Part shown: piece after piece, positions 1-25,594 of the stretch | How the letters are laid out: each line of letters starts with the position of its first letter | Numbering within the stretch: position 1 is the first letter of the stretch | DNA from: a virus | Virus record (IMG/VR): IMGVR_UViG_3300034374_004769 | Span: 1 to 25,594 of that record | Strand: one strand, 5' to 3' | Length of the DNA: 25,594 nt | The notes under the pieces: generated by a model | What the model saw: only the letters and a program-made list of their open reading frames with translations | Told to the model about the DNA's origin: nothing | Database searches by the model: none | Made by a program: the position numbers and the translations under genes

Positions 1-2778
1 TTTCTTTACGTACGACACGCTGTACTTATCTTCCATCTGCCGCTTAAAGTCCGTGTACCCAAAGCTCATACTGGAGCAGTACTGCTTGAGCAGTTTCTCT
101 TCGATGTAGAAGTCAATGTGCCCAATAGTGACGCCGTGCTCGACACGCCCAAAGATTTCACTGCGGGTAATGCTCTGGTCAATGACGCCATCTTCACCCA
201 GCGAAGTAGCAACGGCGCTCTCCAACGCCTTGACCACAACGAACTTACCGTAGAACTCTCTGGTGTATGAGTTGAGAATATCTTCAGCCGTTCGGATACT
301 GTCTTGAACGCTACCTCTGGCGGTTATCACTATGCCCTTCAGAACCGACAAGATACCCTCAATGGGGTAGTCAACGATGTTGGCGTAGCTTGACCCAGCC
401 ACAATCGCACCAGCTACCAAGCACGTGCACCCCGCCAGCCAGTAGCGCTCATCATCGGTAAAGCCAAACTCTTTCTTCAAGCGTGTACGGGTCTTGGCTA
501 CGATGTCGGCAACCTGATCTTTGTTGTTCACAAGATACTGTGCGTATCTGTCACCTGCCACACCGTAGTTCGACTTCAGTAGGGAGAGGATTTCCGTGTC
601 GCCCTCTTGCCATTGAATGACTTTACTCATCGTAAGCTCAAGCACCCGCCTAACTTCACCGTCTGAGGAGTGCTTTCGTGCCCCTGTGAGGTAGTCAACC
701 ACGTGGGTGTTGGAAGACAGTAACGCCATTGAGCACCAGTACGTTGTGTTCTCGCGCTCTTTGTTGGCGCCTGCCTCCATTCGGTCTTTGCCCAGACCCT
801 CAGACACATCGAAAATAAACCCAGGCACCCACTCAAAGTCTTTGCGGTTCTTGCTGGTGATCTCGTCAGAAATGAGCGGCAGGCTGTGAAGAAGTCCAAG
901 GCGCTGTTGCATTGCAACGTCAGAGGTTGACTTGTTGACCCTAAACTTTGTTGGGTGCCCCCATACGCTTGCCGCCAGTTCCAAGGTTAGGGTTTTCCCT
1001 GTACCCGACTCGCTTGAACCAAGGTGCCAGCTAAAGCCTTCATAGCCAGTAAAGCGCATGAGCGGTGTGCCGAAACCTACCAACGACATGGCAAGAATCT
1101 CGTGCATCTTTCTTGCCGCCAACAGCTTAATGATATTGCGCCAGTTGTCGAGATTGCCTTGAGGTTTAGTTGCTTTGTTGATGTTGACCAGCCCCCGCAT
1201 CGGCACGTGCCTCGGACTCATATTGGCTGAGTACACATGCTCGTTGAATACAAAGCTGTCATCGGGTTGCCAGCCATAGTTAGTAGGCACTTGGATCGGT
1301 AGCTGATTGGCTGAGGCGTGTTCAACGGCGGCACGCACATACTCGTAAAGGTTCTTGTCGTTGCCCGACCCAAACATCGCCATGATGTTCTGCTGAGCTA
1401 GGGTCTTAATTGTGTCGTCTTTGGATGCAATAGATCTCTGAGCGAGAGTTACTTCTTGGGGGCCAGTCGGGCGCATCGCCAGCATATAAATAATGTGATC
1501 GCCTTCTTGGCAGAGAATGTGTACAACGAACAGGTCATACGGTAGCAGGGGCACTTGTTTCACCGTGCTGTTGCCTTGGCTGTCGGTTTCTGACTTCTCC
1601 ATATACACACCGCCGTTGGCGCCGTATGCGTAGCCTTTGGGGGGCACTGGGCGTTTAATGGTGGGTGATGGTGGGGGTGCGGTCACGGTTGGCTGGGGTG
1701 CTGGTGTTAGGCTTATTTCTTTCTCGGTTGTGTCGAGCTTTGTCTCCCTGCCCAAAGCTAACGGGTTGGTTACCTTGCCATAGTGGGGGCAGTTGTTGCA
1801 AATGCCGGGGTTCAGACTATCAATACTGACGCATGAATAGGGGCCTTTTATCTCGTTGAGCTTTGTCTGCATGCGCTCTGCATCGTATGGATGCAACCCA
1901 CTTAGCCACGCAGAAGCTTTCTCGCCGTCAGAACAGGGCTTAGCCAGCGACAACATGGCACGCCACAGAGGCTCCATACCATCGTCAGCGGCGTTCTCCA
2001 TATAGTGAGCAAGTTGCCCACAACCTGTGCCGTCTTTGGTGCGCTTAACTATGTTCTTAAATATGGTGACGCTGTTCGACATCAGCGTGAGGTTTGGCTG
2101 GCCTTTGGACGTTGGGCGTGCGCCGGGTAGGCTGATGACTTGGGCAGTCGGTAGGGATGCCTTCAGCTTGCTGGTAATGAACGCTTCAATAGCAGAGAAC
2201 TCAAACGCCCCTGTGCCTTCGCCAAGAATCTTGACTGGCTTAGGCGGGTTGAACTTGTGATTTACTGTGCCTGGTATGCGTAAAACACGTGCGGCGTCAG
2301 CCGTACAGTTCCAGTCAATCTCAAGCCCCTCTTGTTTGCACAAGCGTTTGAAGCTCTCGGCTAAGGGTTTCCACTTAGATACTTCAACTTCTTCAGTAAA
2401 GGGCCAGTAAATGTGATACCCCCCGCCTGAAGAAACCACAATGGGTTGCCCAAGGTCACGCATGCCCGTCTTAGCCATAAAGGCTTCAAAGGCATCAGCC
2501 GCTTCTTTACGAGACTTATAGGTCTTTTTATCGCCAAGATCTAGGTCAATGAACAACGCCTTAAGAAGATTGGCGTTTTCTGCAACTCGTGACCCAGCCT
2601 CTTTGAAAGAAGCTAAAGCAAAGTAAACATCTTTTGTTTCTGCCCATGAGTCGGCGATGCCAATAAGCTCAGCAATGCTATCTACATAGACATGTTCTTT
2701 TTTCTTGGTGGTGAACTCAGCCGCACAGAAAAAACCTGAAGACGGGAGTACCGCCGCTAGAAAATCAAGCGGTTGCAT
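1..2778 (-). CDS. Primase-polymerase / helicase fusion protein, partial (runs off left edge)
   Basis: The reading frame is open from ATG at 2778 to base 1 (926 residues, no stop). The N-terminal part looks like an archaeo-eukaryotic primase (PrimPol): an FIDLDLGD acidic motif at about residues 73-82, an SSGGGYHIYW motif at about 112-122, and further on RIPGTVNHK, typical of phage primases. A Cys/His cluster (CVSIDSLNPGICNNCPH) near residue 320 could bind zinc. The C-terminal half carries a P-loop, SSESGTGKT, with its Lys at residue 595, and a Walker B-like LPLISDE about 50 residues later, as in DUF927/phage helicase-primase proteins. Inferred role: primer synthesis and unwinding at the phage fork. 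It is the last visible gene of the leftward operon; the start follows closely on the preceding small gene. Domain type is fairly sure, exact family less so. Confidence 0.85.
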   Translation of the reverse strand, partial: MQPLDFLAAVLPSSGFFCAAEFTTKKKEHVYVDSIAELIGIADSWAETKDVYFALASFKEAGSRVAENANLLKALFIDLDLGDKKTYKSRKEAADAFEAFMAKTGMRDLGQPIVVSSGGGYHIYWPFTEEVEVSKWKPLAESFKRLCKQEGLEIDWNCTADAARVLRIPGTVNHKFNPPKPVKILGEGTGAFEFSAIEAFITSKLKASLPTAQVISLPGARPTSKGQPNLTLMSNSVTIFKNIVKRTKDGTGCGQLAHYMENAADDGMEPLWRAMLSLAKPCSDGEKASAWLSGLHPYDAERMQTKLNEIKGPYSCVSIDSLNPGICNNCPHYGKVTNPLALGRETKLDTTEKEISLTPAPQPTVTAPPPSPTIKRPVPPKGYAYGANGGVYMEKSETDSQGNSTVKQVPLLPYDLFVVHILCQEGDHIIYMLAMRPTGPQEVTLAQRSIASKDDTIKTLAQQNIMAMFGSGNDKNLYEYVRAAVEHASANQLPIQVPTNYGWQPDDSFVFNEHVYSANMSPRHVPMRGLVNINKATKPQGNLDNWRNIIKLLAARKMHEILAMSLVGFGTPLMRFTGYEGFSWHLGSSESGTGKTLTLELAASVWGHPTKFRVNKSTSDVAMQQRLGLLHSLPLISDEITSKNRKDFEWVPGFIFDVSEGLGKDRMEAGANKERENTTYWCSMALLSSNTHVVDYLTGARKHSSDGEVRRVLELTMSKVIQWQEGDTEILSLLKSNYGVAGDRYAQYLVNNKDQVADIVAKTRTRLKKEFGFTDDERYWLAGCTCLVAGAIVAGSSYANIVDYPIEGILSVLKGIVITARGSVQDSIRTAEDILNSYTREFYGKFVVVKALESAVATSLGEDGVIDQSITRSEIFGRVEHGVTIGHIDFYIEEKLLKQYCSSMSFGYTDFKRQMEDKYSVSYVKK

Positions 2779-2793
2779 ACCAACTCCCAGTTG

Positions 2794-2949
2794 TTATTGT
2801 GCGGGTACTGCTAGCTTGTCAAGCGCTTTCTCGTAGCGTTTAAGCAGTTCTTCTTGATAAGTTTTAGGCAACTCATCAGTTATAAGAATCTGCAAACACG
2901 TTTTGAAGAACTCCTCGTCGGTCAATTGCGTAGGTTGAATTGCGTACAT
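2794..2949 (-). CDS. Small hypothetical protein (51 aa)
   Basis: A short ORF between the helix-turn-helix gene and the primase-helicase gene. Of two in-frame ATGs (2961 and 2949), 2949 is chosen because a GGAGAG ribosome-binding site lies a few bases before it; the first ATG overlaps that site. The product is charged and predicted helical (an LTDEEFFKTCLQIL segment, then a Lys/Glu-rich helix). It has no recognisable domain. The first 28 bp overlap the end of the upstream gene in another frame, and the primase-helicase start lies 15 bp after its stop, so translation is probably coupled. Function unknown. Confidence 0.6.
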   Translation of the reverse strand: MYAIQPTQLTDEEFFKTCLQILITDELPKTYQEELLKRYEKALDKLAVPAQ

Positions 2950-3203
2950 ATTTCTCTCCATGCGTCTTCGGTTTGGCTCACCTTCTTTAGTGTGTCGATG
3001 ATCGTCGTGACGCGATCTTTGTACGCTGAGGTTACTTCTGTTGAGCCAGTGAACCAGTTATAAACGGTTTGTCGGGTAGCCCCTGTTGCCATAGCAATGC
3101 GCTTAACAGATATATCTCTGTACATGGCCCACTTGGCAAGTTCAGTACCAAGTGTCTTGGGGGCGTTATTGATGGTGTTTCTAGTTTTGTCTGAGTAGGG
3201 CAT
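2922..3203 (-). CDS. Helix-turn-helix DNA-binding protein, Cro/CI-like
   Basis: The 93-residue product contains the segment ISVKRIAMATGATRQTVYNW, with the spacing of a helix-turn-helix (ELAKWA ... ISVKRIAMATG - ATRQTVYNWF), followed by a helical C-terminus. Known Cro/CI-family folds of this size bind DNA as dimers and repress or switch phage promoters; that role here is inference. The start at 3203 has no good SD. A GTG at 3218 is an alternative, preceded by GAGGGG but buried in a hairpin. The gene lies between the single-strand-binding-like gene and the primase-helicase, so it may regulate replication genes or act elsewhere in the genome. Confidence 0.7.
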   Translation of the reverse strand: MPYSDKTRNTINNAPKTLGTELAKWAMYRDISVKRIAMATGATRQTVYNWFTGSTEVTSAYKDRVTTIIDTLKKVSQTEDAWREICTQFNLRN

Positions 3204-3212
3204 AGGATTGAA

Positions 3213-3235
3213 GGGGTGCACCTTGCGGTGCCCCC
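3213..3235 (-). promoter_or_regulatory. GNRA-loop hairpin before the HTH gene
   Basis: On the - strand, GCACC and GGTGC pair around a GCAA loop (a GNRA-type tetraloop), and GGGG/CCCC extend the stem past a bulged A. No U-tract follows, so it is not a typical terminator. It lies between the stop of the upstream gene and the ATG of the HTH gene and includes an alternative GTG start. It could limit translation of the regulator or protect an mRNA end; this is inference. Confidence 0.4.
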
Positions 3236-3243
3236 TCGGCTGA

Positions 3244-4146
3244 TTAGTCGTCGGTATCCCAGTCTGCCACAACTGAAGCTAAGTCGCTTTTCTTTGTGGG
3301 TGCTGGTGTGGATTCTTCCTTGCGAAGCTCAGGCTCATCAACTTCTTCAACCTCTTCCTTTGCCTTCGCAGGTTTCTTAGCCTTTGCCGCTGGGGGTTTA
3401 CCCTCAAGCATAGGAGCCACAACCTTATCAACTTGAGCCACGGTCATAGTGACAGCACGCTTGGCGTCCTCTGACTGGCCCTTCTCAACCGCCGTACCGT
3501 GCTCATCATCAGTTAACCAACGCACGGGCTTGAAGAACAACTTCGGTGACTCTTTCTGTGTATCGAACTTCATACGAGTCACAACCATCTCTGGGCTGAT
3601 GGACTGAGACGCCAACAACCTAGCGTAAGACTGCAAGGGGTGATTATCACCCTCAGCTTTACCAAAGATTGAAGTCGCTGGTAGCTGAAGCTGAAGCACA
3701 TCACCGTTAATATCATTGGCAAGAACAACCGCCAGACGCTGATTAAAGCGGCATGCACGAGACTCGCCTTGACCCGAACCCTTGATGTTCTGAGGGCAGG
3801 TTGCACAGGTCGGTGACTGTGGCGAAGCCGCTGAACTGTCAGGCTTGTCACCATCTGCTGACCAGCAGTCGGGGGGTGCAGGATTCTCAGGATCCCAAGC
3901 ACCAGCGTAAAACGTGCGGCTGATCTTCTCAGCGGCTTGCACAACCACTACATCGAGGTAGCGCTCATCAATAGCGGCAATCTGCTTGCCGTCATGAATC
4001 AAGCGGAACACACCGCCTTTAATTGAAATGCGCTTACCGCCACCACCGCCACCACCCCCAGCGAGGGCTTTGGCTACAGCAGACAGTTCACGGTTCTTAG
4101 CAAACGCAGGCAGGTTGCCTGATTCAAACAAGGTCATTTCTGACAT
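3244..4146 (-). CDS. Putative single-strand DNA-binding-like replication accessory protein
   Basis: The 300-residue product starts at ATG 4146 after an AAAGGAGAA ribosome-binding site. Visible features are a run of eight glycines (residues 30-37), four cysteines at 94, 114, 117 and 132 (including CATC) that could form a zinc site, a mixed alpha/beta middle, a Lys/Ala/Pro-rich linker from about residue 245, and a short acidic end (DWDTDD). A basic or flexible linker with an acidic tail is characteristic of single-strand-binding proteins that recruit partners, and the gene lies in the replication block. No OB-fold can be shown by eye, so the call is tentative. It could instead be a phage-specific protein of unknown function. 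Confidence 0.45.
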   Translation of the reverse strand: MSEMTLFESGNLPAFAKNRELSAVAKALAGGGGGGGGKRISIKGGVFRLIHDGKQIAAIDERYLDVVVVQAAEKISRTFYAGAWDPENPAPPDCWSADGDKPDSSAASPQSPTCATCPQNIKGSGQGESRACRFNQRLAVVLANDINGDVLQLQLPATSIFGKAEGDNHPLQSYARLLASQSISPEMVVTRMKFDTQKESPKLFFKPVRWLTDDEHGTAVEKGQSEDAKRAVTMTVAQVDKVVAPMLEGKPPAAKAKKPAKAKEEVEEVDEPELRKEESTPAPTKKSDLASVVADWDTDD

Positions 4147-4157
4147 GGACTTCTCCT

Positions 4158-4562
4158 TTACCTAGAAGTTGGTTTGCGTACAGTGATAGCGTACTCACTG
4201 TCCGAGTTCAGCCCCGGCGGTACAACTCCGGGGTTTTCTTCAAGAAACTGCTTCATGTTTGTCTGAGCAATACGTTTCTCAAATAGGTCGAGCACTTGAT
4301 GCTCCAGCACAAAAGACTTGAACGAATCCCAATCGTGCGTGGAATAGCGTGTCTTTTGCGACAAGATAATCGTGCCCTCATCAGTACGCACAGTCTTAAC
4401 ACCTGTGACCAGCATGTGGTCTTTGATGGCGTTACTGATCTCTTGCTGTTGAGCCTTGAGTCCTTCGACTTGCGTCTCGTACTCTGTGGTCAACTCCTGT
4501 ATGCGAGTGCGTATCTTGCGATACACCTTCGCCAGCTTATCCAGTGGAACGGTTTCTGACAT
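4158..4562 (-). CDS. Conserved phage protein with N-terminal coiled coil
   Basis: The 134-residue protein begins at ATG 4562 after AAAGGAG. Residues 5-48 form a charged heptad-like helix (KVYRKIRTRIQELTTEYE...). The rest contains a GVKTVRTDEGTIILSQKTR strand segment, a WDSFKSFVLEHQVLDLFEKRI helix and an ending like PPGLNSDSEYAITVRKP. I recognise this arrangement from many small phage proteins annotated as hypothetical; no biochemical function is known to me. It lies between the SNF2 helicase and the putative DNA-binding protein, which suggests a replication or recombination accessory role. Confidence 0.75.
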   Translation of the reverse strand: MSETVPLDKLAKVYRKIRTRIQELTTEYETQVEGLKAQQQEISNAIKDHMLVTGVKTVRTDEGTIILSQKTRYSTHDWDSFKSFVLEHQVLDLFEKRIAQTNMKQFLEENPGVVPPGLNSDSEYAITVRKPTSR

Positions 4563-4600
4563 AAGACTCTCCTTTGTTTTTTCGTAGTGTGTCTAAAATT

Positions 4601-6163
4601 TTACTTCGTGTCAAGCACTTCTTCGTACAGCTTTACTAAAAGGTTGTTGTCTTCCACTCTCTCGGCTAGGCGCTTGAACATCTTGCGTTCAATGTCACTG
4701 CCTTGAATGTGAATGACCGTCACCTTATCGCTTGTCTGCCCTTTCCTGTCGGAACGAGCGCAACATTGAATATATGTTTCTGTAGACATCACAGGCCCCC
4801 AGAACACAACCGTGTCAGCCGCAGTAAGCGTTACGCCATGAGCGGCGGCTTGTGGTTGAATCACAAGCACACGTGGGTCAGGTTCTTCTTGAAACTGCTT
4901 AAAGATTTTGGTGCGCTTACTGGGTGATACGTCACCATGAATCAATGCGTTTGATACTTGGTGCTTGTCAAGGTACGTTGCAATAGTGTCAATGCTGTGC
5001 CGATAAGGTGCAAACACCAGCACCTTACGGTTTGTCTCTTCAAGCACCTCCATCAGTACCGCTAGTCTTGGTGCGCAATCGAACTCAACGACTTCAGCAT
5101 TGTCTGTATAGGCAGCACCAGCACTAATTTGAAGGAGCTTGTTAACTTCGGCGGCGGCGTTGATCGCCGTAATAGTTTCACCCGCCGCCTTGACGAGCAT
5201 CTGCTCCTTAAGTATGGCGTAATACTTTTTCTGCTGTGGGGTAAGGGGGACATCTCTAGTCTCCGTAATAACTGGTGGTAAGTCGAGGCACTGTGCCTTT
5301 GTAAAACGTATTGCTGGCTGTAGTGCGGCGTGTACTTTATCTTGTGCGTCTGCCTTTGGCGCCCATTTAAACATTGTGATCTTGTTCATCGTCTTGTCTC
5401 TCCAAGCTGTTGCAAACTTGGGTACACCCAAAGGGTTGACGAGTCGTGCTAAACCGTAGGCATCAAGTGGTGACTGTGACGCTGGCGTACCAGTCATCAT
5501 CCAAAGGTACGTGTCGGGCTTTAGTATGTGGTTGAGTGACTTCCAGCGTTTCGTTGATACGTTTTTGTATGCGTTGGCTTCGTCGGCAATAACTAAATCA
5601 AAGCGTCCGTCATTGACAATTTCATCGGCAATAAGATTCAAGCCATCGTAGTTGGTAATAACAAACTCGTAGTTGCCCTGAACCATTTCAATGCGGCGTG
5701 TGGCCTGTTGATGGTGCGCAACGATAGCGCTTCGGTGAATGATGCTGTTGCCAATATCGCCCATCCAAGCTGAGTGCATGATCGACACGGGGCATAGAAT
5801 CAAGCAACGTCGAACCTGTCGTGTGCGCATGAGGTAATCAGCCGCCCATAGTGCTGACAGCGTTTTGCCTGTACCAGGTTCAGAAAACACAAACGCTCGG
5901 CGGTTGAAAGTCAGAAACGCCGCTGTGTCGATCTGGTGCGCCATAGGTTTAAACCGTCCGGGCCAGTCGTACCGTGCGGTTATAGGTGACGGTACATTCT
6001 TTACTCCTAAGTTCTTGAGCACACGTGCCTCGTCAAGACCCCAACGAACAGCCACCTCATACACGCCTTCATTCTCGCCAACGATTGCAAACTTAGGAAT
6101 GATGCTGTACTTGTGTGGGTTGCGTGTGCGCAGAAGCAGAGCTTTGTTCTCTATTATCTGCAT
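4601..6163 (-). CDS. SNF2-family DEAD/DEAH-like helicase
   Basis: The 520-residue protein has the superfamily 2 motif set in order: Walker A SEPGTGKT (94-101), motif II as ADEA (193-196) within LVIADEANAYKN, motif III TGTP (224-227), a second RecA-like domain with VLVFAPYRHS (about 381-390) and IHGDVS, and motif VI from Q466 through R470 to GQ476. This is the size and pattern of phage SNF2-type helicases, which move on double-stranded DNA and are linked to recombination or replication restart. The start follows CGAGGAGAATC with only four intervening bases. The gene overlaps the preceding small gene by 10 bp. Residue 193 is Ala in place of the first Asp of DEAD, normal for this subgroup. Confidence 0.93.
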   Translation of the reverse strand: MQIIENKALLLRTRNPHKYSIIPKFAIVGENEGVYEVAVRWGLDEARVLKNLGVKNVPSPITARYDWPGRFKPMAHQIDTAAFLTFNRRAFVFSEPGTGKTLSALWAADYLMRTRQVRRCLILCPVSIMHSAWMGDIGNSIIHRSAIVAHHQQATRRIEMVQGNYEFVITNYDGLNLIADEIVNDGRFDLVIADEANAYKNVSTKRWKSLNHILKPDTYLWMMTGTPASQSPLDAYGLARLVNPLGVPKFATAWRDKTMNKITMFKWAPKADAQDKVHAALQPAIRFTKAQCLDLPPVITETRDVPLTPQQKKYYAILKEQMLVKAAGETITAINAAAEVNKLLQISAGAAYTDNAEVVEFDCAPRLAVLMEVLEETNRKVLVFAPYRHSIDTIATYLDKHQVSNALIHGDVSPSKRTKIFKQFQEEPDPRVLVIQPQAAAHGVTLTAADTVVFWGPVMSTETYIQCCARSDRKGQTSDKVTVIHIQGSDIERKMFKRLAERVEDNNLLVKLYEEVLDTK

Positions 6164-6357
6164 GATTCTCCTCGTAGTTTTAGCACTTCAAAATAACCGT
6201 CTTTCTCAATCATCATGTGATACTCAAGCTTGCCGCTTTTCTTAAGCGCATCAGCCATACAACGTAGTTCTTGTGGTAAAGAATCAAGCCGCACCCAAGA
6301 GTGCTGGTAGCGTAAGTACCAGACATCTGCTAAAGCTGACGGCTCGATTAGATTCAC
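6154..6357 (-). CDS. Small hypothetical protein (67 aa)
   Basis: The ORF overlaps the HNH gene upstream by an ATGA junction (4 bp) and the SNF2 gene downstream by 10 bp, so it is embedded in a translationally coupled chain. The product has a central ELRCMADALKKSGKLEYHMMI region and a short beta-rich end. No known motif is visible. Context in the replication block is the only functional hint. Confidence 0.65.
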   Translation of the reverse strand: MNLIEPSALADVWYLRYQHSWVRLDSLPQELRCMADALKKSGKLEYHMMIEKDGYFEVLKLRGESCR

Positions 6358-6614
6358 TTACCGTTATCGCCTTGGTTGGCTGACTTGCTACGAATACGTA
6401 GGTTGCCACGCACCGACTTACCGCCCTTGCGTATCGGCTTGATGTGGTCAATGTCTTTGCCTTCACGTTTGTCGGCTTTGCCGTTTTTGTTTTTGTCTAC
6501 GCCGGTTTTATCAAGCATGCGTCGAGCACGTTGCCGCTCGTGCTGTGCGCTACTCGGGCCAGACTTTCCTGTTTCTAAATCTCGTTGGTATTCTTTTTTG
6601 TAATCACGTGCCAT
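6354..6614 (-). CDS. Small HNH-endonuclease-like protein
   Basis: The 86-residue, highly basic product contains DIDHIKPIRKGGKSVRGNLR followed by RSKSANQGDN. The DH-x-x-P-x-x-x-GG-x(5)-NL-x(7)-N arrangement matches the second half of the HNH fold. The His pair and Asn normally hold the metal in this nicking-nuclease family. The protein lacks the CxxC pairs of longer HNH proteins and is short, so it may be a minimal nuclease working with DNA processing enzymes around it. The N-terminus is rich in Arg/Lys and could contact DNA. Activity is inferred from the motif. Confidence 0.75.
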   Translation of the reverse strand: MARDYKKEYQRDLETGKSGPSSAQHERQRARRMLDKTGVDKNKNGKADKREGKDIDHIKPIRKGGKSVRGNLRIRSKSANQGDNGK

Positions 6615-6623
6615 GACTTGCTC

Positions 6624-7295
6624 CTAGTGTTTTGGGTGAAGTTCACATGTGCGTACTGGGCACCAGTTGCACAATGCGCTTTGCGTAGGGTTCCAGACGT
6701 TGTGTTCAAAAGAGGAAGAAAGCTTTGACACCCGTTGACGATATTGCCACCACGCAGGTTCAATATCTTCCACCCCCATTTGATACTTGACAATAGAATT
6801 TTTTACTACGAAAAGAAGCGCCGACTTAACTTGGCGTAGGTGCGGGAAGTGGGCAAAGGTCATGAGCGACATGAGCACAAGCTGATCGGTGTCTGGGTAT
6901 TTGTTATTGCCGGTCTTGTAATCAACGATCCAGCCCGTAAGGTTGTCGTCGTCTACTATCAACAGGTCAGCAATACCACGCACCCAAACATCGTCAGACT
7001 TAAAACCACAAGGCTTAAGATCAATGGTCAGCCCCATCTCGTGCTCAGGGTACTTACGCCCAGGCTTAGCCATCAACGCATCGACGATAGGCTTCATGAA
7101 CTCGTACTCAGGGGGTAGAGGGGTGCCGTCTTTGACGTACGCTTCAGCGGCGGCGTGAACGTCTTTACCGTACCGCGTGTGCTCAGTCTCTTGGAAAGGG
7201 TAGTTGTTCAATACCTTTACCTCGTGGTACCGCCTCGCACAGCCCTCGTAATCTTTGAGGCTACTGTGTGACCATTTGATCTTATGCTCTGTCAT
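6624..7295 (-). CDS. Cas4/RecB-like PD-(D/E)XK nuclease with probable iron-sulfur cluster
   Basis: The 223-residue protein has the layout of Cas4/AddB-type nucleases: a first Cys at 19 in YEGCARRYHE, His48 in GKDVHAAAE, Asp110 in RGIAD, the catalytic core IVDYKTG with Asp125 and Lys127, then QLVLMSL, and a C-terminal cluster Cys209, Cys212 and Cys217 (CNWCPVRTC). One early and three late cysteines are the known ligands of a 4Fe-4S cluster in this family. Such enzymes resect DNA ends, fitting phage recombination or end processing. The ATG overlaps the stop of the HExxH gene (TGATG). No CRISPR array is present, so a recombination role is more likely than spacer acquisition. Confidence 0.88.
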   Translation of the reverse strand: MTEHKIKWSHSSLKDYEGCARRYHEVKVLNNYPFQETEHTRYGKDVHAAAEAYVKDGTPLPPEYEFMKPIVDALMAKPGRKYPEHEMGLTIDLKPCGFKSDDVWVRGIADLLIVDDDNLTGWIVDYKTGNNKYPDTDQLVLMSLMTFAHFPHLRQVKSALLFVVKNSIVKYQMGVEDIEPAWWQYRQRVSKLSSSFEHNVWNPTQSALCNWCPVRTCELHPKH

Positions 7296-7594
7296 CAGAA
7301 CTCCGCTTTGGTTATCACTTTGGTTAGGCGGTTGGCGAACGCTGTAACAAACTTCTCGTCAGCTTCAAGCTTGTGGTTCATGTCTTGGAGTATGGCGTGA
7401 GTCACCTCATGCCAAAACGTGTCAGCCACTTCTTCAGTTTTGAATCGCCTGTTACTGTACCAACTGCGTGTGCCAATGTGGATTAGTTTGCTGTCGTATG
7501 ACACGCCACCCATACAACCCTTATGCGGGCCGTAGTCAGCAACGACAACGTCATACTTCTTTTTACCAATTGTGATTCTCCTCGGTAGTTTCAC
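7295..7594 (-). CDS. HExxH metallopeptidase-like phage protein
   Basis: The 99-residue product has HEVTH at 62-66, preceded by ADTFW, a zinc-binding motif seen in SprT-like and small phage metalloproteins; acidic residues about 15 further on (EADEKF) could supply the third ligand. The start is GTG at 7594, inside the GTGA overlap with the polymerase stop and seven bases after GGAG. This product begins MKLPRRITIG, in keeping with family N-termini. Proteolytic activity is not proven for many such short phage proteins. A second AGGAGAATC shortly inside the gene merely encodes RRI. Confidence 0.78.
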   Translation of the reverse strand: MKLPRRITIGKKKYDVVVADYGPHKGCMGGVSYDSKLIHIGTRSWYSNRRFKTEEVADTFWHEVTHAILQDMNHKLEADEKFVTAFANRLTKVITKAEF

Positions 7595-9555
7595 TTTGCA
7601 TCTCCATATCGTTTAGCGGAGTCGATCTCAGCCTCAAGTGGAATCTTCGGCATATACTTCGGCTCCATTACCATCTGCGCTAAAACCCAAGTTTTAGCGT
7701 CCTCTTGCTGTGCCTCAGGTACGAGGCACACTACTTCGTCATGAACAGTCAATACGCACGGATACCGTTCTTGTATCCGCAACATACCGTCAGTCATGAC
7801 GCAACGAGCTACTGCCTGAACAATGTTTTCAGTCAGTTTCCCACCGTACAACTTCTTACCATCTGACCCGTAGGCCCACTGCAACCGACCCTTAGCGTCG
7901 GCATTTCCTTTTAACGAAGGATACCTCAAAGCCATCTGGTTTGGCAATATGATTTTTTCTTTTTCAAATTGCAGGCACTTGTGGTGATACGAGCGCCCTT
8001 CTGCCAGCGCTTTCTGTATAAGCTCTTGGCACAGATGCCAGAACTGGGTGACCGGCTCAGCGGCGGCTCGGTACTTGTCAATAATCTTTTTGGCAGATAC
8101 AGCGTGTATCAGTAACTCATTCTCAGTACAGGTGTGGGGTATCTCATTAAGACGTTTGACATTATCTTCCCACTCCAAGAACGTGCCGATGTAGTCTGAG
8201 GTTATGCCAAGCTGTTTGGCAAACGCTTTGTCGTAGCGTGTAGGCGGCGCACCCAGAAAGCCAGTCAGTAACTGTGCGGCGAACGAGGCCCACCCCATGC
8301 CGTAGCCTGCGCCCAGCAGAGCAGACTTGGCAGACTGTCTGAGGTCTGGGTGTGACTCTTTGCTTAGATCTGGTATGCCGAACATCTGCGCACCAAACTG
8401 AGCGTAGGGATCCTGCCCTGAACTGAAGATATTTAGCAGAGCATCGTAGTCAGCCAGCCACGCCAACACACGAGGCTCAATCTGCGACAAGTCACAGACG
8501 ATTAGTGTGTAGCCATCAGGCGCTTGAATTGACTTGCGTAAGAACGACCCACGCTTTAAGTTCTGTAGGTTAAGACCAGAACCCTTACTTGCTGACCATC
8601 GACCGGTGTGTGCGCCATAATAGTTAAGTGGAACTGGGAGGTTTCCTCGACCAGCGATGTCAAGGAATCTCTGCGCCCGTGTACGCTCCAGCGTTGACTT
8701 AACGGCGAGTCTCGCTTCGCATAAGAGCTCCACATCTTCATTGCCGCTGTTGAGTAGTGCTTGGAAAAGAGCGTCATTCTTTGCGAGAGCAAGCGTTTCG
8801 CGGCCTGTTGTTTTGCTGATCTTGGTTGGCGGCTTGACACCCATTGACTGTAAGACATCAGCAAACTGCTGGTTACTTGCAAGGGCTGTCTCCTCGATAC
8901 CAAGTTTGCTAAGTAGCGCATGGCGCTTTGTTCTTTCCTCTTCGATTGCCTCACTTAGTATCTCCTTGTCAAGCACCAGCACAGGGTTAATAAACATCTT
9001 CAGCGTCATGTCGATGAGCCGTAGCTCTTTGGCAGGGTAACCATTTATCAGCCGCTTAAAGACTTCCTCGCACAGGAACGTATCGTGCTTACAGTAGTCA
9101 GCTAATTCTTTCTCTACCTCTGGCGGTAACTCGATCAGACCGTCTGTGCTGTGAACTGCGTTACCTTTGGGCGGTAGCCCAAACTCATTAGCCAGTTGTG
9201 CTAAGCCGTTGCCCGCATCTACACCACGCAGGGCACGAGCCATGGACAGCGAGTCAAACACGAAGCACGGCTTGACACCGTACACCCATGACAGTATCGC
9301 CACATCGAACTGGGCATTGTGCGCAAGCACCGCAGTCTCTGACCAGTCAATACTATCGACGTACGCCTGTAACCTATCGTGCGTTACCCACTCGGTGTTA
9401 TCAACGCCGTAGTCTTTGAAGCACGCACCGAACGCTTTGAACTCGTTGTTGCGAATGTACTGCTCAGTTGTCAGCTTCGATAGTGTGTACCCCTTGCGAT
9501 CCCACCTAGTCTCAAAGTCGACGACCAGTATGCGCTTGTATGGCGGCTTTGACAT
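7591..9555 (-). CDS. polA: Family A DNA polymerase with 3'-5' exonuclease domain
   Basis: The 654-residue enzyme replicates phage DNA. The exonuclease domain shows DFET (Asp13, Glu15), NAQFD and YCKHDTFL, the Exo I-III residues. The polymerase domain shows motif A DLSQIEPR (Asp355), motif B RQSAKSALLGAGYG (Arg406, Lys410, Tyr418) and motif C VHDEV (Asp606). The position equivalent to E. coli Pol I Phe762 is Leu414. The start at 9555 follows AGGAG with about ten intervening bases; an upstream in-frame start (eight residues longer) would include that SD and is rejected. The 5' end overlaps the VRR-NUC gene by 44 bp. No 5'-3' exonuclease domain is present, usual for phage PolA. Confidence 0.96.
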   Translation of the reverse strand: MSKPPYKRILVVDFETRWDRKGYTLSKLTTEQYIRNNEFKAFGACFKDYGVDNTEWVTHDRLQAYVDSIDWSETAVLAHNAQFDVAILSWVYGVKPCFVFDSLSMARALRGVDAGNGLAQLANEFGLPPKGNAVHSTDGLIELPPEVEKELADYCKHDTFLCEEVFKRLINGYPAKELRLIDMTLKMFINPVLVLDKEILSEAIEEERTKRHALLSKLGIEETALASNQQFADVLQSMGVKPPTKISKTTGRETLALAKNDALFQALLNSGNEDVELLCEARLAVKSTLERTRAQRFLDIAGRGNLPVPLNYYGAHTGRWSASKGSGLNLQNLKRGSFLRKSIQAPDGYTLIVCDLSQIEPRVLAWLADYDALLNIFSSGQDPYAQFGAQMFGIPDLSKESHPDLRQSAKSALLGAGYGMGWASFAAQLLTGFLGAPPTRYDKAFAKQLGITSDYIGTFLEWEDNVKRLNEIPHTCTENELLIHAVSAKKIIDKYRAAAEPVTQFWHLCQELIQKALAEGRSYHHKCLQFEKEKIILPNQMALRYPSLKGNADAKGRLQWAYGSDGKKLYGGKLTENIVQAVARCVMTDGMLRIQERYPCVLTVHDEVVCLVPEAQQEDAKTWVLAQMVMEPKYMPKIPLEAEIDSAKRYGDAK

Positions 9556-9811
9556 ATTCAAGATTCTCCTCGTTAACAATTATTGCTACCCCGCCAGCTT
9601 TGCGAATCTTTTCAAGCTCACGATCTTGTAGGGCTGTTGTCTTATTGCTACCTGCTTTACATTCAATCGCAAAGAAACAGCCGTTGTAACACCCAATGAT
9701 GTCAGGCACACCAGCACGACCAAAGCCCCCCATCAGGGGGAAGAAGTGATAGGCGCCTAACTCATCGAGTATGCCTTTAACTTTCTTTTTTACTTTTGCT
9801 TCAGGCGTCAC
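9512..9811 (-). CDS. VRR-NUC domain nuclease
   Basis: The 99-residue product matches a stand-alone phage VRR-NUC protein: GRAGVPDIIG (Asp37), then FFAIECKAG (Glu50, Lys52) and a helix starting LQDRE (Gln62), the PD-(D/E)XK catalytic pattern. Relatives cut branched DNA such as Holliday junctions. The start is GTG at 9811, seven bases after AGGTGAGG, which overlaps the previous gene's stop. Its last 44 bp overlap the polymerase gene in another frame, suggesting coordinated production of polymerase and nuclease. Confidence 0.87.
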   Translation of the reverse strand: MTPEAKVKKKVKGILDELGAYHFFPLMGGFGRAGVPDIIGCYNGCFFAIECKAGSNKTTALQDRELEKIRKAGGVAIIVNEENLEYVKAAIQAHTGRRL

Positions 9812-9820
9812 AGTAATGCC

Positions 9821-10033
9821 TCACCTAGACCAGACAAAGTTTTCAGCCTGTTTGGTTTCCTCTTCGTTTTCTGGTTGAAGTCCGAGTGCGCATGTAGCCC
9901 GAATAGTTTCGAGGCTTGTTTCCAAATGTGCGATTCGTCTTTTGTGTTTGGCAATTTCTTGCCTGAGATTTTTAATTTGTTCACGCGCTTCTCCTAGTTG
10001 TAAGTCAAGTTCTTGTTCGTCAACGAGTGCCAT
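9821..10033 (-). CDS. Small coiled-coil protein (70 aa)
   Basis: ATG 10033 is chosen because AAGGAG lies six bases before it; a longer frame begins without such a site. Residues 3-45 are a long charged helix with heptad-like Leu/Ile spacing (LDLQLGEAREQIKNLRQEI...), so a dimeric coiled coil is likely. The end is acidic. It overlaps the previous gene by 14 bp. No function is recognised; small coiled-coil proteins next to phage nucleases are often accessory factors, but that is speculation. Confidence 0.7.
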   Translation of the reverse strand: MALVDEQELDLQLGEAREQIKNLRQEIAKHKRRIAHLETSLETIRATCALGLQPENEEETKQAENFVWSR

Positions 10034-10220
10034 CAACAACTCCTTCCGCCCACACAAGTATGGCGCTTGATGCTCTTACTGTTAGCTTGCTCAGTTCAGT
10101 TACTTCGTAGAGTTCACTTTGACTTACTCTTGCGTTTGCGCATATCTCTTGTAGCCTTGCGCTTGCTCTTTTTAGATCGACTACTGCTTGGCCCGGATCC
10201 TTCAGTTGCGATTCTTTCAT
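10020..10220 (-). CDS. Small helical protein overlapping the DUF3310 gene
   Basis: The 66-residue frame starts at ATG 10220 right after a strong GGAGGTGTTAA site. The product is mostly helical (QAVVDLKRASARLQEICANA...) with a hydrophobic end. Its first 107 bp overlap the 3' end of the DUF3310-type gene in a different frame. The overlap is long for this genome, but the SD quality and the junction with the next gene support it as real. No domain is recognised. Confidence 0.6.
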   Translation of the reverse strand: MKESQLKDPGQAVVDLKRASARLQEICANARVSQSELYEVTELSKLTVRASSAILVWAEGVVDGTR

Positions 10221-10434
10221 TTAACACCTCCAATAGTTTTTCAAGATAGTGTTTACCCTTACCAATTTCTTGGGGGGCTTCGTCTTTCGTACCCATACGC
10301 ATGATGTACTTTAACCCACCGGCTCGATACGCACCGATGCGCTGTTGCTTAGGCCACGTATCAATAACGTCCCACGGCTCAATACCCATGCGTTTGTAGT
10401 GCTTACCACCGACTTGCTTATCACGTGCGCTCAT
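10114..10434 (-). CDS. DUF3310 (SaV-like) small phage protein with basic tail
   Basis: The N-terminal 70 residues fit DUF3310: VGGKHYKRMGIEPWDVI, then RAGGLKYIMRMG, then an acidic-basic helix ending HYLEKLLEVL. This family, first noted in staphylococcal phages, was linked to nucleotide kinase activity in some annotations, but the function is unsettled. Beyond it is a Ser/Lys/Arg-rich tail (residues 80-106), unlike the compact core, and exactly this part is shared with the overlapping gene in another frame. The ATG overlaps the stop of the previous gene (ATGA). Confidence 0.8.
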   Translation of the reverse strand: MSARDKQVGGKHYKRMGIEPWDVIDTWPKQQRIGAYRAGGLKYIMRMGTKDEAPQEIGKGKHYLEKLLEVLNERIATEGSGPSSSRSKKSKRKATRDMRKRKSKSK

Positions 10435-10679
10435 TTCGCCTCCGCAGGTTGCTTGTTAGCCCAAACTTCTAAGCACGTTTGCTCCAACTGGAACGATACA
10501 GGGTTAGTTTTTAGTGCGTCTTTGACCCCACGTTTGTAGATGCTTATGAGTTCATCAGCACGTGTCGCTTCGCTGTCATAGATGACCAAAGGTTCACTCA
10601 TTAGCTTCTCGTAAGATAGCACCGTCAACATGCCCATCGTAAAGCCTAGTAGCCAATTAACAATTTGTTTTTCGTTCAT
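10431..10679 (-). CDS. Small protein with one N-terminal membrane segment
   Basis: The 82-residue product starts at ATG 10679 after AAAGGAGAACGT. Residues 6-22 (IVNWLLGFTMGMLTVLS) form a hydrophobic stretch able to span the inner membrane, followed by a soluble, charged domain of about 60 residues. There is no signal-peptidase site obvious after the segment, so it is likely a membrane-anchored protein. Early phage membrane proteins sometimes take part in superinfection exclusion or anchoring of replication, but there is nothing specific here. Confidence 0.7.
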   Translation of the reverse strand: MNEKQIVNWLLGFTMGMLTVLSYEKLMSEPLVIYDSEATRADELISIYKRGVKDALKTNPVSFQLEQTCLEVWANKQPAEAK

Positions 10680-10690
10680 ACGTTCTCCTT

Positions 10691-11032
10691 TTACCTATAT
10701 TGTTTTGTTAAACGCCAAACAGGTTGAGAACGGGCATGACTCCTACTATCTTTACTTGGAAGAAAATCGCCGGTTCTAATAATCATTTTTTTCTTGCTCA
10801 TGTCAAGAGCGACCGCGCCCCAAGCGTTTGGAGATGGCGGCGCACGTAACCCGCAAGTAACCGCATATTTTCTTACATCTTCAAACAAAGCACCGTTTAC
10901 TCCTACGGTCTTAAAGTATTTAACAGCCAAGGTAATTGCTACCTCATGCCAATTTGCACCAGCATTTTCAAGAGCCTTTTTGGTGCCTTCATCTCGCAAA
11001 GTAATTCCAAGTTCAAGTTCTTTATGCTTCAT
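10691..11032 (-). CDS. Hypothetical phage protein, possible winged-helix-like C-terminus
   Basis: The 113-residue protein starts at ATG 11032 after a near-perfect AGGAGGTGCGAA site. The segment FEDVRKYAVTCGLRAPPSPNAW followed by AVALDMSKKKMIIRTGDFLPS and a basic end ending PVWRLTKQ resembles small phage proteins I have seen annotated only as hypothetical. The helix-turn-strand look suggests a nucleic-acid-binding fold, but this is a guess. It overlaps the preceding gene by 4 bp. Confidence 0.7.
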   Translation of the reverse strand: MKHKELELGITLRDEGTKKALENAGANWHEVAITLAVKYFKTVGVNGALFEDVRKYAVTCGLRAPPSPNAWGAVALDMSKKKMIIRTGDFLPSKDSRSHARSQPVWRLTKQYR

Positions 11033-11295
11033 TTCGCACCTCCTAAATTAAATGGGTTGCTACAAAACTTACCCCAATCAACGTGTGGGTTCATCTTCGG
11101 CTTCGCATACTTCTGCGTCTTGAGTAGTTCTTCCAACGGCATGTTAATTAAAAACTTCGACGGCATCCCAGGCTTGGGGTAGTTCAGCTTAGCCGCTCGG
11201 TTTTTCTTAACAAGTCGAGACATACGTTGAATGGCACTCTTACGATTGACCTGTAGGAAAGCCGCAACTTGGTCGATAGTCACTTCCTCTTTCAT
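11029..11295 (-). CDS. Small HTH-like protein (88 aa)
   Basis: Start ATG 11295 is taken over a longer frame because its A-T-G shares bases with the stop of the zinc-ribbon gene (ATGA) and an AAGGAG lies ten bases upstream. The N-terminus EEVTIDQVAAFLQVNRKSAIQRMSRLVKKN has helix-turn-helix spacing: a helix, a turn near NRKS and a recognition-like helix rich in Arg/Lys. It probably binds DNA. The C-terminus ends in a Pro/Lys/Asn-rich tail. Whether it regulates transcription or is a structural DNA-binding protein cannot be told. Confidence 0.65.
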   Translation of the reverse strand: MKEEVTIDQVAAFLQVNRKSAIQRMSRLVKKNRAAKLNYPKPGMPSKFLINMPLEELLKTQKYAKPKMNPHVDWGKFCSNPFNLGGAK

Positions 11296-11468
11296 GTGAT
11301 CTGCACTCCTTCCTCTGGAATGACAACATCTTCGGCAGGCATCTCGACAGTCCATATCAAATAGGCGCATGACCTGCATTGTCTGCGCCGCTTGATCCAT
11401 CGAGGTTGCTCGTCAATGACTCTCGTTTCAAGAACTTCAGTCTTGTGATTGCATCTTAGGCATTTCAT
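11292..11468 (-). CDS. NrdR-like zinc-ribbon protein (58 aa)
   Basis: A short frame starts at ATG 11468 after AAGGAGACACTT. The product has MKCLRCNHKTEVLETR, then a basic stretch WIKRRRQCRSC. Cys3, Cys6, Cys31 and Cys34 form two CxxC knuckles spaced as in the N-terminal zinc ribbon of NrdR, the bacterial repressor of ribonucleotide reductase genes. The ATP-cone that NrdR needs for nucleotide sensing is missing, so it cannot be a complete NrdR. It overlaps the MarR-like gene by 32 bp and the next gene by 4 bp. A DNA- or RNA-binding adaptor is likely; the precise role is unknown. Confidence 0.75.
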   Translation of the reverse strand: MKCLRCNHKTEVLETRVIDEQPRWIKRRRQCRSCAYLIWTVEMPAEDVVIPEEGVQIT

Positions 11469-11766
11469 AAGTGTCTCCTTCCCAAGCGGTTAAGTACTCA
11501 AGACCCTTGTCGGTAATTTCAATCCAAGTCTTGCGTTGGTCACGATCTTCAGGGTGCTTGTGCTCACGCACAAACCCTTTGGCTTTTAGTACAGATAACT
11601 TCTTGTACGTAGTAGCTGGTGCAGAAATCTTATCTTTGTGGCACTCACGAACAAGAGACTCCGTGGGCGTAGGCCCACGGAAATCGCTCAGAACATCGAG
11701 CACACAATCAGCACCCATCTCCATGCCAAAGTCTTGGTGAAGCTGGTGTACGTAGATTGGCCTCAT
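11437..11766 (-). CDS. MarR-like winged-helix protein
   Basis: The 109-residue product starts at ATG 11766 five bases after AAGGAG; a GTG two codons earlier overlaps that spacing and is less likely. The core has a helix-turn-helix region (TPTESLVRECHKDKISAPATTYKKLSVLKAKGFV) and then a wing-like REHKHPEDRDQRKTWIEITDKG, the characteristic winged helix with a two-strand wing and terminal TDKG turn of MarR-type regulators. It lacks the long dimerisation helices of full MarR proteins (about 140 aa). It may control phage genes or counteract a host regulator. Confidence 0.75.
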   Translation of the reverse strand: MRPIYVHQLHQDFGMEMGADCVLDVLSDFRGPTPTESLVRECHKDKISAPATTYKKLSVLKAKGFVREHKHPEDRDQRKTWIEITDKGLEYLTAWEGDTYEMPKMQSQD

Positions 11767-11775
11767 AAACACTCC

Positions 11776-12651
11776 TTAGAAATTAAACTTGTCAGCGATC
11801 TCAGCAACCTGAGTACGAATCTCGACACGAGCGCTGGGGTGCTTGCGAAGATCAACAATGTCCACGGTACTGAGAACCGAACGCAGTTGCCTACGTGCTT
11901 CTTCAATGTCTGGGTCGTTGGTGATATTCAAGCTCTCAAGCAAGTCGCACAACTCCATGCCACCGTCGATGAGCGAGTCGTACAGTTTACCTTTCTTCGC
12001 TTTGCCATCAGCGTCAACCTCAACGTGAAGCTGTTTCATCATGCGGTCAAGGTGCGCCTTGAGTCGATCACGTGCGTCTTGCATTGCCGCCTCGACACGA
12101 GCGTCAGCCATCTTAGCTAGCTTCTCCTGAAGCTCAGCTTGCGCTTCGTTACCCACATCAATCCTGAAGTCACCAGCCTTAGGCACAGGCATATAGTTAA
12201 GGTGAAAGGCAAACTTACGAGCGATGGTGTGTGGCTCGGGGTACTCGCTACGGTTGAACATATCACCCAAGGCCATAGCTTGCGCTGTAATCAGCGATGG
12301 GTAAACCGCAACGAACTCATTGACGAGTTCAACAAACTCCTGCTCAAACGCCATCATGCGCTCGTTAAACTCGGTGAAGCGCTTAGTTGGTAGCAAGCGA
12401 ACGCCAGAGTCAGACCAAGGCAACGTGTTCTCGTACACATAGGTACGTGCGGCGTTAACCTTCTTGTTGATAACCTCTAACTCGTTACGCCCTGCAAGCA
12501 GGTGCTTGTTAACACGAGCCGCATCTTTAGCCGCCGCACCCTTACGCATAACAACTTCGTCAGATGTGTTGCGGTCAAGACGGCGAGCCGTCCACTGTGG
12601 TGCGCTGAACTCAACGAGCATAGCGCACGTGTCGATATTAAATCGTGCCAT
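11776..12651 (-). CDS. Helical protein of the MoxR-VWA cassette, possibly DUF3150-like
   Basis: The 291-residue protein is largely alpha-helical with many Ala, Glu and Arg, such as a long stretch AELQEKLAKMADARVEAAM followed by helices to the end. The arrangement and its position beside a MoxR ATPase and a VWA metalloprotein suggest the DUF3150-like partner known from similar bacterial and phage cassettes, but I cannot verify this by eye. Start ATG 12651 follows the recurring AAGGAGAATCATC leader. It may form a scaffold or substrate adaptor for the ATPase. No catalytic residues are seen. Confidence 0.7.
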   Translation of the reverse strand: MARFNIDTCAMLVEFSAPQWTARRLDRNTSDEVVMRKGAAAKDAARVNKHLLAGRNELEVINKKVNAARTYVYENTLPWSDSGVRLLPTKRFTEFNERMMAFEQEFVELVNEFVAVYPSLITAQAMALGDMFNRSEYPEPHTIARKFAFHLNYMPVPKAGDFRIDVGNEAQAELQEKLAKMADARVEAAMQDARDRLKAHLDRMMKQLHVEVDADGKAKKGKLYDSLIDGGMELCDLLESLNITNDPDIEEARRQLRSVLSTVDIVDLRKHPSARVEIRTQVAEIADKFNF

Positions 12652-12672
12652 GATGATTCTCCTTTCTTATTA

Positions 12673-13239
12673 TTAATACAAACGCAAAACTTCTACGTTT
12701 TTAGTCTTGGGGTTCATAGAGGTAGTGACAGAACCAGCGCCCCAAAGTGCGTAACCGGCGTTACACACCGCCGACTGCAACGAATACAGATTGATCTTAG
12801 TGCCGTCAGGGTGAGCGCTTGATATTTCAAGTAGCTCATTGACCTTCAGGTCTTTCATTTGAGGTCTAACGTACTCACGCAAGTACCCACGAGGCTTGTC
12901 TGCATAGGTAGCCTTTTTCTTTTTAGCAGGCTCCACAGCTTTGATTGAAGTCACCAAGCCATGCTTATAGCTCGTGGTACCGTCTTGACTTTCTACGATG
13001 TAGCTGAAACCAAGGTTGCGAAGAATAAGCAACGAGCCTTCTACTGTGCGCAGGTTGAGCGGCACACGAGCACGTGACCTCTTGCTTGGTAACTTACCCC
13101 TGTTCAATTTCTTTGGCTCGGCCTTTGGCGTTACCTCTGCCTCGGTGTGATCGGGGAATAAGGGAAGCTGATGGTCGTCTGCATTGGTTGCTTTCAAGTC
13201 AGCAAGAACGGCGGCGAGTCGGTCTGTGTATGCTTTCAT
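12673..13239 (-). CDS. Hypothetical basic protein (188 aa)
   Basis: The protein begins at ATG 13239 after AAGGAGATTCACC. It has an N-terminal helix, a Pro/Lys/Arg-rich linker (residues 37-60), a middle region with GSLLILRNLGFSYIVES, and a C-terminal part with LKVNELLEISSAHPDG and NAGYALWGAGSV. The basic linker would suit nucleic-acid or acidic-partner binding. No known family is recognised. It sits between the helical protein and the VWA protein, so it is probably a member of the same functional cassette. Confidence 0.7.
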   Translation of the reverse strand: MKAYTDRLAAVLADLKATNADDHQLPLFPDHTEAEVTPKAEPKKLNRGKLPSKRSRARVPLNLRTVEGSLLILRNLGFSYIVESQDGTTSYKHGLVTSIKAVEPAKKKKATYADKPRGYLREYVRPQMKDLKVNELLEISSAHPDGTKINLYSLQSAVCNAGYALWGAGSVTTSMNPKTKNVEVLRLY

Positions 13240-13257
13240 GGTGAATCTCCTTTTTGA

Positions 13258-14511
13258 TTAAGAATAAATACGCAAGGTTTTGCCATGCGCAGGTTTGAAG
13301 TGGTCGTTGTTAACAACGCCCCACAGTTCGTTGCCACACGCAGGTGTGGGGCAAGCGTCGAGATAACCGTCAGTCAACCAGATAGCACCTGCCGGTTTGT
13401 ATTGTTTAGATTGAACGTAGTCGATGACACATTGAGGCGAAGTGCCACCACCACCCTGAGGTGCGAGTTGCGTAGCGATCTGAGCGTACTCACCTTCTTT
13501 GAACGTCTGCTCACCGCACACCTCTGAGTCCCACCAAACGATGCGAACAAGTTTGGGGTTGGCTTGCTGACAGATGTTGGCGATCTCACCGAACACTACT
13601 GGATAGTCACCATGCATGGAGCCAGAGGTGTCGCAGTAAATATGCAACTCGTCAACAGCAACGTCGAAGTGTGACGGCATGAGTATGCCAAGTGGTAACA
13701 ACCTACGGTTGGGCGGGTTGAAGCGAGAGTGCTCATCGCCAGCGCAGATTTCCTGAACCCAGCTACGCAACGCCTCACGCCAGTTTGTGTTGCGCTTGTG
13801 CGCAAGACCAGACAGCGGATTGTTGGCAGACGTTCTACCAGCGTTACGAGCGATACGCTTCTGCACCATCTCGCCGTGGATCAACGCTTCACGCACTTGC
13901 TTAGACACCGCCTCTTTGTCGGTGCCTTCTGAGGCTTGCATGTGTTTGTCAAGCGTCTTGGGTAGTCCGTTGCCAGACGCCTCGTCATCACCACCACCGC
14001 TACCTTCTTTCTTGCCATTACCACCAGGGGGAGGCGGCGGCATAGTGCGGAGTAAGTCTTGCAGTACGTCAACGAACGAGCGGTTGTAATACTTGGGGTC
14101 GAGCAATGGCTCGGGGTCATCGGGGTACTCAATGAACTTGTGCTCGGGGTCAGTCTGTTCAATGAACGCATTGACAACATAGTCCATCGCCACGTTGGAA
14201 AGGTCAGGGTACTTCTTGCAAATGTCCATGTAGTCGGTGCAATGACCCAAGGCTTTGTGACCGCCCTCGTGTAGCTTGACGAAGCGTAACTGCTTACGAG
14301 TGAGTGACATTACAAAGTCAGCACCGTAGTACTCGTCAAGGCCATTGGTACCTGCTGTTGGTAGATCAGTCACAACGTGAGTCTGACCCATTGTGACGAT
14401 GCCGCACATGACGCTGAAGTCGATGTGATCCATTATGTCGATGGTGACAGCGGCGATGCGCTGGCGTGGGGTCATCAAGTCCCACGTTGATTGAGCTTGT
14501 GTTTTAGCCAT
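13258..14511 (-). CDS. VWA-like metallopeptidase (DUF2201 type)
   Basis: The 417-residue protein joins two parts. The N-terminal part carries HEGGH at 81-85 (KLHEGGHKALGH), an HExxH zinc motif, as in the putative metallopeptidase domain of DUF2201. The centre has a Pro/Gly linker (158-182). The C-terminal part is a von Willebrand A-type domain with a MIDAS metal site: DTSGS at 294-298, the Thr in GGGGTSPQ (about 357) and the Asp in LTDG (381). VWA proteins of this kind act with a MoxR ATPase, here the adjacent gene, to remodel or mature target complexes. Start ATG 14511 follows AAAGGAGAGTCAATC. The target in the phage cycle is unknown. Confidence 0.9.
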   Translation of the reverse strand: MAKTQAQSTWDLMTPRQRIAAVTIDIMDHIDFSVMCGIVTMGQTHVVTDLPTAGTNGLDEYYGADFVMSLTRKQLRFVKLHEGGHKALGHCTDYMDICKKYPDLSNVAMDYVVNAFIEQTDPEHKFIEYPDDPEPLLDPKYYNRSFVDVLQDLLRTMPPPPPGGNGKKEGSGGGDDEASGNGLPKTLDKHMQASEGTDKEAVSKQVREALIHGEMVQKRIARNAGRTSANNPLSGLAHKRNTNWREALRSWVQEICAGDEHSRFNPPNRRLLPLGILMPSHFDVAVDELHIYCDTSGSMHGDYPVVFGEIANICQQANPKLVRIVWWDSEVCGEQTFKEGEYAQIATQLAPQGGGGTSPQCVIDYVQSKQYKPAGAIWLTDGYLDACPTPACGNELWGVVNNDHFKPAHGKTLRIYS

Positions 14512-14536
14512 GATTGACTCTCCTTTGTTTTGTTAA

Positions 14537-15691
14537 TCAAACTTTGAAATAGATGCGATTGTCGGCAAGCATCTTTGCGTACTCGGCGATGGTAAGAAAG
14601 TACTGAGCAGTAGAAGTCTCTGACACCCGTCGAACAAAGAGACTCTGAAGCTCAGGCTCCAAGCGGTTGACGTAAGTGACGTAGGCTTGCGCCTCATCAC
14701 GGTCACGTGTCTGCCCAATCATCTTGAGTACGAGAACCTGCTGAGCAATCTTGTTGCGTGGTAAGTCAGCGGTGTTGGGGTTGGCCTTGATGGAACTAAG
14801 GCTTGGCAACTGCTGACCGAACTTGATGTAAGACAGAATCTTGGCGGCGTAAACTTCACCCACCGTGCCAGCCAGTGCTGACTCAAGCGTCTTGTCATCG
14901 AACGCACCAAGCTCGTACGCATCGAGAATGTCAGACGCCGCATGCAACGAACGAAGCGAAGCGTAAGCAGTCTGAGGTGTCAGCGCATGAGGGTTGAAGA
15001 TCGACGGGTTGTCTTTCTCCAAGTTGACGCCGTGAAACTTGCCGCCTTCCTCGTAGTCCAAGAACGAGTCGAACACCTCGGGGTGCTCATCGAGACACGC
15101 CATCAGCATAGCGTTCATGCCGTTGGGTATGGCGAAGTCGTTGAAGTACTCCTCTTTGGTAGCCTTGCGCATCTTGACTTTGATAAGTCGGTTGCCAAGG
15201 TGAGCTTGCAACATATCGCCCAGACCCTCGTTCGCTAGGTTGGTCGCCATGATGACGATTGAACCATCGGGCGCATAGAACACACCGGCCCTGCGCTCGT
15301 AGCCGATAGGTGCGATCATGTTCTTAACGTACTGAGGAATCTTGGCGATCTCGTCGAACATAATCAGCGTAGGCTTGGCGCCGTTGACGCCACGCTGGTT
15401 GGTACGACTGATGCCAAGGCGCTCGTTGGGTAGCTCGGTAGACACGCCACGCTCACGGTCAATGTCAGGCATGAACAGCGAACCGTCAGACAACTGAGTG
15501 CAGTCGATAGGTGCTGGCTTGATGAAGTCAGCAAAGTCGGGGTCAGCACACAGCGCCTTGTGAATCGAGGTCTTGCCGATACCGTTCTCGCCCATCACAA
15601 GTACCGTGCGCTTGTGGCCCACGCCTTTGATGAGGCTGACGATTTGCTTGAACGAAAGAAAGTCGGATTGATTGGTTGATTGATTAGCCAT
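14537..15691 (-). CDS. MoxR/CobS-type AAA+ ATPase
   Basis: The 384-residue ATPase has Walker A GENGIGKT (34-41), Walker B LIMFDE (109-114), a sensor-1 ATN (149-151) and an Arg in GNRLIKV (168). The PIGYERRAGVFYAPDGS stretch before sensor 1 is typical of the MoxR/CobS branch, ring-shaped chaperone-like ATPases. Such proteins use ATP to insert cofactors or activate partners through a VWA protein; the neighbour downstream has one. Start ATG 15691 follows AAGGAGAATCATC, the same leader as on several cassette genes, suggesting matched expression. The substrate is not known in phages. Confidence 0.92.
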   Translation of the reverse strand: MANQSTNQSDFLSFKQIVSLIKGVGHKRTVLVMGENGIGKTSIHKALCADPDFADFIKPAPIDCTQLSDGSLFMPDIDRERGVSTELPNERLGISRTNQRGVNGAKPTLIMFDEIAKIPQYVKNMIAPIGYERRAGVFYAPDGSIVIMATNLANEGLGDMLQAHLGNRLIKVKMRKATKEEYFNDFAIPNGMNAMLMACLDEHPEVFDSFLDYEEGGKFHGVNLEKDNPSIFNPHALTPQTAYASLRSLHAASDILDAYELGAFDDKTLESALAGTVGEVYAAKILSYIKFGQQLPSLSSIKANPNTADLPRNKIAQQVLVLKMIGQTRDRDEAQAYVTYVNRLEPELQSLFVRRVSETSTAQYFLTIAEYAKMLADNRIYFKV

Positions 15692-15748
15692 GATGATTCT
15701 CCTTTTGGGTATGTTGTAAAAAGATATTACTACGGTGAAACACAGCCG

Positions 15749-16861
15749 TCAAACCTTTGACAGCCGCTTCTTGATGTCCTCAAACCTTGTGAGCAACGTC
15801 TTATAGACATCAAAAAACTCGGTGAAATCAGATACTTGCGTGAACTTGTAGTTGCGAGGCATCTCAGATGCCAGCGGAAACACCCCCATGTCGCCGATGA
15901 GCTTAACCGCAGAGGTGCGGTCACCGCCCACAGCCTTGATGACCGTACGCTCAAACGCCGCAACAAACGCATCGAACTCAGGCGGCTCGTAGTCTGGGGC
16001 AATCGTGCTTAGTCTTGAGCGCCAGTCGTACTTGAGAGCGCCAGCAGACCACGCAGACTTTGATGCCAACGAGTTGTACACATACTGACCCACATCAATG
16101 AGCGCTTGCATAAGTCTGGCGTTCTCCGCATCGTCAAGGTCAACCCCAACGAGTTTCTTAGTTAGCAACGAGCGAATGGTGTGGTACTCGTCACTCCTCG
16201 TGGTTTTGGTTTCTTGGAACGGCACGCCGTCACGATGGCTGTATTCCACGCTGTCACGTATGCGTTGGAACTGAATGAGCATGATGTCTTTGAACACTCG
16301 TATCTCGTTTCGTATGCTTGCTCGATACGTCTTGTCATGGTCTGACGATACCGGCTTACACACAGGCACCATGACGCTGTCGTCTACCCTGAGCTTGCGT
16401 GACTCGTCGAACACGAGGTGCGCTGTGAAGTTGGTACCGTCAAAGGGACTCTCGAAAGAACCTTGAAACCACCTAGCTGAATTTGGCACCGATGACAAAG
16501 GCATACAGACTTCGGTGCCTGTCGTTGTGGTCAGCCGATTCCAACCACCCCAGCGGTGAGCAGACATAAAGTCTCGTGAACTCATGCTGTTCCAGTAGAA
16601 CAAAGACACAACGTGGTCGCCATTGTCGAACGGTTCCCAGTAGCGAATCAACGGCGTGCGATGGTGAATGACATCGTAGAAGCTACGCCCCTGCCACGTG
16701 CCATGTTGCAGACGATAGTGGTACTGCGAACGCTTGCGTAGGGGTCGCTCGTCTGAGCGCCACTTCTCTGAGCGCACAGGTTTGGTTTCTTTCATGTGCC
16801 GCTCGGCGGCGTTGTAGTTGCAAATAGGTTTGCACTCGTATGCTCTGCTTGCGTATGCCAT
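15749..16861 (-). CDS. Hypothetical protein of the MoxR-VWA cassette (370 aa)
   Basis: The protein starts at ATG 16861 after AAGGAGAATCATC. It has an aromatic- and Arg-rich N-terminal half (for example GRSFYDVIHHRTPLIRYWEPF), a beta-rich central part and a helical C-terminal half with a long polar helix near QALIDVGQYVYNSL. No motif or family is recognised. The matching leader and position directly before the MoxR ATPase in the transcript suggest it belongs to that cassette, for example as substrate or recognition subunit. This is inference only. Confidence 0.7.
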   Translation of the reverse strand: MAYASRAYECKPICNYNAAERHMKETKPVRSEKWRSDERPLRKRSQYHYRLQHGTWQGRSFYDVIHHRTPLIRYWEPFDNGDHVVSLFYWNSMSSRDFMSAHRWGGWNRLTTTTGTEVCMPLSSVPNSARWFQGSFESPFDGTNFTAHLVFDESRKLRVDDSVMVPVCKPVSSDHDKTYRASIRNEIRVFKDIMLIQFQRIRDSVEYSHRDGVPFQETKTTRSDEYHTIRSLLTKKLVGVDLDDAENARLMQALIDVGQYVYNSLASKSAWSAGALKYDWRSRLSTIAPDYEPPEFDAFVAAFERTVIKAVGGDRTSAVKLIGDMGVFPLASEMPRNYKFTQVSDFTEFFDVYKTLLTRFEDIKKRLSKV

Positions 16862-16878
16862 GATGATTCTCCTTGTGG

Positions 16879-17289
16879 TTAGTTAACGACTCGAAAAACT
16901 TCAATTTTCGTTGAGGTTGATAAGATGGTGCCGCCGTAGTCGTCAATGTTGTCGGAGTATTCATGCTCAACGTCACCTGACTCCTCCCCCGCACGTATAA
17001 ACTCAACAGCCACACCAACAGACTCAGCCAACTCTTTGAGCGTGGCGTACCAGTTCTGGCACTCGGTGTACCACTTGGTGTCGTTAAACTCAGAAAGGTA
17101 CTCCTCGGTGCCGTCCATATTCACCCTGTGTTCTGCGCAAGGGTTGTCACCACCTTCATTAAACAAATCCTGCGTTAGCCACAAGTATCCCTCTGAGTCT
17201 CGGTACTTGAGCAACATCGTGTCTCGCAACGCCGCCACTTTCTTAGCGTCACCAACGACTCGTACTGCTACTTCGCTTCTGTATCCCAT
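16879..17289 (-). CDS. Conserved phage protein, MGYRSEV N-terminus
   Basis: The 136-residue product starts MGYRSEVAVRVVGD, a strand-turn opening I associate with a small phage family of unknown function that begins in the same way. It is acidic, with a helical stretch around YTECQNWYATLKELAESV and a beta-like ending (STSTKIEVFRVVN). The start has the AAGGAGAATCATC leader. It is 17 bp upstream of the 370-aa cassette gene and probably co-translated with it. No catalytic site is visible. Confidence 0.75.
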   Translation of the reverse strand: MGYRSEVAVRVVGDAKKVAALRDTMLLKYRDSEGYLWLTQDLFNEGGDNPCAEHRVNMDGTEEYLSEFNDTKWYTECQNWYATLKELAESVGVAVEFIRAGEESGDVEHEYSDNIDDYGGTILSTSTKIEVFRVVN

Positions 17290-17300
17290 GATGATTCTCC

Positions 17301-17747
17301 TTATCGAGTTATCTGTACTTCAAGCCCGTCAATAGATTCATTAATCATCACCTGAATCTTATCTTCGAGGTTGCTGTCACTCAGCACATCACGAGCAATC
17401 GCATCGGTGTCAACGTACTCAGCAACGTCATGCTCGCTGAGGTCAACCCTTGAGTTGATGTAGTCATCGTCAACGAGGTACTCAACCTTGTCACTGACCA
17501 TTGTTTCCACCATCTCATCGAGGCGCCCGACAAAGTTAGCTTCAAACCATTCGCCATACCTCTGCTCATTGAAAGCAATACCCGCCAACTCAACGGCGTT
17601 CTCACGCAAGCCCAGCACCTCTGCACGCAGTTGGTTTATCTCTGAGCGCAATGCGGCAAGCGTGTCATTGGTGAGGTCGATACTGCTGGTTGATACACCA
17701 AGTGCTTCGGCATAAGCTTCAGCGTACTCATTATTTTCGTTAGTCAT
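17301..17747 (-). CDS. Acidic coiled-coil hypothetical protein
   Basis: The 148-residue product starts at ATG 17747 after AAGGAGAGTCAA. It is strongly acidic. Residues 27-55 form a heptad-like helix (LAALRSEINQLRAEVLGLREN), and the C-terminal half is full of Asp/Glu with repeated D-V or D-A steps. This could mimic nucleic acid charge, as some phage anti-restriction proteins do, but there is no specific evidence. A palindromic repeat lies 20 bp upstream of its start, between it and the small membrane gene. Confidence 0.7.
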   Translation of the reverse strand: MTNENNEYAEAYAEALGVSTSSIDLTNDTLAALRSEINQLRAEVLGLRENAVELAGIAFNEQRYGEWFEANFVGRLDEMVETMVSDKVEYLVDDDYINSRVDLSEHDVAEYVDTDAIARDVLSDSNLEDKIQVMINESIDGLEVQITR

Positions 17748-17767
17748 TTGACTCTCCTTATTAAAAT

Positions 17768-17790
17768 GTTTGCGACACCATGTCGCAAAC
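17768..17790. repeat. Palindromic repeat, copy 1
   Basis: Two perfect 10-bp arms, GTTTGCGACA and TGTCGCAAAC, flank a CCA centre. On the - strand the stem begins at the last base of the TAG stop of the small membrane gene and is followed by ATTTTAATAAGG, only a weak T-run. It belongs to a six-copy family in this region and may act as an RNA hairpin or protein-binding site. Confidence 0.9.
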
Positions 17791-17918
17791 TATCCAAACA
17801 GCGCAAACACCAGCGCCAACGTAAACCAGAAGATGAGCATTGCTACTGATGCAAGCACCATGACCACAGCAAACTCTTTCCAGTTTTCACAACAGAAAAA
17901 CTCAAGCAACCATTTCAT
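17790..17918 (-). CDS. Very small membrane protein (42 aa)
   Basis: The short frame starts at ATG 17918 after AAGGAGAAACAAA. It begins MKWLLEFFCCENWKEF and then has about 23 hydrophobic residues (AVVMVLASVAMLIFWF and on), ending with no charged tail. This is a single-pass membrane peptide. Size and makeup would suit a pinholin-like or membrane-disrupting early peptide, but the location far from the lysis genes gives no support. It overlaps the preceding gene by 17 bp and ends exactly on the first palindromic repeat. Confidence 0.65.
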   Translation of the reverse strand: MKWLLEFFCCENWKEFAVVMVLASVAMLIFWFTLALVFALFG

Positions 17919-18126
17919 TTTGTTTCTCCTTCTCGTTGATAAGATGCTTTATCGCCGCAACTAAGTCGTTGCGCCTCTTGCGTAACTCCAACACCTGCCA
18001 AGGTTGCACTTGCTCAGGCTCGATATGCCTGAGGCACATCTTGAGTAGCTTCAAGTAATTCTCTTCCTTTCGCTCATGCGCTTCATGTATTTGCTTGAGC
18101 GTTTCTGACAACTGTTGTGGTTTCAT
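17902..18126 (-). CDS. Small helical, charged protein (74 aa)
   Basis: ATG 18126 lies seven bases after AAGGAG and shares the TGATG junction with the upstream gene. The product is almost entirely helical with many Glu, Lys, Gln and Leu (LKQIHEAHERKEENYLKLL), likely a coiled coil. No domain is recognised. Its stop overlaps the tiny membrane gene. Confidence 0.65.
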   Translation of the reverse strand: MKPQQLSETLKQIHEAHERKEENYLKLLKMCLRHIEPEQVQPWQVLELRKRRNDLVAAIKHLINEKEKQNEMVA

Positions 18127-18302
18127 CACTCGACTCCTTTCATTGTGTACTCGTAGGCGTAGTAGTTGCTGTCACCTTTGCCTTGGTTAAACTCGGGGTT
18201 GTTCATGATTGACGCCCCGATGTTCTGCATCGCATCGAACAACTGATACTGCCAAATGCTCGATGACTCCACAGTTATGGTCACGTTCACTTCAATCTTC
18301 AT
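18126..18302 (-). CDS. Small beta-rich hypothetical protein (58 aa)
   Basis: The frame is longer upstream, but ATG 18302 is preceded by GAGGAGGACGAAG, the best local ribosome-binding site. The start MKIEVNVTITVESSS has alternating residues of a beta strand, then a helix (WQYQLFDAMQNIGASI) and an Asn/Tyr-rich end. A small alpha/beta fold is likely; function unknown. It overlaps the preceding gene by 11 bp and ends in the TGATG junction with the next gene. Confidence 0.6.
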   Translation of the reverse strand: MKIEVNVTITVESSSIWQYQLFDAMQNIGASIMNNPEFNQGKGDSNYYAYEYTMKGVE

Positions 18303-18429
18303 CTTCGTCCTCCTCTTCAACTTCAAAGCGTATGTACTGCACCCCTTCAAAAGATTCGCCGTAGTCAAAGCGCAAACCTGTATCAAGCTCTAGCTTGTCC
18401 AACAACTCACCAAGTTCTGTTCTAGTCAT
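18292..18429 (-). CDS. Small acidic protein (45 aa)
   Basis: ATG 18429 follows AAAGGGGGTG and overlaps the previous stop (ATGA). The product starts MTRTELGELLDKLELDTGL, has a short strand near VQYIRFEV and ends in a run of Glu/Asp. The acidic end is encoded by the same bases that provide the GAGGAGG site for the next gene. Function unknown. Confidence 0.6.
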   Translation of the reverse strand: MTRTELGELLDKLELDTGLRFDYGESFEGVQYIRFEVEEEDEDED

Positions 18430-18734
18430 TTCACACCCCCTTTCAAGTAATCAGCGATTGTCCACACGGGTTGGTGTTCACCATCGAACCCAAACGCTTT
18501 CCATTTGTACAAAGCAAACGGCACGCACTGCGACAACTGAGCATTTCTGTTCTCCCACATGGCATCAAGCAAACGCCAACGCCAGTTCTTGCGAACACGC
18601 TCCTCGTGTTCTTGCGCACATGTCCAAGGTTGTGGGCGCTTTATATGCCAGCGGCATACCATTCGAGTTAGGGGCCAAGCACCTTTAGGCTTGGTACGAT
18701 TGTTTTGTAGCGGCAATACTTTCTGTAGTTTCAT
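18426..18734 (-). CDS. Trp/Arg-rich hypothetical protein (102 aa)
   Basis: ATG 18734 follows AAGGAGAACTGCA. The product is basic and unusually rich in Trp, with two spaced cysteines and several His (CRWHIKRPQPWTCAQEHEERVRK), which might bind a metal. It then has a helix (NWRWRLLDAMWENRN) and ends with AFGFDGEHQPVWTIADYLKGG. No family is recognised. It is linked to both neighbours by 4-bp overlaps. Confidence 0.68.
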   Translation of the reverse strand: MKLQKVLPLQNNRTKPKGAWPLTRMVCRWHIKRPQPWTCAQEHEERVRKNWRWRLLDAMWENRNAQLSQCVPFALYKWKAFGFDGEHQPVWTIADYLKGGVK

Positions 18735-18913
18735 TGCAGTTCTCCTTCTTCCAAATACAACGCTGAGTTCAGATACTCTTTTGTATCTTCAGGCTCTCCA
18801 TTCCTATCCCTGAGATAGGCTTCGGCTTTCTCTTTGTCAGTAAACACTAGCCCTGTCGGATGCCCTTCGTAATACGGGTCATCGCATGGTCTACACACAA
18901 TCCACACTTTCAT
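18731..18913 (-). CDS. Small hypothetical protein (60 aa)
   Basis: ATG 18913 follows a strong AAAGGAGGTGTGAA site. The product starts MKVWIVCRPCDDP and contains FTDKEKAEAYLRDRN, a strand-helix pattern seen in tiny phage proteins that carry one alpha/beta unit. CRPC could be a redox or metal pair but lacks a second pair. ATGA overlaps link it to the genes on both sides. Function unknown. Confidence 0.68.
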   Translation of the reverse strand: MKVWIVCRPCDDPYYEGHPTGLVFTDKEKAEAYLRDRNGEPEDTKEYLNSALYLEEGELQ

Positions 18914-19362
18914 TTCACACCTCCTTTGGCTGGCGTTACCTCGCCTTCTAAATAAATATCTGTGTCGTTGTCTGTGGCTTCATCTTCAAATAAGTCTCCA
19001 GCCGCTACCTTGTCCCAACCCATGTCGATAGCGTCTTGCTCACTCGCCGCTTCGACTGTTATGTAGCGGTACTCTTTAGTCACCACGCACAACTCGTAAG
19101 TCTTCATGCCATCACTCTCCTTTCTTAACGGCTCGCTTTCTTGTTTAACCCACTTCAAACCAAACACGCTTGGAAAGAACTCACTAATACTTGGGAACGA
19201 GTCAGCGTCTTTCACCCACACACGCCCAGTACTTGATGGCTTGTGTGGGGGCATACCCCCCATGAGTTTGGTTGGCTCGCCACGAAAGCTCGTAATGCTT
19301 GCGCCCACAGGCACCGGCTCGTTTGTTTCTTCATTCACTAACACCCAGTCTCGTATCTTCAT
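18910..19362 (-). CDS. Two-part hypothetical protein with internal start at 19107
   Basis: The 150-residue frame begins at ATG 19362 after GAGGTGATGTG. The first part (to about residue 85) has IRDWVLVNEETNEPVPVGASI, a GGMPPHKPSSTGRVWV turn region and FFPSVFGLKW; I have seen this as a stand-alone small phage protein. The second part starts at Met86 (base 19107), MKTYELCVVTKEYRYITVEA, which also looks like a complete small protein (65 aa) and has its own AAGGAG nine bases before. So the gene may give both a fusion and a free C-terminal product. No function is known for either part. Confidence 0.7.
   Translation of the reverse strand: MKIRDWVLVNEETNEPVPVGASITSFRGEPTKLMGGMPPHKPSSTGRVWVKDADSFPSISEFFPSVFGLKWVKQESEPLRKESDGMKTYELCVVTKEYRYITVEAASEQDAIDMGWDKVAAGDLFEDEATDNDTDIYLEGEVTPAKGGVK
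19107..19122 (-). promoter_or_regulatory. Internal ribosome-binding site and in-frame start
   Basis: AAGGAG at 19117-19122 lies nine bases before an in-frame ATG (19105-19107) in the middle of the two-part gene. This is as good as the sites used for whole genes nearby, and supports separate translation of the C-terminal 65 residues. Confidence 0.5.
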
Positions 19363-19366
19363 CACA

Positions 19367-19552
19367 TCACCTCGCTTTCTTCAAAAGAACACACTCGGAC
19401 TTCAGGCGTGACCAAGCCACACTCGCCTCGGCATCGGTCTTGTACCTGTTTGCGACAGTCTGTCGCAAAGGTTTACCTTCAAATGGTTTAGCCTCTACTG
19501 TCTTTAAAAGAGCGCATTGCTCTTGCGTTAGGGCTTTGTACTTGTTAGTCAT
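19367..19552 (-). CDS. Small basic protein containing a palindromic repeat in its coding sequence
   Basis: ATG 19552 follows AAGGAGAATCAACC. The 61-residue product is helical and basic (KYKALTQEQCALLKTVEAK ... TDAEASVAWSRLKSECVLLKKAR). The part PLRQTVANR, about residues 28-36, is encoded by palindrome copy 2, so the repeat has been accommodated in the reading frame. Its stop is built into the ribosome-binding site of the next gene. Function unknown. Confidence 0.62.
   Translation of the reverse strand: MTNKYKALTQEQCALLKTVEAKPFEGKPLRQTVANRYKTDAEASVAWSRLKSECVLLKKAR
19448..19470. repeat. Palindromic repeat, copy 2 (inside a gene)
   Basis: TTTGCGACA and TGTCGCAAA flank a GTC centre; the outermost G:G pair is mismatched. 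This copy lies entirely in the coding sequence of the 61-residue protein. Confidence 0.88.
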
Positions 19553-19609
19553 GGTTGATTCTCCTTAAAAAAGTACTGCGTTAAACAACTGACTCCCTCT
19601 GTACGGGTG

Positions 19610-20128
19610 TCAATCGTGTTTGCTACACCTTGTAGCAAACTTCTTTGAGAGAAGATCTTCCCAGCGCATGGGTACTTTCTTCCCTTCATTCTTTAGGCGC
19701 TTGAATATTTCATTCGCACGCTTTAATTCGTCTAGCCGCACAAGGTCAGGCGCACGCATGGCACGCTTTTTCTCCCTGTCCAGTTGTTTAGCCATGTTGG
19801 TGTAAGTCTCGGCGAACATGGCTTGCCTGTTCTTTAATATGGTCATGCGCTTACTGTCGAGCGCAGACTTACGCATACGCTTCAGAGTCTCGCTGATTTC
19901 CAACTCGGTCTTGCCCTCGTTGTGCATACGCTTGCGTGCCTCGGCAGGCGAGAGTGACATCGTGGGTCTGGTGTGGGTTCTTGCACACTCGTTGCACACA
20001 GCGCTCTCGTACTCAAGGCGTATTCGCATGGCTGGGTTCTTAGTCCACGCACGAGATTGTGCGAGTGATGCCCTGCGTTTGAACGCATCGGGCGGTTTTT
20101 GCTGGTTGCATTGGTCACACAGTTTCAT
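19610..20128 (-). CDS. Four-cysteine zinc-finger-like basic protein
   Basis: ATG 20128 is chosen over a longer frame because GAGAGG lies just before it and the Cys-rich region starts at once. The 172-residue product has Cys4 and Cys7 (MKLCDQC), then Cys45 and Cys48 (CNEC), a likely zinc site. The rest is a long basic helical region with many Lys/Arg (KRMRKSALDSKRMTILKNRQ). A nucleic-acid-binding role is probable. It is the first gene downstream, on this strand, of the repeat-rich region at 20.15-20.48 kb, so it could bind there, but that is a guess. Its last codons contain palindrome copy 3. Confidence 0.68.
   Translation of the reverse strand: MKLCDQCNQQKPPDAFKRRASLAQSRAWTKNPAMRIRLEYESAVCNECARTHTRPTMSLSPAEARKRMHNEGKTELEISETLKRMRKSALDSKRMTILKNRQAMFAETYTNMAKQLDREKKRAMRAPDLVRLDELKRANEIFKRLKNEGKKVPMRWEDLLSKKFATRCSKHD
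19618..19640. repeat. Palindromic repeat, copy 3 (paired base change)
   Basis: GTTTGCTACA and TGTAGCAAAC flank a CCT centre. Compared with the other copies, one G is T in the left arm and the matching C is A in the right arm, so pairing is kept. It is within the last codons of the zinc-finger-like gene. Confidence 0.88.
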
Positions 20129-20151
20129 AAGATACCTCTCGATGTGATTGT

Positions 20152-20482
20152 AAAAAGTGTCCACTTTTTCCCTGCGATGTCCACTTTTATCTCAACTGGA
20201 CACTAAAGTGGGTCAGCAGAGAACGAGTAAACATGCGGGGTTTGGGTAGTAGTGTCCCAACTATAATAGCTTTTTTGGAAACAAGCACGCCGGACAAACA
20301 CAAAGTAAAAAGTGTCCAGAAGTCTAGAAGCCCTATAATAATAATAATAAATAATAAATAATATATTATAGTTAGGACGCTAAAGTGGACAGCGCCAATA
20401 CTGGCGCGGAGTTTGAGTGACCCACTTGTGTGTCCAGCCCAGACAAAAGTGGACTATTGTCCAGATTTGACACAAAAGTGGG
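20152..20482. repeat. Cluster of AAAGTG/GTCCA boxes with AT-rich core; possible origin or control region
   Basis: This gene-free stretch has eight exact GTCCA/TGGAC cores (starting near 20159, 20179, 20197, 20314, 20386, 20432, 20450, 20459) and a near one (20253), most next to AAAGTG or CACTTT, in both orientations. At 20152-20169 two boxes form a perfect inverted repeat, AAAAAGTG-TC-CACTTTTT. A core of (AAT)-type repeats lies at 20333-20370, and a GCGCCA/TGGCGC hairpin at 20392-20407. Repeated boxes plus an easily melted core are typical of replication origins, and also of multi-operator promoters. Neither is proven. Confidence 0.75.
20365..20370 (-). promoter_or_regulatory. Possible leftward -10 box (TATAAT)
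   Basis: On the - strand TATAAT appears at the edge of the AT-rich core, with a GTCCA box near the -35 position rather than a TTGACA. It would drive the zinc-finger-like gene and those further left, perhaps under control of whatever binds the boxes. The absent -35 makes this uncertain. Confidence 0.35.
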
Positions 20483-20510
20483 TATATCACCAACACGTTG
20501 TACACAAGCG

Positions 20511-20531
20511 TTTGCGACAGGTTGTCGCAAA
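20511..20531. repeat. Palindromic repeat, copy 4
   Basis: TTTGCGACA and TGTCGCAAA flank a GGT centre. On the - strand it begins two bases after the TGA of the 51-residue gene, between it and the repeat-rich region. Confidence 0.9.
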
Positions 20532-20533
20532 GC

Positions 20534-20689
20534 TCAGTCGTCTTTCCCAAGGCGATACTCAAGGGCAGACTTCCACTCACGCTTTTGTACCTGCTCACGC
20601 TTGTATCGGGCGCCATGCTTGCGTGGCTTGGCGGTCTTGGCGTCTTGCTTGGCTTTGAACTGCACGAGGTCTTTGTAGGTTTTAGACAT
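20534..20689 (-). CDS. Very basic small protein (51 aa)
   Basis: ATG 20689 follows AGGAGATTCAACC. The product begins MSKTYKDLVQFKAKQDAK and is over a quarter Lys and Arg, with an ending SALEYRLGKDD. Such short basic proteins often bind nucleic acid, but no motif is recognised. Stop and palindrome copy 4 are adjacent. It lies just upstream (in transcription) of the box cluster. Confidence 0.62.
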   Translation of the reverse strand: MSKTYKDLVQFKAKQDAKTAKPRKHGARYKREQVQKREWKSALEYRLGKDD

Positions 20690-20713
20690 GGTTGAATCTC
20701 CTAAGTAGGTTGA

Positions 20714-20851
20714 TTAGATGTACTGCTGGTCTTGCCGCTTGAGCAGACGCCAAGCAACGAAGATTGACCACAGGCTATAACGCCGGTACAGACAATACGC
20801 TAGGCCATGGGCGCGAAGTGAGTCACGAACGTAGAACACGTTGGTACGCAT
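20714..20851 (-). CDS. Small basic protein, possible membrane segment (45 aa)
   Basis: ATG 20851 follows AAGGAGACTTTC, ruling out the longer frame. The product begins MRTNVFYVRDSLRAHGLAYCL and has a partly hydrophobic stretch (YSLWSIFVAWRLL) that might associate with a membrane, ending KRQDQQYI. No family is recognised. Confidence 0.6.
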   Translation of the reverse strand: MRTNVFYVRDSLRAHGLAYCLYRRYSLWSIFVAWRLLKRQDQQYI

Positions 20852-20861
20852 GAAAGTCTCC

Positions 20862-21017
20862 TTAGGCTTTGTAGGATTGAAGAAGCTCGATACCACTCCA
20901 CAGTTGAATGAAGTGGAATTTGCTGGTGAGCGCATGGAACAGCGTGATGGCGTCATAGTAGGTGTTGGCTTTGTACTCACGAATAACGCCGGCATCTTCG
21001 ATACGGATTAAGAACAT
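20862..21017 (-). CDS. Small hypothetical protein (51 aa)
   Basis: ATG 21017 follows GGAGAATCATC, directly after the U-tract of the terminator at 21030-21055. The product begins MFLIRIEDAGVIREYKANTYYDA and continues with helical and aromatic residues (ITLFHALTSKFHFIQLW). A single alpha/beta unit is likely. Its stop (TAA) is followed immediately by the next ribosome-binding site. Because it lies just past a terminator, its level should depend on readthrough. Confidence 0.62.
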   Translation of the reverse strand: MFLIRIEDAGVIREYKANTYYDAITLFHALTSKFHFIQLWSGIELLQSYKA

Positions 21018-21029
21018 GATGATTCTCCA

Positions 21030-21055
21030 AAAGAAAAGGGGCGCCGAAGCGCCCC
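21030..21055 (-). terminator. Rho-independent terminator inside the leftward operon
   Basis: On the - strand a 7-bp GC-rich stem, GGGGCGC/GCGCCCC, closes on a TTCG loop and is followed by TTTTCTTTT. This is a textbook terminator. The next gene's ribosome-binding site starts right after the U-tract, so it probably reduces expression of the genes to its left or needs antitermination. Confidence 0.85.
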
Positions 21056-21062
21056 AAGGTTG

Positions 21063-21083
21063 TTTGCGACAGGTTGTCGCAAA
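21063..21083. repeat. Palindromic repeat, copy 5
   Basis: TTTGCGACA and TGTCGCAAA flank a GGT centre. On the - strand it starts three bases after the TAA of the 136-residue gene and lies just before the terminator stem. Confidence 0.9.
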
Positions 21084-21086
21084 GGT

Positions 21087-21497
21087 TTAGGCCCGACCAA
21101 TGTATTTCATGAGCCGGTCAATCTCGGCTTTCTTGAGTTTGAGAACCGCATCGCCCAGCTTCTGCCACTCGGGTTTGGCCTCGGTCTTGCGTGCGCCGCC
21201 TCGGTTGCTTTTCTTGATGTTGTGAAACTTGGCAATACAGCGTTGCCATTTGCGCTCGGCGGCGTCGTGACGATTGGCTGATGTTGATTCCTCGCTGGTG
21301 TAGAAGTGGTAAGCACCATTCTCGCCTGTGGCAAAGAAGCAATCGTATTGCCTCGCGTGTTCTTCTGCGAGTTGTGCAATGAGCGAATCAGGCAAGAAGC
21401 TTCCCCCTCTGAGTTCTTTCTCCAGCAAACTGTCTAGTTTCAAACTTGTTGCAAGTAACTCGCCGTAAAGCGCAACGATTTGTGATTTGTTAGTCAT
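21087..21497 (-). CDS. Hypothetical protein, first gene of the leftward operon (136 aa)
   Basis: ATG 21497 follows GAAGGAGAGTCAATC; the longer frame passes through palindrome copy 6 and is rejected. The product has an N-terminal helix (SQIVALYGELLATSLKLDSLLEKEL), a central part with YDCFFATGENGAYHFYTSEES, and a basic C-terminal helix. Cysteines are few. First-transcribed phage genes often act against host functions, but there is nothing specific here. It is transcribed from the promoter at 21589-21597 and followed by palindrome copy 5 and a strong terminator. Confidence 0.72.
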   Translation of the reverse strand: MTNKSQIVALYGELLATSLKLDSLLEKELRGGSFLPDSLIAQLAEEHARQYDCFFATGENGAYHFYTSEESTSANRHDAAERKWQRCIAKFHNIKKSNRGGARKTEAKPEWQKLGDAVLKLKKAEIDRLMKYIGRA

Positions 21498-21528
21498 GAT
21501 TGACTCTCCTTCAGGTTGTGGTTGAAGC

Positions 21529-21551
21529 GTTTGCGACACCATGTCGCAAAC
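21529..21551. repeat. Palindromic repeat, copy 6 (operon leader)
   Basis: Perfect 10-bp arms GTTTGCGACA and TGTCGCAAAC flank a CCA centre. This copy lies in the leader between the promoter and the first gene of the leftward operon. Confidence 0.9.
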
Positions 21552-21588
21552 ACGTTGTTGGCTAGGCGTTCTCCCAACCAACACTTAC

Positions 21589-21597
21589 ATTATAACA
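21589..21597 (-). promoter_or_regulatory. Leftward promoter with extended -10
   Basis: The - strand reads TGTTATAAT, a perfect extended -10 box (TGnTATAAT). No good TTGACA lies 16-18 bases upstream, as is usual for extended -10 promoters. It is well placed to start the leftward operon about 90 bases before its first ATG. Confidence 0.6.
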
Positions 21598-21648
21598 TAA
21601 TAGGTATTTAGCCTCTGAGCCTGCCGATTGGTTTGGCGGTTTTGCAGA

Positions 21649-21669
21649 CCCCACCACCCCCCACCCCCC
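21649..21669 (-). other. G-rich tract (- strand), possible G-quadruplex
   Basis: The + strand has C4, C2, C6 and C6 runs separated by single A bases. The - strand therefore carries G-runs close enough to fold as a G-quadruplex. It is upstream of the leftward promoter in the intergenic region. Fold and function are inference. Confidence 0.4.
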
Positions 21670-21729
21670 AAGAATATTGCGGCGATGCAGGCGGAGGCAA
21701 TAACAGTGTTTCGCAGTTACAAACCACAG

Positions 21730-21985
21730 TTGTCAAATTTCTAGTAAAAAATTCAAATCACCTTTGTCAAATTTGATAACATAACTGCGGGGGCCGGGTC
21801 GGCGCGGCGACCTTAAACAGCCCGTACCTGAAGAGCATGGCTGACAGTGACAAGCTCAAAGGAAACGCCAGAACTTCTCCCTTTCTGGTATCGGCCCCCA
21901 CCCTTCTCGCACGCATAAATAAACAAGAGGAGGGAACGCTATGCTAAAAATATTTGTAAAAATCAAAATAGTTATTGTCAAATCT
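21730..21985. repeat. Three TTGTCAAAT boxes in the divergent intergenic region
   Basis: TTGTCAAATTT occurs at 21730-21740 and 21764-21774, and TTGTCAAATCT at 21975-21985. The second contains a 10-bp palindrome, TCAAATTTGA. They flank the foldable element and could be operators or -35-like sites for rightward transcription. Confidence 0.5.
21789..21899 (+). ncRNA. Foldable element closed by GGGGGCCG/CGGCCCCC, possible structured RNA
   Basis: GGGGGCCG (21789-21796) and CGGCCCCC (21892-21899) pair perfectly, enclosing GGTCG/CGACC and CCAGAA/TTCTGG inner hairpins. The remaining gene-free stretch 21598-22065 has no other clear gene. It may be a leader RNA, structured DNA or a packaging-site element. 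It is not recognised as a known RNA family. Confidence 0.35.
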
Positions 21986-21988
21986 TAG
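21941..21988 (+). CDS. Possible 15-residue leader peptide
   Basis: ATG follows a strong GAGGAGGGAACGCT site. The frame reads MLKIFVKIKIVIVKS and stops, a short hydrophobic and basic peptide. It lies between the foldable element and the terminase genes and might act through its translation. The SD is the main support; there is no comparative evidence. Confidence 0.25.
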   Translation: MLKIFVKIKIVIVKS

Positions 21989-22000
21989 ACACAGTTAGAT

Positions 22001-22027
22001 AAAAAGAACCCCCGCAGTTGGCGGGGG
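22001..22027 (-). terminator. Terminator-like hairpin on the - strand before the terminase genes
   Basis: Read on the - strand, CCCCCGC and GCGGGGG pair around CAACT and are followed by TTCTTTTT, a good rho-independent terminator. No - strand gene lies to its right, so it may stop antisense transcription from the structural region into the divergent control region. Read on the + strand there is no U-tract. Confidence 0.6.
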
Positions 22028-22034
22028 CGGGGAA

Positions 22035-22060
22035 AGGGCCTGTGGCCCTACGAGGAGAAT
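22035..22060 (+). promoter_or_regulatory. Hairpin and strong ribosome-binding site of the terminase small-subunit gene
   Basis: AGGGCC and GGCCCT pair around TGT (22035-22049), followed by GAGGAGAAT at 22052-22060. The latter matches the SD used by many genes here (GGAGAATC). Eight bases after GGAG the sequence is ATC, not ATG. This decides the start discussion for the next gene. Confidence 0.55.
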
Positions 22061-22065
22061 CAAAC

Positions 22066-22734
22066 ATCACTGCTCTTGCGAGCAGGCAGAAGCAAGTATA
22101 CACTCGTGCCTACAGAGCACAAGCTTTGCTTACGGGAGGAATGACCCGCGTGTTAGAACATTTGGTACAAGGTAACTATGATCCGGCGATATACAACTCG
22201 CCGATGGACGGCTTTTTGCCTTTGGAAAAGGCAGATGCTAATGAGCTACTTGAAGCGCAGATCAATACAACCGACTGGTTGACTGAACTTGGCGCCAAAC
22301 CAGATGACGATGTTGTGGCTGATGCACAAGACACACAAGCACGAAATGCTTTCCATGCGTTGACCGCAGACCCCGAAACGGCAAAGCAGGCACTGACGCA
22401 AATTACCCTACCCCCCGCCATTCAAAGATTAGTCAGCATGCTGACTGTTTACGACTGGTCGTTTGTTGAGCACGCCAAGCAGTTGCGGGGTATGGCGGTG
22501 GCTAAGATTCTTGAAGAGACAGACCACCCTGACGCACGGATACGCCTAAAAGCTCTTGAGATGCTAGGTAAAGTCACAGAGGTGGGGCTGTTCACAGACC
22601 GTATCGAGATCAAAAAGACTGAGCTAAGTGACCACGAGCTTGACGAGAAGATTAAGCAAAAGCTAGCGGCTATACAAAACACGGTTGAGGTTGACGCAAC
22701 TGAGGTCGAAACAATCGACGATGAACAGGATTAG
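22066..22734 (+). CDS. terS: Terminase small subunit (start codon anomalous)
   Basis: The small subunit recognises phage DNA and guides the large subunit in packaging. The assignment rests mainly on position directly before the large-subunit gene, overlapping it by 14 bp, and on a helical protein of suitable length (about 220 aa) with an acidic C-terminus. The best start by SD is ATC at 22066 (product ITALASRQKQVYTRAYRAQALL). Canonical alternatives are TTG 22018 and GTG 22042, both upstream of the SD and in hairpins, or ATG 22141, which loses 25 residues. A sequence error or true near-cognate start is possible. Residues around ILEETDHPDARIRLKALEMLGKV form a helical repeat seen in some TerS proteins. 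Confidence 0.75.
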   Translation: MTALASRQKQVYTRAYRAQALLTGGMTRVLEHLVQGNYDPAIYNSPMDGFLPLEKADANELLEAQINTTDWLTELGAKPDDDVVADAQDTQARNAFHALTADPETAKQALTQITLPPAIQRLVSMLTVYDWSFVEHAKQLRGMAVAKILEETDHPDARIRLKALEMLGKVTEVGLFTDRIEIKKTELSDHELDEKIKQKLAAIQNTVEVDATEVETIDDEQD

Positions 22735-24238
22735 TGACGCTGAACTCCAGGCGCTGCTCAAAAGCATGACGCCGCAGCAAAAAGCTGAGTTTTTGGAAGA
22801 GCTTGAAGAACAAGAACGTCGCCTGCGGCTGCGTAACGCCAGGGGCGACATGATTTCCTTTGCAAAAGAGGTTTACCCAGGGTTCAAAGAAGGCGCACAC
22901 CACAGGAAACTGTCAAAAATATTTGCCGACGTAGCCTCTGGCAAGCGAAAAAGGGTGATTATCAACATCGCCCCACGTATGGGTAAGTCGGAGTTCTCCT
23001 CTTACCTGTTTCCAGCCTGGTTTTTAGGGCAGTACCCCGAGCAGAAGATCATTATGGCGACCCACACGGCTGGATTGTCTGAGGATTTTGGACGCCGAGT
23101 ACGTAATTTGATCGAAGGAGAGGATTATGCGCAGGTATTCCCCGGCACAAAGGTGGCTGATGACCAGAAAGCAGCAGGTAAGTGGTCAACCAACGAAGGG
23201 GGCCAGTACTATGCCGTGGGTGTGGGTGGTGCACTTGCAGGACGGGGTGCTGATTTGTTTGTTATTGACGACCCACATTCTGAACAAGACATAAAAGCCA
23301 ACTCCAGGGCCACATTTGACAACGCCTGGTCGTGGTTCCAGACCGGTCCGTTGCAGCGGTTGATGCCAGGGGGCCGAATTATCGTAGTAATGACACGATG
23401 GAGCCTGGTGGACTTGACTGGGCGGCTTCTTAGCTTTCAAGCACGCAACCCTGACGCAGAACCTTGGGAGATTGTCGAGCTGCCTGCCATTCTTTTTGAA
23501 GATACGGAAAGAGAAAAGAGCCTGTGGCCTGAGCAATGGCCCCTTGAGCAGTTAAAGCAGAAGAAGATGGCGATGGACCCCAGGTACTGGAACGCCCAGT
23601 ACATGCAGCAGCCCACGCTTGACTCGGCAGCATTTATTAAGCGTAGTCATTGGAAGATTTGGGAGCCAGAAGACCCACCCAACTGCGATTTTATTATCCA
23701 GTCCTGGGATACGGCGCATGAAGCCAAGACCACAGCCGACTACACAGCATGTACAACTTGGGGAATCTGGTATAACGAAGAAGAAAACAACCGACCCAGT
23801 ATTATTTTGCTGGATGCCTTCAAAGACCGGATGGAGTTTCCAGAGCTAAAAGAGGTTGCGTTCAAGCAGTGGAAAGAATGGAACCCAGATGCGTTCTTAG
23901 TGGAGAAAAAGGCGGCAGGTGCTCCCTTGATTCAAGAGCTTCGACGCATGGGCATACCGGTTGATGAGTTTACCCCCAGCCGTGGAAACGATAAGATTGC
24001 GCGAGTCAACGCAGTATCTGATTTATTTGCCAGTGGGTGCGTTTGGGCGCCTGACACACGGTGGGCCAGAGATGTGATTGAAGAGATTGTGGCGTTTCCG
24101 GTGGGTGAGCACGACGACTACGTGGACACTATGACCCAGGCGCTGTTACGCTTTAGAAACGGGGGGTTCATTACGCTGCCAAGCGACGAACCGGACGAAC
24201 CACTGTATTTTAGAAGCCGCAAGGCGGCGTACTACTAG
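22721..24238 (+). CDS. terL: Terminase large subunit
   Basis: The 505-residue protein powers DNA packaging and cuts the concatemer. The ATPase domain has Walker A APRMGKS (84-90), Walker B FVIDDP (180-185) and the coupling-type TRW (225-227). The nuclease domain has Asp330 in SWDTA, FLVEKKAAG (Glu395) and the Asp-rich HDDYVDT (464-470). This is the standard two-domain TerL, complete in length. ATG 22721 gives the familiar N-terminus MNRISDAELQALL; a start 12 codons upstream is possible but has weaker support. It is 8 bp from the portal gene, which suggests a packaging operon. Confidence 0.96.
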   Translation: MNRISDAELQALLKSMTPQQKAEFLEELEEQERRLRLRNARGDMISFAKEVYPGFKEGAHHRKLSKIFADVASGKRKRVIINIAPRMGKSEFSSYLFPAWFLGQYPEQKIIMATHTAGLSEDFGRRVRNLIEGEDYAQVFPGTKVADDQKAAGKWSTNEGGQYYAVGVGGALAGRGADLFVIDDPHSEQDIKANSRATFDNAWSWFQTGPLQRLMPGGRIIVVMTRWSLVDLTGRLLSFQARNPDAEPWEIVELPAILFEDTEREKSLWPEQWPLEQLKQKKMAMDPRYWNAQYMQQPTLDSAAFIKRSHWKIWEPEDPPNCDFIIQSWDTAHEAKTTADYTACTTWGIWYNEEENNRPSIILLDAFKDRMEFPELKEVAFKQWKEWNPDAFLVEKKAAGAPLIQELRRMGIPVDEFTPSRGNDKIARVNAVSDLFASGCVWAPDTRWARDVIEEIVAFPVGEHDDYVDTMTQALLRFRNGGFITLPSDEPDEPLYFRSRKAAYY

Positions 24239-24246
24239 GAGCCGAA

Positions 24247-25594
24247 ATGGCTATTGATAAAGCACTATACCAAGCCCCCATGGGAATCGAAGAAGAAGCA
24301 CAAGATTTAATGGGCGAACCTGACATTGAGATTGAAATTGAAGACCCTGAGTCAGTAAAGATTGAAGCGGGTGGGCTTGAGATTTTGATTGACCCCGACG
24401 CTGAAGGCCCGGACTTTTACACAAACTTAGCTGAGGAAATTGAAGATCCTGCTTTGCAGAGCCTTGGTGACGAGCTGCTTCAGAACATCAAAGACGACCT
24501 GGACTCCCGAAAAGACTGGGAAAAGACCTACAAAGAAGGGCTTGTGCTGCTCGGCCTGAAGTACGAAGAGCGCACAGAACCTTGGGATGGCGCCTGTGGT
24601 GTGTTCCACCCCATGATTACAGAGGCCGTGGTGCGGTTCCAGAGTGAAACCATCATGGAGACATTCCCTGCCCAGGGGCCGGTGAAGACCAAAATCATTG
24701 GTAAAGACACGCGGGAGAAAGAAGAAGCTGCCCAGCGTGTTAAAGATGACATGAACTACGAGCTTACTGAGCGTATGCCAGAGTTTCGTATGGAGCATGA
24801 GCGGATGTTGTGGAACCTGCCAGCTACTGGTTCTGCGTTCAAAAAGGTTTACTACGACCCCAGCCTCCAGCGCCAGACATCAGTGTTCGTTCCAGCAGAA
24901 GACATTATTGTGGCCTATGGCACGGTAGGAATGGAGAGTGCCGAGCGTGTAACACACCGGATGTACAAAACTAGCAACGAGATTCGCAAGTTGCAGGTGG
25001 CAGGCTTCTACCGCGACATTGAGCTTGGCGATCCGCCCAAGCTTAAGAATGAGCTACAGGAGAAAAAAGACAAAGAAAGCGGTATGTCGCCCATTAACGA
25101 CGACCGTTACATCCTGTACGAAGTGCATGTCAACCTGGACCTGCCAGGTTACGAAGACATGGAAGACGATGAGCCTACAGGCATAGCCATACCTTACGTG
25201 GTAACGGTGGTTGAAGGCACTGGCGACATTCTGGCGATTCGCCGTAACTACTACGAAAACGATGACACCAAGAAGCGCCGCGACCACTTCGTGCATTACA
25301 CGTACATCCCAGGCTTTGGCTTCTATGGGTTCGGGCTGTTCCACCTGATCGGTGGGTTTGCGAAGTCGGCGACCTCGATCATGAGGCAGCTTGTGGATGC
25401 GGGTACGTTGTCAAACCTGCCAGGGGGCCTGAAGTCCAGAGGCTTGCGTATTAAAGGTGATGACACGCCGATTGCTCCAGGTGAGTTCCGAGATGTTGAT
25501 ATTGGTTCTGGTGCACTGCGGGATAACATTCTGCCGCTGCCATACAAAGAGCCAAGCGCAACGCTCTACCAGTTGATGAACACGATTGTCGAAG
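24247..25594 (+). CDS. Portal protein, partial (runs off right edge)
   Basis: The frame is open from ATG 24247, five bases after AGGAG, through 449 full codons to the window end. The portal forms the dodecameric channel at the capsid vertex. Evidence: position directly after TerL, a long acidic N-terminal region, and the segments RKDWEKTYKEGLVLLGLKYEER, YIPGFGFYGFGLFHLIGGF and LSNLPGGLKSRGLRI typical of the large P22/podovirus-like portal group I know from environmental phages. It is unlike the SPP1/HK97 type in length and N-terminus. Very likely portal; group less sure. Confidence 0.85.
   Translation, partial: MAIDKALYQAPMGIEEEAQDLMGEPDIEIEIEDPESVKIEAGGLEILIDPDAEGPDFYTNLAEEIEDPALQSLGDELLQNIKDDLDSRKDWEKTYKEGLVLLGLKYEERTEPWDGACGVFHPMITEAVVRFQSETIMETFPAQGPVKTKIIGKDTREKEEAAQRVKDDMNYELTERMPEFRMEHERMLWNLPATGSAFKKVYYDPSLQRQTSVFVPAEDIIVAYGTVGMESAERVTHRMYKTSNEIRKLQVAGFYRDIELGDPPKLKNELQEKKDKESGMSPINDDRYILYEVHVNLDLPGYEDMEDDEPTGIAIPYVVTVVEGTGDILAIRRNYYENDDTKKRRDHFVHYTYIPGFGFYGFGLFHLIGGFAKSATSIMRQLVDAGTLSNLPGGLKSRGLRIKGDDTPIAPGEFRDVDIGSGALRDNILPLPYKEPSATLYQLMNTIVE

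Follow-up and report, generated by a model that had tools for sequence, protein, structure and literature searches.

Six palindromes in the early operon of a phage and the in-place switching of their arms among relatives

Palindromes and genes of the early region

The window analysed in the present study is the whole stretch of 25,594 nucleotides of DNA from a freshwater phage (positions 1 to 25,594 of the IMG/VR record IMGVR_UViG_3300034374_004769), in which the early genes run leftward from about 21.5 kb and the late genes, encoding terminase and structural proteins, run rightward from about 22.1 kb. Near-identical records of the same phage, at 99.9% identity, are 35.6 and 34.9 kb long. Six 21-bp palindromes lie within positions 17769-21550, and these are given below together with the features around them and one more distant gene.

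12673..13239, minus strand, 188-aa fast-evolving protein with a winged-helix-like C-terminal domain, candidate DNA-binding partner
17769..17789, palindrome 1, TTTGCGACACCATGTCGCAAA, directly after the stop of a 42-aa gene and 21 nt before the start of a 148-aa gene (17301-17747)
19367..19552, minus strand, 61-aa gene containing palindrome 2
19449..19469, palindrome 2, within the 61-aa gene, 86 nt upstream of the following start codon
19610..20128, minus strand, 172-aa protein with a CxxC...CNxC motif, conserved
19619..19639, palindrome 3, variant TTTGCTACACCTTGTAGCAAA, overlapping the final codons of the 172-aa gene
20511..20531, palindrome 4, just past the stop of the 51-aa gene and followed by a 350-nt noncoding region
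20534..20689, minus strand, 51-aa basic protein, conserved
21038..21055, minus strand, intrinsic terminator (GGGGCGCTTCGGCGCCCC and TTTTCTTTT) separating palindrome 5 from the next gene
21063..21083, palindrome 5, 3 nt past the stop of the 136-aa gene, with the intrinsic terminator next on the minus strand
21087..21497, minus strand, first early gene, 136 aa, conserved
21530..21550, palindrome 6, 32 nt ahead of the start codon of the first early gene, in its leader

A search of the window with TTTGCGACANNNTGTCGCAAA, allowing up to 3 mismatches, returned exactly six matches, starting at 17769, 19449, 19619, 20511, 21063 and 21530, and no seventh copy in the 25.6 kb, whereas shuffled sequences gave a mean of 0.03 copies and none of 100 shuffles contained six or more. 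This agrees with an earlier sequence-only reading of the window, which had described six near-identical palindromes and none elsewhere; three of its starts (17768, 19618 and 21529) had included one extra flanking G-C pair, and the other three stand unchanged. The arms have the form TTTGCGACA-NNN-TGTCGCAAA in five copies and TTTGCTACA-NNN-TGTAGCAAA in one, and the copy at 19619 differs from TTTGCGACANNNTGTCGCAAA by two compensating mismatches. Each site thus consists of a 3-nt centre between arms of 9 bp, or of 10 bp if the flanking G-C pair is counted, and across the six copies the arms are constant and the centre varies, as had been noticed earlier. The near-identical phage G001 (99.9% identity, 35.6-kb record) carries the same six copies and no others. 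All six fold well as hairpins on the transcribed strand (z -3.2 to -4.2), as would be expected of any perfect palindrome. No Rfam match was obtained in the window, and annotated phages yielded no near match to the palindrome when searched at the DNA level.

The placement of the copies is also as first described: three start 0-3 nt past a stop codon on the minus strand (17769, 20511 and 21063), two lie inside coding sequence (19449 in the middle of the 61-aa gene and 19619 at the very end of the 172-aa gene, in its final codons), and one (21530) is in the operon leader. Several sites start directly after a stop codon. For 74 sites in 21 loci, approximately 64% were located at most 70 nt upstream of a Shine-Dalgarno (SD)-start pair, compared with 20% of random nearby positions (p = 2e-16, a value that overstates independence, as the 21 loci are related). 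The copies at 19449 and 20511 are not near a ribosome-binding site. The claim that the palindromes are unlike ordinary terminators was right for five of the six copies: intrinsic terminators, with a GC-rich stem and a T-run on the transcribed strand, were ruled out for these five by a scan in which only 17768-17790 passed on the minus strand. A terminator-like sequence was seen by eye after the orthologue of site 21063 in six relatives (L129, L130, L133, L136, L137 and L157). No sigma-70-like promoter was detected in 17300-22700, where shuffles gave 5.0, and operators of sigma-70 promoters were therefore set aside.

Switching of the arms among related phages

The most informative feature of the family, genome-specific switching, is invisible from the window alone. 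A terminase search found 80 related loci, and in relatives from among these the same positions hold other palindromes, with both arms switched together. The closest relatives (L129, L130, L133, L135, L136, L137 and L157) carry TTTGGGACA/TGTCCCAAA in the same layout, and the distances between sites are similar in the window, L129, L133 and L137. At the position of palindrome 1 (17769), L133 has TTTGGGACA arms (4014) and L129 has TTTGCTACA arms (4900), and at the position of palindrome 3 (19619), L133 again has TTTGGGACA arms (5498). In eight of nine comparisons the 40-bp flanks of the switched sites share 68-95% identity; only the left flank of 19619 falls below this, at 47%. Site 20511 and its counterpart in L129 (8082) differ at position 5 of both arms, within flanks of 90 and 95% identity. 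Thus, the search of related phages proposed with the sequence-only reading found sites at the same positions with arms switched per genome. That reading would have been undermined by chance frequency throughout the genome together with an absence of conservation in relatives; in whole records of relatives (35.6, 56 and 65 kb) the sites, 5-6 per genome, occur nowhere outside the early operon, and their positions are shared.

About ten motif types were observed, each mostly uniform inside its genome. TTTGC(A/T)ACA with a 2-nt centre occurs in L140, L134 and G017, TTTGGGACA with a 2-nt centre in L142, L163, L185, L197 and L240, and TTTGCGACA with a 2-nt centre in L149 and L159. Other types are TTTGGCACA in L147, TTTGTGTGC in L131 (terminase about 95% identical), TTTGGGTGA in L153 and L165, TTGTGGACA in L146 and L166, and TGTGTGAC in L182, and likely motifs are TTGTAGAG (L187), TAGTGGAG (L193) and TTGTGCAGA (L196). 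Three motifs are present already among the window, L129 and L131, the terminases of which are about 95-97% identical. The exceptions within genomes are the distal copies of L129 (TTTGCTACA) and L137 (TATGCAACA), which look as if they had not yet been converted. The centre is 2 or 3 nt long by lineage (1-5 nt overall), and the distant phage G015 has a mixture of lengths. The palindrome family was absent from HTVC027P (first 20.6 kb) and DSL-LC04 (first 50 kb), with terminases approximately 51-52% identical.

In the 61-aa gene, the peptide encoded by the palindrome varies with frame and motif among the relatives (LRQTVAN, LGQPVPN, FATGVAK and IGTSVPK). Because a change of palindrome or frame alters the peptide, the constraint lies on the nucleic acid.

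Candidate operators, rival explanations and the binding partner

Herein, we propose that one dimeric DNA-binding protein, probably phage-encoded and with a fast turnover of specificity, uses the six palindromes as operators, and from the comparison of sequences we consider this rather likely. Of the three possibilities named in the sequence-only reading, a site for a dimeric protein is the best supported, with arms that switch at orthologous positions and centres that vary. The dimeric regulator would occupy intercistronic sites along the leftward early operon, where it would block or modulate RNA polymerase at gene boundaries in the manner of a roadblock or a stoperator, acting in the leader and then again ahead of most early genes, and such repression on the DNA might serve for early-gene shut-off or for silencing a co-infecting relative. 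If one protein serves all the sites, a change in its specificity drags every site along, resulting in a lineage-specific palindrome. Three observations count against the operator explanation. The centres differ between lineages (2 or 3 nt) and are mixed in G015, which is unusual for a rigid dimer; the transitions of the TTTG..ACA group are ten in number and G-U only, as an RNA stem would allow; and no assessed protein tracks the switch between CG and GG arms by a simple residue code.

The second of these observations belongs to the alternative that the palindromes are RNA hairpins in the polycistronic early mRNA, where a phage RNA-binding protein, or a nuclease cutting immediately upstream of the ribosome-binding site, would set translation or half-life for each cistron; we regard this as rather unlikely. 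The folding of all six copies, the proximity of sites to ribosome-binding sites and the mismatches of the TTTG..ACA group are consistent with it. When imperfect copies were scored on the transcribed strand, with stray matches to other motifs removed by hand in that group, the ten G-U transitions stood against zero A-C, in about eight independent events. However, outside this group A-C was at least as frequent as G-U, approximately 15 of some 60 mismatched arm pairs were G-U-compatible over all groups (hand count), and the phages with TTTGCWACA have A-A or T-T within the stem of nearly every copy. The bias of 10 to 0 in one motif group was thus lost once the other groups were added, and RNA pairing was not accepted on this basis. 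Moreover, a variable loop on a stem of fixed sequence is the opposite of most sequence-specific RNA-binding sites, and free centres with fixed arms also fit a DNA operator; the copies at 19449 and 20511, as noted, are not close to a ribosome-binding site. In many imperfect copies of the relatives the mismatches disrupt the RNA stem and plausible half-sites remain. The earlier suggestion of a hairpin for mRNA processing was therefore sound as to folding and is not favoured as to function, and the mismatches suggest, with moderate confidence, that DNA dyad symmetry rather than RNA pairing is conserved.

The position of sites 10-50 nt before SD-start pairs, in a region devoid of sigma-70-like promoters, would also suit promoter elements of an unusual phage-specific transcription machinery, giving one transcript per downstream gene, and T7-like phages have promoter motifs that switch with the polymerase. 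However, no such polymerase was found in the relatives, and site 21063 would fire straight into the intrinsic terminator, so that we consider this explanation improbable. An N4-like virion polymerase is not favoured, as the giant protein in the relatives is LPD38 without the TxxGR polymerase motif; a search of the phages with PF00940 gave no match, but the control genomes gave no match either. Slightly less probable still is the binding of a host factor, with lineages differing through different hosts. Lachnospiraceae genomes contain many copies of the same 21-bp palindrome, and cellular proteins of such specificity may therefore exist, but the narrow AC...GT context of these copies is absent from the phages, from which we judge the Lachnospiraceae copies to be probably unrelated, and three motifs among phages with such similar terminases also argue against a host factor. 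A mobile palindrome of the REP/REPIN kind, spread through the early region, would account for several near-identical copies, two of them within genes; this idea of the sequence-only reading was abandoned and is very improbable, as the relatives show the same positions with conserved flanks and a sequence changed in place.

The candidate protein for the proposed operators was sought by comparing the proteins of the window and its relatives with palindrome type, and no specificity protein was pinned down among them. The 51-aa protein was rejected as a specificity factor by sequence, being 96% identical between the window (CG) and L133 (GG), and proteins of the 172-aa family are 90% identical between L149 (CG) and L163 (GG). 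No single residue separated CG from GG in the 172-, 136-, 51- and 61-aa proteins or the terminase small subunit, in a comparison of 3 CG and 7-11 GG loci, some from one record. The Cro-like helix-turn-helix protein (2922-3221) and the MarR/PadR-like protein (11437-11766) were also rejected, their recognition helices being nearly the same across motif types, as was a small winged-helix-like protein (11029-11295), which has counterparts in some relatives and none found in G005. Among the related loci, those extending into this region encode the 12673-13239 protein at only 28-46% identity, compared with 59-85% for its neighbours. Its structural model has a C-terminus of high confidence and is poor as a whole (pLDDT 72.7, pTM 0.41). 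Foldseek with this model gave no significant match, and the top-ranking rows of VIA-align included winged-helix domains (Z 5-8), although scores of this size can come from a common arrangement. Thus, the 12673-13239 protein may be considered the best, unproven candidate for the DNA-binding partner, among the few genomes that cover it.

Known systems and significance

In T7 and T3, the polymerase promoters have one motif per genome before many genes, with few positions switching between relatives, and phage N4 has small hairpins as promoters for its virion RNA polymerase; unlike in these phages, no such polymerase was found in the relatives studied here. The nearest palindromic case, by its description, is that of the conserved inverted repeats (CIRs) of Streptomyces phage phiC31, multiple short inverted repeats between early and essential genes that are served by one repressor; phiC31 differs in being temperate and in having a known repressor.

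The stoperators of cluster A mycobacteriophages (L5) are 13-bp, asymmetric, transcription-oriented sites, 20-30 per genome, that are bound by a monomeric immunity repressor (PMC6550527, PMC9283540). As with the palindromes, a single short site is repeated several times outside promoters, in short gaps between lytic genes (PMC6550527, PMC9283540), and the consensus is genome-specific, differing between related phages. The palindromes differ from these asymmetric, oriented sites in being symmetric perfect palindromes with freely varying centres, and in numbering 5-6 in the early operon only, in records of 35.6-65 kb, rather than 20-30 throughout the genome. Neither an immunity repressor nor an integrase was found here, and a temperate-phage repressor was set aside, as searches for integrases and resolvases in eight possibly incomplete records revealed no tyrosine integrase or serine recombinase. 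Classical lysogeny is therefore not expected, with the proviso that the records may be incomplete.

The extended start-associated sequences (ESAS) of cluster K mycobacteriophages, which are temperate actinophages, have imperfect 17-bp arms, a spacer of 4-13 nt, an adjacent 13-bp SAS and SigA-like hexamers (PMC3203893, PMC11373665, PMC12699233). ESAS and the palindromes are both inverted repeats before the start codons of some non-structural genes, the same genes across genomes (PMC3203893, PMC11373665, PMC12699233), and both have genome-specific bases at fixed repeat positions. Position before the starts of non-structural genes and a genome-specific consensus, by which ESAS are recognised, were both found here; in contrast to ESAS, the arms are 8-9 bp and the centre 1-5 nt. 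The 13-bp SAS (GGGATAGGAGCCC) gave 3 matches at 3 mismatches, compared with 3.4 expected, and none near the sites, and the scan of 17300-22700 found 0 promoter-like sites with the SigA/sigma-70-like -35/-10 hexamers of ESAS.

Multi-site phage operators are a known kind, and the unusually fast, concerted turnover is what would be new. The 5-6 sites changing in concert, with flanks kept, in about ten lineages constitute a natural record of a regulator and its sites changing specificity together. CG and GG arms in nearly identical context provide ready pairs for finding the protein and for testing an immunity code, and a genome-specific short palindrome ahead of early genes may be used as a signature for the annotation of phages. 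Finally, as a speculation that we hold only tentatively, these would be intercistronic operators of apparently non-integrating freshwater phages with a concerted turnover faster than almost all else in the genome, and the code would let a resident phage shut down the early genes of a co-infecting relative that shares it, and not those of a relative with another code, providing superinfection immunity without lysogeny through a fast-evolving winged-helix regulator.

Palindromes in other viral and bacterial contigs

In the distant phage locus L435 (G015, a 61.5-kb record), the TTTGCGACA palindrome is present in eight exact copies whose centres are 2 or 3 nt long, and several of these copies lie directly 5' of the start codons of leftward genes. 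L435 also carries a gene that is ParB-like in appearance, as judged by eye. A single TTTGCGACA-AAA/TTT-TGTCGCAAA palindrome was found in each of seven further viral contigs (L007, L008, L009, L011, L012, L017 and L018), among which its 25-nt flanks are almost the same. In addition, ACTTTGCGACANNNTGTCGCAAAGT recurs in many Lachnospiraceae genomes (bacterial contigs L020-L125), and the contig L336 contains six CTTTGGGACA..TGTCCCAAAG-like copies, one of which is located directly 5' of a gene judged by eye to be BlaI-like.

Other genes of the phage group

In the window, a gene for a DUF2201/VWA-like protein adjoins an AAA ATPase gene (13258-15691), and these form a MoxR-VWA-like pair that is kept across the phage group. 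A giant protein of 2,575-2,721 aa with an LPD38 domain is also encoded in relatives:

L399, 9689-17851: giant LPD38-domain protein
L408, 3241-10965: giant LPD38-domain protein

Repeats in the noncoding regions

An AT-rich noncoding stretch of about 350 nt (window 20150-20483) lies upstream of the early 172-aa gene and contains TGTCCACTTT/AAAGTGGACA repeats; in loci L149 and L159, the homologue of this gene is likewise preceded by a similar repeat. This repeat region may serve as an origin or as a second site of regulation.

Between the divergent early and late genes (window 21729-21983), a TTGTCAAA repeat occurs three times, and TTGTCAAA-NN-TTTGACAA palindromes were observed near terminase in the relatives L140, L255, L142, L143 and L163. 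The TTGTCAAA motif stays constant where the six-copy early-operon palindrome switches. The conserved Cro-like HTH protein (2922-3221) is a possible partner of the TTGTCAAA motif.

Follow-up and report, generated by a model that had tools for sequence, protein, structure and literature searches.

An element in the early region of an uncultivated freshwater phage is probably the origin of replication of that phage. It lies in a gap between two leftward genes, within a window of 25,594 nt (the whole stretch of DNA that was analysed, IMG/VR record IMGVR_UViG_3300034374_004769), and it is a real and conserved cis element; the occurrence of one site per genome argues for a site of this kind. The original prediction had proposed either an origin or a switch. 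The first part is favoured by the conserved place of the element, its A/T core, its box-core-box layout and an initiator-type helicase encoded in the same operon, but the promoter or switch part was not sustained.

Composition of the array and its core

Nine TGTCC sites and eight AAAGTG sites are arranged around a 37-bp core of pure A/T (Table 1). AAAGTG and GTCCA had been described as boxes in their own right but are the two halves of a single composite box, AAAGTGGACA/TGTCCACTTT, which is present in both orientations and occurs in the perfect form, in a form with one half flipped (AAAGTGTCCA) and as the variant AAAGTGGGT. The clustering itself is real, and the predicted number of about nine boxes in both orientations agrees with the count of TGTCC. 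All six copies of AAAAGTG in the window fall in the array, as do eight of the 14 copies of AAAGTG and seven of the 15 copies of TGTCCA, and TGTCC is found nine times in the 461-bp element, where the window-based expectation is 0.38. When no more than one mismatch is allowed, AAAGTGGACA has four copies in the array and none elsewhere in the window. With two mismatches allowed the window total of 30 is not above the 28.6 expected by chance, so that what stands out is the clustering together with the near-perfect copies. No comparable box cluster was found at any other gap of the window. The perfect back-to-back pair and the GCGCCA hairpin beside the core, both described previously, were recovered (Table 1); in relatives the hairpin shows a C-G/T-G pair.

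The A/T-only core had been expected to melt easily. No 40-mer of the window is less stable (-33.4, compared with -41.8 for the runner-up), and in all 21 element-bearing contigs, which are up to 67 kb in length, the core is likewise the 40-mer of lowest stability over the entire contig; these 21 contigs include several near copies and represent about 15 lineages. The core is enclosed by a long inverted repeat that was absent from the original prediction, with arms of 37 bp and 31 matches. No other inverted repeat in the window comes near its score of 44, the next reaching 25; it ranks first of 234 scanned segments and its score was reached in none of 300 shuffles.

Table 1. Positions of the candidate origin, its parts and associated features in the window
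Feature	Position	Strand	Remark
Whole candidate origin (box array, A/T core and arms)	20152..20484	.	Gap flanked by two leftward genes
Back-to-back box pair AAAAAGTG-TC-CACTTTTT	20152..20169	.	
Left arm of long inverted repeat (boxes TGTCCACTTTT, CTGGACAC, AAGTGGGTCA)	20179..20215	+	
Left core-flank box AAAGTGTCCA	20309..20318	+	Inward-facing
A/T-only core TATAATAATAATAATAAATAATAAATAATATATTATA, candidate DNA unwinding element	20334..20370	.	
Right core-flank box AAAGTGGACA	20382..20391	+	Inward-facing; TGTCC half inverted relative to left flank box
Hairpin GCGCCA-ATAC-TGGCGC, followed by conserved GCGGGTTTG-type motif (here GCGCGGAGTTTG)	20392..20407	+	
Right arm of long inverted repeat	20418..20454	-	
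Conserved extended -10 element TGTTATAAT, likely early promoter	21589..21597	-	Leftward; outside the array
Primase-helicase gene, proposed initiator	1..2778	-	Cut by window end; 960 aa in L114
93-aa helix-turn-helix protein, possible helper	2922..3203	-	Directly upstream of primase

Conservation of place and turnover of sequence

Relatives were found through the terminase large subunit, which gave 80 IMG/VR loci, and 15 element-bearing lineages were examined in whole or long contigs. In about 25 of the 80 loci a box cluster is situated 2-3 kb upstream of terL. Conservation of the boxes in relatives had been proposed as a check on the original prediction, and cluster, place and box-core-box layout do recur in these contigs. 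The largest contigs measure about 60-67 kb; in these an early operon extends for about 20 kb between the element and the primase, and the late genes are read in the opposite direction. No near DNA match was found among cultured phages.

The sequence of the boxes is less constant than their place. TGTCCA/AAGTGGAC boxes mark lineages with a primase identity of about 57% or above, and more distant lineages carry other repeated words, such as GGATAC in G028 and TTAATCA in G035. The C-terminal end of the primase-helicase is one residue longer in genomes with few TGTCC boxes, the counts being 1-3 with the extra residue and 5-9 without it. This co-variation is just a hint of a connection because two changes on the tree would suffice to produce it.

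The enclosing inverted repeat is also widespread. Its arms are 38-68 bp long in relatives and it ranks first in 16 of the 21 contigs (10 of 15 lineages), with scores of up to 76 compared with about 22-30 elsewhere in the contigs; five contigs (G003, G005, G006, G019 and G036) have only weak long arms, a point against the origin reading. The arms of the window and of G022, G026, G028, L028 and L058 have little in common beyond TGTCC/GGACA words, yet within each of these genomes the left and right arms match. In one clade of eight sequences six pairs of compensatory double changes were counted, compared with 1.6 in shuffles (the number was reached in none of 500), and controls in which the arms were slid gave 0-2 pairs in the same clade. 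For instance, TGGACG in the left arm has become TGGGTC in L038, where TGTCCA in the right arm has become GACCCA, and between the window and L012 a change of T to A in one arm is accompanied by the matching change in the other.

Arms that change in step can mean that their pairing is selected, that conversion homogenises them, or that symmetric protein sites are tracking their protein. The first of these meanings allows for an origin whose action depends on the fold of its arms, with the pairing itself, as a cruciform or single-strand hairpin, under selection. On this tentative reading the arm sequence would drift through changes made in pairs, and the A/T core, the GCGGGTTTG motif and the location of the element would stay constant.

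A turning point of the GC skew had also been suggested as a check. The cumulative GC skew of the window does have its minimum at 19917. The minimum in relatives is close to the array or to the switch of gene strand, and most large contigs have their maximum where the primase gene ends. The skew follows gene strand and transcription, however, and it therefore provides no independent support for an origin; it was rejected as proof.

The proposed initiator and known origins

The primase-helicase encoded at the start of the window matches DUF927 above cutoff and has profile matches to 5dgk and 8tch. In a structural model built from 23 sequences (mean pLDDT 79.5, pTM 0.52) residues 1-202 resemble the S-2L PrimPol, and residues 376-950 match SCCmec Cch (Z 27.9) and SaPIbov1 Rep (Z 25.0). 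The protein is thus predicted to be an archaeo-eukaryotic primase fused to an initiator helicase of the SaPIbov1-Rep/SCCmec-Cch type, including the C-terminal end of that family. SaPI Rep helicases are self-loading initiators whose C-terminal domain reads the iterons (PMC7581432). We infer that the array, some 17 kb away from the primase gene, is bound by the phage primase-helicase. The enzyme would bind the boxes as opposed oligomers, distort and then melt the A/T core, load on both strands and prime synthesis in both directions by the phage family A DNA polymerase. Pairing of the arms during opening, as a cruciform or a single-strand hairpin, may also occur.

Other proteins were considered as partners of the array. 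The 93-aa helix-turn-helix protein encoded directly upstream of the primase is present in 25 contigs and probably belongs to the replication machinery. It is unlikely to be the reader of the changing boxes, since its recognition helix (RQTVYNWF) is nearly invariant while the boxes change, although it may read a constant motif. The zinc-finger-like neighbour, whose presence beside the gap had been noted in the original prediction, is confined to the five closest contigs; it does not belong to the system and was rejected as a binder. The early region also encodes a pair consisting of an AAA ATPase and a VWA/metallopeptidase protein (DUF2201) at 13258-15691, and the annotations of Rhizobium phage RHph_TM3_14A and Planktothrix phage Pag-Yong1 include similar ATPase/VWA pairs.

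The phage protein is similar to SaPIbov1 Rep and SCCmec Cch in its helicase part, C-terminal end included, and the SaPIbov1 origin has short repeated boxes as the phage array does. It differs from both in being fused to a primase. The SaPI origin is situated directly downstream of rep, whereas the phage array lies at 20.2 kb with the primase at the start of the window, an arrangement also seen in relatives; this separation counts against the proposed origin. The phage boxes, unlike those of the SaPIbov1 ori, are inverted and sit within long covarying arms. The functionally similar SCCmec Cch2 needs an AAGTG iteron (PMC7581432), but the likeness of that iteron to the phage boxes may be due to chance because Cch2 belongs to another helicase family.

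A further likeness is to oriS of herpes simplex virus, in which boxes 1 and 2 are inverted around an A/T spacer and box 3 forms a hairpin with box 1 (PMC12543377). The two core-flank boxes of the phage are likewise inverted around the A/T core, with more boxes and longer arms than in oriS. No UL9-type helicase (PF02399) was detected at an E-value of 0.01, and the SF2 helicase at 4601-6163 matches SNF2/Helicase_C; as no homologous binding protein was found, the element is not classed with herpes oriS. Phage NrS-1 offers another comparison: for its primase-polymerase a sequence-specific 8-nt start site has been proposed as an origin, and the available part of that account describes two such 8-nt sites and no box array (PMC7102993).

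Among cultured phages, Pseudomonas phage Rollin has a primase (26%) and a PolA (29%) related to those of the phage. At least four copies or near copies of the quasi-palindrome AAAAGGTAGCAAGTTACTACCTTTT are present in Rollin 1-600, near an (AAT)n tract that is the weakest duplex, and from its sequence this array is a candidate origin. Its box sequence differs from that of the phage array and the noncoding gap is larger. The weakest duplex and strong inverted repeats of Rollin share this noncoding gap (the top-scoring inverted repeat, at 1050, consists of N only and was left out of account). A similar coincidence occurs in DSL-LC04, where one noncoding gap contains both the weakest duplex (at 20558) and the best inverted repeat. 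The records of Rollin and DSL-LC04 carry no origin annotation at these sites, and no clear counterpart of the element was found in HTVC027P, 023Pt_psg01, Pag-Yong1 or Rhizobium phage RHph_TM3_14A. The combination of boxes, an unwinding element and a self-loading helicase is of an already known kind; what is new here is that the arms are long and covary and that the array is so far from the gene of the proposed initiator.

Alternative functions and significance

It is unlikely that the element is instead a multi-operator region in which a phage repressor or activator occupies the boxes and controls leftward early transcription. Such a role would accord with the position of the boxes immediately upstream of a leftward gene and with the TGTCCA-N15-TATAAT spacing on either flank of the core. 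Pairs of sigma-70 -35 and -10 elements, however, number zero in 19400-22100, a stretch that includes the array, compared with 2.1 expected; an unusual or extended -10 promoter may still be present. A conserved leftward extended -10 element is found 1.2 kb upstream of the array, so that early transcription can start there. Most of the sequences examined have an element of this type (TGNTATAAT) at the corresponding place, some 940-1260 bp upstream of terL; the chance estimate for the 9-mer is about 0.7 per searched stretch, and position and context are alike between relatives. Furthermore, box clusters are missing from all other gaps of the window, and an operator would leave the weakest duplex of the contig and the paired arms unexplained.

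Another set of repeats surrounds the array. Five palindromes of 21 bp with identical stems, TTTGCGACA-NNN-TGTCGCAAA, are located at 17769-17789, 19449-19469, 20511-20531, 21063-21083 and 21530-21550, and with a variant at 19619-19639 the total is six compared with 0.2 expected. In G002, G004 and G005 the copies read TTTGGGACA-NNN-TGTCCCAAA. All copies have therefore switched together, a concerted change of the kind expected of operators.

A functional long stem, either in a structured RNA (for example a rightward antisense RNA or a leader) or in a single-strand DNA hairpin, would account for the covarying stems and for fold energies that are well below those of shuffles for most elements (15 shuffles each). 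G-T pairs on the + strand also outnumber A-C pairs (43 compared with 22), but this bias is mild, is not independent between relatives and may reflect mutation. There is no promoter match, no Rfam family scored above its gathering threshold in 19400-22100, and the most conserved part of the element is the A/T core rather than the stem, all of which makes this an improbable function.

A packaging (pac/cos) or partition site is very improbable: the terminase genes are about 2 kb away and numerous boxes in both orientations resemble arrays of terminase or ParB sites, but the pile-up of contig ends adjoins terS, away from the element, and large contigs end at varied places. That pile-up was seen in IMG/VR contigs of more than 7 kb, where 12 ends, compared with 2.5 expected, fall 700-1200 bp upstream of terL, and it may represent genome ends or a difficulty of assembly. 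The corresponding region of the window is 21600-22000, upstream of terS. Some contigs from different samples share a start base (L031/L033, L074/L078).

To our knowledge the origins of most environmental phages are unknown and have seldom been located by GC skew. If the element is the origin, as we consider probable, it provides a rule by which the weakest duplex of a genome is sought inside its strongest inverted repeat, in a gap near the boundary of early and late genes. This rule yields one site per genome in most of the clade, points to a candidate initiator in the primase fused to a SaPI-Rep-like helicase, and predicts candidate origins in the cultured phages Rollin and DSL-LC04. The matched changes of the two arms raise the question of their cause, and should the fold of the arms prove to be what is selected, the element would represent a new type of origin for phages with a DUF927 primase-helicase.
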